From: Methanobacteriota archaeon
GTDB taxonomy: Archaea; Halobacteriota; Methanomicrobia; Methanomicrobiales; Methanospirillaceae
Direction of reading: 5' to 3'
DNA length: 62,843 bases
Assembly: GCA_029547605.1 (NCBI GenBank)
Contig: JAKPPB010000110.1
Span: 1-62,843 of the forward strand
Shown here: one piece after another, positions 1 through 62,843 of the stretch
How the letters are laid out: each line of letters starts with the position of its first letter
How positions within the stretch are numbered: the first letter of the stretch is position 1
Notes under the pieces: model-generated
Told to the model about the DNA's origin: nothing
What the model saw: the letters and a program-made list of their open reading frames with translations, nothing else
The model's database searches: none
Program-made: the position numbers and the translations under genes

Positions 1-61
1 CATTCTTCATTCCCTCTGCGTTATCGGTAAGGTAATGTTCTACCAGGTCTTTACTATTCAT
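1..61 (-). CDS. N-terminal fragment, possible IS256-family transposase (runs off left edge)
   Basis: Reading leftwards from an ATG at 61, twenty codons stay open to the window edge; the peptide starts MNSKDLVEHYLTDN. A good ribosome binding site (GGAGG, about 11 bases before the ATG) supports a real start. The opening resembles, from memory, the N-termini of IS256-family transposases of methanogens, but twenty residues cannot prove a family. If right, this is the 5' end of an insertion sequence whose outer end lies close to base 124. Any protein starting in this way could fit. Confidence 0.4.
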   Translation of the reverse strand, partial: MNSKDLVEHYLTDNAEGMKN

Positions 62-103
62 TGCCCTGTATTCCTCCGTTTCTGCAATCTACTGTAGGAT
101 ACA

Positions 104-123
104 GGGTCGTTTCAATTTTACAG
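104..123. repeat. Candidate terminal inverted repeat of the left-edge insertion sequence
   Basis: The stretch GGGTCGTTTCAATTTTACAG lies between the truncated transposase-like start and the next gene. It looks like the outer end sequence I remember for IS256-like elements in methanogens. The partner repeat would be outside the window, so this is suggestive only. Confidence 0.25.
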
Positions 124-142
124 CTTTATCTATATACTACCA

Positions 143-868
143 ATGACAGAACCCCGATTTTGCATTTATACTGCAATAATAGGCGATTACGATCGACTAA
201 TCAATCCGACTGTTCTTCATCCACAATTCGACTATGTTCTTTTCACCGACAGATACCGGTGGAAGTGTAATCCTTTCTCCCTCCAGGGACAATGGCCATC
301 TTCCACTCCCTGGCAGATATGTAGAATTCAAAAGGAGGGCAGGGGAAATACTCTTGCCGCCCGCTATATCAAAGCTCATCCTCACGTACTCTTTCCCGAA
401 GCTACCTCCAACTATGGGGCAACAGTCTTTATCGATGCCAATATCGGCATTACAAGCGGTTACATTTACGAACGTGTGATCGAGCTTTTTCGTTCAGACA
501 TCCTTGTCTCTTCAATGAACCATCCATTTCGTGATTGTATTTACGATGAGGGTATTGCGGTCATAGAAGGGCATCGTGAACTTCCCTTCAAAGTGAACCG
601 TTTGCTTGATCACCTTCGTGCTGAGGGTTATCCATCCCACAATGGACTCGTCGAGACCAACCTCCTCTATCGCCGATGCGGCATTGAAACCGAATCATTC
701 AACCGCCTGTGGTGGCACTACATCTCTCACTACTCGCATCGCGATCAATTATCCTTCAACTACGTATTATGGAAATACCCCATAAAATACCAGCATTTCC
801 TCCCCGAAGGTTATTCCACCCGGAACACCCCCCATCTCAGCTATAATCCCCATCAAAAAAGAAGATAA
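143..868 (+). CDS. DUF616 family protein (TOD1/MUCI70-type glycosyltransferase-like)
   Basis: The 241-residue protein opens with the pattern YTAIIGDYD at residues 9-17, followed by FDYVLFTDR, which is how DUF616 proteins begin. The family is related to nucleotide-sugar glycosyltransferases; a VFIDANIG stretch near residue 95 is the likely DxD-like metal site. The substrate is unknown; cell-surface glycan modification is the usual guess. The gene stands alone beside a probable insertion sequence, and its bases are clearly richer in A+T than the GC-rich genes from 993 onward, which hints at recent transfer. No signal peptide or membrane segment is visible. Confidence 0.7.
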   Translation: MTEPRFCIYTAIIGDYDRLINPTVLHPQFDYVLFTDRYRWKCNPFSLQGQWPSSTPWQICRIQKEGRGNTLAARYIKAHPHVLFPEATSNYGATVFIDANIGITSGYIYERVIELFRSDILVSSMNHPFRDCIYDEGIAVIEGHRELPFKVNRLLDHLRAEGYPSHNGLVETNLLYRRCGIETESFNRLWWHYISHYSHRDQLSFNYVLWKYPIKYQHFLPEGYSTRNTPHLSYNPHQKRR

Positions 869-992
869 AGTGGCAGTCTTTGAACCTTAAGAAATTTCCT
901 CAAGAAAGGACGATTGAATTCTGGTAAAATGATTTTTACCTTTTTTAGTTGATTAAATCAGGTTGCTACAACCAAAAGACTTCCTTTCAAAA

Positions 993-2681
993 TTACCGGT
1001 GCGTAAAATATGCAATTATACCTTCAGGGTTCACCGCATCGATCCTGGCAAACCCCACCCTCTCGAACTGCACCACCGAACCCTTCTCCCTGGCGACACC
1101 GTGTTCGCACATCCCAGCGCGGTTCCCGTCAGGAGTGACAAGGGTGCACGGGATTGCTGATTTCGCAGGGAGCCACTGGATGATGGGGGCTTTTTTAGCC
1201 CTCGCATCGGCGAGCGATTCACCTGCAAAGCAGGCAGAAAGTTCTTCCCCCTCCCCCGAGATCTCGATATTAAAGAGGTCTTTGCACCTGATCATCCCAC
1301 TTCCCTTCTCCAGGTCTTCACGGGGCAAGAGGATCTCCCCTTGAAAAAGGAGATCTCGGGTCCCTTTCTCTGGATGGGCCGGGTGGAGCAGGGCGTGTGC
1401 GACCTGTTCCTGGGCACCCTCCACCTTTACTCTCACAGGATCCGGGACAAAGAAATAACGGTTTGCGATAGGGTCGACGAGTGCCTTGTTCCTTGCAAAG
1501 AGGTTCTCCCATGAGAAGGAGATATCAGTCTCGCCGATGCCAATATCAAGGACGGCCTCCTTGACCGCTTCCGGCGCGATCCCCCGCCGCGCCATGGCCC
1601 GCAGCGTCCCGAGGCGGATGTCATCCCACCCCTGGTACTCTCCCGCCGCGATGCCTGCTCGCATCTGAGAGGTGGAGAGGACCACTCCTTCGATGCCCAT
1701 CCGGCCATAGTGACGGTATTCGGGAGGTTCCCAACCGAAATAATCGAAGATGTAACGCTGCCTCCTGGTATTTGCGATGTGGTCCTTGCCGCGGATCACA
1801 TGAGTGATGCCGAGCAGGTGGTCATCCACTGCCACCGAGAAGTTCATGAGCGGATAGAGGCATGCATCCATGCGGGGGTGAGGGGGGCTTTTTAGGATCC
1901 TGAACGCCGGGTAATCCCTCATCGCGGGATCGGGATGCTCAAGGTCAGTCCTCACCCGCAGCGTGGCTTCCCCTTCGCTGTACTCCCCCTCACGCATCTT
2001 CTCGAACATTTCAAGGTCATCTTCGATATTCCGTCCACGGCAAGGGCATTCCTTCCTCGCAAGCTTCATGGCCCTGAACTGCTCGTTCTCGCAGGTGCAG
2101 ACGTAGGCGCCGCCCCTCTCAATCAGCTCCCGGCCGTATTGGTAATACAGGTCAAAACGGTCGCTCTGGTATACCACGTCGCTTATCGCGAGCCCAAGCC
2201 ATTCGATGTCTTCCCTTACCATGTCGTATGCGTGCGGGTCCACCCTCTTTGGGTCTGTATCCTCAATGCGGAGCACGTAGCGTCCGCCGTAGCGCTGGAC
2301 ATATGCATCGTTTAAAACCGCCGCCCGGGCATGCCCGAGATGTAGCGGACCGCTGGGGTTGGGAGCAAACCTCATGACGACCCCCTTGTCGGCCTTCTCA
2401 AGGGCGGGAAGGACCCGGATCTGCTCACGTGGGCGCGACATCTCCTCTACAAGTTCAGGAGCCATCGATTCGAGGCGGTGGGCCCGCTCAGCGGGAGAGA
2501 GTGATGAGACCTCTTCGATGACCTCCTTTACGAGGACCATTGCCTCCCTGGCACGCGGCTTCATTTCAGGGTATTTCCCCATCACCATCCCGATCACGGT
2601 GCCTGCCTTCGGGATGCTGTGGTGCTTCACCGCGTTCTGGAGGGCAAACACGAGGAGCGCTCGCCTCATCGGGTCTTCCAT
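993..2681 (-). CDS. gltX: Glutamyl-tRNA synthetase (archaeal type)
   Basis: This class I aminoacyl-tRNA synthetase charges glutamate onto tRNA-Glu; many archaeal forms also charge tRNA-Gln for the amidotransferase route. HIGH motif is HLGH at about residues 114-117, and the KMSKS counterpart is in LSTSQMR near residue 335. Paired CxC motifs (CTC and CPC, about residues 194-213) look like a zinc site. I chose the ATG at 2681 because a GGAG ribosome site lies 8 bases upstream and because it sits just after the stop of idsA (2683). An in-frame ATG at 2711 would add ten residues inside idsA. It is the last gene of the isoprenoid block. Confidence 0.95.
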   Translation of the reverse strand: MEDPMRRALLVFALQNAVKHHSIPKAGTVIGMVMGKYPEMKPRAREAMVLVKEVIEEVSSLSPAERAHRLESMAPELVEEMSRPREQIRVLPALEKADKGVVMRFAPNPSGPLHLGHARAAVLNDAYVQRYGGRYVLRIEDTDPKRVDPHAYDMVREDIEWLGLAISDVVYQSDRFDLYYQYGRELIERGGAYVCTCENEQFRAMKLARKECPCRGRNIEDDLEMFEKMREGEYSEGEATLRVRTDLEHPDPAMRDYPAFRILKSPPHPRMDACLYPLMNFSVAVDDHLLGITHVIRGKDHIANTRRQRYIFDYFGWEPPEYRHYGRMGIEGVVLSTSQMRAGIAAGEYQGWDDIRLGTLRAMARRGIAPEAVKEAVLDIGIGETDISFSWENLFARNKALVDPIANRYFFVPDPVRVKVEGAQEQVAHALLHPAHPEKGTRDLLFQGEILLPREDLEKGSGMIRCKDLFNIEISGEGEELSACFAGESLADARAKKAPIIQWLPAKSAIPCTLVTPDGNRAGMCEHGVAREKGSVVQFERVGFARIDAVNPEGIIAYFTHR

Positions 2682-2682
2682 C

Positions 2683-3645
2683 TCATGAACTCCGGCTGAT
2701 GAAATGGTCACCCATCTGGACGAGGAGATTTTTCTCCTCGCTCGGAGGGAGAATTGATATCCTCCTAATACCGGTCATGACGAGGTTGCGGGCGGTCTCC
2801 TGCACCTCGGATATCACGCCAATCTCTCGGAGGTGTGTGATGATCTCCTCGATCTCTGAGGAAGAGAGCCTTCTCCTGAACGCAGAGAGGTCAAAACCCT
2901 TCTCTTTTGCCTTGATGTGGATGAGGGTCTTTTTTCCTTCCCGGATATCGGATGCCTGGTCCTTTCCGCTCAACTCGGGAGGGGAAAGAAGGTCGATGAG
3001 GTCATCCTGGATCTGGAACGCCATTCCGATACCCTGCCCAAAATGGTAGAGGGCATCCGTATAGGACGGGTTTCCCCCGGCAAGGATGCTCCCAATCCCC
3101 GCTGCCGCAGCGTAAAGCGCCCCGGTCTTCTTCTCGACCATTTTCATGTATTCGCCCTCGCCCACATCGTCCCGTATCTCAAAAGACATGTCCATGTGCT
3201 GCCCCTCGCAGATCTCGACACACGTCCGTGCGAGCATTGATGTGGCCCTGACCTTGGCGTTGTCCGGGGCGTCTGCAAGGCTCAGAAACTCAAACGCACT
3301 GGCAAAGAGCACGTCGCCTGCAAGTATGGCAGTAGGCTCATCCCACTTCGTGTGGACTGTGGGCACTCCCCTCCTCACAAGGTCGCCATCCATGATGTCG
3401 TCGTGGATGAGAGTGAAACTGTGGGTAAGTTCAAGGGAGAGGGCAGCAGGAACCACGTCAATGGCACTCCCCTTGTTCACCGCATCTGCAGAGAGCAGCA
3501 GGAGAGCAGGGCGAAGCCGCTTGCCCCCTGCGAGCAGAAGGTGGGCGCTTGCCCTGCCCAAATCATCGCAAGACGATCCGAAATACCGGTGAATCAGGGA
3601 GTCGACCTGATTGGCGGTCTGTTCCAGGTAACTGTTCAGTTCCAT
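2683..3645 (-). CDS. idsA: Short-chain isoprenyl diphosphate synthase (geranylgeranyl/farnesyl diphosphate synthase)
   Basis: The enzyme condenses IPP with allylic diphosphates to make the C15/C20 chains of archaeal ether lipids. The first aspartate-rich motif is DDIMD (residues 82-86) and the second is DDLID (214-218); GGKRLRP at 40-46 is the diphosphate-binding segment. The length of 320 residues is normal. Chain length cannot be set from sequence alone, although C20 is expected for archaeol. It lies directly after RNase J and before gltX, in one block with fni, ipk and mvk, which feed it substrate. Confidence 0.93.
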   Translation of the reverse strand: MELNSYLEQTANQVDSLIHRYFGSSCDDLGRASAHLLLAGGKRLRPALLLLSADAVNKGSAIDVVPAALSLELTHSFTLIHDDIMDGDLVRRGVPTVHTKWDEPTAILAGDVLFASAFEFLSLADAPDNAKVRATSMLARTCVEICEGQHMDMSFEIRDDVGEGEYMKMVEKKTGALYAAAAGIGSILAGGNPSYTDALYHFGQGIGMAFQIQDDLIDLLSPPELSGKDQASDIREGKKTLIHIKAKEKGFDLSAFRRRLSSSEIEEIITHLREIGVISEVQETARNLVMTGIRRISILPPSEEKNLLVQMGDHFISRSS

Positions 3646-3668
3646 CTCCTCCTCCTCATCTTCAGGAA

Positions 3669-5006
3669 TTATGTCATTTTTACCCGCTGTCCGTTCGAGA
3701 GAATATGCACGTCGTTGTGGAGCGTATACCCTATCGCTTCTGTGAACTCCGCGTACCCTGACGTCATCCGGATATGCCCGTGCGCAGGGATGATATGCTG
3801 CGGGTTCAGCATGTGGATGAACTCATAGTGATCCTCACGGTATGCATGCCCTGTCACGTGGAGGTCAGGGAATATACGGGCACCCGCCATGTTCAGGTGA
3901 GCCTCGACCATGTAGCGCTGCCCGACATTCATCGGATTTGGGATCACCTTGGCGGAAAAGATCACTTTGTCTCCCTTCTCAACCTTGTATGGGGTATCTC
4001 CAAGTGCGATCCTGGTAAGGATCGACCCCGGCTCACCCTGGTGGCCTGTGATGATGGGAACAAACTTCTCCTTTCCTGCCTTCATCATCCTGCGCAGGGT
4101 GCGGTCCACAGTCCTCCTGTTTCCGAACATGCTCATTGTGTCCGGGTAACTGACGATCTTCATCTGCTCAGCGGTGGATGAGTATTTCTCCATCGACCTG
4201 CCGAGCAGAACGGGCTTTCTTCCGATCTCGTGGGCGCATTCTGCAATGGTCTTGACCCTCGCGATGTGAGAGGAGAAGGTGGAGACTATGATTGCGGCCT
4301 TGTCATCCTCGTAGCTCGTGATAGTGTCCCGGACGAGGTCACGGGCGACCCGCTCGCTCGGGGCACGGCCCCTGTTGTCGATGTAAGTCGCCTCCACGAT
4401 AAGCGCAAGCACCCCTTCCTTTCCGATCTGGCGGAGTCGTGCAAAGTCCGGGGGCTCTCCTATCACTGGGGTCCGGTCCAGCTTGTAGTCGCAGGCATAG
4501 ACGATCGCACCCTTGGGGGTATGAAGTACCGCGGTCACCGTATCAATGATACTGTGCTGCATGCGCACGAACTCGAGGGTGAGATTCTGGGAGAGGGTGT
4601 ACTTCTGGCCTGCTTTCAATGCAAACAACTTGTTGTTCACACCGAACTTCTGTTCCCCTGCAATCTGCTGGCGAATCAGTTCGGTGGTATAGGGAGTGCT
4701 GATGATCGGGGCGTTGTACCGGTGGGCAAGCTTGGGAATTGCACCGATATGGTCAAGGTGCCCGTGCGAACAGACAATGGCCTTCACACTCCCTTCCACC
4801 GTGTTCATCATGGTGTCGTCAGGGATAGCCTTCATCTGGATGAGATCCAGGGAGTGCATGTTCTCGACTTCTGCCTCCTCGTGGATCATGACCTGGTCCA
4901 GGCGAAGTCCCATGTCAAAAATAACAATGTCCTTTCCGCAGCGGACGGCGGTCATATTCCTCCCGACCTCGTCGTACCCGCCCACCGCGATTATTTCAAT
5001 ATCCAT
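3669..5006 (-). CDS. rnj: Archaeal RNase J (metallo-beta-lactamase ribonuclease)
   Basis: The protein is a beta-CASP metallo-beta-lactamase RNase, a 5'-3' exonuclease in RNA turnover. The zinc motif HGHLDH is at residues 81-86, and the beta-CASP part carries TGHQGEPGS and PAHGHIRM, the usual later motifs. At 445 residues it has the archaeal length, without the bacterial C-terminal extension. The start codon overlaps the stop of fni by one base (5006), so translation is probably coupled. Its place among isoprenoid genes recurs in methanogens, as far as I recall; it probably reflects shared transcription, not function. Confidence 0.92.
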   Translation of the reverse strand: MDIEIIAVGGYDEVGRNMTAVRCGKDIVIFDMGLRLDQVMIHEEAEVENMHSLDLIQMKAIPDDTMMNTVEGSVKAIVCSHGHLDHIGAIPKLAHRYNAPIISTPYTTELIRQQIAGEQKFGVNNKLFALKAGQKYTLSQNLTLEFVRMQHSIIDTVTAVLHTPKGAIVYACDYKLDRTPVIGEPPDFARLRQIGKEGVLALIVEATYIDNRGRAPSERVARDLVRDTITSYEDDKAAIIVSTFSSHIARVKTIAECAHEIGRKPVLLGRSMEKYSSTAEQMKIVSYPDTMSMFGNRRTVDRTLRRMMKAGKEKFVPIITGHQGEPGSILTRIALGDTPYKVEKGDKVIFSAKVIPNPMNVGQRYMVEAHLNMAGARIFPDLHVTGHAYREDHYEFIHMLNPQHIIPAHGHIRMTSGYAEFTEAIGYTLHNDVHILSNGQRVKMT

Positions 5007-6085
5007 TATTTTCCTCCGTGTATGTGTTCCAGCATCTGCCGGGTCTTCCCGGTTATATACGCCCGGGCGCGTTTCTGGTCCGCTATCTTTGCAGACCCCG
5101 TGAGGAACATTGCAGTCCTCAATTCCCTGTGAAATGTCTCGATTCGTAAAAAGAGCGATTCTTCGCTCTCCATCGCGGGCCTGAGCAGGGGCAGTGCGAT
5201 GCCGCAGAGGTCAGCCCCGAGCGCTATCGCACGGGCCATGTCAAGTCCGCTCCTGATACCCCCTGTGGCGATGATCGGCCCTCCGGTGCCCGCCACCTCG
5301 CACAGGCTCACTGCTGTGGGAATGCCCCAGTCCTCAAAAAGGGCGCCGAGAGATACAAGGCCTGATCCCGAATGTGCAGCCGATTGCTCTGCCCTGACCC
5401 CTTCAACCGCAGCCCAGGACGTTCCGCCCCAGCCCCCTATGTCAATTGCTCGGACACCTACGCCCCAGCAGGCGCGCGCTGTCTCAGCCGACATTCCACT
5501 GCCGGTTTCCTTGACTATCACCGGCACGTTACTTTCTCTGCAGAGGGCCGCGAGGGCTTCGTAGCAGCCGGTGGCATCATGGTCACCCTCGGGCTGGATG
5601 GCCTCCTGAAGAAAGTTCAGGTGGACAGCGATGGCATCGGCGTCGATCATTGATACCGCGTTATCTGCCCATTCCAGCCCGTGATCACGAAGCTGTACAA
5701 CTCCCAGGTTTGCCGAGATGAATGCATGCGGGGCTTCCTCCCTCACCACCCGGAAACTCTCTTCAAGGCGGGGGTCTTCAAGTGCTGCACGCTGTGACCC
5801 GACGCACATGCCAAGGCCGTATCGTTCGGCTGCCCTTGCGAGGCGGCAATTGACCTCCCTGGTGCCGGGATGACCCCCTGTCATTGCTGCGATGAAGAGG
5901 GGAGAGCATACCCTGTGCCCGAGGAACCTCGTTGAAAGGTCAATAGAGGAGAGATCGCACTCCGGAAGTGCAGAGTGGACAAGGCGGATATCGCCAAATC
6001 CTGAAAAACCGCGTTCGATATCCTCTTCTGCACAGATGCGGAGGTGATCAAGCTTCCTCCCCGATGTAAAGAGGTTCTTATTCAT
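5006..6085 (-). CDS. fni: Isopentenyl-diphosphate delta-isomerase, type 2
   Basis: This FMN- and NADPH-dependent enzyme converts IPP to DMAPP. It is a TIM-barrel flavoprotein of 359 residues; visible family segments are AAMTGGHPGT near residue 68, the NLGVVQL strand, and the glycine-rich GGWGGTSW and ATGGIRSG stretches that hold the FMN phosphate. Overlap with ipk upstream (8 bases, 6078-6085) and one base with rnj downstream indicates a single operon. The type 2 enzyme replaces the unrelated type 1 isomerase in most archaea. Confidence 0.94.
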   Translation of the reverse strand: MNKNLFTSGRKLDHLRICAEEDIERGFSGFGDIRLVHSALPECDLSSIDLSTRFLGHRVCSPLFIAAMTGGHPGTREVNCRLARAAERYGLGMCVGSQRAALEDPRLEESFRVVREEAPHAFISANLGVVQLRDHGLEWADNAVSMIDADAIAVHLNFLQEAIQPEGDHDATGCYEALAALCRESNVPVIVKETGSGMSAETARACWGVGVRAIDIGGWGGTSWAAVEGVRAEQSAAHSGSGLVSLGALFEDWGIPTAVSLCEVAGTGGPIIATGGIRSGLDMARAIALGADLCGIALPLLRPAMESEESLFLRIETFHRELRTAMFLTGSAKIADQKRARAYITGKTRQMLEHIHGGK

Positions 6086-6848
6086 AGTTCATTCTACCCA
6101 CAACCCTTGTCCCGCCGTGCGGCCGTCCGTGCAGGAAGTCCGAAATTCTTGAGAGGTGAAAGATATCTGACGGCAACCCGAGGGATGCGAGTTTCTGGAG
6201 TTCCCTGACCTTTCCGGCCATCCCGCCCGTTACATCGGTGTGACCTGAGCCTCCCGCAAACACTTCCGGTGAAATATCGGCAGGGATCTCCTCGATCACC
6301 ACTCCTCCCGCGGAGAGTACCCCAGGGACATCGGTGGCAAGACCGACCCTTGTGAACGCAAGACGCTCCCCCAGGTAGCTGACGATCTGGTCTCCGGAAA
6401 CAATACAGGCTCCCTGGACTTCATCCATCACCACATCGCCATGGAGCACCGGTATAATTCCCATGTCCATCAGGTGCTGCAGAGGCCTGGTCTCAAGACT
6501 GACAAGGCGCCCTGCCCTGGCCCACGAGCAGCCCAGGGGATGGATGCCAACTGCATCAGCCCCGGCCCCCCGCAAGGCCCCCACCATCATCTGGTTCAAC
6601 CGGCAGACCGCCTCGTGGGTGAGCGCGATCCCCTCCCTGTTGGTCCTGTCCGCACCCGCTGCAAGCCCGTACCGTTTGGCCTCGGGATGGCCGAATGACC
6701 CCGCGCCGTGAACGAGGCAGAGGGAGCCCCCTGAATATTGCGCGATCTCCGAGGCGATCATCGCGATAGCGCCGGGACTGGCAACCCCCTGCATGCCCTT
6801 ATCCGTCACCACGCTGCCCCCGAGTTTGAGCAGAAGCCGTTCAGACAT
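6078..6848 (-). CDS. ipk: Isopentenyl phosphate kinase
   Basis: The kinase phosphorylates isopentenyl phosphate to IPP, the last step of the archaeal variant of the mevalonate pathway. It is an amino acid kinase fold protein; LLKLGGSVVTDK at the N-terminus is the ATP-binding Lys/Gly loop, and HGAGSFGH carries the histidine typical of this family. I chose ATG at 6848 because the protein then begins directly at the conserved MSERLLLKLGG and overlaps the stop of mvk by 8 bases. An ATG at 6905 would add 19 unconserved residues. Length is 256 residues. Confidence 0.93.
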   Translation of the reverse strand: MSERLLLKLGGSVVTDKGMQGVASPGAIAMIASEIAQYSGGSLCLVHGAGSFGHPEAKRYGLAAGADRTNREGIALTHEAVCRLNQMMVGALRGAGADAVGIHPLGCSWARAGRLVSLETRPLQHLMDMGIIPVLHGDVVMDEVQGACIVSGDQIVSYLGERLAFTRVGLATDVPGVLSAGGVVIEEIPADISPEVFAGGSGHTDVTGGMAGKVRELQKLASLGLPSDIFHLSRISDFLHGRPHGGTRVVGRMNYE

Positions 6849-7710
6849 CCTTCTCCTTCCTTGCCCCTTCTGTGTCAAGGTTTGTGATGAATGCCTTGGC
6901 ATCACACGCCTCGACAGCCCCCATTACCCTGCTCTTCAGGTGCTTGGGACAGATGGCAACCATGCACCCGCCTCCCCCCGCACCCGTCAGCTTTGCACCG
7001 TACGCACCGGCCGCCCTTGCCGCAAGGACCAGACGGGAGAGGGAGGGGTGCCCTGCGCCGAGGGCTTCGAGGAGTGCGTGGTTCATGTTCATCAGCGTCC
7101 CGAGCATGTGGGGATCAGAGAAGTGGCGAATTCCACACAGCGAGACTGCGCCAATGGCATCAAGAATCGGGTCACAGATCTCAGGGTTCTTTTTCTTGAG
7201 AGCTGCAACCTTCTCGACCATCTTCGAGGTGCTGTGCGATACGAGGGTGTTTCCCACCACCAGGGGCAGGTTCTGGGGGGGAAGCCGGCGCCGCTGTGTG
7301 CCGGTGATCAGGACAATGCCACCGAACGTGGACACACTGGTATCGGTAGGGCTTGCCCTGCCCTTCTGCACTTTCTTCTCGATAGCAAATGCCATGTTGG
7401 CGATCTCTTCCATGGTGAACTTTTTCCCGAATTCATCGTTGATGGCAGAGAGAGTTGCGACGGTCACCGCTGCCGAGGAGCCGAGGCCGGATGAGGAGGG
7501 AAGCTGGGAGTTCACGTAGACGCTTCCCTTCACCCCCATCTCGTCGAAGCAGCTGTCGATGTAAGGCGACCTCGCATGATGGGCAGATTTGCTCTTCCTC
7601 ACGGTCACAAAGACCCTCGGCCTGATGGCCATTGCCACGCCGGGCTTCCCGTACACCACCGCGTGCTCCCCAAACAGGAAGACCTTGCCTGGGGCACTCC
7701 AGGTCGCCAC
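6841..7710 (-). CDS. mvk: Mevalonate kinase
   Basis: This GHMP-family kinase makes mevalonate 5-phosphate. Family marks are the N-terminal PGKVFLFGEHAVVYG, the ATP loop SSGLGSSAAVTVA near residue 72, and the C-terminal KLTGAGGGGCMV. Length (289) fits. It begins two bases before the end of the MEMO gene region (7712) and overlaps ipk, so mvk, ipk and fni form a compact pathway unit. The remaining steps (HMG-CoA synthase and reductase, the middle steps of the archaeal route) are not in the window. Confidence 0.95.
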   Translation of the reverse strand: MATWSAPGKVFLFGEHAVVYGKPGVAMAIRPRVFVTVRKSKSAHHARSPYIDSCFDEMGVKGSVYVNSQLPSSSGLGSSAAVTVATLSAINDEFGKKFTMEEIANMAFAIEKKVQKGRASPTDTSVSTFGGIVLITGTQRRRLPPQNLPLVVGNTLVSHSTSKMVEKVAALKKKNPEICDPILDAIGAVSLCGIRHFSDPHMLGTLMNMNHALLEALGAGHPSLSRLVLAARAAGAYGAKLTGAGGGGCMVAICPKHLKSRVMGAVEACDAKAFITNLDTEGARKEKDV

Positions 7711-7711
7711 C

Positions 7712-8503
7712 CTACATCACCGCAATGGCCGCGTACCCTACCACTTCGGGATCCCCTGTCACGTCACCGCTGGTGGCATACCGCAACAACCGGCCGGTGG
7801 TCGCGCCAAGTTCCCTGCATGCCAGGCACATGGCAGCGACCGGCCCGTACCCGCATGCGCTCACCCTCCGGGACCGGATTCGGCGGTAGAACTCATCCAC
7901 GTTGAGGTGCTCGAGGGCGGCAATTGCGTAGAGATCGTTCTCCCTTGCAATCTTTTCCGGCACGTAGTGGGAGAAGTCGCTCGATGCAACGATCCTGATA
8001 TCAGTGCGCCCGCTCCGCTGGATCCCGTCGATCAGTATACGCGAGAGCTCCCGCGCACCCCCAATATCCTGATCACCCATCAGGATAGGGACGATCCTTG
8101 CCCGTGGGAACCGGTACTTGATGAAAGGAACCTGCACTTCAAGTGAGTTCTCCTGCTCCTGGTGCGAGACTTCGTCTTCTTCAAGGTCAAGCGAGGACCC
8201 AAACGATGCATCAGTATCCACGATACCAAGGGGAGTCTCCCATGGGATGAGCGACGTACAGGTGCGATAACCCCTGTGGCTCGGCCCTATCACCACGAAT
8301 GTTCCCGCAAAGGACGCGGGAATGGCAGTGTATGCAAGGGCCGATATCTCTCCTGAGTAGGGATATCCTGCGTGGGGAGAGACGACCCCCATCGCGTCAA
8401 CCCCCGCCTCCTTGATTGAGAATAACTTCTCCAGCAACTGCTCCAGATGGTGTGGGTCCCTTGGGTAGAACATGCCGGCAACCCCGCATCTCCGAGTCTT
8501 CAT
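7712..8503 (-). CDS. amrB: MEMO1-family protein (AmmeMemoRadiSam system protein B)
   Basis: The protein opens with RRCGVAGMFYP, followed by VSPHAGYPYSGE, and later has SSDFSHY; these are the conserved metal-site stretches of the MEMO/AmmeMemoRadiSam B family, related to extradiol dioxygenases. Its biochemical role in archaea is not settled. I prefer the ATG at 8503 (MKTRRCG); an ATG at 8527 would add eight residues. It sits between rpsB and mvk in a run of minus-strand genes with 1-30 base gaps, so it is co-transcribed with both translation and isoprenoid genes. Length is 263 residues. Confidence 0.88.
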   Translation of the reverse strand: MKTRRCGVAGMFYPRDPHHLEQLLEKLFSIKEAGVDAMGVVSPHAGYPYSGEISALAYTAIPASFAGTFVVIGPSHRGYRTCTSLIPWETPLGIVDTDASFGSSLDLEEDEVSHQEQENSLEVQVPFIKYRFPRARIVPILMGDQDIGGARELSRILIDGIQRSGRTDIRIVASSDFSHYVPEKIARENDLYAIAALEHLNVDEFYRRIRSRRVSACGYGPVAAMCLACRELGATTGRLLRYATSGDVTGDPEVVGYAAIAVM

Positions 8504-8532
8504 CGGATCTACCCTCTCGCATCTCACCTATA

Positions 8533-9141
8533 TTAGAGTTCGGTCTCGAAATCTTCCGGGGTGAGCGAGGTGCTGATCCCACGCAAGCGGAGCATTTCCC
8601 GTGTGAGCAGGTAGTAGATCATCGAGAGGGCTTTTCGCCCCTTGTTGTTTGTAGGGATCACGAGATCAACGAGGCTTGTCATATTGTTGGTATCGCAGAG
8701 CGCAAGGATAGGGATCCCGCTCTGGACCGCCTCCTTCACCGCCTGTGCATCGCCTATCGGATCGGTGACCACCAGGACCTGGGGCTCGATGTAATTCGCG
8801 AGGTTCTGGTTGGTAAGCATTCCGGGAATAAACCGGCCGGTTACCGCCATGCCTCCGATGGTCTCGGCAAACTTCCTCGCGGGATACTGCCCGTACTGGC
8901 GTGAAGTCACCACCAGGATGCTGGTAGGGTCAAACTGGGAGAGGAATTTCGCAGAGGTCTTTATTCGCTCGTCAGTCTCCCTTATATCCAGGATATACAG
9001 TCCATCTCCCCTCACCCGGTAAATGAACTTCATCATGTCTTTGCTCTTCTGCTGGGTGCCGATGTGCACTCCCGCAGCAAGGTACTCCTCCACTGGAACC
9101 AGCGGTTCTTTCAGTTCAATTTCCATCTCTGTCTCTGTCAT
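8533..9141 (-). CDS. rpsB: 30S ribosomal protein S2
   Basis: This is the small-subunit protein S2. The archaeal form is visible from [12 protein letters not shown] near residue 20, the [11 protein letters not shown] strand, and the NLANYIEP and [12 protein letters not shown] segments. The start is the ATG at 9141, which overlaps the stop of eno in an ATGA arrangement (9138-9141), giving 202 residues, the normal archaeal length. An upstream ATG at 9225 would lie inside eno and adds only unconserved residues. Confidence 0.95.
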
Positions 9142-10334
9142 GCTATCTGTTCCTCGATTCGTATCAGTTCGTTCAATTTTGCGATTCGCTCTCCTCCGAC
9201 GGCCCCGGTCTTCAAGAATACGCAACCGAATGCCGTTGCCAGGTGCGCAATCGTGGTGTCGGTTGTCTCACCGGAACGGTGGCTCATGACGGTGTCCATG
9301 CCATGAACGTGGGAAAGGTGGATTGCCTCGAAGGTATCGGTGAGTGTCCCGACCTGGTTTGGCTTGATCAGGACGCAATTTGCGGAGCCCGTCTCGATCC
9401 CCTCGGCAATCCGGGACGCATTGGTGACGAAGAGATCGTCTCCGCACACCAGGCATCGGTCCCCGACCTGTTCCGTGAAATCTGCAAATCCGGAAAAGTC
9501 CTCTTCGTAGAGCGGGTCCTCCACATAAACCAGGCCATAGCGGTCCACAATCTCGACCAGGAAGGCGATGTGGTCCTCAGTGGTGCGGCGCCCGTTCCTG
9601 TCAACGTAGCACTTGGAGTCCTCGTCCCACATCTGGCTTGCGGCAACATCAATCCCCATCGAGAGGGAGATAGAGAGCTCGTCCGAGATCTCCCCCACGG
9701 CCTGGTGGATGATCTCGAATGCCTCCTTGTCGCGGATCTGGGGTGCCCACGCCCCTTCGTCGCCCTTTCCACAGGATTTCCCGGATGCCTCCAGGATCTC
9801 TCTTACCTTTTTATGGACCCGGGCGTTTGCAAAGACCGCCTCAGTGGGACCTCCCGCACCGGACGCCACCACCAGGAACTCCTGGATATCGGTCGCGCCT
9901 TTCGCGTGCGCACCCCCCCCGATGATGTTGCCAAGCGGGAGCGGCATCTCTGGTACGAACACTCCCCCGATATAGGAATACAGCTCCATCCCGAGTGATG
10001 ATGCCGCGGCCTTCGCATTCGCGAGGGAGAGTGCGACAGCGATATTTGCCCCGATGTTCGAGAGATCCGAAGTCCCATCCATCTCCCTCAGAATGGAATC
10101 GAACAGGACCTGGTCCCTGGAATCGATCCCCGTCAGTTCAGGGATAAGATTTGCGACCGCGAAAGGGACCGCATCCTTCGGGTCCTTCACTTTTGCCTCG
10201 TGAAGGCCAGTGCTGGCTCCGCTCGGTGCCGCCGATCTCCCAAACCCTGACTCCGTGAAGATATCCGCTTCCACCGTGGGGTTACCCCTGCTGTCCAGTA
10301 TCGTGCGCAGTTGAATGCTGCGGATGACCGTCAT
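9138..10334 (-). CDS. eno: Enolase
   Basis: The enzyme interconverts 2-phosphoglycerate and phosphoenolpyruvate in gluconeogenesis and glycolysis. Family marks include [12 protein letters not shown] at residues 13-24, PSGASTG at 37-43, the metal ligand region [11 protein letters not shown], and [10 protein letters not shown] near the C-terminus. The 398 residues are slightly fewer than the usual 410-430. It lies between rpoK and rpsB, an order that I recall as common in euryarchaea. It overlaps rpsB by four bases. Confidence 0.96.
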
Positions 10335-10340
10335 GGCTGA

Positions 10341-10511
10341 CTACTTCCTCTTCACCGTGATAGGTATGACGTTTTGCTGGAACTCTTCAAGAGCAATCTC
10401 CAGCGGATCGATCTTGCTGGTCCTGATCAGCAGAGGGGCACCCATCGATATCTGGAGTGCCCTGGCTCCGATGATCCTGGCCCGCTCATACCGAGTATAA
10501 GTCTCCTTCAT
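10341..10511 (-). CDS. rpoK: DNA-directed RNA polymerase subunit K (Rpo6)
   Basis: Reading leftwards from the ATG at 10511 gives a 56-residue protein containing [19 protein letters not shown] and ending ITVKRK before TAG. This is the omega/RPB6 counterpart that clamps the largest subunit. The motif [10 protein letters not shown] is diagnostic. It lies 31 bases after tRNA-Pro and 6 bases before eno, within the ribosomal-enolase operon. Although short, start, stop and motif are all clear. Confidence 0.95.
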
Positions 10512-10542
10512 ATACCCTCAAAATGTATCCACGTGCGATAAA

Positions 10543-10617
10543 TGGGGTCGCTGAGATTCGAACTCAGGTCACAGCATCCCGAACGCCATAGGATGGTCCA
10601 GGCTACCCCACGACCCC
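10543..10617 (-). tRNA. tRNA-Pro (anticodon CGG)
   Basis: The gene folds as a cloverleaf: acceptor GGGGTCG with CGACCCC plus discriminator A, T-arm CTGAG/TTCGAAT/CTCAG, and an anticodon stem TGGCG/TGCTG (three G-U pairs) with loop TTCGGGA, so anticodon CGG and G37 as expected for proline. No CCA is encoded. Its first base directly follows the stop codon of rpoN (10618) with no gap, so it is released from the mRNA by RNase P and RNase Z. Confidence 0.93.
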
Positions 10618-10806
10618 TCATTGGTACGGATTGAGATCATCGATTATCTCTTTGTGGGCAAGGAACATCCTGCGGCAGCAGTAGCGCTCCAAGCCGAGGT
10701 CATCGAGGATCTTTTTGGGATCCTCGCCGGCCTCCTTGCGGCGCTTGAACTCTTCATACGCAGGTGAGATGACCTTCCCACAGGTGAAACATCGTACGGG
10801 TATCAT
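10618..10806 (-). CDS. rpoN: DNA-directed RNA polymerase subunit N (Rpo10)
   Basis: This 62-residue zinc-binding subunit corresponds to RPB10. It has the N-terminal CFTCGK (residues 6-11) and CCRR (near 43) that together bind zinc, and begins [10 protein letters not shown] like all family members. It bridges subunits D/L and B in the assembly platform. The stop codon abuts tRNA-Pro. It follows rps9 by 32 bases. Confidence 0.96.
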
Positions 10807-10838
10807 GCCGGTATGATCTCCCAGTTAATTTCCATATC

Positions 10839-11240
10839 TCAACGATAAGACTTTTGGAACTTCTTTCTCGCACCCCTGCCATGGGGTTTCTTCGATTCTT
10901 TCTGACGGGAATCGTTCACGAGCAGCGTCCTGTCGTACGAGAGGAAGACATCCTTGATCTGGGGGTCGTTTGACCACCGGTAAATTCCCCTGGCAAGCGC
11001 GGTGCGGACCGCTTCAGCCTGCCCCATCATGCCACCTCCCTTGACATCGATGGAGATGTCAATCCCCTCAATGGCTTTTGGCGCAAGCAAGATGGGCTCT
11101 GCAATCTTCAGCCGCACCATCTCGTTTGGATAGAACTCAAGGGGAACCGAGTTAATCCGGACCCTGCCCTTTCCTGCCCGTACTGTCGCTCTTGCGATCG
11201 CGGTCTTCCTCTTTCCGCTGGTATTGATAATTTTTGCCAT
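10839..11240 (-). CDS. rpsI: 30S ribosomal protein S9
   Basis: The protein has the S9 pattern: [13 protein letters not shown] at residues 7-19, a middle [20 protein letters not shown], and the basic C-terminus ending FQKSYR that reaches the decoding centre. The start is ATG at 11240 ([12 protein letters not shown]); the ATGs just upstream add four residues and lie nearer the end of L13. Length is 133 residues. It is in the order L13-S9-RpoN. Confidence 0.96.
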
Positions 11241-11254
11241 TCCTCTCATCACTC

Positions 11255-11677
11255 CTAATACCTGGCTCCGAGGAAAGTGCTCACCGCACCGACCGTAACG
11301 GTCTTGGGACTGTTCAGTCGGTTCACATGCGCATCTTCGAGGACTTCCATCTCCTTTCCAGCGAGATCCAGAGGGACCCCCACATACACTTTCACCCTCT
11401 TGAACGCTTCCATGCCGGGTGCCCTCTTGTAGGGAAGCATCCCCCTGATAGTCCTCCTGACGATGTGATCGGGCCTCCGGGGAAAGAAAGGCCCCCCCTC
11501 GCGCGACCCCCTGCTCCTCTTCTTTCCGTACAGTGTGAGCACTCTTGCCCTGCTCCCGGATATGATAGCCTTCTCGGCATTGACAATAGCAATAGTCTCC
11601 CCATTGAGGGCGCGCTTTGCCACGATACTGGCCATCCGCCCGAGGAGAAGGTCTTCACCATTGATAATTGTTGTCAT
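11255..11677 (-). CDS. rplM: 50S ribosomal protein L13
   Basis: The 140-residue protein has the archaeal L13 segments [14 protein letters not shown] near residue 11, [21 protein letters not shown] in the middle, and [18 protein letters not shown]. It assembles early into the large subunit. It lies 6 bases after L18e and 14 before S9, in the standard archaeal order L18e-L13-S9. Confidence 0.96.
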
Positions 11678-11683
11678 CCCGCC

Positions 11684-12052
11684 TCACCTGAGAATCCTTA
11701 TCCTGCTCCCCTTGGGATTGTCTTTCAAGAGCTCCTCGATCGTCAGGCACTGCCCATTCGCTTCAAGGATTTTTGTCGCCGCGGACGCAGAGAATGTCAG
11801 CGCCGCAATCTTGACGGATGTATCCAGCATCCCGCTCCCAAGGACCTTGCCGGGGACCACAATGGTCTCTCCATCGCTCGCGTAGCGGTTGATCTTGCTC
11901 AGGTTGACCTCCGCATAATTTCGCGCCGGGGCCTCAAGCCTCGTTGCTACGTCCCGCCATACGTTCACCTCGTTCTGCCGGGAAGTATCCTTCAGCAGGG
12001 AAATCAGGTTTACCAGGCGTGGATTGGTCTTCTTATTTATTCTCCTCTTCAT
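11684..12052 (-). CDS. rpl18e: 50S ribosomal protein L18e
   Basis: This archaeal/eukaryotic large-subunit protein has 122 residues. It begins MKRRINKKTNPRL and has VPGKVLGSGML near residue 68 and the end GSRIRILR, all typical. The start overlaps the last 20 bases of rpoD, so reinitiation or coupled translation is likely. Confidence 0.95.
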   Translation of the reverse strand: MKRRINKKTNPRLVNLISLLKDTSRQNEVNVWRDVATRLEAPARNYAEVNLSKINRYASDGETIVVPGKVLGSGMLDTSVKIAALTFSASAATKILEANGQCLTIEELLKDNPKGSRIRILR

Positions 12053-12878
12053 CTCCGGTCACTCCCGATACTTCACCTATCTTTTCGCACAACTCGTCAG
12101 ACTGGCTCTTCAGGTAGAGAAGCGCCCTCTGTATTATCTCTCTTACGGGGAGGGAACCGTCTCCCTCCACGACGAATATGAACCTGGAATCATCTGACCT
12201 GACCTGTATTGCAGGCTCTTCTCCGATCCCGGTATTCAGGCAGGCCCGCTCGCAGAGACGGCAGAGTGAGCATTCCTCAAGCCGCCCCTCTACCACCGTG
12301 ACTTTTCCTCCCTTCACCACGAGGATCCCGCGCGGACACTCCTCGACGCACTGTCCGCATGCATCGCACCTGTCGCTGATCTCCACGATGGGATAATTCT
12401 TGAACCCGCAGGTGGTGGTAGGTTGCCATTTGGCATGCACTCTGCCACAGTTGAGAATGGCCCTTGCCTCGAGGACTACCTTCTGGTCCTTCGTCAGCTT
12501 TACGATGGGTATTCCGTCCACCGCAGGAGTTGCACGTGGGTCCTGAGGGATAAGATCCTTTGAATACACCATCGCAGGGCCCTCGACTGAGAGTGTGAAC
12601 ATAACGCTGCACCTGTCACAACCGGCCCCTTCACAGCTGCATTTCTCCTGGGGTATGTAGCAATCCAGGTCTGTCCTGATGGGGATCAACCCAAGGCGAT
12701 GCCCGAGCATCTCGTCGAAGAGTGCACTAGTGTTATCATAGATACGCACGTCCTCGATCGCGAGCGTGGGGACCTCTCCTATCATTGCCCGCCGCAGTGC
12801 ATTCGCAAACGGCTGGCTGGTTCCCGCAATCCTGAACCTGGCCGCAGAGTCGTTGATGCTCGAGAAAACTATCTCCAT
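12033..12878 (-). CDS. rpoD: DNA-directed RNA polymerase subunit D (Rpo3) with two [4Fe-4S] motifs
   Basis: Subunit D pairs with L as the alpha-like platform of archaeal RNA polymerase. Family marks are FANALRRAMIGEVPTLAI near residue 24 and the FeS-domain insert. That insert here holds two complete ferredoxin motifs: CDACGQCVEECP and CSLCRLCERAC (about residues 168-207), enough for two cubane clusters; many other archaea have one or none. The ATG at 12878 shares one base with the stop of rps11 (TGATG). Length is 281 residues. The clusters are thought to stabilise the fold and may respond to oxygen. Confidence 0.95.
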   Translation of the reverse strand: MEIVFSSINDSAARFRIAGTSQPFANALRRAMIGEVPTLAIEDVRIYDNTSALFDEMLGHRLGLIPIRTDLDCYIPQEKCSCEGAGCDRCSVMFTLSVEGPAMVYSKDLIPQDPRATPAVDGIPIVKLTKDQKVVLEARAILNCGRVHAKWQPTTTCGFKNYPIVEISDRCDACGQCVEECPRGILVVKGGKVTVVEGRLEECSLCRLCERACLNTGIGEEPAIQVRSDDSRFIFVVEGDGSLPVREIIQRALLYLKSQSDELCEKIGEVSGVTGDEEENK

Positions 12879-13273
12879 CAGACTCTCCTTCCCCTCCGGC
12901 CACCCTTCTGGCGGATTGAGTCGTGTGGCACGGGGGTGACATCCTCGATGCGCCCGATGCGCATCCCGGCACGGGCCAGTGCCCGGATTGCGGCCTGGGC
13001 TCCCGGACCCGGGCTGCGCTGCTTCCCTCTCCCGGGGGCCCTGACCTTTACGTGCACGCCGACAATGCCCTTCTCCATTGCAGTCTGGGCAACATTCGAT
13101 GCCATCTGCATGGCGGCATACGGGGAACTCTCGTTCCTGTCCTGCTTGACCACCATGCCGCCGCTGCTCTTGCATACCGTCTCTGCTCCAGAGAGATCAG
13201 TCACGGTGATGATTGTGTTATTGAATGACGCAAATATGTGCGCAATACCCCATTTTTCCTTCTCGCCTGCCAT
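12878..13273 (-). CDS. rpsK: 30S ribosomal protein S11
   Basis: The 131-residue protein shows the S11 platform segments [18 protein letters not shown] at residues 9-26, [20 protein letters not shown], and the end [18 protein letters not shown]. It lies 3 bases after rps4 and overlaps rpoD by one base, as in the alpha-operon of archaea (S13-S4-S11-RpoD). Confidence 0.96.
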
Positions 13274-13276
13274 TGC

Positions 13277-13822
13277 TTACCTCCCTGTCCTGGTAATGCG
13301 GGCCCGCTCTGCGTGATCGGCATTCGCCACCGGCGACCGGCTGTAATACGAGATCGCCGTCTCTTCGGCCCTCGATACACGATATCCGGGGATGCTCACG
13401 CGCTTGCCGTTGACTGCAATGTGCCCGTGGGTGATCATCTGGCGGGCCTGCTTCGGAGACCTTGCCAGGCCCTGGCGATATACCAGGGTCTGCAGGCGCC
13501 TCTCAAGCTGGCTCTGTACCTTGAGCGAGAGGATGTTGTCGATGTCTGCATCTGGACCGAGGAGCCCGGCGCGCTGGAGGTGCCCGATCAGCTCGGCCTT
13601 CTTCGCCTCGAACAGCGCCGTGTCAGTCCCCGTGGACATCAGGGCCAGGAGCTCGCGAGCCGCCTTGCGGTAGCGGCGAAGGTGGCTTGCCGCCTTCCAG
13701 ACCTCCCTCTTATTCCGCAGGCCATACTCGATCATAAGGCGGTTCTCCTCCTCAATGCGGGTCTTTTCAAAGGGCCGCTTGGGAGTCTGGTACTGCTTGT
13801 GATTCTTACCCGGGTATCCCAT
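13277..13822 (-). CDS. rpsD: 30S ribosomal protein S4
   Basis: This 16S-binding assembly protein of 181 residues has an S4 RNA-binding domain near the C-terminus: [35 protein letters not shown] at about residues 115-150. The N-terminus [17 protein letters not shown] is typical of archaea. It follows S13 by 17 bases. Confidence 0.96.
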
Positions 13823-13839
13823 GAAGATTCACCTGGTAA

Positions 13840-14292
13840 TTACTCCTTCTTCCTCTTCACGCCGACCGTGGCGCCTGTGCGTCCGGTGGACTTGGTCCTC
13901 TGGCCCCGCACCTTCTGGCCGGTCTCATGGCGGATACCCCGGTAACTGCGTATCTTTCGCATGATATTGATGTCCTCGTCGAGAGTGGTGGAGACCTCTG
14001 TCCCGAGGAGGTGTCTTGCCTCGCCGGTGTATACGTCCTTGGGGCGATTGACCATCCACCCCGGGACTTTCTGGGCATACCCTTCTACGGCTGCGCGGAG
14101 CTTCTCCACGTCCTCTTCCTTAAGCCTGCCCATCAGTTCTCTTCCGTTGACCTTGGCCATGGCGGCAATGACTGAAGCCGTGTGTCTTCCCACGCCCCTG
14201 ATTCCTGTCAGGGCTGTGAGCACCGGCTTGGTGCCGTCGAGGTCGGTGTTGCTGATCCGTACGAAATATCGTATCTCTTCTTCCTGAGCCAT
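13840..14292 (-). CDS. rpsM: 30S ribosomal protein S13
   Basis: This head protein contacts tRNA and the L5 region. Marks are [28 protein letters not shown] (a helix-hairpin-helix near residue 35) and the basic tail ending VGVKRKKE. The ATG at 14292 (MAQEEEIRY) gives 150 residues. The reading frame is open further upstream but runs into tRNA-Ser, so the longer versions are not real. Confidence 0.96.
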
Positions 14293-14326
14293 CCAATACC
14301 TCTCTTTTGTGAGAATTCTTCTGGAG

Positions 14327-14411
14327 CGCTGAGGGAGGGATTTGAACCCTCGAGTCCCAGGGGGACACAGGTTTAGCAAACCTGCGCCATACCAGGCTTG
14401 GCTACCTCAAC
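14327..14411 (-). tRNA. tRNA-Ser (anticodon GCT)
   Basis: The gene is 85 bases long with a long variable arm (the stem around GTCCCCCTGGGAC), as expected of serine tRNA. Acceptor GTTGAGG pairs with CCTCAGC (one G-U), the anticodon stem is CAGGT/ACCTG with loop TTGCTAA, and the T-arm is GAGGG/TTCAAAT/CCCTC. No CCA is encoded; discriminator is G. It lies upstream of rps13 on the same strand and probably shares its transcript. Confidence 0.95.
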
Positions 14412-14492
14412 AGAGAATCTCGCATCTTTCGATACTCGCAGCATCCATCTGGTGCTGCTCCATGAATGGTGCGTTATTATTAGGTGTGCCGG

Positions 14493-14502
14493 TTATAAAA
14501 AC
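14493..14502 (-). promoter_or_regulatory. TATA-like element for the tRNA-Ser-ribosomal operon
   Basis: On the minus strand the sequence GTTTTTATAA lies about 85 bases before tRNA-Ser, in the 212-base gap after dys. A second AT-rich run is at 14471-14484. Either could direct transcription through tRNA-Ser into rps13. The rest of the gap (14412-14623) shows nothing else. Confidence 0.4.
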
Positions 14503-14623
14503 CCTTTCTCATGGTACATGGATAGGTATTTCTTTCACACAATTGCACGGCGCGATAATTTATTCCCATAAATAACGCAATATACTGCGCCGGTACGCAC
14601 ATATCAGAGCAGAAAAGTCTTAT

Positions 14624-15715
14624 TCAATCGACTCCCTGCCGGAATACCCTGCTCCTCCTTGCGTTCTTCCTTCCAGGCCTCTTCGCACCGCTCCCGATGA
14701 GCGCCGAGGTCACGATAGGCAGTGCGATCGTTGCATCGACGTGAACCTGGACATGCCTCGTTGCCACGGACTCTTTTCCCCAGCTGATGGCTTCCTCGAA
14801 TGTGCAACCCGAGAGCCCGCCCCAATGCGGAGAGTCCGCTGTGTACTGGATTGCGTAATCATGGCCCCCGAGGTCTTTTTCGTGGATGGACCCGATTACC
14901 TGGGTCTGCTGGATGAAGTTCTTCGGGACACCTCCCCCCACATAGACAACCCCCGTCTTTTTCACCTCCTCGACAATGGAGGTGACCTCGTCAGTATCGG
15001 CGATCTGATCAATGTCAATCTCCACACCTCTTCTCCTGGCAATCAGTGCGCCGATCCCAATCGAGGAGTCACAGAGGGCAGGGACGAAGACAGGTATCTT
15101 TTCCCGGACACATGTCGCCAGGAATGAGTCCCTGCCAGGAGCTTCCCTGATGAGCCATTCGCCGAACCTTTGTAAAAATTCCCGGGATGAGCCCCGGAAT
15201 GGCGCTATCTTCTCGGCAAAATTTGCAAATCCTCGGTCTACCCAGCGGAACTCCTCTTCGAACGCAAAAATATCGTAAATCCGATCAATACCCTTCTTGT
15301 AGAGATCCACGTCACTGACATGGTGATGGCCAAGGTAGTGGCAGACCCCGAGGTGCTCGCAGACATCATGGAAGATGTTTGCCCCTGTGGAGACCACCAC
15401 GTCGATATAGTGGCGCCTTGCAAGCTCGATCAGGACTTTCTGCATGCCCGCCGGTACCATGGCCCCGGACAGGCCGAAGAAGATGGTTACCTCGGGATCA
15501 AGGATCATTTCCTTCCATACTTCCACCGATTCACCGAGTTTTCGCCCCTGGAACCCGGTCCTGGCCATACCTGCCAGAAGCTCGGCGACGTCTGCAGAGG
15601 GGGAGACCGGCCTGGTAGTCCGCATCCCATGCCGGTCACCTCCCTTCAGGGGTTTTCCCATTATGGTCTCGATCCCCCCTGGTTGCCCTGTGAGCTCTTC
15701 TTCCTTCCCTGCCAT
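14624..15715 (-). CDS. dys: Deoxyhypusine synthase
   Basis: The enzyme transfers the aminobutyl group of spermidine to a lysine of translation factor aIF5A, using NAD. Family segments seen are FFGLSGAMVPAG near residue 80, VSTGANIFHDVCEHLG, PVFVPALCDSSIG, and YVGGGVPKNFIQQ, the last carrying the active lysine. I chose the ATG at 15715 (MAGKEEEL); a start at 15736 adds seven residues. The length is 363. It is a single gene; a TATA-like stretch overlaps 15736-15747. Confidence 0.93.
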   Translation of the reverse strand: MAGKEEELTGQPGGIETIMGKPLKGGDRHGMRTTRPVSPSADVAELLAGMARTGFQGRKLGESVEVWKEMILDPEVTIFFGLSGAMVPAGMQKVLIELARRHYIDVVVSTGANIFHDVCEHLGVCHYLGHHHVSDVDLYKKGIDRIYDIFAFEEEFRWVDRGFANFAEKIAPFRGSSREFLQRFGEWLIREAPGRDSFLATCVREKIPVFVPALCDSSIGIGALIARRRGVEIDIDQIADTDEVTSIVEEVKKTGVVYVGGGVPKNFIQQTQVIGSIHEKDLGGHDYAIQYTADSPHWGGLSGCTFEEAISWGKESVATRHVQVHVDATIALPIVTSALIGSGAKRPGRKNARRSRVFRQGVD

Positions 15716-15735
15716 TGCACATAGGTTGATGGGCA

Positions 15736-15747
15736 ATTAATAAGAAA
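15736..15747 (-). promoter_or_regulatory. TATA-like element of dys
   Basis: The minus strand reads CTTATTAATTGC roughly 25 bases before the ATG at 15715, so transcription would start at or next to the start codon (leaderless). The spacing supports the chosen start. Confidence 0.45.
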
Positions 15748-15833
15748 TATGCGCTATCCCTGCCTCCCCTCACTTCCATGGGAATGGGCTGTGTGCGATG
15801 CGTGACTTTGGGGATCCGCGCCAGAAAAGAGAG

Positions 15834-16610
15834 TTAAAGGGCTTTTATCAGTGACGCCCTGGTGACGATCCCGGCGATCTTTCCTCCGCTGGTCACAGGA
15901 ACAGAACTGATACCCTTTGAGAGCATGAGGTCGACCACCTCGTCTATGCCTGCGCCCACATCGACAGTCAGCACCGGGCTTGTCATGATATCCTTTACGA
16001 GCAGGTTCCGGATTCGGTGATCCTGGTGCCGGTCCTCGACCATCTCGCGGAATCGCCGCATGGCGACTGCAACGTCCGTTTCAGTCACGATCCCCACCAC
16101 CCGGTCGTTCTCAGTGACCACGCAGCGATGGAGATTGTCGTCGATCATCCGCCTCCTCCAGTGCACGACCCGCTCGTCAACGTCGATGGTGCATGCCGGC
16201 TCCATCACGTCTGCAAGGCTGCCCTGCGGCCGGACGACGCGAAGGATGTCCCCTGCGGAGACCTGGCCGACCAATCGGTGATCATCGTCATAGACCACCA
16301 CCAGCTTGTAGACCTGGAGGAGGGGAATGACGACGTCGAGGTCCTGGTCAGGGTACACGGTGGTGAAATCCTCCTCGACGGTGTTTGCCACATGTATTGA
16401 GGTGGGGGATATGGAGGAGTTCCTCTTTGTCCCGAGTTTGTCTGCCACGCTCTGCCGTGACACCGTGCCTACCACCGCATTGTGGTTCACCACGATAAGG
16501 GGATCAATGCCCTCTTCAAGCATCTTGTCCAGGGCATCGGTGATGAGTGCGGACTTGGAGATGGTGACTGGCTTGGACATGATGTCCTTTACCAGAATAT
16601 CTTCGTTCAT
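15834..16610 (-). CDS. CBS-domain protein (four CBS motifs), gene 5 of the CBS array
   Basis: The 258-residue protein consists of four CBS motifs (two Bateman pairs): the repeats VKDIMSKPVTIS, ADVMEPACTIDVD and VKDIMTSPVLTVD mark motif starts, and phrases such as VGIVTETDV and AGIVTRASL mark motif ends. CBS pairs bind adenine nucleotides (AMP, ATP, SAM). No catalytic or DNA-binding domain is visible. It overlaps the upstream CBS gene by four bases (ATGA). The partner it regulates is unknown. Confidence 0.85.
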   Translation of the reverse strand: MNEDILVKDIMSKPVTISKSALITDALDKMLEEGIDPLIVVNHNAVVGTVSRQSVADKLGTKRNSSISPTSIHVANTVEEDFTTVYPDQDLDVVIPLLQVYKLVVVYDDDHRLVGQVSAGDILRVVRPQGSLADVMEPACTIDVDERVVHWRRRMIDDNLHRCVVTENDRVVGIVTETDVAVAMRRFREMVEDRHQDHRIRNLLVKDIMTSPVLTVDVGAGIDEVVDLMLSKGISSVPVTSGGKIAGIVTRASLIKAL

Positions 16611-17455
16611 TTTGCCACTTCCCGTATAATATCGTCCCTTTTTAAAATTCCTTTGATCTCGTTGCCTTCCACTGCGACCACGCTGTTGATATGATTCGCC
16701 TGCATAATCTCGATGGCCTCTTTCAGTTTCGCGTTCACGTCGACGGTGATGACCGGGCGGGACATCAGGTCTTCGGCAACGGCTGCCATCTCGATCACGT
16801 GCCGGTACTGCTTTCTTCCGCCTGATTCCCCACGGCGCAGCATCGTCACATCTTTTCGCGGTAATTCCCTCTTTTCTGTCTCATAGAGGTAGAATGCAAG
16901 GTTGCTCTCAGTGATGATCCCTGCCAGCGTGCCATCATTATTGACCACGATAACCTTATCATTCCTTTCCTTCATGATGTCAACGACATGATCGAGTGAA
17001 TGGTATCTGCTGACAGTGATTGCGTCTTCCATGACATCCGCCACGCTGTGCGAGAGGGCATTGATCGTGGCCGACTTCATGAAATCAGACTTGGTCACGA
17101 TTCCGGCGATCTCACCCGTGTCCACCACCGGCAACCCGCTGATGTCCCACTGGATCATCAGGGCAGCAATTTCACGTATCGTCGTTGAGGGGGAGATGGT
17201 CAGCGGTTCGCGTGTCATCAGTATGCTCACCGGGATCTTGTCGATCGGGCGGCGCCTCCAGATCGGTTCACTTTGTTGGAGGCGATACCCTATGTCCTTC
17301 TTGGTGAGGATGCCCACAAGGGTTCCTTCGTCCATGACCGGAATCCTGGAGATCTTGTGCTTCAGCATCAGGTTGCGCGCATACGCCACATGTTCCCCAG
17401 GACCGACGACGTAGACCGGAGATGTCATTATGTCTTGTGCCAGCATGCGGTTCAC
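16607..17455 (-). CDS. CBS-domain protein (four CBS motifs), gene 4 of the CBS array
   Basis: At 282 residues, this protein again holds four CBS motifs and little else: AQDIMTSPVYVV, SILMTREPLTIS, VADVMEDAITVS and AEDLMSRPVITVD each begin one. A basic linker (residues about 205-220, RRGESGGRKQYRH) separates motifs three and four. It is linked by four-base overlaps to both neighbours. The nucleotide ligand and partner are unknown. Confidence 0.85.
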   Translation of the reverse strand: MNRMLAQDIMTSPVYVVGPGEHVAYARNLMLKHKISRIPVMDEGTLVGILTKKDIGYRLQQSEPIWRRRPIDKIPVSILMTREPLTISPSTTIREIAALMIQWDISGLPVVDTGEIAGIVTKSDFMKSATINALSHSVADVMEDAITVSRYHSLDHVVDIMKERNDKVIVVNNDGTLAGIITESNLAFYLYETEKRELPRKDVTMLRRGESGGRKQYRHVIEMAAVAEDLMSRPVITVDVNAKLKEAIEIMQANHINSVVAVEGNEIKGILKRDDIIREVAK

Positions 17456-18396
17456 CCCATGGAGAGGGCTTTGACCAGGTCAAACTCGGTAACGAGCCCA
17501 ATCAGCCTCGCATCCTCGATCACCGGAAGGGCGCCCGCATTCCTTCGCACCATCTCTGCTGCGGCCTGGTTGACGCTCTTCTCAGGGGAAATAGTGTAGA
17601 GGTTTCCTGAAACGAGTGTCCTCACCGGAAGTGCCATCACCTCTGCAATATCTCCAGTCTCCAGCTGGTCGAACACCCGCTTGCTGCCAAGGTACTTCAT
17701 GATATCTGTCGTGGTGATGATCCCATAGAGTACATCGTCGCTCACTACCGGCAGTCTCCGGAACCGGTACCTGGTCATCTCTTTCGTGACTTTTCCAATG
17801 GGGCAGTCAGGATCGGTGACCCGGAGCGACCTGCTCATGATCTCTTCCACGGTGCAGGTCACCCTTTCGTTCGCCAGTACCGTCATGACATCCCGTTCAG
17901 TGACAATTCCGGTGAGAGCCCCATTCTCGTCAAGGATCGGGATCCCGCCGATCATTTTGCCCTTGATAATGTCGATTGCATCCTGGAGCGATGCAGAGTC
18001 CGGAAGCGATGTTACCTGACTTGTCATGATGCTTCGGATGCTCTCGTTTACTGCCGACAGCAGGTTGCCATCATGTTTCACCTGCACCAGGTTGAACTTG
18101 TCTCCGCCGCCAAGGAAGTTGATCACGTCCCCTGAAGTGACGATTCCGCGCATTTTCCTGGAGCCCGCGTCCACCACCGGCAGTCTCCGGAAGCCGCACC
18201 GGGTCATGGTCTCCACCGCACCGATGATGCTCATCGTCTGCGGCACCGAAACTACGTCCAGGGTTGCGATCGCCATGATCTCGCCCTCCTGCTCTACAAC
18301 CCTTGACTTGAATTCGATTGGGCCCCGATCGAGTTTTCCGGGCATTTTCAGAAGTTTATCACTCTGTTTGTAATTCTTGTCACTGTGGTGCACCAT
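17452..18396 (-). CDS. CBS-domain protein (four CBS motifs), gene 3 of the CBS array
   Basis: The 314-residue protein starts with about 35 polar residues and then four CBS motifs (SIRSIMTSQVTSL, VEEIMSRSLRVTD and AEVMALPVRTLVS mark three of the starts). Both RRLPVVDAG and RRLPVVSDD show the usual ligand-facing strand. The ATG at 18396 has GGGGG five bases upstream and lies about 25 bases from an internal TATA box, so this gene probably opens a second transcript within the array. Confidence 0.85.
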   Translation of the reverse strand: MVHHSDKNYKQSDKLLKMPGKLDRGPIEFKSRVVEQEGEIMAIATLDVVSVPQTMSIIGAVETMTRCGFRRLPVVDAGSRKMRGIVTSGDVINFLGGGDKFNLVQVKHDGNLLSAVNESIRSIMTSQVTSLPDSASLQDAIDIIKGKMIGGIPILDENGALTGIVTERDVMTVLANERVTCTVEEIMSRSLRVTDPDCPIGKVTKEMTRYRFRRLPVVSDDVLYGIITTTDIMKYLGSKRVFDQLETGDIAEVMALPVRTLVSGNLYTISPEKSVNQAAAEMVRRNAGALPVIEDARLIGLVTEFDLVKALSMG

Positions 18397-18415
18397 ACCT
18401 GCCCCCGAAATTTCC

Positions 18416-18427
18416 TTTTATTATATC
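18416..18427 (-). promoter_or_regulatory. Internal TATA box in the CBS array
   Basis: The minus strand reads GATATAATAAAA in the 73-base gap between CBS genes 2 and 3. Transcription would begin near 18396, at the ATG of gene 3, splitting the array into two units: genes 1-2 and genes 3-5. Confidence 0.5.
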
Positions 18428-18469
18428 CCGTTGCAGATTGACCGCCGGGATTGATCTTCCTTCCACAAA

Positions 18470-19222
18470 TCAGTCGATTATTGCATTCAGCACATCGTGC
18501 CGGTCGATGATTCCTACCAGGTCATCCCCGGAGATCACAGGGAGGCGGCTGATATCATGCCTGACCAGCATCTCGGCTGCCTTCTGCACGCTCTCGCCGG
18601 GTGAGACAGTAATGACCGGAGTGGTCATCACTCCCTCAACAGGAGTGCTCGATGCATTCTCCACGGAAGTCCTCCACCTCCCATCCTTCAGGAGGTCGCG
18701 GCGGGAAACGATCCCCACCAGTCGCTTTTTTTTCACCACCGGAAATGCGGAGAAGCCACTCTCCGTGATCAGGGTGTGAATGCGGTGGACCGGCTCGTCG
18801 GCCTGGCATTCCACGACCTTCCTGGACATAAATCTCTCTACCAGGCCTCCAATTCTGTGCCGTGTGATGATCACTGGGAACACGTCGGAGAGAAGGACCC
18901 CTCCAAGGACCAGTCCTTCTTCATCCACGACTGGCACGCTGTCTGTCCCATTTTCCCGAATGACCTTTATGACTTCATCTATAGATGAATTGGGGCTGAC
19001 AGGACGGACGTCCCTGATGAACCCCTCGATCGTTACGTTTGAACGCGTTGCCGTGACATTGAGAATTCCGGATATGTCGACGCATCCCATGAGCCGGTGC
19101 CTCCCGTCGTGGACAAAAAGTTCGCGGTACACATCGTCGCGGAGGACCTGCCTTGCCCGGGTTGCTTTCTCATCATATTTAAGGAGGGGAACTCCCACCA
19201 TGAAGTCCCGGGCAATTTTCAT
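18470..19222 (-). CDS. CBS-domain protein (four CBS motifs), gene 2 of the CBS array
   Basis: The 250-residue protein begins MKIARDFMVGVPLLKYD and holds four CBS motifs (later starts IRDVRPVSPNSS, VERFMSRKVVEC and VEGVMTTPVITVS). The overlap with gene 1 is four bases (19219-19222). As in its neighbours, there is no other domain. A role as a nucleotide-sensing partner for an unlinked enzyme or channel is inference. Confidence 0.85.
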   Translation of the reverse strand: MKIARDFMVGVPLLKYDEKATRARQVLRDDVYRELFVHDGRHRLMGCVDISGILNVTATRSNVTIEGFIRDVRPVSPNSSIDEVIKVIRENGTDSVPVVDEEGLVLGGVLLSDVFPVIITRHRIGGLVERFMSRKVVECQADEPVHRIHTLITESGFSAFPVVKKKRLVGIVSRRDLLKDGRWRTSVENASSTPVEGVMTTPVITVSPGESVQKAAEMLVRHDISRLPVISGDDLVGIIDRHDVLNAIID

Positions 19223-19788
19223 TGTAACAGTTCCTCCTCACGGCATGACGGACAGAGCATGAGGTTGTCAATCCGCCGAAGATCGTCAGACATCTGGCTG
19301 CACCTGCTGCAGAGACCTACCTCAACCTCATCAAGGCGGTTGATCTCTACCAGGTCGTTCATCAGCTCATTGATCTCTGTGGATACCGTGAGAATGTCAC
19401 GAACTGTTACAATGCCAATCACCTTGTTCTCGTCGTCAACCACAGGGAGCCGCCGGACCCGGTGCTTAATCATCATGTGCGCTGCATCCTTCGCATACTT
19501 GTCTGCGCTGATGGTGATGAGAGGAGTGCTCATGATCTCACTTACCTGGACGGTGCTCGGCTTCAGATCCTTGGCCACCACCTTGCAGTTGATATCCTCC
19601 TCTGTCACGATCCCGACAGGGAGATTATCCCTGCCGAGCACGATGCAGCTTCCCACCTCATCCCGGCACATAAGCATGGCCGCACGGGCAACCGTTCCAT
19701 CGTATCCTATGGTAGTGGGGTTGCGCCTCATGACCTCCCTTACTGGCACCCGGGTATCGAAGCGGATGGTATCGGATGATTTCTTCAA
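19219..19788 (-). CDS. CBS-domain protein with C-terminal zinc ribbon, gene 1 of the CBS array
   Basis: Two CBS motifs (VREVMRRNPTTIG and VSEIMSTPLITIS starts) are followed by a C-terminal zinc-ribbon-like tail with CSRCSQ and CPSC, four cysteines in a CxxC...CxxC pattern (about residues 155-185). I chose a TTG at 19788: it has a near-perfect ribosome site, GGAGGTGA, four bases upstream and a TATA box 70 bases away. An ATG at 19884 would lie upstream of that TATA box. Length is 189 residues. CBS plus zinc ribbon could let it bind nucleic acid or a partner protein. Confidence 0.82.
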   Translation of the reverse strand: MKKSSDTIRFDTRVPVREVMRRNPTTIGYDGTVARAAMLMCRDEVGSCIVLGRDNLPVGIVTEEDINCKVVAKDLKPSTVQVSEIMSTPLITISADKYAKDAAHMMIKHRVRRLPVVDDENKVIGIVTVRDILTVSTEINELMNDLVEINRLDEVEVGLCSRCSQMSDDLRRIDNLMLCPSCREEELLQ

Positions 19789-19852
19789 TCGATCACCTCC
19801 ATGTTGTTGAGAGAAGTTGGGTGTATTGCAGTTACCAATACGGTAAGTGGAG

Positions 19853-19862
19853 TCTATATACT
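19853..19862 (-). promoter_or_regulatory. TATA box of the CBS array
   Basis: The minus strand reads AGTATATAGA. Transcription would begin near 19832, giving a leader of about 44 bases that includes the strong GGAGGTGA ribosome site of the TTG-started gene at 19788. Confidence 0.6.
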
Positions 19863-19892
19863 TTCTGCAGATTCGCAAAATCACGGGAAACG

Positions 19893-19902
19893 GTATATAA
19901 TA
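19893..19902 (+). promoter_or_regulatory. TATA box of the arvABC-like operon
   Basis: The plus strand reads GTATATAATA, about 31 bases right of the CBS-array TATA box and facing the other way. Transcription from near 19925 would give a leader of about 75 bases before the ATG at 19999, which has GAGGTGA upstream. Confidence 0.55.
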
Positions 19903-19998
19903 AATCTAATTACCACCTTCCCCTAAGATGGATAGTAACGGATCCGCGTGATTCCGGGGTGGATCCTGCGCTCCTCCCTGTTCACGACGAGGTGAACC

Positions 19999-20640
19999 AT
20001 GAATATCCTGGTCCAGACCAAAAGACGTCTCTCGAAGTTCCTGATGGCCTTCTTCAAGAAGAAAAAGGCCAGGATCGGAATATACGGCCCACCAAATGCA
20101 GGCAAGACCACACTCGCCAACCGTATTGCGAAGGACTGGACTGGGGAGGATGTGGGCCTGGTGAGCGAGATCCCGCACGAAACGAGGCGGGCGGTACGAA
20201 AGACCGACATCAGTATCTCCGGTTCGAACGGCAGCAACATCACCATCGACATCGTCGATACTCCTGGTGTCACTACCAAGATCGACTACAAGGACTTCCT
20301 TGAATACGGGATGGACAAGGAGACCGCGGTAATACGTGCAAGGGAGGCCACTGAGGGTGTTGCAGAGGCCATGCACTGGCTGCGTGAGGATATCAACGGT
20401 GTCATGTACATGCTCGACGCCACCGAAGACCCCTTCATGCAGGTCAACATCATGATGATCGGGATCATAGAGAGCCGGAAGCTGCCGGTGATCATCGTCG
20501 CAAACAAGATTGACCTCCCCGATGCCTCCCCGCAGCGCATCCGCAGCGCGTTTCCCCAGCACCCTGTGGTTCCCATCTCCTGCCTTGAGGGAAAGAACAT
20601 CGAAGAACTTTACGAGAAGATGGTGGAGCATTTTGGATAG
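19999..20640 (+). CDS. arvA: Era-like small GTPase, ArvA/OapA family
   Basis: The 213-residue GTPase has all G motifs: P-loop GPPNAGKT (30-37), DTPG (87-90) and NKID (169-172). A basic, hydrophobic N-terminal stretch (RRLSKFLMAFFKKKK, 9-23) precedes it and may touch membrane. It is followed by DUF2073 and a zinc-ribbon gene, the OapA-OapB-OapC order found in euryarchaea. In Haloferax, the corresponding GTPase, renamed ArvA, is needed for extracellular vesicle formation (established there, inferred here). It is transcribed divergently from the CBS array. Confidence 0.85.
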   Translation: MNILVQTKRRLSKFLMAFFKKKKARIGIYGPPNAGKTTLANRIAKDWTGEDVGLVSEIPHETRRAVRKTDISISGSNGSNITIDIVDTPGVTTKIDYKDFLEYGMDKETAVIRAREATEGVAEAMHWLREDINGVMYMLDATEDPFMQVNIMMIGIIESRKLPVIIVANKIDLPDASPQRIRSAFPQHPVVPISCLEGKNIEELYEKMVEHFG

Positions 20641-20649
20641 GAGCGGGGC

Positions 20650-21012
20650 ATGCAGGGAATACAGATAGACCTGATATCATCCGAGAAACTTGCATCGCTG
20701 ACTTCAATGGAGAAGGTCCATCTCATCCTCGACCACGTGCGGAAAGGCTCCATCATTATTCTCGAGAGGGGGCTCTCCCCAGACGAGCAGAGCACGCTGA
20801 TTGAGATGACCATGCGCGAGATCCTCCCGGACGGTTTCAACGGCATCGAGATAGAGACGTATCCATCGAAGGACCAGAGTCCCGGCTTTCTCCAGAAACT
20901 GCTCGGGAGAACGGCGATTGAATCGCGCCTGACGGTAATTGGCCCGGCAAACCAGTTGCGGATGATCAAGAAAGAGAAAGATATCATCAGCGCCTGGGTC
21001 TCCACGCGGTGA
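20650..21012 (+). CDS. arvB: DUF2073 protein, OapB/ArvB family
   Basis: The 120-residue protein begins MQGIQIDLISSEKL and contains EKVHLILDHVRKGSIIILERGLSPDEQ, the conserved DUF2073 core. It has no membrane segment. The gene is 9 bases after the GTPase and 6 before the zinc-ribbon gene. The family always accompanies this GTPase as far as I know, so it probably works in the same complex. Confidence 0.82.
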   Translation: MQGIQIDLISSEKLASLTSMEKVHLILDHVRKGSIIILERGLSPDEQSTLIEMTMREILPDGFNGIEIETYPSKDQSPGFLQKLLGRTAIESRLTVIGPANQLRMIKKEKDIISAWVSTR

Positions 21013-21018
21013 GCACCC

Positions 21019-21396
21019 ATGCCACACCGTTGCGTCAACTGCGGACGGGAATACCGCACCAACGAGTGCGAGATCCTCAAGGGCTGCAGGGAATGCGGCG
21101 GGAAAAAGTTCATCTTTGTGCCCCTTGTCGAGCGATCGAGGGATGAGGGCCCGGTTCCTTCAGAAGGAACCGGGGATACGGTGCAGAAAGAGGTGGAGAC
21201 ACAGGAAGTGGAACTCCCCCCTGGCTACGAACCCCTGGAGAGCATCCGCATCGTCTCCCCTGGGACGTACGAGCTGAACATCGAGAAGCTGGCAAATTCC
21301 GACGAGCGTGTAGTCGGGGTGGGGAAAGGGGAGGGCAGCTACCTGGTGGACCTCCTCTCAATGGTCAGGCCAAAAAAGAAAAAGAACAGAAAATAA
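21019..21396 (+). CDS. arvC: Zinc-ribbon protein, OapC/ArvC family
   Basis: At the N-terminus HRCVNCGREY and CRECGGKKF (residues 3-30) form a CxxC...CxxC zinc ribbon; a charged, low-complexity middle follows (about 40-75), and the last part holds SIRIVSPGTYELNIEKLA before a lysine-rich tail. This is the arrangement of the third member of the OapABC/ArvABC set. It ends 16 bases before the stop of aIF1, which comes from the other strand. Confidence 0.8.
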   Translation: MPHRCVNCGREYRTNECEILKGCRECGGKKFIFVPLVERSRDEGPVPSEGTGDTVQKEVETQEVELPPGYEPLESIRIVSPGTYELNIEKLANSDERVVGVGKGEGSYLVDLLSMVRPKKKKNRK

Positions 21397-21412
21397 TGGA
21401 TATTATCTCATT

Positions 21413-21718
21413 TCAGTTGATATTGTCAACGCTGTATCCCTTGTGCACCAGCAGATCCTTGACCCTCTCCTTGTGATTGCCCTGCAGTTCGATGGAGGTG
21501 CCCTTCACCGTGCCACCGCAGGCAAGTCTCCCTTTCATGTACTTGGAGAGGTCTTCCAGGTCGATGTCCGTCGGGTTCAGGCCCTCGATCACGGTCACTT
21601 CTTTCCCATAACGCCTCCTGTCGACCTTTACGCTGATACGCTGCTGTTCTTTTGCGACTTCTTCACAGATGCATAACTCTTTCGGCAGTCCACACGTCGG
21701 ACATATCCCACCATTCAT
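21413..21718 (-). CDS. Translation initiation factor aIF1 (SUI1 family)
   Basis: The factor keeps start-codon choice accurate on the small subunit. The SUI1 fold is seen in [19 protein letters not shown] and [11 protein letters not shown], and an N-terminal knuckle [13 protein letters not shown] (residues 6-18) probably binds zinc. I chose ATG at 21718 ([10 protein letters not shown]), since a TATA box is centred 26 bases upstream, giving a leaderless mRNA; the ATG at 21733 would lie before the transcription start. Length is 101 residues. Confidence 0.92.
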
Positions 21719-21739
21719 TACAAGTACCTTCAAGTTCTG

Positions 21740-21750
21740 CTTATATATTT
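21740..21750 (-). promoter_or_regulatory. TATA box of aIF1
   Basis: The minus strand reads AAATATATAAG. Its centre is about 26 bases before the ATG at 21718, so the transcript would start at or within a base or two of the start codon. Confidence 0.6.
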
Positions 21751-21813
21751 GTTGGCATCACCAGAACACTTCGTTATTGGAATAATGGAGGAAATCCGGG
21801 TCTTTCTGCGTGG

Positions 21814-23466
21814 TCAGGGGAGAAGGGAGTCTACCCTGCAGGTATCACACCCTCTCGACAGGACCTGATCCTTGCGGCTGCGGTAGCGGTAGACGGTCAC
21901 TCCTTTGCATCCCAGTTCCCGGGCAAGCGCGAATATCCTGGAAATATCCCCAGGCGTGGCATCTTCGGGAAGGTTCACGGTCTTTGATACCGCATTGTCC
22001 ACGTGTTTCTGGAAGGCTGCCTGCATCCTCACGTGGTGTGCGGGGTCAATCTCGGCTGCATTCCTGAAGATCTCGCGGATTTCCCTGGGCACCTGGAGTC
22101 CGTGGAGACTCCCTGTCCTCTCCACTTCCAAAAGAAGTTCCCTGCCATGAGGAAGTCCTTTGAGAAGCCGTTCAAGCGCAGGGTGCATGATCCGGAAGGC
22201 CTTACCCTCGATCAGTCTCTCGCCGGCCCACGCAAATATCGGCTCGATCCCGCTGCTCGTCCCGGCAATAAGGTGCAGCGAACCTGTTGGCGCAATGGTG
22301 GTCACGGTGGCGTTCCTCATCGGATTTTTGTATATGCTCTCGTCAATAGCCGGAAAAGATCCCTTCTCTTCCCCAAGCATTCGTGACGCATCGTGAGACT
22401 GCTCCTGTATAAAACTCATGATTCGTTCACCGACCCGGAGCGCCTCTTCTGACTGGTAGGGAATTTCCATCTGGATCAGCGCGTCTGCAAACCCCATTAC
22501 ACCGAGCCCGATCTTCCGTGTCCGGAGTGTGTGCTCGCGGATTGCCGGAACCGGGAACCGGTTCACATCGATCACCGCGTCAAGGAATTCAACCGCCAGC
22601 CACACGGTCGCAAAGAGGGTCTCCCAGTCAATCTCTCCATCTTTCATGCAGCGTGCGAGGTTTATGCTTCCAAGGTTGCAGCTCTCCCATGGGAGAAGCG
22701 GCTGTTCCCCGCAGGGGTTCGTTGCCTCAATCTCCCCGAGACCCGGGACCGTGTTCGTCTCGTTTATCCGGTCAAGAAAGAGTACCCCGGGATCGCCACA
22801 TTTCCATGCCGATTGTGCCAGTGCATCCCAAAGGGAAGCGGGGTCAGCCTCCTCCCAGACCTTTCCGTCACGGGGGTTTACCAGCGGATATCTCCTTTCC
22901 CCATCAAGACAGGAGAAGAATTCTGCATCGAACCCGACAGAGAGGTTAAAGTTCTGCAGGCCTCCTCCCTCCTTCGCCCGGATGAACTCCATGATGTCGG
23001 GGTGGCTGCTCGAAAGCACACCCATGTTGGCGCCCCTGCGTTTCCCTCCCTGCCGGAGTGCATTCGTAGCCTCGTCGAAGACACGGATGAAGGAGAGTGG
23101 TCCGCTTGCCACTCCTGCTGTTCCGGCAACCTCGTCGCCGCGGGGCCGCACCTGGGAGAACGAGAAACCTGTGCCACCTCCACTCTTATGGATAAGCGCC
23201 ATATGACCAAGAACCGCGAATATATGGCGGATAGAATCCTTTACAGGAAGAACAAAGCATGCGGAGAGCTGGCCGGAAGAAGTGCCGGCGTTCATGAGCG
23301 TGGGGGAATTCGGAAGGAAAAGTAAATCCTCTATAATACTGGCGAACCGGGCTGTCTTCTGCCCTCCGACCACCCGGGCCACCCTCATGCACATCTCTGC
23401 CGGGGTCTCTCCCGGGAGCAGGTAACGACTTGCCAGCAATACCTTCGCCGGTTCAGAGAGTTCCAT
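21814..23466 (-). CDS. nrdJ: Adenosylcobalamin-dependent ribonucleotide reductase (class II)
   Basis: The enzyme makes deoxyribonucleotides with a B12 radical, with no need for oxygen. Family marks are [11 protein letters not shown], the active-site region [18 protein letters not shown], and a C-terminal CDTC pair for re-reduction. The catalytic cysteines in LSACFVLP and NPCGE are present. At 550 residues it lacks the N-terminal ATP cone, so overall activity control by dATP is not expected. I chose ATG at 23466 because it lies 26 bases from the shared TATA element; a GTG directly before it is also possible. It is divergent from the cobyric acid synthase that serves its cofactor. Confidence 0.93.
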
Positions 23467-23486
23467 CACGAGAGAGAGGAATGCTC

Positions 23487-23497
23487 TTTATTTAAAT
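23487..23497. promoter_or_regulatory. Shared TATA element for divergent nrdJ and cobQ
   Basis: The stretch TTTATTTAAA reads as a TATA-like box on both strands. Its centre (about 23492) is 26 bases from the nrdJ ATG at 23466 and 26 bases from an in-frame cobQ ATG at 23518. No second AT-rich box is seen in the gap between the two ATGs. Confidence 0.55.
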
Positions 23498-23499
23498 TC

Positions 23500-24954
23500 A
23501 TGCATATTCCTATGCACATGTCCCTTATGGTGCTGGGCACTTCCTCCCATGCCGGCAAGAGCACGGTGGTGGCGGCACTCTGCAGGGTGCTCGCCAACAG
23601 GGGGACCAGCGTGGCACCTTTCAAATCGCAGAACATGAGCCTGAACTCTTATGTCACTCGTGATGGGTGCGAGATTGGGATTGCCCAGGCCATGCAGGCA
23701 TTTGCCGCGAGGCTCGAGCCGATGCCCGAGATGAATCCCATCCTTCTCAAGCCAAAAGGGGACGCCATATCCCAGGTCGTGCTGATGGGCCATCCTTACA
23801 GGGATGTCCCTGCGAAGGAATATTACCTTGAAACGGAATTCCTTCTCGAAAAGGCAGTGTCTGCCGCCCGTGCCCTTGAGGAACGGTTTGGACATCTCGT
23901 CGTGGAGGGGGCCGGAGGTGCGGCAGAGGTCAACCTGTACCCGCGGGACATCGCAAATGTTCTCCTTGCCAGGGCGTTGAAGTACCCCGTCATCCTCGTG
24001 GCCGACATCGAGAGGGGGGGCGTGTTTGCACAGGTGTACGGGACCATTACCCTCCTTCCCGACGACATCAGACCACTGGTAAAGGGCATCATCATCAACA
24101 AGTTCCGCGGAGACCCGGAGATTTTTTCCGAAGGGATCGGGATCATCGAGGCGATTTGCGGTATCCCTGTACTGGGAGTGCTCCCTTTCATCAGTATAAA
24201 CCTGCCGAGCGAAGACTCGCTCTCCATTGCAGAGAAGCATTCAACGGACCACCCGGTACGGATCGCAGTCATCAGGCTTCCCAGGATCTCCAATTTTTGT
24301 GATTTCGAGAGACTGGAGAGGGACGCGAGAGTTGACTACGTTCCGCTCGGGACACCTCTGAAAGAGTATGACTGCATCATCGTGCCGGGAACCAAGAATA
24401 CCGTCGATGACCTTGCACAGGTATGGAAGTCGGGCACGGCTGATGAGATACGGCAGGCGTGGAAGCGCGGCATCCCCATCATTGGCATCTGCGGGGGCTA
24501 TCAGATGCTGGGCCTCGAAGTGATCGATTCGGGGGTGGAGTCACACGAGGGGTCCCACCCTGGGATCGGGATACTTGAGGTGATAACCCGCTTCGACCGC
24601 TACGAAAAGAAGACCGAGCAGGTCACTCTTGAAGCACGGCCAATCGGACCGGTGCTCTCTTCTATGGGCAAGGTATCGGGGTATGAGATCCACATGGGCA
24701 AGACGGAACGGGTGGGTGCAGTCGAGGCATTTATTGGCGAAGGAGCCGCTACACACGATGGGCTTGTCTTCGGTACATATCTGCACGGCCTCTTTTCAAA
24801 CCCTCGGGCAGCTGGTGCCCTTCTCTCCTTCCTCTATTCCATAAAAGGCCTCAGCTACAAACCCACTCTTCAGGAGAATGATCCCTACGAGGATCTGGCA
24901 GCGAACTTTGAGCGTCACGTTCGGATGGATCTGATCCTTCCATATTTTGAATGA
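23500..24954 (+). CDS. cobQ: Cobyric acid synthase (CobQ/CbiP)
   Basis: This glutamine-dependent enzyme amidates four side chains of adenosylcobyrinic acid a,c-diamide. An N-terminal dethiobiotin-synthase-like P-loop domain has [12 protein letters not shown], with KSQNMSLNS after it. The C-terminal glutamine amidotransferase domain has [10 protein letters not shown] with the nucleophile Cys (about residue 332) and the His in YLHGLFSN. The ATG at 23500 is the longest start, but ATGs at 23512 and 23518 fit the promoter better; 23518 gives a protein of 478 residues starting [10 protein letters not shown]. It is divergent from nrdJ. Confidence 0.94.
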
Positions 24955-25040
24955 GACGTCTCGAGAAGAGGGGCCCTGGGGGAAACATCCTTTCCTGGGG
25001 TATCGACCCTGGCGCAGACAGGGAGATATTTGAGGATTGA
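24951..25040 (+). CDS. Possible 29-residue peptide overlapping the end of cobQ
   Basis: An ATG overlaps the cobQ stop as ATGA (24951-24954) and opens 29 codons (starting [17 protein letters not shown]) before TGA. The overlap is the same kind that joins real genes elsewhere here, but no family is recognised and there is no separate ribosome site. It may be chance. Confidence 0.2.
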
Positions 25041-25082
25041 GACACAAACCCACATGAAGAGAAGGTTGGACGAGGAACTACC

Positions 25083-25421
25083 ATGCCGATGAGGGTTTCA
25101 ATCACCATAGACCCGGACACCATGGATCTTGTCGATAAATTCGGCAAGGAACACGGTCTCGACCGGAACCGGGCCATCCTCGAATGTATAGAAGCTGGCT
25201 ATGCACGGCTCACCGACGGGACTCCGGTAAGCTTCACCCAGACAAGGGCATTTGAAGAATACAACGACCTCAAGCAGGCGATATCAGAGATGAAGACATC
25301 TCTTGAGAACCTTGCAGAGGAGATCAGGCTGATGCACCACACCATCGAGGTAGAATGGACAAAGGAGATACGTGGGGTTCCATTCCAGAGCAGAAGGTGG
25401 TACGAGTTCTGGAAAAGTTGA
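25083..25421 (+). CDS. Ribbon-helix-helix protein with C-terminal helical tail
   Basis: The first 45 residues (MRVSITIDPDTMDLVDKFG, then DRNRAILECIEAGYARL) match a ribbon-helix-helix DNA-binding fold. A coiled region (about 55-90, ending LAEEIRLMHHTIEVEW) follows. A GAGGA ribosome site precedes the ATG at 25083; a second ATG is at 25089. It has no antitoxin-toxin partner next to it: the following gene is convergent. A small transcription regulator is likely, target unknown. Confidence 0.7.
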   Translation: MPMRVSITIDPDTMDLVDKFGKEHGLDRNRAILECIEAGYARLTDGTPVSFTQTRAFEEYNDLKQAISEMKTSLENLAEEIRLMHHTIEVEWTKEIRGVPFQSRRWYEFWKS

Positions 25422-25448
25422 CCTCCGCCGGACGGAATGGTTCCCTCT

Positions 25449-25715
25449 TCACCCGATGATGCTCATCATGCTCCGGTAGCCCTCCCCTCTTCTGTCACCG
25501 CATTTTACTGCTTCAACTGCGCTGAGGTCAACCTCGTTCGCGTCACGGTGCCGGAGGCAGTAGGCAAGGGCTGGTGACTTCACGTACTCTCCTCTCACCC
25601 GGAAATACCTGGAATATACGCAGAACCTGCAATGCTCGATCGTCTCCTCTTTCCCGGGAAGGCAGGGGACCTTCCCCTTGCGCACCTCGAGGACCCGGTA
25701 TTCATCTTCCGGCAT
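25449..25715 (-). CDS. Small cysteine-containing protein of unknown function
   Basis: This 88-residue protein has CRFCVYSRYFRVRG (residues 29-42), then further cysteines in AYCLRHRD and VKCGDRR, a pattern that could bind a metal. I do not recognise the family. It starts MPEDEYRVLEVRKGK; a TATA-like GATATAGATC lies about 35 bases upstream. It converges with the ribbon-helix-helix gene 27 bases away. The 269-base gap behind it (25716-25984) shows no other convincing gene. Confidence 0.6.
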   Translation of the reverse strand: MPEDEYRVLEVRKGKVPCLPGKEETIEHCRFCVYSRYFRVRGEYVKSPALAYCLRHRDANEVDLSAVEAVKCGDRRGEGYRSMMSIIG

Positions 25716-25984
25716 CAGAATTCTCCCTCCATGTGTTCACTTCCGATCTATATCTACCCTCCAGTCCAGGATAATCACATATGCAAACGGGCTTCTCAGT
25801 AATTGGATTGCTATGTAAACCAATGGCTGAAGAGTTCTTAGCTCACCCAAGAGGATCTGCAATGCCCTGAACAATTTTATCGATCGGTTCGCAACATGTA
25901 CAAATGGTGGGACATTCCCGGTTAATCTCCTGAAATAAATGCGATTTATGCCAGTTATATGCCCTGCTGACAAGAAAAAGCGGT

Positions 25985-27265
25985 TCAGACCTTGGCAATA
26001 TGCCAGTTGCCGCCGAGAAGGGAAGAGAGTTGCGCTTCCAACTGCAGGGAAAGCCGTGGGTATTCATCCCGCATCTCCTTTTCTTTTCCAATGAGTTCCT
26101 GCAGGTGCCGCTCCTTCTCCTTGAGTTCGGAATGGATCGATCTCAGCTCTTCCTCTGCGTTCTCGCGCTGCATTCTGATGGGGTCGCTTGCCAGTCGTGC
26201 TTCTGCCATCGTGGCCATTTCCCTGGCCCGTTCGTTCTCTTGAATCATTTTCGAGAGAATCCCGGGTATCTTCTCAGGGGAAGAGAAGAGGTCCCTCTCT
26301 TCCTGGTTCTTTAACTGGACTTCCCCCGATGCGATCATGCGGGAAAACAGCGGTAGTATGGCCCCTACCTCCCGTTCGATATCCGCAGCAGCAGGGACTT
26401 CTCTGGACGAGACTAAATCGATCACCCTCCTTAAGTCCCGGGCAAGCCTCTCTGTGTCTGACCGGTGGGCGATCTTCTCGGCTTTTCGCATGACGTGGAC
26501 AAGCGTGGAAGACGTCCCCTGGAGTTTCCGCGCGATCTCGGAGAGCTCCTTCTTCGAACGTTCCACTATGGCACTTGCTTCCCTGAATGCAGGGTCATCC
26601 CTTAATCGGCGATCACATGATTCAATTGTGGCCTGTTTCTCGTCGCGCCTACTTGTGAGGTACACAATCTCTTCTTTAATGCCCGGGATCTCTCTCGAAA
26701 GCCTTTCAAGTGCGGCATCCATCTCGCAGGCACGCGAATGTGCTTCAAGGATAAGGCGAACCTTCTCGCGCCTTGCCCTTGACTGCGCCACAACGGGTGT
26801 AAAGAGATTGACCTCTTTTCCGAAATCGTCGATAATTGCCCGGATCTCTTTCATCTCTTCAGGAAAGACATTCCGGAGATACCTTCCCGGCCCGGCAAGC
26901 CCCTTTACGCATCCTTTCAGGGATTCCGTGCAGGCCTGGTAGAACTCATCGGCATCCTCCGGCAACGGGCGGCCCAGTGCAAAGAGGACTGCTTTCTCGA
27001 ACTGGGGGAGGGAATTCTGCACAATTTTTTCAAGTTTCGGGTGGAACGCGGCATCCCTCTTGCTCTCGGAAAGCCGCCGGACTGCGGCCTCAAGACTGTC
27101 CCGTGTCGAGAGTATCTTCTTCCTTGAGACGTTTGCTGCCTGTACGAACTCCGCCTCCCACGCCTGTTCATGGTCTGATATGATGGCCGGGATGTCAGCG
27201 AACCCGATCTCCTCCACTAAAGGGGATTCCTTCTTGCCAAAGAGGTCTTTTACCTTTCGGAACAT
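25985..27265 (-). CDS. Coiled-coil protein of unknown function
   Basis: The protein has 426 residues and is mostly helical and charged. The N-terminal third (MFRKVKDLFGKKESPLVEEIG, then SRKKILSTRDSLEAAVRRL) is followed by long coiled coils near residues 180-260 and 330-410, which look like parts of SMC-type arms, but with no ATPase motif. No membrane segment is visible. It begins 6 bases after nadM ends and so belongs to the larB-nadM unit. I do not recognise it by name; the scaffold or structural role is only inference. Confidence 0.7.
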   Translation of the reverse strand: MFRKVKDLFGKKESPLVEEIGFADIPAIISDHEQAWEAEFVQAANVSRKKILSTRDSLEAAVRRLSESKRDAAFHPKLEKIVQNSLPQFEKAVLFALGRPLPEDADEFYQACTESLKGCVKGLAGPGRYLRNVFPEEMKEIRAIIDDFGKEVNLFTPVVAQSRARREKVRLILEAHSRACEMDAALERLSREIPGIKEEIVYLTSRRDEKQATIESCDRRLRDDPAFREASAIVERSKKELSEIARKLQGTSSTLVHVMRKAEKIAHRSDTERLARDLRRVIDLVSSREVPAAADIEREVGAILPLFSRMIASGEVQLKNQEERDLFSSPEKIPGILSKMIQENERAREMATMAEARLASDPIRMQRENAEEELRSIHSELKEKERHLQELIGKEKEMRDEYPRLSLQLEAQLSSLLGGNWHIAKV

Positions 27266-27271
27266 GCCAGA

Positions 27272-28572
<1,301 letters not shown>

Positions 28573-28580
28573 GCTGTGAT

Positions 28581-28610
28581 AATTAAGATATGGGCCTGGG
28601 TATAATAAGT
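28581..28610. promoter_or_regulatory. Divergent promoter between larB and a membrane-protein gene
   Basis: Only 49 bases separate the two ATGs. On the minus strand CTTATTATACC (28599-28609) is about 30 bases from larB; on the plus strand AATTAAGATA (28581-28590) is about 35 bases from the ATG at 28622. The two boxes appear interleaved, so the genes may compete for polymerase. Confidence 0.35.
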
Positions 28611-28621
28611 GATGCAACCGC

Positions 28622-28963
28622 ATGAGTTACCTGATTTACGTTGCCGCGTTCGGGACGCTGGCAGTATTTTTCCTGTGGTTCCGTGACGTAAGGATATTCC
28701 TGCGCACGGGGCTCGCAGGATACCGGAATGCCGCGTACCGCGGTGTGCTCCATGGGGCTCTGGCAATCCTCGGATGTGCGTTTACGTTCTCCTCTACGGA
28801 GCGGTTCCCGACGGAACTGATCGGCCTGGGGATCATACTTGCGGCCCTTTACTTCCAGGGAAAGGTCACAAGGGAGCGCGTTTTTTCCAATGAAAGTGCA
28901 TGGGACCGCATTTCAGGGAAAGCCCAGATCAGAAAGAAGGCAGCAGAGGAACGCAAGGAGTGA
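28622..28963 (+). CDS. Small membrane protein of unknown function
   Basis: The 113-residue protein has three hydrophobic stretches (about residues 3-20, 43-58 and 65-82) with a basic loop between the first two (RDVRIFLRTGLAGYRN) and a charged tail rich in lysine and glutamate. I do not recognise the family. It ends 11 bases before hisS and is probably co-transcribed with it. Confidence 0.65.
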   Translation: MSYLIYVAAFGTLAVFFLWFRDVRIFLRTGLAGYRNAAYRGVLHGALAILGCAFTFSSTERFPTELIGLGIILAALYFQGKVTRERVFSNESAWDRISGKAQIRKKAAEERKE

Positions 28964-28974
28964 GTTCTTTTTCC

Positions 28975-30207
28975 ATGCTTCAGAAACCACGAGGAACAAG
29001 GGATTTTCTCCCTGAAGAGATGGAATCGCGGCGTGAAGTCGAACGCAGGATGCGCGAGGTTGCCCGGACCTGGGGGTACAGGGAGATCTGCACCCCTGAG
29101 TTCGAGGAGCTGGAGCTCTTCACCATCCGCTCAGGGGAAGGGATAATCCAGGAGATGTACGTATTCGAGGACAAGGGGGGGAGGAAGCTTGCGCTCCGAC
29201 CCGAACTGACCGCTCCCGTGCTCCGCATGTACGTAAACGAGGGGCGAACCCTCTCAAAACCGCTCCGGTGGTTTTACTTCGCTGACTGTTTCCGGTACGA
29301 GCGGCCCCAGAAGGGCCGCTATCGCCAGTTCTGGCAGTTTGGGGTGGAATTGATCGGGGCCGACTCCGCACTCGCGGAAGCTGAGGTCATCATGCTCGCA
29401 AACGAGATCCTCTCAGTTTCCGGTATCACATTCTCCCTCCACGTCGGCCACCTCTCATTCATGCGGACTCTTCTTGGGGAGCTTGAACCCGAAGACCAGA
29501 AGAAAGCCCGGATGTTCCTTGACAAGAAGGACAGGCGCGGCCTCGAAGATTATCTCTCTTCGCGTGGGCATGCCGGGCTTTCTGAAAGGCTTGTCGCCCT
29601 TGCAGATTGTCGGGATCTCAATGAAGTGTTTGCGATTACCGGCGAGAGCCAGGACATGGAGAGGATCGCGGATCTTTTCCGTATCCTTGACCAGTCGAAT
29701 ATCCGGTATACCCTGAACCCCGGGATCGCCCGCGGTCTCGACTATTACACAGGAATGGTTTTTGAGGCGTTTGCAGAAGGGCTCGGCGCCGAGAATCAAG
29801 TACTCGGAGGTGGGGCTTACCGGCTTGCCCACCTCTTTGGCGGGGAGGACACCCCCTCCTGCGGGTTCGCTGTCGGGTTTGACAGAGTCATGGTTGCGCG
29901 TGGAGAACACGATCTGCCCGGGAGAGTCGCCATAGGAGTGGCGTTTACCCCTGAAGGGAGGGAATGGGCCTTGGCGGCGGCAAAGGAGTTCAGGAACGCT
30001 GGAATAGTCACGATGCTCGATCTGTCGGGGAAGTCCCTCGGGCAGCAGATCTCGCATATCTCCCGGACCGCTGACTATGCCCTGATCATCGGGTCACGGG
30101 AGCGGGATGAACGGTGTGTTACATTGAAAGACCTCCGGACCGGGACGCAGAAGGAACTTTCACTCTTTGACGCAGTCAGCGAGGTGAGCGGTGGTGACCC
30201 TCGCTGA
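28975..30207 (+). CDS. hisS: Histidyl-tRNA synthetase
   Basis: This class II synthetase has motif 1 in the segment FTIRSGEGI, motif 2 RYERPQKGRYRQFWQFG near residue 115, the histidine-binding GIARGLDYYTG, and motif 3 GFAVGFDRVM. The C-terminal anticodon domain follows. The ATG at 28975 (MLQKPRGTRDFLPEE) is the conserved start; a start at 28900 lies inside the preceding gene. Length is 410. It overlaps top6B by 17 bases. Confidence 0.96.
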   Translation: MLQKPRGTRDFLPEEMESRREVERRMREVARTWGYREICTPEFEELELFTIRSGEGIIQEMYVFEDKGGRKLALRPELTAPVLRMYVNEGRTLSKPLRWFYFADCFRYERPQKGRYRQFWQFGVELIGADSALAEAEVIMLANEILSVSGITFSLHVGHLSFMRTLLGELEPEDQKKARMFLDKKDRRGLEDYLSSRGHAGLSERLVALADCRDLNEVFAITGESQDMERIADLFRILDQSNIRYTLNPGIARGLDYYTGMVFEAFAEGLGAENQVLGGGAYRLAHLFGGEDTPSCGFAVGFDRVMVARGEHDLPGRVAIGVAFTPEGREWALAAAKEFRNAGIVTMLDLSGKSLGQQISHISRTADYALIIGSRERDERCVTLKDLRTGTQKELSLFDAVSEVSGGDPR

Positions 30208-31999
30208 TGAACTTGCACGACAGCAGCGGAGTATCAGTGTCGCAGAGTTCTTCGAGAAGAACAAGCACCTGCTCGGGTTCGACTCGCCCACACGGGGGAT
30301 CATTACCACCATCAAGGAAGCGGTCGACAATGCACTCGACGCATGCGAGGAGGCAAGGGTCCTCCCCGATGTGTTCGTCGGAATCAAGAGGACCGGAAGC
30401 GAAGTCTTCAGGATTACGGTCGAAGATAACGGTCCCGGGATCATCCCGGCACAGGTGCCGTTCGTGTTTGGAAAGCTCCTGTATGGGTCCAGGTTTCACC
30501 AGATACGCCAGAGCCGGGGGCAGCAGGGGATTGGGATCAGTGCTGCGGTGCTCTATGCGCAGCTCACCACTGGGCTTCCCACCCTCGTGATATCAAGGAC
30601 CGGGCCCGACAACCCGGCCTCCCGTTTTCTTCTCCAGATCAATATCAATACAAACGAGCCTGAAGTTGTGGAACAATCAGAGGTTGAATGGGACAGGACG
30701 CATGGCACCCGGGTGCAGATCGAGTTCAAGAGCAGCATGGCCGCAAAGAAGCGGCTGCTTGAATACCTCAAATACACCTCTGTCGTAAACCCCCATGCCC
30801 GTATTCGCGTGGAGCTCGATGACGAGACGTATCTCTTCGAACGGGTCAGCGACGAGGTGATCGCCTGCCCCCAGGCCATCAAACCCCATCCTCATGGTAT
30901 CGAGATCGGCCAGCTGATGCGGATGCTCGGGACTGAAGGGGGTTCCTGCGGAGAGTTCCTTGTCGAGAACTTCACGAGGATCGGGAAAAAGACGGCTGAG
31001 GAGATCTGCAGGAATGCGGGCATCCCTCCCGCCACCCCGGCCGCATCTCTCACACCTGCCGAACAGAAGAGGCTCCTTGGCGCGATGCAGGGGGTAAAGG
31101 TCCCTGCACCACCAACACAGACATGTCTCTCCCCGATAGGAGAGGAACTCATCACGAGGGGTCTTGAGAAGGAGTTCCAGATGGATTTTGTGCGCTCACG
31201 CACGAGGCCGAGTTCCGTGTATTCCGGCCACCCTTTCCTCGTGGAAGCCGCGATCGGCTACGGGGGAAAACTCCCTCCGGACGGAAACGCCCAGATACTG
31301 CGGTTTGCAAACAGGGTCCCCCTCCTCTACCAGCAGGGAGCATGTGCCATCACGGGATGTGTGGCGGGAGTCTCCTGGAAGAACTACAATGTATCCCAGG
31401 CGGGCCTTCCCACCGGTCCCCTCCTCATCCTGGTGCATGTCGCCTCAACACATGTTCCCTTCACAAGCGAGAGCAAGGATGCCATTGCCGCAATCCCGGA
31501 AATTGAGAGAGAGGTGACCCTTGTGCTCCAGGAACTCGGGCGGGAGCTCAAGACCTACCTCTCCCGGCGGGATAAAAACCGGCTGCAGGAGGACAGGGCA
31601 AGGGCAGTGTGCTCAATCATCCCAGAGATTGCGGCAAAAGTCGCCGAGATCGTCGATCTCCCGGTACCTGACACCTCTGCCATTGAGGGAAGGATCATGA
31701 GGAAGGTGGTAGTAAAGAAGATGTCGCGGGATGGACGTGTCAGGCTCGAGGTGAAGAATTACACCTCGCAGCCTGGAGCGCTCACCATCTACGATATATC
31801 TCCCGACTCGGGGGAGGGTTCCGATCCAAAGCCGGCTATCGTAACCGAACTCGACGGGGAGCATACGAAGGTCTGGCATGTAGAGATCGAACCCGGCGGT
31901 GCATGGAGTGCAGAATACTTCGGCGCAGGTGGAGGAAGTCTTGAGATAAGGGGAATGCCCCCCGAGCACGTCGTGGTGGTGGATCTCGATGCCCAGTGA
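30191..31999 (+). CDS. top6B: DNA topoisomerase VI subunit B
   Basis: This GHKL-type ATPase subunit drives strand passage. Its motifs are [13 protein letters not shown] near residue 36, DNGPGI near 80, GQQGIGISA, and the transducer lysine region [20 protein letters not shown]. The start is a GTG pair at 30191, inside the end of hisS, giving 602 residues. A helix-two-turn-helix segment lies between the two. It overlaps subunit A by 11 bases, so the two subunits are probably made in step. Confidence 0.96.
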
Positions 32000-33080
32000 T
32001 GAGATGGACCAGAAGACGCAGGAACGCCTGGTTTCCATCGCGATGCGATGGTATGACCAGATGAGGGAGAGTACGATCCCTTCCATCTCCCTTCCAACCA
32101 GGACAAAGCAGAACATTGAGTTTGATGATGACTCCGAGGTGTGGAAGTACGGAGACCGGGAGAGTGTCCGGTCGGCCCATACCGCAAAGAGCGCATTGCA
32201 CCTCCTGAAGATGTCGTACGTGATCTCGTTTTTGAAGACGCAACTCCGCGAGAAGCGTTCCTCGACATTAAGAGAGCTGTATTACATATCGGAGGGGTGG
32301 AAACGTGCGAAATTCTCTGCCCAGGACGAGAGCAACCTGCTGATAGAAGACCTCGAGATCCTCACCGATCTCCAGCGGGAGGCATTCCACCTCAGGCCAG
32401 AGGAGGATGGCGCCACGATCTTCGGCCCTCTCCGACTGAAGGAGATGACAAGGAGAGGGGAGCGGGTGATCCACTGCCAGGAGGATGTAGGCGAGGCAGG
32501 GTACCAGATCCCAAGCAACGTCGAGAACATCGATCTCCTTGAGCACGATGCCCGCTTTGTCATCGCCATCGAGACTGGCGGCATGTACGCCCGGCTGATA
32601 GAGAACGGCTTTGACCAGGACTACCAGGCGATCCTTGTCCACCTGAAAGGACAGCCAGCCCGTTCCACACGCAGGATGCTGCACCGGATCAACGAGGAGT
32701 TCGGGCTCCCGGTGCTGGTATTCACCGACGGCGACCCCTGGTCGTACCGGATATACGCAAGTGTTGCCTACGGCGCCATCAAGAGCGCCCATATGTCCGA
32801 GCTTTTAGCCACGCCAAGGGCTCAGTTCATCGGGGTGCAGCCAAGCGACATACGCGATTACAACCTTCCTTCAGATACCCTTACAGAGAAGGACGTTGCC
32901 GCCCTGCAGAGCGAGATCTCCGACCCGAGGTTCGCATCTGAGTACTGGAGGACACAGATCCAGCTGCAGCTCAAACTCAACCTCAAGTCAGAACAGCAGG
33001 CCTTCGCGGCCCGCGGCCTGGATTTCGTGACAAAGGAATACCTTCCCCGCAGGCTCACGGAAATGGGTATCCTCTCCTGA
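31989..33080 (+). CDS. top6A: DNA topoisomerase VI subunit A (Spo11 homologue)
   Basis: This subunit breaks DNA. The catalytic tyrosine is one of Tyr98/Tyr99 in [10 protein letters not shown]; the Toprim domain has the acidic residue in [14 protein letters not shown] and the pair in [12 protein letters not shown]. The length of 363 residues is normal. An ATG at 32004 is also possible. The 147 bases after its stop (33081-33227), up to the convergent pilus operon, hold no gene that I can support. Confidence 0.96.
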
Positions 33081-33227
33081 TAGCCGGGAAGTCCCACAAG
33101 GCCAGGATAAGCGGAGAGGAGACATCTGATTCCGGTGATTCTCAAAAAGAAAGGTCACGAGTAAGGATGCGGGTCAGGCAAGGGGATTTTTCTCCCTCCC
33201 ACGGCAAAACCGTCCGCTCATCCTTCA

Positions 33228-34418
33228 TCAGACCATGAACCTGAACACCAGCCATGCGATGATGAGCATGATTGCCGAGTATTTCAGCCCGGCGATTACT
33301 CGCGCCTCCCCCATCTGGCCAGCGACCAGCCCAGAGAAGATCCCCTGTATCATCGCGGCATGGGAAAAGAGTCTCGTATAGAAGAAGAGGTCAACGTTCC
33401 CGATGAATGATGCAGCCCCCGCGCCTGCGGCGGATGCCGCTGAACCTGCGGTCGCCATGGTCGAGAGGAAGGTGCTCACCAGGATCAGTATCACAAATAC
33501 AAAGACCATGAACGAGATCAGGACGATGATCACGTAGATCAGCATGTTGTTCTTTCGCTCTGACCGGAGGGCCAGCACCTCATAGGTGTCACGGGCGGCG
33601 GCACGGAGCACCTCGCTGACGTCACCGCCCGCCTTGCTGGCCTTGGCGATGAGATCAATGCTCCTGTCTGACAGGGGGGTACCCAGGCGGGTGCGGAACC
33701 GCTGTATTGATTCAATGAATGTAGTATTCCACGACATCTCGTTGTCGAGGCGCCTGATGAACGGGGTGAGAGTACTGTACTCCCCCTGGGCAACGAGGTG
33801 TATGGCATTCGGGAGTGTCATTCCGCTATCGTTCATTCCCGCGAGGTCACGGAAGAAATTCGGGAGAGCCTCTTCGAGGTTCTTCATACGCCTGCTTTCC
33901 CGGAAGTCCATGATCGCAACGGGTACGATCGCAACGAGGATGGAGATGATGACGATGTCGTCGACGAGAGTGGTGGTGAAGAGCACGCTCATCCCGTAGT
34001 CCCTGATGACGATGGCTGTTCCTATCAGGAAGAAGATGACGGCCAGCGGAAGGGTCAGGATGAGGATATTGAGGGGTTTCTCGAGAAGTACTTTGACAGG
34101 GTGCTTGAGTACCCTTCTCCAGCCGGAACGCTGGCTGCGGTGTCGCTCAAGCTTTTTGCTTATCTCGACCTGTTCCCGTGCAAACTTTCCAATTTCTCCC
34201 GGACTGAGATCCACGGAATATGGCTTCTCTCCCTTTAATACCCCCCATAATCCAGGTCTTTTCGGGGGAGTCGCTCCCATGGGATGGGATTTTTGGGGCG
34301 AGGGGGGTGTGGATCCCGCCCGTGCGACGGGAGGCAATTTCGTCTTATTTTCACTTGCGTTTCCTGTGCCATGATCCTTTTTTGGCAGCATCCCCTTGAA
34401 AGAGTCTTTGATGCCCAT
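33228..34418 (-). CDS. Type II/IV secretion F-type membrane platform protein (FlaJ/TadC-like)
   Basis: The 396-residue protein has a proline- and charge-rich N-terminal tail (to about residue 90), then membrane segments around residues 118-160 and 280-395 around a helical cytoplasmic domain (LPNAIHLVAQGEYSTLTPFIRRLDNEMSWN, with LGTPLSDRSIDLIAKASKAGGDVSE), which is the T2SSF motif. A glycine/alanine-rich transmembrane run lies near residue 330. It is the last gene of a unit of five and starts one base after the stop of the preceding F-type gene. As platform protein it would work with the ATPase at 35340. Confidence 0.85.
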   Translation of the reverse strand: MGIKDSFKGMLPKKDHGTGNASENKTKLPPVARAGSTPPSPQKSHPMGATPPKRPGLWGVLKGEKPYSVDLSPGEIGKFAREQVEISKKLERHRSQRSGWRRVLKHPVKVLLEKPLNILILTLPLAVIFFLIGTAIVIRDYGMSVLFTTTLVDDIVIISILVAIVPVAIMDFRESRRMKNLEEALPNFFRDLAGMNDSGMTLPNAIHLVAQGEYSTLTPFIRRLDNEMSWNTTFIESIQRFRTRLGTPLSDRSIDLIAKASKAGGDVSEVLRAAARDTYEVLALRSERKNNMLIYVIIVLISFMVFVFVILILVSTFLSTMATAGSAASAAGAGAASFIGNVDLFFYTRLFSHAAMIQGIFSGLVAGQMGEARVIAGLKYSAIMLIIAWLVFRFMV

Positions 34419-34419
34419 C

Positions 34420-35343
34420 TCATCCCTCCGGTGTCATCGAGCTGATCAGGATCACGAACATGATGCTCCCGAAGGGGATCATCAGGTAGATAATCAGGTA
34501 AAGGAATATCGGCTGTGACGACTGGCTTAGTATAGCCATAATGGACTGGAGGATGATGAGAAAGAGCGGTCCGGCAACCATTGCAGTCACATACGACTCC
34601 GAGATCAGCCCCAGGGTGTCAAGGAAGAGTTTCTGGCTCTGGCGGTTCTCAAGGGAGTACTGCTCTGCCTTGGTCCGGAAATACTCGGTCAGGCTGCTGC
34701 CGGCAGATATACACCCCATCGCCCCCTGGAGGAACTCCTTCATGCGCATGCTCGGGGTGGTTGCGGAGATGAGCCGGAGTGCATCGATCAGGTCCCGCCC
34801 GAAGAGATCGATCTCCATGGCGATGAAACGAGCCTCGACAGCGCTCTCCCCGTACATCGTGCTGCTCCCCAGTTGCCGGAAGATCTCTGCCGGGGGGATT
34901 CCCGCCGTTGACATCGCGGTAATATAATTGATCGCATAGGGAAGCGTGGCATCGATGTTCCTGCAACGGTTCCCCGCGACCACGCTTGGATAGACGAGAA
35001 AGATGAGAAACGTGATGCCCCCAATCACGGCAAACGAGATGATCGCGGCGAGCACTGTCCCGATGACCAGGCTGTACTCGTTGATGGTGAGCATGAACTC
35101 AGGGACTGCACCCTGGTACTTGATCATCCCGGGGATGTTCAGGAGATAGGTGACCAGGCCGAGAAGGATAGATGCCACAATCGCTGCAATGACCGAACTC
35201 AGGTATGCCGTCGAGAGATAGACCTCGAATGGGACCTTCATGCGTGCAGTGACGAGGTCGTTCCTGAGTGCGGAATACGAATCCCTCTTCTTCTCCGCAT
35301 ACCTCCCCATCAACCTGAAGGCGAGACGTTCATACCCGTTCAT
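34420..35343 (-). CDS. Second type II/IV secretion F-type membrane protein (TadB/FlaJ-like)
   Basis: The 307-residue protein has paired membrane segments near residues 45-70 and 90-115, then a helical T2SSF domain (YINAMSTAGIPPAEIFRQLG-like, near residue 140-155) and two more membrane segments at the C-terminus. Two different F-type proteins next to one ATPase is the Tad/Epd arrangement, not the archaellum one, where there is a single FlaJ. The ATG overlaps the ATPase stop by four bases (35340-35343). Confidence 0.85.
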   Translation of the reverse strand: MNGYERLAFRLMGRYAEKKRDSYSALRNDLVTARMKVPFEVYLSTAYLSSVIAAIVASILLGLVTYLLNIPGMIKYQGAVPEFMLTINEYSLVIGTVLAAIISFAVIGGITFLIFLVYPSVVAGNRCRNIDATLPYAINYITAMSTAGIPPAEIFRQLGSSTMYGESAVEARFIAMEIDLFGRDLIDALRLISATTPSMRMKEFLQGAMGCISAGSSLTEYFRTKAEQYSLENRQSQKLFLDTLGLISESYVTAMVAGPLFLIILQSIMAILSQSSQPIFLYLIIYLMIPFGSIMFVILISSMTPEG

Positions 35344-37595
35344 GCTTCTCCATACAGCTCGGCCCTTATCTTCTCCATGGTCCCTGCAGGGTCACGGTAA
35401 TACTGGACCAGTATGTTGCCTACGTCCCTGAAATTGCGTATCTTCTTTATACGCATCCACTCCAGGACCTCCTGGCGCATCTTGAGCTCTTCTCTCATCC
35501 TCTCCTCGTCCCATCCCCTCGATTCCATGATCTCCTCGAGGACATAGGATTTCCCGGAGTAGGTGATCTCATCGGTTGCCGGGTGCCACCTGAAGACCTC
35601 GTTCGTGATCAGTTCGTTTGTCCGGGGATCGATATCGAGTATCTCGATGATCTGCTTGTTCCTCCTGATACGCTGGCCTCCGATGCGTGCCTGGACCTGT
35701 ACCGATACTAGGTCAAGCGCGGAAAGCATGTTCCTTGGGACATTCAGTGGCGGGTTCTCCAGGCGGTGGACGATGCTCGCCACGGAGTCGGCGTGGATAG
35801 TCGAGTAGGTCACATGGCCAGTACTCATCGCCTGGAAGAGAGTCAGAGCTTCTTTTCCTCGGACTTCTCCGACGAGAATATACTCGGGGCGCTGCCTCAA
35901 TGCTGCACGGAGGAGCTCATACATGTCGATCTCCCCCTTTCCGCTCGTATCAAACGAGGTCCGGGTGATGCTAGGGATCCAGTTCGGGTGGGGGAGCTTG
36001 AGCTCGCGCGTATCCTCGAGGGTAACGATCTTTGCCAGCGGAGGCATGAAGAGAGAGATCGCGTTGAGAGAGGTCGTCTTTCCTGAAGCGGTCCCTCCCG
36101 CGAAAATACACGACTTCCCGCTCTCTACTGCCATCCAGAAGAACGCGATCGAGAGGGGAGAGAAGGTGCGCCATTCGATGAGATCCGTGGGGGTGATAGG
36201 CTCGTCCTTGAATTTCCTGATGGTGTAGGTGGAGCCATGTGCGGTCACTTCCGTGCCAAGCGTCATCTGGATACGGGACCCGTCGCTCATGGTGGCATCG
36301 AGCATGGGTTCAGCGATAGAGATGTACTTCCCGGCCCTCTGGGCAAGCTTGGTCACGAACGAATCGAGCTCGTCGGAACTCTTGTAGATGAGGTTCGTCC
36401 GCATCGACTCGTAACGGTTGTGGTAGACAAAGAGGTTTGCATTTACGCCATCGCACGAGATATCCTCGATGTAACGGTCATGCATGAGCGGGTCTATCAT
36501 CCCGTTTCCGAGGAATTCCTTGTACATGGCATAGAGGATCTTCTCCCTCTGTACAGGCGTGAGCGAGATCCCATAATCGTGGATGATATCGTCGGTGACA
36601 TCACGAAGCGTCTTCTTCGCAATCTCCTCGAGCACGTTCTGGGTGTTGATATCGAGACGCTCGAATATCCGCTCCTTGATATCACGAAAGAGGTCAACCT
36701 CGGCAGGAGTCAGTTTCGGCTCAAGGACCTCATACAGGTATTCGTGGGTGGCATTGTCATACGTGATGCGGACATATGCATAGGGCTCATTTACAGGGTA
36801 GACTTCTGTCTGCTCCACGCCGGGCCTCGGACGGAATGTCAGATCCACGAGAGGGCCGTGGGTCCTCGGATTGTATTCAAGAGGGACTTTCCTGATAACG
36901 TTTATGGGGTTCAGCCTTGAAAGCAATCCCCCTTTTCCCGCTTCCTCCTGGACTTCGGAAGCGGCCTCGGACACCTTTTTGATGCCCGCATCCAGCAGGT
37001 CGGCCTTCTGCAGGTCTTTTCCTGCAGCCGCACCCCCCTCTCTCTTGAATGAAAAGATGTTGCTGCGGTCCTGGATTTTGATCTCTTCTATCTGGAACGT
37101 GGCGCCTTTTGGAAGAATCAGCCCAGACAAGTCGTTGATCTGGTCAACGGATATCACTGTCTCTTCGAGGACTGGTTTCTTCTCGCTCCACACGGTCTTT
37201 TTTGCGGGCTCAAACCGTGGAGGCCTGTGATCAGGGACCGCCTCCAATTTCGGGTCGTGTGAACTTTGGGGAGGGGCGCGAGTTGGGGGAGTATCTGTGA
37301 CGGCACCCGCATCCGGGAGGGTTGCATTCACCCCATCACCTGCCGGTTCCCCCTCATCAGTTTGCCGGGCAGACACTGCATTCCTGCCTGTGCCGGATTG
37401 GGATCCTTTCTTGTTGTCGAGAGAAAGGCCGATCCTCTTCATGAACCCGTCGAGATCCTCGCCTTCCACAGCAGGGATCGGTGCCCCTTTCTCCTCTCCG
37501 GAACCTTCCTTGCCAGACTTTGCAGGAGCGCCATCTGCCTTCTTCTTTCCAAACAGGTTCCTGATCGAGAGCCCCTTTTTATCCTCCGCAGTCAT
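35340..37595 (-). CDS. Type II/IV secretion ATPase (FlaI/TadA/CpaF-like) with long N-terminal tail
   Basis: This hexameric ATPase would power pilus assembly. Walker A is GGTASGKTTS near residue 496, the Asp box is LEDTREL, and Walker B lies in ILVGEVRGKEA, with the His box STIHADS after it. The first 200 or so residues are low complexity, rich in charge, glycine and proline, including RNLFGKKKADGAPAKSG, longer than in FlaI of archaella. Total length is 751. Its neighbours are two F-type membrane proteins downstream and two roadblock proteins upstream. No pilin gene is seen nearby. Confidence 0.9.
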   Translation of the reverse strand: MTAEDKKGLSIRNLFGKKKADGAPAKSGKEGSGEEKGAPIPAVEGEDLDGFMKRIGLSLDNKKGSQSGTGRNAVSARQTDEGEPAGDGVNATLPDAGAVTDTPPTRAPPQSSHDPKLEAVPDHRPPRFEPAKKTVWSEKKPVLEETVISVDQINDLSGLILPKGATFQIEEIKIQDRSNIFSFKREGGAAAGKDLQKADLLDAGIKKVSEAASEVQEEAGKGGLLSRLNPINVIRKVPLEYNPRTHGPLVDLTFRPRPGVEQTEVYPVNEPYAYVRITYDNATHEYLYEVLEPKLTPAEVDLFRDIKERIFERLDINTQNVLEEIAKKTLRDVTDDIIHDYGISLTPVQREKILYAMYKEFLGNGMIDPLMHDRYIEDISCDGVNANLFVYHNRYESMRTNLIYKSSDELDSFVTKLAQRAGKYISIAEPMLDATMSDGSRIQMTLGTEVTAHGSTYTIRKFKDEPITPTDLIEWRTFSPLSIAFFWMAVESGKSCIFAGGTASGKTTSLNAISLFMPPLAKIVTLEDTRELKLPHPNWIPSITRTSFDTSGKGEIDMYELLRAALRQRPEYILVGEVRGKEALTLFQAMSTGHVTYSTIHADSVASIVHRLENPPLNVPRNMLSALDLVSVQVQARIGGQRIRRNKQIIEILDIDPRTNELITNEVFRWHPATDEITYSGKSYVLEEIMESRGWDEERMREELKMRQEVLEWMRIKKIRNFRDVGNILVQYYRDPAGTMEKIRAELYGEA

Positions 37596-37655
37596 CGCTT
37601 TATACCCCCATTCGTGAGATCGTCCCTTTCGTCAATCCGCTGCAAGGACATTCCC

Positions 37656-38354
37656 TTACCCCCTCTCTTTCATCTCTCTTTGAATACTTCTCATGGCCAG
37701 CCTTATAAGACCGAGGTTCGCATCAGCATCGGTCAGGAGGCAGATAGAGAGGTCCCCATAGGGTGCGATGATACATTTTTTCTGGTCACTTTCGAGAATT
37801 ATCTGGTCAGGTACTCCCATCCGGAGGTTTTCTGCCACCTTTCTGCCGGCCCGCAGAAAGTCCTCTGCCATTGCCGCCACCTGTTCAAAATCACCGTCAC
37901 CGGCTGACTGAACTGGGAATCCTTCGAAGAAGATGGAGACTGCACGTACTCCGGGTTGACCGGACAACCGCTTCAGGAGAGTGTCATCGGGTCCGGACAC
38001 CACAGGTTCCACTATACGCCTGTCCTCTCCCTTAAGGAACAGTCCCTCCTCACGGCAGATCTCATTTGCCTCCTGAAGTTCGTCATAAGAGTAATGATAC
38101 TGGGCGTATCGGACAGGGAGATCGATCTCCCGCGAGCGATTGAGCAGGTATGTGACCGCAGCCCTCCCCCTGTGAACGCCTTCCCTGTCCTGGTAACAGG
38201 CTGCAGTGACCTGGCCTTTCACCACGACCAGGAGCCCCTTCCCCTCGTCAGTAAGCACCTCAACCTTTCCAGTGAAGGGACGAGCCCCATCCGGGTGGTC
38301 CTCCCTGAGGGGATCCGCCGAAACACCTGCATACGTGCCTTCGGGGAGACTCAT
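37656..38354 (-). CDS. Two-domain protein with C-terminal roadblock/LC7-like domain
   Basis: At 232 residues, the C-terminal part (from about 125: LLKRLSGQPGVRAVSIFFEGFPVQSAG, then ILESDQKKCIIAPYGDLSICLLTDADANLGLIRLAM) has the roadblock/LC7 pattern. The N-terminal part (FTGKVEVLTDEGKGLLVVVKGQVTAACYQDREG) looks like the DUF2226/PATAN-type fold of the gene at 38870. It starts three bases after the stand-alone roadblock gene and precedes the pilus ATPase by 60 bases. Roadblock proteins regulate small GTPases in other systems; the partner is unknown here. Confidence 0.7.
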   Translation of the reverse strand: MSLPEGTYAGVSADPLREDHPDGARPFTGKVEVLTDEGKGLLVVVKGQVTAACYQDREGVHRGRAAVTYLLNRSREIDLPVRYAQYHYSYDELQEANEICREEGLFLKGEDRRIVEPVVSGPDDTLLKRLSGQPGVRAVSIFFEGFPVQSAGDGDFEQVAAMAEDFLRAGRKVAENLRMGVPDQIILESDQKKCIIAPYGDLSICLLTDADANLGLIRLAMRSIQREMKERG

Positions 38355-38357
38355 GCA

Positions 38358-38705
38358 CTATAATGCTGCAACAAGGCGTTCTTTGTTTTTCTTCAACTCG
38401 TAGCGGATGCGACCTATATTTGCTTCGTTTCCGGCCACTACCGCGATCAGCTCGTCCCCGGAGAGGGGAGACATGATGATGGGCCCATGGTCAAGCTCGA
38501 CGAGCATCTGATGCAGTTCTCCCTTGCCAAGCTCCTTTCCCATCGCCTCTGATGTCCCCATGCCAGTCGATGCCATAGCACCAAGGGCATCGATATCGAT
38601 CTTTCCTGAGACAGCACTCTCGATCACGAACCCGTCACGCCCCACCACGACCGCCGCAGTGACCCCATCTATCTTCAAAAACTCTCCAAGAATTTGTTTG
38701 AGCAT
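38358..38705 (-). CDS. Roadblock/LC7 domain protein
   Basis: The 115-residue protein is a single roadblock/LC7 domain: ILGEFLKIDGVTAAVVVGRDGFVIES at 5-30, then ALGAMASTGMGTSEAMGKELG, and LVAVVAGNEANIGRIR-like end. It belongs to the MglB family, which in bacteria controls the polarity GTPase MglA. It is the first gene of the pilus unit, with a GGTGG ribosome site before the ATG. No MglA-like GTPase gene is adjacent. Confidence 0.85.
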   Translation of the reverse strand: MLKQILGEFLKIDGVTAAVVVGRDGFVIESAVSGKIDIDALGAMASTGMGTSEAMGKELGKGELHQMLVELDHGPIIMSPLSGDELIAVVAGNEANIGRIRYELKKNKERLVAAL

Positions 38706-38739
38706 TCATGCCACCTACTTATATAAAGCATCTGTGTGG

Positions 38740-38750
38740 ATATATAAAAA
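38740..38750 (-). promoter_or_regulatory. TATA box of the pilus-roadblock operon
   Basis: The minus strand reads TTTTTATATAT, about 39 bases before the roadblock ATG at 38705. A second box, CTTTATATAAG (38719-38729), is too close (19 bases) for a normal start but could be a regulator or alternate site. Confidence 0.5.
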
Positions 38751-38814
38751 TAAAAATGTTTGCTATACCGGCTGTACAGGCGGCCCAAAGAATTTTCCAG
38801 TTTTATTCTTCCTC

Positions 38815-38826
38815 ATTTTTATTAAT
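38815..38826 (+). promoter_or_regulatory. TATA-like element of the DUF2226-MinD operon
   Basis: The plus strand reads ATTTTTATTAAT about 50 bases before the ATG at 38873, giving a short leader. It is separated by about 65 bases from the divergent pilus promoter, so the two units share one control region. Confidence 0.4.
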
Positions 38827-38869
38827 CCCTGCACCAATAACCTTATGAATCGACGAGTATTGATCTGTA

Positions 38870-39553
38870 GTGATGCAGCTTCCCCGTGGTACTTTCCATT
38901 CCATGAAAAAAGGGGTGGAACTGGGCAGTATACTGGAAGATCTAAAAAAGGAACATTTTTCTGGGACGTGTTCCCTTGTCTGCGGCAACCAGTCCTTCGA
39001 TCTCGTATATCAGGAAGGACTGATCATGCTTGCAAGTGGTGAGGCGACCTGCGGTGATGCAGCGATGGGAGTGATCGAAAAGCAGAGGAATATGATTGCG
39101 GATGCATTGCTCTCAGCCCTTACGCCTGCACAGATGAAACTCACGCTCGAGTTCAACGCGGGATGCAGGGTGCAGCGGAGGAGTCAAGCTGCCCAAATAA
39201 CCCCCCCTGCCCCCTCCCCGGGAGGCCAGATGAGTCCTGGGGCAGGAGAGACACCCCATACTATCATAAAACCGGAAATTATTCAGGAAAACGTGAAAAA
39301 AACTCCCGAAATCCGGGTGCCCGTTCAGGAGAGCCCTGCAGCCACGACCCCTTCTGCACCTGCACGGAAAAATGATGCAAAATCTGTTGATATCTTCGCA
39401 CCTGATGGTGACGAGTACACGATGGTGGACAGGGACTTGCAGGCTCTGGATGCCATGGACCTGGATACCATGAGCCAGAAAATCCGCATTAACTGCAAGC
39501 AGATGATAGAAAAACTCCACCTTGAATACCTCATCGATGACCAAGGGAGCTGA
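38870..39553 (+). CDS. DUF2226-family protein
   Basis: The 227-residue protein opens with a globular domain (GVELGSILEDLKKEHFSGTC, then SLVCGNQSFDLVYQEGLIMLA, about residues 15-95), typical of DUF2226/PATAN-like proteins, then a proline-rich linker (105-165) and a C-terminal helical piece (LQALDAMDLDTMSQKIRINCKQ). No membrane segment is visible. The start is GTG-ATG at 38870/38873. It leads the plus-strand unit with the membrane-bound roadblock protein and MinD. Confidence 0.65.
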   Translation: MMQLPRGTFHSMKKGVELGSILEDLKKEHFSGTCSLVCGNQSFDLVYQEGLIMLASGEATCGDAAMGVIEKQRNMIADALLSALTPAQMKLTLEFNAGCRVQRRSQAAQITPPAPSPGGQMSPGAGETPHTIIKPEIIQENVKKTPEIRVPVQESPAATTPSAPARKNDAKSVDIFAPDGDEYTMVDRDLQALDAMDLDTMSQKIRINCKQMIEKLHLEYLIDDQGS

Positions 39554-39565
39554 AAGGAGAGAGGC

Positions 39566-40141
39566 ATGGATTTCGTAAGTCTTGATACCTTTCTCCTCCT
39601 CGTTCTGCTCATCCTCGTAGGGATTGTCCTGTTCCTCTCGATCGTAATTGCGCTTTACGTCATCAGGCTGTCCCGGGATATCACCGGCAGACAACTCGCA
39701 GAGTTGGAGCGTGGCAGACCTGTCCCGGTAAAAACCCAGGTGAGGGAGGAGATGCCCAGCGAGACCGCACCCGTTGTGATCCCTCGTCCCCTGGAGCAGG
39801 TACCGGAGATTGCATTTGATCCGTCGAAGGATGCGCCTGACATTCCGACGGGGATGAAGAACCTGTGCGCAATGTATGGCCTTTCATCACTGACGGTCTC
39901 TTCGGCCGATGGGCTGGTAATCGCCTCTTCAGGTCATCCAGATGCAATTGCCGATGCCGCACAGTATAGTTATGCCTTCATGACAGGAGCACCCGTCAAA
40001 GAGAGCGGGGTCCAGGTCTTCCCGGTCGATTTCGGCAGCACACCCCTTGTGGGGATCCTCCGCAGCACCGAGAATGTTCCAGGTGCCACGCTTGATGTGC
40101 TCCAGAAAGATCTGGTGAAATTACTCGAACGATGGATTTGA
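39566..40141 (+). CDS. Membrane-anchored roadblock-like protein
   Basis: The 191-residue protein has one N-terminal membrane helix (about residues 7-34, LLLVLLILVGIVLFLSIVIAL), a linker, and a C-terminal roadblock/LC7-like domain from about residue 100: MKNLCAMYGLSSLTVSSADGLVIASSG, then TPLVGILRSTENVPG. The domain would face the cytoplasm if the helix is a start anchor. It is 12 bases after the DUF2226 gene and is followed by MinD. It may tether roadblock partners to the membrane near the pilus base (inference). Confidence 0.7.
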   Translation: MDFVSLDTFLLLVLLILVGIVLFLSIVIALYVIRLSRDITGRQLAELERGRPVPVKTQVREEMPSETAPVVIPRPLEQVPEIAFDPSKDAPDIPTGMKNLCAMYGLSSLTVSSADGLVIASSGHPDAIADAAQYSYAFMTGAPVKESGVQVFPVDFGSTPLVGILRSTENVPGATLDVLQKDLVKLLERWI

Positions 40142-40172
40142 GAGGAGTCCTGTTTCCGTGCTTCTCATTAAC

Positions 40173-40182
40173 CTTATATAAA
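40173..40182 (+). promoter_or_regulatory. TATA box of the MinD-like gene
   Basis: The plus strand reads CTTATATAAA about 40 bases before the ATG at 40216, with GGAGG five bases before the ATG. MinD may therefore be expressed both from the upstream operon and on its own. Confidence 0.55.
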
Positions 40183-40215
40183 CACACGGTGACATTTTAC
40201 TTAATGGAGGGTTGA

Positions 40216-41001
40216 ATGGTCCGAGTCTTTACGATTGCGTCAGGAAAGGGGGGTACGGGTAAAACCACGGTCACAGTCAATCTTGGGACAAGCCTCGCCC
40301 AATTTGGGAAAAATACCATCATCATGGATGCCGATATCGGTATGGCGAACATGGGTCTCGCCCTGGGACTCGAGGATGTCCCGGTCACGCTCCACGAAGT
40401 CCTCGCGGGAAAGGCAAACGTTCATGACGCCATATACGACGGGCCCGGAGATATGAAAGTGGTCCCAAGCGGCATCTCCCTCCAGGGATTTCAGCAGGCG
40501 AACCCCGAGCGTCTCAAGGATGTCATGAAAGAACTTGTAGAGGTCTGCGATTTCCTCCTTATTGATGCCCCTGCAGGAATCAGCCGCGACGGCGTGATCC
40601 CCCTTGCAATTGCTGACGATGTAATTCTCGTCGTCAACCCCGAGCTCTCTTCCATCGTCGATGCCCTGAAGACGAAGATCCTCACCGAAGTGGTGGGGGG
40701 GCACGTGCTCGGAGTTATCATCAACCGTGCAGGTATCGAGAAGACCGAAGTGGTCAAGCAGAAGATGGAGAAAGTGCTTGGAGTGAAGGTGATAGGGACC
40801 ATCCCTGAAGACCCGAACGTCCGGAAGGCCGCCTCGTTCAAGACCCCAGTCGTGATCAAGTACCCCCTCTCCCCCTCATCAGTCGCGATCAAGAATATGG
40901 CAGCCGAACTTGCCGGCATCCCCATTGAACACCGTGGTGTGGAGAGCAAGGACCGTTTCATCGAACGATTCGCAAAAGTCCTCTTCAGGGGGAGAAAATG
41001 A
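40216..41001 (+). CDS. MinD/ParA-family ATPase
   Basis: This 261-residue P-loop ATPase has the deviant Walker A KGGTGKTT (11-18), IIMDADIGMANMGLALG after it, and DFLLIDAPAGI as switch region. The C-terminus (KDRFIERFAKVLFRGRK) is a basic amphipathic helix like the membrane-targeting helix of MinD. There is no MinE or ParB nearby; archaeal MinD proteins position pili, archaella and chemosensory arrays instead. It overlaps the small membrane gene by four bases. Confidence 0.85.
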   Translation: MVRVFTIASGKGGTGKTTVTVNLGTSLAQFGKNTIIMDADIGMANMGLALGLEDVPVTLHEVLAGKANVHDAIYDGPGDMKVVPSGISLQGFQQANPERLKDVMKELVEVCDFLLIDAPAGISRDGVIPLAIADDVILVVNPELSSIVDALKTKILTEVVGGHVLGVIINRAGIEKTEVVKQKMEKVLGVKVIGTIPEDPNVRKAASFKTPVVIKYPLSPSSVAIKNMAAELAGIPIEHRGVESKDRFIERFAKVLFRGRK

Positions 41002-41195
41002 CCCTTGAAATGATTCTCCTGATCATCAGCAGCGTGGTGATCCTCTTCCTGCTGATCCTTGTCATTTTCATGTATATCAGGATAAAACAGCTCATCCGTG
41101 ATTTCGAGCTTCTGGAGTCGCAGATAATGGTTACAGACTCAGAATTCGATGCGCTGATGCAGAACGTGGATGAGATTGGACACCTGAAAATTTAA
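40998..41195 (+). CDS. Small single-pass membrane protein
   Basis: The 65-residue protein has one strong membrane helix (residues 3-28, EMILLIISSVVILFLLILV) and a short acidic helix behind it. It overlaps MinD by an ATGA (40998-41001), so a tight 1:1 link with MinD is likely, for example as its membrane anchor or partner (inference). The 193-base gap behind it (41196-41388) holds no gene. Confidence 0.65.
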   Translation: MTLEMILLIISSVVILFLLILVIFMYIRIKQLIRDFELLESQIMVTDSEFDALMQNVDEIGHLKI

Positions 41196-41388
41196 CAGGG
41201 GACCTTCCAGAATTTTTTCCTTTTAGAGACCCGGGGGGGGCAATCGTGGAAGAAATACTCTCTTCCCTGTTCCCCCTCTTCCTCCACCCTCCGGCCCTGG
41301 ACCATCCTGAAGATCAGTATTGATGGTATCCCGGCCACCAGCCTGACCCAGGGGGAGCCGACATTACGCAACTGCCAGGCGGAACTGT

Positions 41389-42942
41389 TCAGGATTCTCC
41401 TTTCCTGTTCTTGATCTGGAAAACGCAGTGTTCGTCTCCCTTTGATTTGCACGTAATCTCCCTGCACTGGACCTTAATCCCAAATGAACCTTCAATGATT
41501 CCTGCAAGGAGACCTGCCGTACAAAAGCAGACCGGTTTTCCCGTATTGCCGAATGACTCGGACTCTACCGTGTGGGAGAGAGTGATTGTCTTCGTTTTGG
41601 TCTTCTCGTCCCATTCTTCCTTGACGATATTAAACCAGCCCATCTGGGAGTAGAAGGCAAATGCCATGTCGGAGAGTATCTTTGGGTTGATATTTTTCTG
41701 GCCTTCTTGTTTTATCGTGTCTTCCGGAGTTCCCACAAACAGGATACCGATGATCTCTCCTGCGGAATTCCTGATTGGCTCATACACTGCGACATACTTC
41801 TTCCCAACCACATCTGCAGTGCCGTAATAGGTCTGCCCTTTGTTGATCACAGCATTGTAAACGACACTTGAAATCTCGGTTCCAACAGCCCGTTTGCCGT
41901 CAGCGCCAATCACGTTGGTAGATACACGGATTGCCTTATCACCAGTTTTCTGGAAGACCGTGGCCTTGCAGCCCCTTTCCTTTTCAATGGAATCAACAAT
42001 CTCGAAGTTATCGTTGACGACATGATCGCCGTATGCAATCTTGCCTCCGATTATTGAAGGAGGCCCAAATGCTGCGAAACGTTCATGCAACAGTTTGAGA
42101 TCTCCGTCAAGTTTTTTCCTGGAGAGATCAAAATAAATACTCATCTTCTTGTAGTGTTCCACGTTCTCCTTTCCCATGTCCATGTAGGCACGATAGTTGA
42201 CACCGCTTGCCGGCGCCTCTCCCATGGTCTTCTTCAGCGAATTGGTCATGGACGTGAAGATGAACCGGGGCATCATGACAACCGGCTCATCCATAAGTGA
42301 GATCTTGCCTTCAAGGGGCTTATGCTCGATAAACTCCGTGATGGCGGATTCGCCCTTCACCACAGCCTCTGCCTTGAATTTCCAGCTCGGCTCGACCCGA
42401 TCAGCGATAAACTCACAATACGGGTCTCCGTTCGCGTGGCAACTCTTTTCGAGGCAGTACCAGGTCTTCCCGGTAATTGCTGAAAGAATGCCTTCGATCC
42501 ATCCCTGGTGAATACCACAGACGGGCATCTTCCAGTCCTTGAGCACCTCGGACTCAAACGTCTTCTTGCAGCGAAGCACTATGCGCTTATCACTCGCACT
42601 GACCAATTCAAAGGGGGAACCCCAGCCTTGCTGGTGCTGAAGTTTGAAGACGAGCATCAGGAACTCTTCCGGTTTAAGGTTCAGACCGAGTTTTTTTAAG
42701 AGATTATCAAGCCCTACTGATCCCTGTCCCACAGAACGGAACAGTTTTCGCATCGCTTTGTTGGCAAGCTTCCGGTTAAGGTTGGCCTCATACATTTCAT
42801 AGAGAGCCTTGACCATGTAATTCGGGTTGCTTGCGGTCCTTACCCCAAAGCACGTGGTGACCCCTTCTAGAGGGTTCATCTGCATGAATGAAGTGATATC
42901 CTTGCTCCCATTAAGAATGGCCTCAAAATCCTGTTTATCCAT
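41389..42942 (-). CDS. Two V4R domains with an inserted Cache sensor domain
   Basis: The 517-residue protein has a first V4R domain (about 40-182) ending in CHANGDPYCEFIAD. A second V4R seems split: its N-terminal helices are at 220-265 (MMPRFIFTSMTNSLKKTMGEA), its C-terminal part at 418-512 ends CKSKGDEHCVFQIK, and between them is a Cache-type domain (about 270-405; NVIGADGKRAVGTEIS, KYVAVYEPIRNSAGEIIGILFVG). V4R domains bind small hydrophobic or heterocyclic ligands. Cache domains are normally outside the cell, yet no membrane segment or signal peptide is seen. It is a single gene between the MinD unit and the prepilin peptidase. Confidence 0.75.
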   Translation of the reverse strand: MDKQDFEAILNGSKDITSFMQMNPLEGVTTCFGVRTASNPNYMVKALYEMYEANLNRKLANKAMRKLFRSVGQGSVGLDNLLKKLGLNLKPEEFLMLVFKLQHQQGWGSPFELVSASDKRIVLRCKKTFESEVLKDWKMPVCGIHQGWIEGILSAITGKTWYCLEKSCHANGDPYCEFIADRVEPSWKFKAEAVVKGESAITEFIEHKPLEGKISLMDEPVVMMPRFIFTSMTNSLKKTMGEAPASGVNYRAYMDMGKENVEHYKKMSIYFDLSRKKLDGDLKLLHERFAAFGPPSIIGGKIAYGDHVVNDNFEIVDSIEKERGCKATVFQKTGDKAIRVSTNVIGADGKRAVGTEISSVVYNAVINKGQTYYGTADVVGKKYVAVYEPIRNSAGEIIGILFVGTPEDTIKQEGQKNINPKILSDMAFAFYSQMGWFNIVKEEWDEKTKTKTITLSHTVESESFGNTGKPVCFCTAGLLAGIIEGSFGIKVQCREITCKSKGDEHCVFQIKNRKGES

Positions 42943-42979
42943 CTAATCCTTCTCCGTAATCCAGTGATCTGCTGTATGC

Positions 42980-42992
42980 TTACTTAAATTTG
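42980..42992 (-). promoter_or_regulatory. TATA-like element of the V4R-Cache gene
   Basis: The minus strand reads AAATTTAAGTAA about 44 bases before the ATG at 42942, leaving a leader of about 18 bases with GGAGAAGG before the start. Confidence 0.45.
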
Positions 42993-43047
42993 TGGCATGC
43001 AACTCCTTTCACAAAAAGACTCATCTGTGTATTTTTAAGGCACACCG

Positions 43048-43671
43048 TCAAGTGATGTCGAGGACTACTACCTTGCCGATAAGATCGGGATTGAATTCAA
43101 ATTCATAGACCCTGGTGGAGAGATCGCGGAGGTGCACCACACATTCGTAGCGGCCGAAAAGGAGGCGGAAACTGACCTTCCCCTCCCTGCTGGTGAAATC
43201 ATTCCCTACGACCTGACCGCCTTTCCTGATGGAGACCCTCTGGCCGTGAAGGGGTACCTCCCCCTTCACGACCTTCATGGAGAATACGCCGGCCCCTCCT
43301 TCTTTCACGGGTGCCACCTGGGGGATGTCGCTTGGAAGCATGCGGTTGAGGATATTCCTGTCATAGATGCGGCACCCAAGAATCAGCCTCTCGACTACCG
43401 GTCCGTCTGATGGATAAAAAATGAACTGTTCTGTCCCTTTGAGGAGATACACAGCGGTATTGCCAAATAGCATCCCTTTGCTCTCATTGAGCACTGCTCC
43501 CTCGGGCTCCCCGGCCAGGAAAAGGATGTACCACCTTGGATCCTTCTGAAGAGAACGGGCAATGCCGCAAACCTTTTTTGCGCGGGCTTTCTGGAGGAGA
43601 TCCTGCACGGATGAGGGAGCCTCTCCCGCAGATGCAGCGATAAGGGATTCCATGATCTCAATATTTGTCAT
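43048..43671 (-). CDS. Protein of unknown function, possible PATAN-like and Ig-like parts
   Basis: I do not recognise this 207-residue protein. The N-terminal part (SVQDLLQKARAKKVCGIARSL, then YILFLAGEPEGAVLNESKGML) resembles in style the PATAN/DUF2226 proteins of the nearby pilus locus. The C-terminal part (VSIRKGGQVVGNDFTSREGK, then YECVVHL) looks like a small beta-sandwich of the carboxypeptidase-regulatory type. There is no membrane segment. It is divergent from the prepilin peptidase across 160 bases, in which I see no clear TATA box. Confidence 0.6.
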   Translation of the reverse strand: MTNIEIMESLIAASAGEAPSSVQDLLQKARAKKVCGIARSLQKDPRWYILFLAGEPEGAVLNESKGMLFGNTAVYLLKGTEQFIFYPSDGPVVERLILGCRIYDRNILNRMLPSDIPQVAPVKEGGAGVFSMKVVKGEVPLHGQRVSIRKGGQVVGNDFTSREGKVSFRLLFGRYECVVHLRDLSTRVYEFEFNPDLIGKVVVLDIT

Positions 43672-43831
43672 CGCTGATCAGTTCCAGCCTGGTATTTGGT
43701 TCATCATGCTTCATTCGCCATGGCCAATGGGAGTCACCTTCCGCATCCCTCTATTGTGGGAGGTCGTACCGCAGGCAACTCCCGCCGGGGCCAGGCATAA
43801 GAACCTGCACGACTTAATTGTACCTGTATCC

Positions 43832-44623
43832 ATGATAATTCCTCTGGCAATCAGTGCGGCTGCAGTGACATGTACTTTTATATATGCATCTTGCAGGGAT
43901 TTGAAGGAACGGCGGGTTCCTTTCCGGACCTGGTATCCAATGCTTGCGGTCACCCTCCCCATGGCCGCATGGTTTTATCTCATGATGATCGCGGGGGGGC
44001 AGTGGACGGTCCTTGCCTATTTTCTCGCGATGACTGGAGTATTTTCTATCGTGTTCTACTTGTTCGCCTGGCTGAACCTTTTCGGCGGGGCGGACGCATG
44101 GGCGCTGATCTTCCTGTCGGCGAGTGTCCCGGCATTTCCCATAGAGCCGCTCTCCGGATATCCTCCGACCGGGTTCTTTCCTTTCTCGGTGCTCGTCAAT
44201 GCCCTTCTCCTGAACCTGCTCACTCCTTTGATCCTGGGCCTCCAGAACCTGGTGCATGGAAGGAGGGCGCCATTTCCCTACATGTTTCTTGGTTTTCCCG
44301 TGCGTGCAACAGATCTGCCAGGGGCATTTGGATTTATCATGGAGGAGATCGAAGAAGACGAGGACGGGTCTCTCAAAAGGCGCTTTGTTGGGCCCGGTGA
44401 GGCGATACGCAGGATGGTATCTGGCAAGAAAAGGATCTATACCAAGGATCTCAGGCTGCATCCCGGGGATTACACACGGGAGATGGCACTGTACCAGAAA
44501 GCCGAGACAGTCTGGATCTCTTATGGGATACCGTTCATCGTCCCTCTCACCGCGGGACTGCTGACCGCGCTCTTCTTTGGAGATATCCTGTACTTCCTGA
44601 TGAAATGGATAATTGGTGCATAG
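43832..44623 (+). CDS. Archaeal prepilin/prearchaellin peptidase (A24 family)
   Basis: This membrane aspartyl protease removes class III signal peptides from pilins. The first catalytic Asp is D23 in [11 protein letters not shown], the second D88 in the GxGD-type motif NLFGGADAW. Hydrophobic segments are spread along the first 150 residues and at the C-terminus, with a cytoplasmic loop rich in charge ([11 protein letters not shown], about 170-230). I chose the ATG at 43832; earlier in-frame starts overlap the divergent gene. Length is 263. It could serve the Tad-like machine nearby. It ends one base before hisI. Confidence 0.85.
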
Positions 44624-44624
44624 C

Positions 44625-44993
44625 ATGCTCACGCTTAACTATACAGACGGACTCATCCCTGTGGTGGTGCAGGATGCGGAGACGCGGGATGTACTGATGG
44701 TGGCATATGCCAATGCAGAGGCAGTTGAACTCACCAGGCAAACGGGATATGCACATTACTTCTCCCGCAGCAGGAAGAAGTTGTGGAAAAAGGGAGAGGA
44801 GAGCGGCCACTTCCAGAGGGTGCTTCGTATTCTCGTAGACTGCGATGAAGACTGCCTCCTCTACGTGATCGACCAGTCCGGAGCGGCATGCCACATGGGA
44901 TACCGATCCTGCTTTTTCAGAACGATTGAAGGAAGTGTCGTGGCAGAGAGAATTTTCAACCCGGAGACGGTATACGCGAAAAAAAGTCAATAA
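44625..44993 (+). CDS. hisI: Phosphoribosyl-AMP cyclohydrolase
   Basis: The enzyme opens the purine ring in histidine synthesis (third step). The conserved region [29 protein letters not shown] at residues 21-49 and the zinc residues in [18 protein letters not shown] are present. It is the stand-alone form (122 residues) without the HisE domain. The ATG at 44625 directly follows the peptidase stop; the ATG at 44613 is inside it. Confidence 0.95.
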
Positions 44994-45366
44994 AGTCCAA
45001 ATCCAGGCATTGAAAAATTCTTTGCTCATGGATTTTTGCGGCTCTATTGACGGCATCTGGCATTCACCCGGATCACAGAAATACCACACTACCGGATGAG
45101 TGGGAGGGGTAGCCCTACGCCACCCAGTCCCTGTTACTTTCCGCTCACCTGTGCACAGGAAAATTGGATGAACAGGCATCCTCCGCTTTTTTCCTGGCAA
45201 TGCAAGTTCCTCAGGGGACAGAACTTTCATGTATTTCCGGGGGCAATGATAACCGTGGACCTTATAACGAAGGCCCGGGGGCACGATACACTGCTGATCA
45301 TAGATACCTCCAGTGACCAAAATACGCCAAAAATGTGCCTTAATCCACGATATAAAACAGAAAAGG
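44994..45366. other. 373-base gap with no assigned gene
   Basis: Between hisI and the PINA gene, open frames exist on both strands, but none has a ribosome site or a recognised product. A possible stem is at 45100-45123, where GTGG and CCAC flank GGGTAGCCC. The last 20 bases hold the TATA box of the next gene. I see no tRNA, C/D-box pair or known RNA. Confidence 0.4.
45349..45357 (+). promoter_or_regulatory. TATA box of the PINA gene
   Basis: The plus strand reads GATATAAAA. The expected transcription start is near 45378, which agrees best with a leaderless TTG start at 45376. Confidence 0.5.
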
Positions 45367-47256
45367 GTGAAAATTTTGAAATTAGTACCGGATACCAGCG
45401 TAGTCATAGACGGTCGAATCACCTCCATGATACAAACCGGAGAATATAAGGGTGCATCAATAATCATACCGGAAGCGGTCGTCGCCGAGCTCGAGGCCCA
45501 GGCAAACCAGGGACGGGAGATTGGGTTTTCAGGGCTTACCGAACTCCAGGCATTGTGCAGGCTTGCGGAAGAGGGCACCATTGAACTCAGGTTTGTGGGA
45601 GTGCGCCCCAGTCTCGAACAGGTAAAACTGGCGAGTGGCGGAGAGATAGATGCACTGATCCGTCATGCCGCAATCGAGAACAACGCCAAGTTCATCACAA
45701 GTGACGTCGTGCAGGCAGAAGTGGCCAAGGCGAAGGGACTGGACGTCATTTACCTTCGTCCCCAGGTAGAGGGGTTCACCCCGCTTGGCATAGACCAGTT
45801 CTTTGACGAGCACACCATTGCAGTCTATCTCAAGGAGAGGGTCTCGCCAATGGCCAAGAAGGGCACTGTAAAAGAGATGCGGCTGATGAAAATCAGGGAC
45901 CAGCTCTGCACGGACTACGAACTGCGGTGCCTTGCACAGGAGATACTCGAGAGGGCAAAGCGGGACCCTGACGGGTTCATCGAGCTTGAGAAGCGGGGCG
46001 TGACCGTGGTACAGATCGGCTCCATGCGGATTGCCATCACCAGGAGGCCATTCTCCGACGGGATGGAGATCACCGCGGTCCGTCCCATTGCTGACGTCAG
46101 CCTTGAACAGTTCAACAAGGCCAGCATCATCAAGAACCGGATCGTAGGCGACAAGCGGGGCCTCCTGATTGCTGGCTCGCCTGGAGGCGGGAAAACGACA
46201 CTTGCTCAGAGCATCGCCACGTACCTCGCAGAGCACGGGTACGTCGTCAAGACGATGGAAGCACCGCGCGAGCTGCAGGTCCCAGACCACATCACGCAGT
46301 ACACTTCCCTCGACGGGAGCATGGAGAACACTGCGGATGTGCTCCTGCTGGTGCGCCCGGACTTCGTAATATTTGACGAGTTGCGGAAGAACGAAGACTT
46401 CCGCGTCTTCGCCGACATGCGCCTGGCCGGAATCGGGATGATCGGGGTCATTCATGCGATCGGGGCCCACGATGCCCTCCAGCGTTTCTCAGACCGTGTC
46501 GATTTCGGCGTGCTTCCCCAGATCATCAACACGATCATATTCGTGGACAAAGGAGAGATCACCAATATCTACGATGTCGGTTTCACAATCAAGGTGCCCG
46601 AGGGGATGTCGTCGGAGATCAACCTTCGGCCTGTCACCACTGTGTCAGACTACGAGACAGGGGACCTGGTATTTGAGATCTTCAAGTATGACGGTGAGAC
46701 GATTGTCATGCCGGTGATGAATATGGGGACGGCTCCCGCACCACTGAAGGCTCCTTCCGTCCCAAAGGAGGAGGAAAACACTCAGTGGAAGATTCTCGAG
46801 AAGGAGATACAGAGGGAGATTGGGCGCTACACGGAGGGGTACGTGGACGTGCACATGCTCTCTGACTCAAAAGCCGTGGTATATATAGAGGACAAGGATG
46901 TCCCTGCCGCTATCGGAAAGGGCGGAAAGAACATCGCTGCCATCGTCAATAAAGTGGGCATCGGGATCGACATACGGCCCAGAACCGAGCTTGAGAAGGT
47001 TCCCGCAGTACCCACCCAGGAGGAGGAACTTCAGCTGGGGGGCGGGGTGAAGATAAGGATGGACAAGAAGCAACTGGCCATAATCTGCCCCGAGCAGAGC
47101 GGGAAGATCGTCGATGTGTTCTCCGGCAAGGAATATCTCTTCACTGCAACGGTGAACGACTCTGGCGAGATACACCTTGCCAAGAACTCTACCATCGCCC
47201 AGGAGCTCATCAAAAGGTACAACGAGGGCGATAGCATTAAATTGAGGCCAGTATAG
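45367..47256 (+). CDS. PINA-type ATPase (PIN domain, RecA-like ATPase, KH domain)
   Basis: The N-terminal PIN domain starts LVPDTSVVIDGR with the first acidic residue, and has TSDVVQAEVAK near residue 120. The ATPase follows with Walker A AGSPGGGKTTLAQ (about 270) and FVIFDELRKNEDF as Walker B; a KH domain with AIGKGGKNIAAI is near 515-530. In Sulfolobus, PINA drives Holliday-junction migration with Hjc (established there). The start is uncertain: GTG at 45367 is given, TTG at 45376 fits the TATA box, and a GTG at 45313 seems too long. Length is about 629 residues. Confidence 0.85.
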   Translation: MKILKLVPDTSVVIDGRITSMIQTGEYKGASIIIPEAVVAELEAQANQGREIGFSGLTELQALCRLAEEGTIELRFVGVRPSLEQVKLASGGEIDALIRHAAIENNAKFITSDVVQAEVAKAKGLDVIYLRPQVEGFTPLGIDQFFDEHTIAVYLKERVSPMAKKGTVKEMRLMKIRDQLCTDYELRCLAQEILERAKRDPDGFIELEKRGVTVVQIGSMRIAITRRPFSDGMEITAVRPIADVSLEQFNKASIIKNRIVGDKRGLLIAGSPGGGKTTLAQSIATYLAEHGYVVKTMEAPRELQVPDHITQYTSLDGSMENTADVLLLVRPDFVIFDELRKNEDFRVFADMRLAGIGMIGVIHAIGAHDALQRFSDRVDFGVLPQIINTIIFVDKGEITNIYDVGFTIKVPEGMSSEINLRPVTTVSDYETGDLVFEIFKYDGETIVMPVMNMGTAPAPLKAPSVPKEEENTQWKILEKEIQREIGRYTEGYVDVHMLSDSKAVVYIEDKDVPAAIGKGGKNIAAIVNKVGIGIDIRPRTELEKVPAVPTQEEELQLGGGVKIRMDKKQLAIICPEQSGKIVDVFSGKEYLFTATVNDSGEIHLAKNSTIAQELIKRYNEGDSIKLRPV

Positions 47257-47296
47257 ACATTTTTCTTTATTTTGCACGGATCAAAGGTGAGAGGAC

Positions 47297-50080
47297 GTGA
47301 GCCTACCTGATATGCGGCAGCTGGAGGAGGCTGCCCTGCATGCGTGGGAGCATGCATTTGAACCGGACCCTGCGTCCAGAGAGAAGTTCTACCTGACAGT
47401 TGCGTATCCCTACCCCAGCGGCGCCATGCACGTGGGGCATGGGAGGACCTATATCGTCCCGGATGTGATCGCACGGTTCTGGAGGATGAGGGGGAGGCAG
47501 GTGCTGTACCCGATGGCATTCCACGTGACCGGCGCCCCGGTTATCGGTATATCAAGAAGGATTGCGAGAGGCGATGAGAAGGCCATCCGCCTTTATCGCG
47601 ATCTCTACAAGGTCCCTTCGGAGACGCTGGAGAGATTCACCGATCCCCTGGAGATCGTGCGCCACTTCTCCGAGGAGTACCGGAGAGTGATGACCGCATG
47701 CGGACTCTCGATCGACTGGAGACGGCGTTTCACTACGGTCGACCCGCAATACAGCAAGTTCATCGAATGGCAGTGGCTGCACCTGCACGAGGGCAGGCAC
47801 GTAAATAAGGGAGCACATCCTGTGCGGTTCTGCCCACAGTGCGACAACCCTGTGGGGGACCATGACCTTCTCGAGGGGGACAAGGCCGAGATCCTGAAGT
47901 TCACCCTGGTCATGTTTGAATGGAATGACTCGCTCATCCCGACTGCCACACTCCGCCCCGAGACCATATATGGGGTGACGAACCTGTGGGTGAACCCGGA
48001 TGTCACCTACGTGAAGGCCCTCGTGGACGGCGTTTCCTGGGTTGTCAGCAGGGAGGCCGCGGAGAAACTTGCACTCCAGGATCACGAAGTGACAGTCATT
48101 GCTGAGATACCCGGTACCACCCTCATAGACCAGGTGGTGCGCCACCCGCTATGCGGCGCGGTACCAATACTCCCCGCCAAGTTCGTGGATCCTGCCATGG
48201 CAAGCGGAGTGGTGATGAGCGTCCCCGCACACGCACCATTCGACTACATCGCGCTCAGGGACCTCCAGGCAGAGGGAAAGTACACGGCGATCTCGCCCAT
48301 TCCACTTATCAAGGTCCCGGGATACGGTGATTTTCCGGCAAAGGACGCCGTTGAGCGTGCAGGGATCCGCCACCAGACTGACCCTGCCATGGAGGCCCTC
48401 ACCCAGGAGGTCTATAGCGCCGAGTTCTCCTCAGGGATCCTCTTCGAGCAGTACGGCGGGGAACCCGTCAGGCAGGCCAGGGAGAGTGTGGCCGCGCTGA
48501 TGACCGAGAAATATCGCTCTGCCGTCATGTACGAGTTCGATACAAGGCCTGTCGTGTGCCGGTGTGGCGGCCAGGTGTTTGTCAAGATCCTCCATGACCA
48601 GTGGTTCCTGCTGTACAGCGACCCTGCATGGAAATCACAGGTTTCCGAACACCTGGCTCAGATGACCCTCGTCCCTGCCGAGGTCCGCACCGAGTTCGAG
48701 CGGACAATTGGCTGGCTGAAGGACTGGGCCTGCACCCGCAGGGTGGGCCTTGGTACCCGGTTGCCCTGGGATCCCGACTGGCTCATCGAGCCGCTCAGCG
48801 ACTCCACCATCTACATGGCGTACTACACCATCTCCCACCTCCTGAAGGAGTGCAGGCCTGAAGAACTCACCCCCGAGGTCTTCGATTACCTGTTCCTCAA
48901 TAAAGGCTCGCCTCCTGCACACCCCGATAAGGAACGCCTGGATGCGATGCGCCGTGAATTCGAATACTGGTACCCCTATGACTTTCGGTTCTCCGCCAAA
49001 GACCTGATCTCCAACCACCTGACATTCCAGCTCTTCCACCACGCTGCCATCTTCCCGCCCCGGAGCATGCCACGGGGGATGGTGGTGTTCGGCATGGGTC
49101 TCCTGAACGGTGCGAAGATGTCCTCTTCCAAGGGCAACGTGTTCCTGCTCGAGGACGCGATCAACGAGTTCGGTGCGGATACCGTTCGGATGTTCCTCGT
49201 CGGGAGCGCCGAACCCTGGCAGGACTTTGACTGGCGGAACGATCTTGTTCATTCGACGAAGAAGCAGATCGAGCGGTTCTGGAACATGGTGCAGGAGAGC
49301 CTTTCCGCGGGAGGAGAGACCACCGATGCAGACCGATGGCTCCTCTCCCGGCTCCAGGCACATATCGTGAAGACCACGGAGGCACTGGAGCGCTTCCAGA
49401 CCCGCCAGGCACTTCAGGAGGCCTTCTATGCCATTGATTCCGACCTGAAATGGTACAGGAGACGCCTGCCGCCAGGGATGCAGGGGGGCAGCGCATACCG
49501 TGCGCTCGGCCATATATGGACGAGGCTCCTGGCGCCTGTGATACCCTTCACGTGCGAGAAGCTCTGGACCGATACGGGGGGAGAGGGGCTTGTCTCTTTT
49601 GCTCCCTGGCCAATCGCTGATCCAGAAAAGACAGATGCCGACCTTGAAATGGCCGAGGAGCTCCTTCTCCGCACACTCGAGGATATCGATTCGATAAGGC
49701 GGGTCCTCCAGATCACTCCTACTTTGATCACGCTCTGCGTGGCCCCTTCATGGAAGAGGGAAATCTTCTCGGCCGTGGCAACGTCGGCGGACAAGAACAC
49801 AGTAATACGCGAGATCATGAAGGATGAGCAGATGAGAAAGCGTGGCAAAGAAGCCACGGAGACGACGAGGCAGTGCACTACGCTGATACATCGCCTGCCA
49901 CCGGCGTTCATCGAGCAATATCTCAAAGGCGGGATTAATGAGATGGAGATATTCCAGAATGCCAGAGATTTCCTGGAGAGGGAATGCGCGATCCCGGTCA
50001 GAGTGGTGGATGCAGAGGAGAGCAGACACCCGAGGGCTGCGGTCGCGCTTCCCCTCAAGCCCGCTATCGTAATAGAGTGA
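47297..50080 (+). CDS. leuS: Leucyl-tRNA synthetase
   Basis: This large class I synthetase (927 residues) begins with GTG at 47297. The HIGH motif is HVGH in [16 protein letters not shown] near residue 40; KMSKS is KMSSS in [12 protein letters not shown] near 605. The insert between them contains the editing domain ([14 protein letters not shown]). A cysteine pair in RFCPQCDN may bind zinc. Archaeal LeuRS often forms a complex with elongation factors. It converges on the DUF5611 gene three bases away. Confidence 0.96.
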
Positions 50081-50083
50081 AGC

Positions 50084-50401
50084 CTACTCGGGCTCCACGC
50101 TTTTTGCCTTCTTCACACGCTCCTTTGTTGTATACCCCGTGACCTCATCCAGATATCTCCGAAAACGCCTGTTGGTATCGAGAATGACCTCGTCGGATAC
50201 GCTGCTGTCAGACCGGGTATCAACCACCAGCGTCTTTTTATCCTTCCCTGTTGAGACGTCAAGGACTTTCAAAGCGCCATATGTGATCTGAAGGTGCTCG
50301 CCAACCTTCTTAGGCTCTACTCCAAAGCATTCCACGAGCTTTGACTCCATCCTTGCAATGAGATCCTTCGTATACCCCCTTTTCACCGGATATTCTTGCA
50401 T
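50084..50401 (-). CDS. DUF5611 family protein
   Basis: The 105-residue protein begins MQEYPVKRGYTKDLIARM and contains DLSTGKDKKTLVVDT-like strands, matching the methanogen family DUF5611 as I know it. The function is unknown. It is divergent from the PAC2-family gene with only 17 bases between the two starts, so the two share promoter sequence. Confidence 0.75.
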   Translation of the reverse strand: MQEYPVKRGYTKDLIARMESKLVECFGVEPKKVGEHLQITYGALKVLDVSTGKDKKTLVVDTRSDSSVSDEVILDTNRRFRRYLDEVTGYTTKERVKKAKSVEPE

Positions 50402-50418
50402 AATACTTTTTTAGGTGG

Positions 50419-51165
50419 ATGGAATATGTTAAACTAATGTCACCTGAACCAAACACCGATATCAAGATATTCTCCCGACCCCTCTCCAGGCCCGGATCCT
50501 CTGTTCTCATGGGATTCCCGGGAAGCGGCCTCGTGGGGAGCATCGCGCTCCAGTATATGGTCGACCAACTGGAGTTCGAACAGATCGGGAGCATCAACAG
50601 CAAATATTTCCCTCCCCTGGCCATGATGAACAAGGGAGTCATCAATGTCCCGGTGCGCATCTACGAAAAGGGAGATCTCTCTGCGATTGTTGCAGACATC
50701 CCTATTCACCCCATGATATGCTACGAGGTGGCAAACGGGATCATGGACTGGCTGGAGCCCTTTTCAGTAAAAGAGGTCGTCACTATCGCGGGCATCATCA
50801 CCAATGAGCCTGAAAAGAGGGTCTTTGGAGTGGCAAGCAACGAGCAGGCCCTCACGCGGATACAGGACTCCACCATCATACTCCCCGTAGGGAGCATTTC
50901 GGGGATCGCAAGCAGTGTCCTTACCGAGTGCAAGATCCGGAACATTCCCGCATACGGGCTCCTCGGAGAGACGATCAATGCACCGGACCCAAGGGCATCA
51001 GCGGCTGCAATAGAGGTCCTGAACAAGATGTACGAGATACAACTCGATGTCCAACCCCTGATCGAACAGGCTGAAGAGATCGAGTCGACAATGCAGAAAC
51101 TCGCCGAGCAGGTGAAGACTGCAGAGACAATGCCAAAGAAAGAACAGCTTCCAATGTACGGGTGA
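50419..51165 (+). CDS. PAC2-family protein (proteasome assembly chaperone-like)
   Basis: The 248-residue protein has the PAC2 marks VLMGFPGSGLVGSIALQYMVDQ near residue 29, SIVADIPIHPMICYEVANGI-like middle, and GLLGETINAPDPRASAAAIEVL. A C-terminal coiled segment (AEEIESTMQKLAEQVKTAET) follows. The family is thought to assist proteasome assembly in archaea, with little direct proof. ATG at 50437 (MSPEPNTD) is an alternative. It is followed by DUF473 in one unit. Confidence 0.85.
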   Translation: MEYVKLMSPEPNTDIKIFSRPLSRPGSSVLMGFPGSGLVGSIALQYMVDQLEFEQIGSINSKYFPPLAMMNKGVINVPVRIYEKGDLSAIVADIPIHPMICYEVANGIMDWLEPFSVKEVVTIAGIITNEPEKRVFGVASNEQALTRIQDSTIILPVGSISGIASSVLTECKIRNIPAYGLLGETINAPDPRASAAAIEVLNKMYEIQLDVQPLIEQAEEIESTMQKLAEQVKTAETMPKKEQLPMYG

Positions 51166-51170
51166 CCCTT

Positions 51171-51563
51171 ATGAAGTGCTTTGCATTAACCGGAATTTCC
51201 CCGCAAGTGATCAGAGAGCTCCAGGAGGGAAAGGCCAGAACCCTGGAACTACAGAGTACGCACAACGTGGTAACCCTCGCCGGTATCCCCGCCGGATCAC
51301 TCGTTTTCATGACATCAGTGGACATGGAAGACGTTTCTCCTGGGGATTCGGGGATCATCGTCGAGATCCTCGCGCTGAGCATCACGATGAAGCGGATCAT
51401 GGAATATTCCCATGGACTGCATTACGAGGAGCGGGAGCGGATGTCTGCCCGAATAAAAGTCAAATGCGTGGGATCTTCCACAGTCAAGAGCGTCACTGCT
51501 GAGGGAATCCTCCAGCCCATTACCGTAGAAGTGCTGAAATCCGCCTGCTACCATGCAGGATGA
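51171..51563 (+). CDS. DUF473 family protein
   Basis: The 130-residue protein begins MKCFALTGISPQVI and has AGIPAGSLVFMTSVDMEDVSPGDSGIIVEI, which matches the methanogen family DUF473. Function unknown. I prefer ATG at 51171; a GTG at 51162 overlaps the PAC2-family stop (GTGA) and adds three residues. It ends in a strong inverted repeat. Confidence 0.78.
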   Translation: MKCFALTGISPQVIRELQEGKARTLELQSTHNVVTLAGIPAGSLVFMTSVDMEDVSPGDSGIIVEILALSITMKRIMEYSHGLHYEERERMSARIKVKCVGSSTVKSVTAEGILQPITVEVLKSACYHAG

Positions 51564-51625
51564 CAGCCCCGGGCTTCAGACGCCCCATATGGGCAACCCG
51601 TCATCTTTTTCTGCCCGGGGCTGTC
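51562..51625 (+). terminator. Long-arm hairpin at the end of the PAC2-DUF473 unit
   Basis: Perfect 13-base arms GACAGCCCCGGGC (51562-51574) and GCCCGGGGCTGTC (51613-51625) enclose 38 bases. Inside are a smaller self-complementary piece, GCCCCATATGGGC (about 51582-51594), and the T-run CTTTTTCT. The first arm starts within the DUF473 stop codon. A transcript end structure is likely; archaeal terminators are usually T-runs without hairpins, so another RNA role is possible. Confidence 0.45.
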
Positions 51626-51722
51626 CCTTCGTATGAACATGGCTCTTTTTATCAGGTGTATTGAGAACATTTCCCACATATGGTTGTTTCCACGTGAAGA
51701 ACGATTAATTACCCCCCTACCA

Positions 51723-51732
51723 CATATATATA
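51723..51732 (+). promoter_or_regulatory. TATA-like run before tRNA-Arg
   Basis: The sequence CATATATATA precedes tRNA-Arg by only 10 bases, nearer than expected. Another AT-rich run, GATTAATTA (51703-51711), has the better spacing. One of the two is likely the promoter. Confidence 0.35.
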
Positions 51733-51741
51733 CGCTCCAGT

Positions 51742-51816
51742 GGGCTTGTGGCTTAGCCAGGATAGAGCGCCGGGCTTCTAACCCGGATGTCGAGGGTTCG
51801 AATCCCTCCAGGCCCG
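51742..51816 (+). tRNA. tRNA-Arg (anticodon TCT)
   Basis: Acceptor GGGCTTG pairs with CAGGCCC (one G-U) plus discriminator G. The anticodon stem CCGGG/CCCGG holds loop CTTCTAA, so anticodon TCT for AGA/AGG codons. The T-arm is GAGGG/TTCGAAT/CCCTC. No CCA is encoded. Confidence 0.96.
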
Positions 51817-51936
51817 TGACCGCACCTTCTCCTTCTCACTCATGGTATCAGGGGTGGCTTTTTTACAATGGAACTTTGGATACTGAACGGTACCTTTCAA
51901 GAGGAGGGAATACTACATATCTCCTGGGAGCCACGA

Positions 51937-52188
51937 ATGCTAGACAAGTGTAGCCATGCAAATATGGTGATCGCCAACACCATGGCTGAGATCGAGAGTG
52001 CATTTTATGACATCGAGAGTATCAAGAACGATATCAGGGAGATCCAGTATGACCTCTCCAGCCTTGATAAGAAACTGCACGAGATCACGGGGCGCTTGAG
52101 AGAGATCCAGGCTTCCCTCGGGCAGATATGCCCGCTCCCTGACTCGTTCCCCCCACGGGAGGACCCTCACAAGTCTGTGCCGCTCTGA
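51937..52188 (+). CDS. Small coiled-coil protein of unknown function
   Basis: From ATG at 51937 there are 83 residues; the middle (MAEIESAFYDIESIKNDIRE, then DLSSLDKKLHEITGRLREI) has heptad spacing and forms a coiled coil. A GGGAG ribosome site is seven bases before this ATG; starts at 51868 and 51964 are possible. No family is recognised. It follows tRNA-Arg. The gap behind (52189-52322) has an imperfect palindrome around 52229-52255 and no gene. Confidence 0.4.
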   Translation: MLDKCSHANMVIANTMAEIESAFYDIESIKNDIREIQYDLSSLDKKLHEITGRLREIQASLGQICPLPDSFPPREDPHKSVPL

Positions 52189-52322
52189 TCTGCCCGGGTT
52201 TGTGCATTTAATGGGGCCCGGGGCCTCATACTAAAGAATGGGTGTGAATGATCGTTCACCCGGGAAAGAAGGGATGAGCTTGTGATACCTCCCCTATCCG
52301 TTGCGAGAATTAAAAGAAGATA

Positions 52323-52769
52323 TTATTCAGCCTGGTTATTGACCAGGAGCACATCGCTGATGTTGTGCTGGCGCTGGGCAAGCTTCTTCGCTTTGAAGAT
52401 ATTCTTGCCTTCCTTTCCAATGGCAAGACCGCGGTCCTCGTCCCTGACCTCGACATGCGCAATCTGGGAATCCCCCTCGCCCTCGAACTCTATGGCTGTC
52501 ACCTTGGCAGGCAGGAAACAGTTTCTCAAGAATTGCTCGGGCGTGTTTGCATATTCTACTACCTCGATCTTTTTGCCCATCGTGTCCATTGCCTTCTTGA
52601 TGCTGGCCCCGCTCTTCCCGATCGCAAGGCCCATCTCGCCAGGATTGATCACAAATATGATCCGGTTGTTCCGATCGTCGATCACGCAGTCCCTGCTTCC
52701 TGCCCCGGTCAGCTTCTCAAACTGGGATATCAGGCGCATGCAGTCCTCGTTCAACAGCACTTCCGCCAT
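52323..52769 (-). CDS. nusA: NusA-like KH-domain protein
   Basis: The 148-residue archaeal NusA homologue has two KH domains and lacks the bacterial N-terminal polymerase-binding part. KH1 holds GLAIGKSGASIKKAM near residue 47, KH2 GLAIGKEGKNIFKAKKLA near 115. It binds RNA, with a suspected role in transcript termination or ribosome assembly. It is the last gene of the polymerase operon and lies 4 bases after L30e. The rps12/rps7 genes often next in euryarchaea are absent. Confidence 0.92.
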   Translation of the reverse strand: MAEVLLNEDCMRLISQFEKLTGAGSRDCVIDDRNNRIIFVINPGEMGLAIGKSGASIKKAMDTMGKKIEVVEYANTPEQFLRNCFLPAKVTAIEFEGEGDSQIAHVEVRDEDRGLAIGKEGKNIFKAKKLAQRQHNISDVLLVNNQAE

Positions 52770-52773
52770 GGTT

Positions 52774-53064
52774 TCAGGCCCTCTTGAGACTCAGGATATC
52801 CGATTCGCCAGGGTTGATGATTGCAAGTGCGCTGACCATAAATGGTTTTCCGCATGCCTTCCCCAGTTGCACGCTGGATCCCTCGAACGTGTAAACAAAG
52901 AGGTTATCCTTTGATTTGAGCATTTCCCTGAAATTTTCCGGGCAGTTCCCAGCCACTACCACCATCTGGGCACTGCCGTTGTCGATTGACTGCGCGGTCA
53001 TGTTCTGGCCGAGCAGGACTTCGCCCGTCTTTATCGCTCTTCGTAAAGAAGCATTAAAATCCAT
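52774..53064 (-). CDS. rpl30e: 50S ribosomal protein L30e
   Basis: This 96-residue archaeal/eukaryotic protein binds kink-turn RNA. Marks: SLRRAIKTGEVLLGQ at 6-20, VVVAGNCPENFREML, and the end VQLGKACGKPFMVSALAII. It lies between rpoA2 and nusA, its standard place in euryarchaea. Confidence 0.93.
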   Translation of the reverse strand: MDFNASLRRAIKTGEVLLGQNMTAQSIDNGSAQMVVVAGNCPENFREMLKSKDNLFVYTFEGSSVQLGKACGKPFMVSALAIINPGESDILSLKRA

Positions 53065-53074
53065 TATAATTCTC

Positions 53075-56879
<3,805 letters not shown>

Positions 56880-56890
56880 GGCACTCCCTC

Positions 56891-58705
56891 CTACACCACG
56901 TCCTCGAGCTTTAACCTCGGAGCGATTCCCATGCTCTTCATCTCGTCAAGGAGCAGCTTGAATGCATACGACATCTCCACAGGATAGATGTCTGTCTCAC
57001 CCCCGCAGGCAAGGCACCTGGTCGTGTTGGCTTTCCGGTCGAGCATGGCTACCATCCCGCAGCGGGCGCAGACGTACTCCTGCACCTTGTCGGACTCGTC
57101 AAGGAGACGCTCCTTGAGTGCCATGGCGGCTCCATGGCCGATCATGACGTCGCGCTCCATCTCTCCAAACCGAAGGCCCCCTTCCCTGGCCCGCCCTTCT
57201 GTGGGCTGGCGTGTCAGTACCTGGACGGGGCCCCTTGACCGGGCATGCATCTTCGAGGAGACCATGTGATAGAGTTTCTGGTAATAGATCACGCCCATAT
57301 AGATATCTGCCGAGAACCGTTTCCCAGTGATGCCGTCATACATCACTTCACGTCCGGTGTGGGCAAATCCCTGGCGTTTCAGAGAGGCGCGGAGATCTTC
57401 CTCGCGTTCTCCCGAGAAGGCGGTCCCATTGATCCTCCGCCCCTCGAGGGCGCCAACCTTGCCACCGATCATCTCGAGCATGTGGCCGATCGTCATCCTG
57501 CTTGGGATGGCGTGTGGGTTGATCACTAGGTCGGGGGTGAGCCCCGACTCGGTATACGGCATGTCCTCCTGGGGAGCGATCAGGCCGATGACTCCTTTTT
57601 GTCCGTGGCGGGATGCAAACTTGTCACCCACCTCAGGAATCCGCTGGTCCCTGGTCCGGACCTTGACCAGGCGGGAGCTGTTTTCTCCTTCAGTGATGAT
57701 GACCGTGTCGACGATCCCGCGTTCATTGCTCCGCATTGTCACCGAGGTGTCGCGGCGCTTCTCGACAGTGATGAGGTCGCTTGTCGGTTCCTCGAGGAAC
57801 CGGGGCGGGGATGTCTTCCCGATCAGGACATCTTTCTCGTTGACCACGGTCTCGGGGTTGATCACCCCGTCGTCATCGAGGTTCTTGTAGCTTTCAGCGC
57901 CGTGGGCTCCTGTCACCTCTTCGTCCGGGATCTCGATCCGGTCGACCTGCCCTCCGGGATATCTCCGCTCCTCTCCCTCGTAGGTGCGGAAGAAATGAGA
58001 GCGGCCGAGTCCCCTGTCAATGGACGCCTTGTTGAATATGAGGGCATCCTCTATGTTGTACCCTTCGAACGAGAGGATCGCCACGACGAAGTTCTGGCCG
58101 GCCGGCCTGTCATCAGAGCCTATCAGGTCTGATGTCTGGGTATGTACCAGGGGTTTCTGGACATAGTGGAGGAGGTGCCCCCTGGTATCGGGGCGGATCT
58201 TCATGTTCGCGGCCCCGAACCCCAGGGCCTGTTTGACCATTCCTGCACCCATGGTGACCCTCGGGCTTGCGTTATGTTCGGGGAACGGCACATGCGCCGC
58301 CCCGATTCCCAGGATGAGCGAGGGGTCTATCTCCATGTGGGTATGCGCAGGGGTGATATCAGCAGGATTGATGGCAATCAGGAGATCTTCCTCCTCTTCT
58401 GCATCGATCAACTCTATTAAGCCTTTTTTAATGAGCGCATCGAATTCGATCTCTTTTTTCTTCAGTTTCTCAACATCTTCTGCCGAGATGAGGGGTTTGC
58501 CCTGCTGTAATACAATCAGTGGCCGCCGGGCCCTGCCCCTGTCGGTATGAATGATGACGTCGTTGTTGAATTCCTTGTGAGAGATATTTACTTCCGTGGG
58601 AATGACACCCTGACGGCGCATTGCCCGCACCTGGGAGACCAGCGCCTTTGGGTCATCCACGAGCCCTATCAGGGCTCCATCGACGAACACCCGTGCCTTC
58701 TTCAT
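56891..58705 (-). CDS. rpoB1: DNA-directed RNA polymerase subunit B' (C-terminal part of the second subunit)
   Basis: The 604-residue subunit corresponds to the C-terminal half of RPB2. Marks are [19 protein letters not shown] near 213, [13 protein letters not shown] near 370, and a C-terminal zinc site CARCGMV/CLACGG (near 553-575). It overlaps B'' by four bases (58702-58705), the split typical of methanogens and haloarchaea. Confidence 0.97.
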
Positions 58706-60213
58706 CTGACATCCCCCTTGATATGCTCTACTCCAAGGGTGTAGAGGACACGGATCACTTCATCCTCGTCCTGGACCCCCTTGCTGATCTCGACCATCTG
58801 GGCAAAGTTCTTCACCAGTCCACAGTTCGGACCTTCAGGGGTCTCGCTCGGGCAGATCCGGCCCCACTGGGTGGGGTGCAGGTCACGTGCCTCGAAATGG
58901 GGCTGCGAGCGGGAAAGGGGGGAGATGACGCGGCGGAGGTGTGAGAGGACGCTCATGTGGTCCACCCTGTCGAGCAGCTGGGAGACCCCGGTCCTGCCGC
59001 CCACCCAGTTCCCGGTTGCGAGCGGGTGAAGCAGGCGCTCGGTCAGCACGTCCGCTCTCACCGCCGTCCCGATAGAGAGGTCGCGATGACGCATGCTCGC
59101 ACGCTCCAGCTGGTACTTGATGTCCCTTGTCAGTCTGTTGAGCGAGATGCGGAAGAGATCCTCCATGAGATCTCCTGCAAGCTTCAGCCGTTTGTTTGAG
59201 TAGTGGTCCTTGTCATCTATCCTTCTCTTCGAGAGTACAAGGTCAAAGCAGGCCTCTGCCATGCGCCCAAGGAAGTGGGCTTTTGCCAGACGGACCTCGG
59301 CAACGGCTTCGCGGTACCCCTCGTCACCCTCCTTGAGATTTGTCGGCATCAGGTAGTTGAGGTGGGGGAGGAGATAGTTGTCAAGAACGAACTCCGCACG
59401 CTTCCGCTGGTAATCCTTGGTCTGGTTGGGAGCAAGTTTCTTCCCTACGTACATGACCCCCGCATCGACGCTGTCGCAATCGCTCTCCTCCAGGTTCTGC
59501 ATCATATAAGTGAGGATATCCTCATCGGTGGAGACTGCGCTCACCACATCATGGTCGCTGACCATCCCGAGCGCACGCATCAGGTCAACGAACTTCAGGT
59601 GTCCTGCAACAGAGGGAAAAGAGACCTCGAGGAGGTTCTTCCTGTTCCGTTCCACGACGACGAGCGCCCTGTACCCGCGATACTGGGAGAAGACCTTTGC
59701 CACGTAAATACGCTCGTTGTAGCGCTCCGTGTACTCGGTCATGATCTTGTTGGACGCGAGATCTTCAAGGGTCATCAGCACGCGCTCGGTCCCGTTCACA
59801 ATGAAATACCCGCCAGGATCCAAAGGATCTTCCCCATGGGAGACCCGTTCATCCTGGCTCATCCCGTAAAGGTTGCAGGCCGCCGATCCCACCATGATGG
59901 GCAGTTGCCCGATCGTGGTGATGACCGGGTCCTGGCGTTCACCCCCCTGCACAAGGGTCAGTTCCAGATGAATTGGTGCGGCATACGTGAGGTTGCGAAG
60001 TCGTGCCTCGCTTGGGAAGAGATCTCCCTGTGAGCCATCGGCCTCCCTCACCAGTGGTTTTTTCACCTCTACTTTACCGAGTTCCACCCATACCGGGTCA
60101 TTGCTCCTTCCCCGAATCTCGATGTCGGTCTCGATGACCCGCTGTTCATTGACTACCTTCTGCAGGTTCTGCAGAAGAAAATTGTTAAAAGAGTCGAGCT
60201 GGTGGCGCGCCAC
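58702..60213 (-). CDS. rpoB2: DNA-directed RNA polymerase subunit B'' (N-terminal part of the second subunit)
   Basis: This corresponds to the N-terminal half of RPB2: protrusion and lobe. Marks are [35 protein letters not shown], and [30 protein letters not shown] at the end. The GTG at 60213 is the first ordinary start and gives 503 residues, but the frame remains open and family-like further upstream ([18 protein letters not shown]), with no ATG, GTG or TTG; the true start may be an ATT at 60258 or a CTG at 60261 behind a GGGGCTGAT ribosome site. Confidence 0.95.
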
Positions 60214-60281
60214 ATGCTCCTGGGAGAAATATGCCTTAGATAATACGCTCCTGTCAATCAGAAAGATCAGCCCCGCCTGAA

Positions 60282-60533
60282 TTATTTTTTCGGCCTTTTT
60301 ATGACCAGCCGGTACGATTCGGCCCTTCCGGCCGTATGGGATGTCCGGACGATACGGATTACGTCCCCCACCTTGGCTCCGATAACCTTCACAGCAGGAT
60401 CGTCGTGGTAGATTTTTGGTAATTGTTCGCTCGTAATGTTGTAGAGAGAATAGAGTTGCTGGACTTCTTCTTCACTCATAATCTGGTGATCCGGAACCAT
60501 CGCATGTTCCAGTACATTCAGTTTTATACTCAC
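60282..60533 (-). CDS. rpoH: DNA-directed RNA polymerase subunit H (Rpo5)
   Basis: The 83-residue subunit matches the C-terminal domain of RPB5: [19 protein letters not shown] at 5-23, [26 protein letters not shown], and [11 protein letters not shown] at the end. The start is GTG at 60533, directly before SIKLNVLEH; the open frame further upstream runs into tRNA-Lys. It is the first protein gene of the polymerase operon. Confidence 0.94.
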
Positions 60534-60610
60534 CCCTAACCCCCGTCCTTTGGATGATACGTTGCTCGCAGGGCCATCACCGGTAAAACCGCTGGTTGTG
60601 ACCGCGGCAG

Positions 60611-60684
60611 CGGGCCCGGAGGGATTTGAACCCCCGACCACCTGGTTAAAAGCCAGGCGCTCTACCTAACTGAGCTACGAGCCC
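60611..60684 (-). tRNA. tRNA-Lys (anticodon TTT)
   Basis: Acceptor GGGCTCG pairs with CGGGCCC (one G-U) plus discriminator G. The anticodon stem CCTGG/CCAGG holds loop CTTTTAA, so anticodon TTT. The T-arm is GGGGG/TTCAAAT/CCCTC. No CCA is encoded. It lies 77 bases before rpoH on the same strand, probably on the same transcript. Confidence 0.96.
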
Positions 60685-60724
60685 ACCTTCTACTTACACG
60701 CAGCATTATTACAATGCAAGAAAA

Positions 60725-60734
60725 CTATATAAAC
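60725..60734 (-). promoter_or_regulatory. TATA box of the tRNA-Lys-rpo operon
   Basis: The minus strand reads GTTTATATAG, about 45 bases before tRNA-Lys; transcription would begin near 60704. No other TATA box is seen before rpoH, so tRNA-Lys and the polymerase genes probably share this promoter. Confidence 0.55.
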
Positions 60735-60799
60735 ATATTTACCTATTCTGTAGTTCTTCCTTCTCACTTCATACTTCGCAGGCAGTCTTACCCCCAGCG

Positions 60800-61255
60800 T
60801 CATTCTTCGGACAGGTGTTTCTCAAAACCTATATTAATATGAAAATCGGATATATTTGGCTTCAATTCAAAGGGGGTCGGTGGCATGTCCTTTTTGAGGG
60901 CCCGGTCAATGGCAGCCATCAATAATCCCGTATTGATTGGCTTTGACAGGATCTCGCAGACCCTGAGATCCGCCCTGCGGGACTCCTCTGAAAGCGTCTT
61001 TTTTGCGGAGAAGATGATAACAGGGATATGCGCACACTCGGGACGGCTCCTTGCACGTTGGAGGGTCTCCCACCCGTCAATTGGCTCCATGGAGATATCA
61101 AGAAGGATAAGATCCGGGATCACCCGTTCCAGTATGTCGAGTGCTTCAAGGCCGTTGCCTGACACAAGAATATGATATCCTTTCTTCCCGAGAATCGCCT
61201 TCAGCCCTTCGACGATGAACCTGTTGTCATCTACCAGGAGAATCGTGGTCACCAT
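60800..61255 (-). CDS. Stand-alone response regulator (receiver domain)
   Basis: The 151-residue protein is one receiver domain with a short tail. Acidic residues D9/D10, phospho-acceptor D53 (LILLDISMEP), S84 and K86 (IFSAKK) are all present, so phosphorylation is expected. The tail after about residue 125 has no known output domain. No histidine kinase lies in the window. The promoter probably is the ATTTATATAACC box at 61363-61374, read leftwards, with a leader of about 87 bases. Confidence 0.9.
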   Translation of the reverse strand: MVTTILLVDDNRFIVEGLKAILGKKGYHILVSGNGLEALDILERVIPDLILLDISMEPIDGWETLQRARSRPECAHIPVIIFSAKKTLSEESRRADLRVCEILSKPINTGLLMAAIDRALKKDMPPTPFELKPNISDFHINIGFEKHLSEE

Positions 61256-61340
61256 GGCTTAATCGCCACCGTGGCGGCGGAAGACTCAAAACGTCACCAC
61301 CTGCCACCTCAATATTCTGTGTGGGGATTTTATCCTGATC

Positions 61341-61374
61341 GGGTATATTTTTTAACCAAAAAGGTTATATAAAT
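61341..61374. promoter_or_regulatory. Divergent promoter region of the response regulator and the 381-residue protein
   Basis: Two AT boxes are seen: GTATATTTTT (61342-61351), 37 bases before the rightward ATG at 61384, and TTATATAAAT (61365-61374), which reads ATTTATATAA on the other strand. Spacing suggests that the first serves the rightward gene and the second the leftward one, so they are crossed over each other. Confidence 0.4.
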
Positions 61375-61383
61375 GTACGAAGG

Positions 61384-62529
61384 ATGAACCAGATTTCCGC
61401 GTGGTTGTCAAAAAATTCGCCACCATTCTGTCCTGACACTTCCCTGGCGCTGAATGCCACGAGGCACCTCTCCAAGGCTGAGCGGGCGAAGCTCTTCTCG
61501 CCAGACCTTGAGAAGATGAGGACCGCCGAGGGGCGCTGGTATGAGGCCATCATTTACGAGCTCTTCGTTGAGATCTCGAAAAAAACGGATGCGATCAGCT
61601 CCCTTGCGCTGAAAGGGGCAGACGCACCCCGCGGGGGGAGAAATGCGCGGCTCGGGCAGAATGGGATCTTCTATTCCAGGTCAGGAGACATCACAATCCG
61701 CGGAAATGGCCAGGATCTGGCAGAGTTTGATCTCCTGATGATTGACGGGGACAACCAGGTCACCTTCGCGGAGGTTCTGACCTCTCCCTCCGATCTCAAG
61801 GAATTTGAGGCAGAGATCGATTACAAGAGGAGCCTGCTGGGATACCTCTTTGACCAGCCAAGGGTACCATTCCTGATGGTCGCATCATTCAATGTCTCGA
61901 ATTACTCTGCCGGGAGGAGGATCCTCAAGGCCCCCCACACCATCCATCTCCAGACTGCGACCTGCGAGGAGATCAAGTCCGGCCTCCAGGGAAGGCAGAG
62001 ACCCCCCCACGGATGGAGACCTGGACTGCCACACTCCAAGATGGTGAGGGCGTCCGATTTTACGTTCAAGCGCTCTTTTGACTACCAGAAATTTCATGAC
62101 TGGGAGCGGAACTGGGTATTTTCAAGTGTCTCAAACGAGGTAGACGTCAAGAGCGCCGCAAATCCCCACGAGACATCGATGCTCGTCAAGAAGATTCTGT
62201 ACGGAGGCCTCTATCCCTCGGCAATACGTTCCGTATGCCAGGAGTATGAATTCTCAATACGGGGCAAAAAGATCGGTTTTGACGACATTAAAAAGCAGTT
62301 CTCCAAGGTCGTCCTCGCGACCGACCTGCCAGGATATGAGCCGCTCATGTATTTTCGGTCAAACCAGAAGAGAGAGTACCTGAAGATGGTCCAGGACAAA
62401 GACGGAAACTTCAAGTTCGAGCGTTTCACCCCTTCCAGGGTAGGGTTTTTCCTTTGGCTCGAATCACTCGGCCCAAGCCTTGGATCAAGGATCACCTCAA
62501 AGATACTCGATGCGTTCTCTCCCAGGTGA
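61384..62529 (+). CDS. Protein of unknown function, possible PD-(D/E)XK nuclease-like fold
   Basis: I do not recognise this 381-residue protein. Its first half has an order like PD-(D/E)XK enzymes: a helix with GRWYEAIIYE (E54/E59), a strand with LAEFDLLMI (D116), then TFAEVLTSP (E130) and a helix with EIDYKRSLL (K148). The usual Lys two residues after the Glu is replaced (E-V-L), so the fold may be inactive or use K148. The second half (SFDYQKFHDWERNWVF) has no clear match. A membrane segment is not seen. Confidence 0.6.
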   Translation: MNQISAWLSKNSPPFCPDTSLALNATRHLSKAERAKLFSPDLEKMRTAEGRWYEAIIYELFVEISKKTDAISSLALKGADAPRGGRNARLGQNGIFYSRSGDITIRGNGQDLAEFDLLMIDGDNQVTFAEVLTSPSDLKEFEAEIDYKRSLLGYLFDQPRVPFLMVASFNVSNYSAGRRILKAPHTIHLQTATCEEIKSGLQGRQRPPHGWRPGLPHSKMVRASDFTFKRSFDYQKFHDWERNWVFSSVSNEVDVKSAANPHETSMLVKKILYGGLYPSAIRSVCQEYEFSIRGKKIGFDDIKKQFSKVVLATDLPGYEPLMYFRSNQKREYLKMVQDKDGNFKFERFTPSRVGFFLWLESLGPSLGSRITSKILDAFSPR

Positions 62530-62757
62530 ATTGCTCCTCCAATGGGCTGTTGTCAGAAAAGTCTACTCAAGAATGGATTTAGCCCCCTTACAGAATCAAA
62601 CTCAAAATAACGCAAAATTATATCTCAATTGACATTTGGGCACATATTTTACAATCCCGGATAAAAGTACACTTGGAAAAACTTCAAAATACAAAAATAA
62701 CCAAGGATAAACCGTAAAATTGATCGTACTTGAAGGGGAATACATATTTGAACTACA
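62530..62757. other. AT-rich gap near the right edge
   Basis: These 228 bases are far richer in A+T than the rest of the window (runs such as AAAATTATATCTCAA). No gene, tRNA or repeat can be supported. TATA-like runs are common but cannot be assigned. Confidence 0.4.
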
Positions 62758-62843
62758 ATGCACTCCCCCATGATAGTAGAACGGAAGGACCCAAAATGGT
62801 TCCTCTTGGAACAGGTCCTGGCGATTGTCTCAACACGCCGCGC
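62758..62843 (+). CDS. Possible N-terminal fragment of a gene running off the right edge
   Basis: From ATG at 62758 (second ATG at 62770) the frame stays open for 28 codons to the window end; the peptide includes VERKDPKWFLLEQVLAIV. An AGGGG run lies about 20 bases upstream. No family is recognised. Confidence 0.3.
   Translation, partial: MHSPMIVERKDPKWFLLEQVLAIVSTRR

Follow-up and report, generated by a model that had tools for sequence, protein, structure and literature searches.

A CTG codon as the probable translation start of the RNA polymerase gene rpoB'' in Methanomicrobiales

Our analysis indicates that the archaeal RNA polymerase subunit gene rpoB'' (rpo2N) is very likely translated from a CTG codon, located at 60261-60259 on the minus strand of the window, by which we mean the whole stretch of 62,843 nucleotides that was analyzed. 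A preliminary description of the window had suggested a non-standard start for this gene and had left CTG and ATT both open. The comparison of 164 genomes of the order Methanomicrobiales supports the non-standard start and favors CTG as the most likely codon, whereas ATT appears as a variable second codon. As judged from these sequences, CTG is the majority state of the order at this place and swaps only with TTG and ATG, something that the window alone could not tell. The features discussed below are the following (the CTG is codon 0 throughout).

58702..60261, minus strand: rpoB'' (rpo2N) coding sequence with the proposed CTG start, 519 codons plus stop; residues 3-516 match NCBIfam PRK09606.1
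60259..60261, minus strand: CTG, proposed start codon of rpoB''; CTG in 131, TTG in 27 and ATG in 6 of 164 genomes of the order
60265..60274, minus strand: putative Shine-Dalgarno (SD) element GGGGCTGATC, 3 nt 5' of the CTG; pairing with the 16S tail of -12.2 kcal/mol
60256..60258, minus strand: ATT, second codon, almost certainly not a start; seven Ile/Leu codons occur at this position in the 164 genomes
60211..60213, minus strand: GTG, internal Val codon (codon 16), likely a false start; GTG in 27 of 164 genomes, Val invariant
60282..60533, minus strand: rpoH, upstream of rpoB''; proposed GTG start, from reading; its TAA stop precedes the CTG by 20 nt
56891..58705, minus strand: rpoB', downstream of rpoB''; its ATG overlaps the B'' stop (ATGA)
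54240..56879, minus strand: rpoA', ATG start; named by reading the translation
53075..54238, minus strand: rpoA'', ATG start; named by reading the translation

The open reading frames follow the gene order rpoH-B''-B'-A'-A'', with B'' alone checked by profile and the others named by reading. On the minus strand the rpoH stop TAA (60284-60282) is followed by GGGGCTGATC at 60274-60265, then TTT, the CTG at 60261-60259 and the ATT at 60258-60256, while the rpoB'' stop codon occupies 58704-58702. Reading of this strand bore out that, as had been described, the rpoB'' frame reaches the GTG at 60213 without any earlier ATG, GTG or TTG. The codons from the CTG up to this GTG are CTG ATT GAC AGG AGC GTA TTA TCT AAG GCA TAT TTC TCC CAG GAG CAT (L I D R S V L S K A Y F S Q E H), and their count confirms that a start at the GTG would remove 16 residues. 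The frame is open over 589 codons versus 519 from the CTG, with about 70 open codons above it. A similar arrangement was found among the best 80 of 136 named loci, a sample overlapping with the 164 genomes. The spacing from the rpoH stop to codon 0 was 14-42 nt in 76 of these 80 (those where the script located the stop). The ATGA overlap of B'' and B' was present in 73 of the 78 scored loci (2 of the 80 were unscored), and B' started with ATG in 72 of the 78.

We examined 232 genomes of the order, 207 of which had a match, and the start region was read in 164 of these 207 (six families and 38 genera). No codon other than CTG, TTG and ATG was found at codon 0. CTG was present in all families, as the only state in two of them (28 genomes of f4 and nine of f5) and together with TTG in f1 (70 CTG, 8 TTG), f2 (4 CTG, 3 TTG) and f6 (14 CTG, 11 TTG). 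All six ATG belonged to f3, which also had 6 CTG and 5 TTG. In the 80 named loci CTG was found in 77 and TTG in three. Specifically, CTG appears in Methanoculleus sediminis, M. chikugoensis and a complete Methanoregula chromosome, while a draft of Methanospirillum hungatei has TTG. Since ATG and TTG occupy the same place, the column behaves as a start codon and not as an internal Leu. Outside the order, the aligned place (by eye) was GTG in f14 (4/4), f27 (2/2) and f24 (1/1), TTG in f21 (5/5) and ATG in f31 (3/3). In two genomes that we take to be haloarchaea, an ATG was found, again by eye, two codons upstream of it. Some loci had peculiarities of their own. One single-contig genome carries two B'' N-terminus matches of equal score and equal identity about 15.7 kb apart (G159:C1:274081-274740 and 289801-290460), perhaps a duplicated rpo stretch, and the genome G180 has two matches on two contigs. 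In the draft genome G014 (C48:22260-23815; L070, L093) B'' is broken by a frame break and a TGA, perhaps an assembly error.

To follow the changes of this codon, a tree was built from 116 different B'' N-termini without codon 0. It is a quick tree whose 113 inner branches include 17 starred and 52 open ones, so its change counts are approximate. On these 116 rows codon 0 changed at least six times and its third base not once. Among the first 40 codons, 26 other columns kept their amino acid in at least 93% of the rows, and these underwent between 6 and 33 third-base changes, the Leu codons 6, 21 and 32 having 11, 21 and 33. Codon 0 is thus kept across species and exchanges solely with start codons.

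The pattern of codon differences among the 164 genomes points to the same boundary. At codons -14 to -1 the synonymous share lay between 0.02 and 0.21, and at codons 1-16 between 0.26 and 1.00, so that conservation, as read from these alignments, switches from non-coding-like to protein-like at codon 0. The low values within the first 16 codons (0.26-0.37 at codons 1, 5, 8 and 13) come from exchanges of the Ile/Leu, Val/Ile and Arg/Lys type, and single later codons fall lower (0.07 at codon 29). The preliminary description had also held that the residues upstream of the GTG fit the N-terminus of the family, and this agrees with the protein profile, in which residue 3 aligns to position 3. From residue 3 to residue 516, the CTG form covers positions 3-493 of the 496 of PRK09606.1, with 810.8 bits over a curated cut-off of 355, which places the protein in the family. 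The alignment with solved archaeal B subunits begins at residue 6 of the CTG form (36ro_B from its residue 16 on, 2waq_B from its residue 15 on), residues 1-5 being unaligned.

A sequence resembling a ribosome site had been noticed before the CTG and the ATT, and it does pair with the 16S tail. Because the genome of the window gave no 16S match, the tails were taken from eight relatives (one copy each): GGATCACCTCCT. The pairing energy was computed for the 20 nt before codon 0, and the element of the window reached the value listed above in spite of one internal mismatch. Over the 164 genomes the pairing before codon 0 had a mean of -11.7 kcal/mol, against -4.6 for the nucleotides preceding the Val codon and -5.0 for control stretches. 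In 138 of 164 the duplex left 3-4 nt between its end and codon 0, a distance appropriate for a ribosome site. By codon, the mean pairing was -12.0 for CTG (n=131), -10.7 for TTG (n=27) and -9.6 for ATG (n=6), with medians of -12.4, -12.2 and -10.0. Genomes with CTG paired slightly better than the rest (Mann-Whitney p 0.007, uncorrected for relatedness). RNA folding around the start gave no structure signal in the window (z +1.05), a result still compatible with regulation.

There are other places where B'' could start. A start three codons earlier, at an NTG within the SD element (CTG 60270 in the window; TTG, GTG or ATG elsewhere), is very unlikely, although codon -3 is NTG in 113 of the 164 genomes and canonical in 51 of the 131 with CTG at codon 0. 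In the other 51 of the 164 it is not NTG, and codons -3 to -1 have synonymous shares of 0.15, 0.21 and 0.06. Furthermore, the TG of codon -3 belongs to the stretch that pairs with the 16S, so that no SD element would be left in front of it. No in-frame ATG, GTG or TTG exists upstream of codon 0 in 69 of the 131 CTG genomes, and 40 of the 131 lack one over the whole span that runs from the upstream stop to codon 15. Some canonical triplet is found in frame upstream in the other 62, and the 51 cases at codon -3 are among them. The NTG of codon -3 may be taken for the start by annotation. In the genus g24 codon -3 is ATG in six genomes, and translation may start there in this genus. An in-frame ATG lies within the SD (GGAGATG), three codons before the CTG, in G119, G120, G121, G122, G124 and G126 (L166, L157, L295, L168, L162 and L171), and it is likely a false start in annotation.

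The GTG at 60213 is the first canonical start of the frame, and if it were used the preceding 16 residues would not be made. It has in its favor an SD-like stretch in the window (-6.3 kcal/mol) and the fact that the best Pfam stretch begins only at residue 18 of the long form. Still, we consider this start even less probable than the previous one. The Val codon is GTT in 73 of the 164 relatives, GTA in 42, GTG in only 27 and GTC in 22. Relatives with GTT, GTA or GTC could not start there, which refutes a general start at the GTG equivalent, the outcome that the preliminary description had set as its refuting test when it called for comparing the N-termini of relatives. Besides, codons 1-15 evolve as protein, the GTG form begins only at position 18 of the NCBIfam B'' profile, and the SD duplex is stronger before codon 0 than before the Val codon in 159 of 164 genomes.

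Two further readings have hardly any probability left. The ATT at 60258 is a near-cognate codon of the kind used by infC and lies 6 nt past the SD element, but Ile and Leu codons exchange at this position in the relatives, which argues that it is not the start. Lastly, a normal start might be concealed by a sequencing error or by a frameshift that fuses the gene with rpoH, since the window comes from a draft genome of 128 contigs and the B'' frame remains open into rpoH. Against this, the CTG is found at the same place in independent assemblies, including named isolates and genomes assembled in a single contig (G033, G034, G072 and G159, for example), and an in-frame stop occurs 20 codons or fewer upstream in 89 of the 131 CTG genomes. 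The suspicion that resequencing could uncover an ordinary start therefore appears very improbable.

With the CTG as start, initiation could proceed as follows. The SD element just past the rpoH stop would position the 30S subunit with the CUG at its P site, where the ordinary initiator Met-tRNA (anticodon CAU) would read the CUG as a near-cognate codon, and the protein would begin M-I-D-R-S-V-L-S-K-A-Y-F; we infer both this reading and the N-terminal Met. A search with an initiator tRNA anticodon stem pattern that allowed either CAT or CAG found CAT in 23 of 23 matches, from 20 of 21 genomes. No initiator-like tRNA with a CAG anticodon was found in the 21 genomes by this exact pattern, which would miss divergent stems and had no match in one of the 21. 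A dedicated CUG initiator tRNA was set aside, as every pattern match was CAT. The CUG should be a weak start, because in archaea aIF1 is described as destabilizing initiation on non-AUG mRNA (PMC6237735), and this action against non-AUG complexes is a possible handle for control. Given the ATGA overlap of B'' and B' and the coupling by reinitiation reported for archaea (Huber 2019, as cited in PMC7531240), the levels of B'' and, by way of the overlap, of B' probably depend on the CTG. It was probably kept since initiating at a moderate rate behind rpoH fits the dose of both subunits, a purpose that we infer. Selection for weakness of the start is our hypothesis.

In bacteria, infC (coding for IF3) has an AUU start that is autoregulated through IF3. 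Like infC and other conserved near-cognate starts, rpoB'' would have a near-cognate codon long kept in an essential gene and led by an SD element. The differences are that infC is bacterial, uses AUU and is autoregulated, whereas rpoB'' codes for an archaeal RNA polymerase subunit, would use CUG and has regulation only as a hypothesis. The likeness to archaeal AUG, GUG and UUG starts is also clear, these being SD-led as well, and codon 0 is itself TTG or ATG in some relatives. A review of archaeal initiation names these three codons, and its main text has 0 occurrences of "CUG" (PMC7531240). In Methanosarcina mazei, Ribo-seq assigned a CTG start to 5% of 314 unannotated small ORFs (PMC11456600). 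Those are unannotated small ORFs of one strain, while in rpoB'' the CTG belongs to a conserved essential gene. Switches to CUG are rare in genome triples, where only 2 of 61,358 reconstructed AUG starts had changed to it (PMC5622118), whereas in rpoB'' CUG is the majority state of an order. In a proteogenomic study the alternative starts considered were TTG and GTG, and no start was updated for peptides that lacked an upstream start site (PMC3219674), a procedure that would conceal a case like this one. Among the literature matches listed in a limited search, we found no report of a CUG start of rpoB'' or of one in Methanomicrobiales. Evolution has retained the CTG, which may have stayed weak for a reason. 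A conserved CUG start of an archaeal housekeeping gene, present in named isolates, would make start-codon choice and fidelity testable on a natural gene. Gene finders restricted to ATG, GTG and TTG must miss it, and they would settle on a false start within the SD or on the canonical codon that comes first downstream.

A related pattern was detected in the family f8, presumably Methanosarcinaceae. In all 38 genomes read by eye (10 of 14 genera, loci L381-L410 and others, with g92, g134, g136, g137 and most of g71 left out) the codon before the aligned position was ATC (27), ATA (6) or ATT (5), and never ATG. In most genomes this codon lies 5 nt after GGTG, the spacing of an SD. In 17 of the 38, the stretch from the upstream stop to codon 16 had no ATG, GTG or TTG. 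Canonical candidates were present in the other 21: a TTG two codons after the ATC/ATA/ATT codon in g50 (8 genomes), a GTG adjoining it in g57 (2 genomes), a TTG at codon 6 in g132 and two of g133, a GTG at codon -4 in g135 (2 genomes), an ATG at codon 15 in g42 and a GTG further down in g96 (5 genomes, two of them with TAA directly after ATC ATT). These exceptions may start elsewhere. In the g96 genomes G350 (L192, L402) and G471 (L398), where TAA follows ATC ATT, the downstream GTG has its own GAGGG and looks like the start. In the 12 genomes first examined (g63, g71 and g86) Val codon 17 was always GTG, which makes it a rival start, and codons 7-16 were mixed, with a synonymous share of 1.00 at four columns and 0.00-0.56 at six. 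We take the ATC/ATA/ATT start as a lead suggested by the alignments, less certain than the CTG case. It is conceivable, if rather doubtful, that selection has kept B'' off AUG in two lineages, with CUG or UUG in Methanomicrobiales and AUC, AUA or AUU in f8. The weak start would then control the dose of the RNA polymerase core through coupling that runs from rpoH to B'' and onward to B', possibly with feedback by aIF1, as an archaeal counterpart of infC. Methanosarcina is genetically tractable, and if the f8 pattern is true it would allow testing whether a weak start governs the RNA polymerase dose.

We have also searched for further cases. A crude scan of 800 kb from two genomes for the codons that follow SD motifs gave CTG 12, ATG 38 and GCC 45 times in 906 matches, SD-like strings within genes swamping the signal. 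ORFs were also compared in pairs over 400 kb of G033, 400 kb of G159 and the window. Of the 91 pairs, with shadow ORFs among them, 15 were flagged. Judged by eye, 12 of the 15 look like antisense or out-of-frame shadows, two had an ordinary start near the conserved block and one was the rpoB'' pair of the window. No second non-canonical start was seen in these 91 pairs, the scan being small and leaky; the rpoB'' of G033 itself escaped it because of the ATG at its codon -3. In the surroundings of the rpo operon, a tRNA gene lies just 5' of rpoH (60611-60684, minus strand; Rfam tRNA, 73.5 bits) with the anticodon TTT (Lys) by reading, and an ORF of 381 amino acids adjoins the operon on the plus strand (61384-62529).
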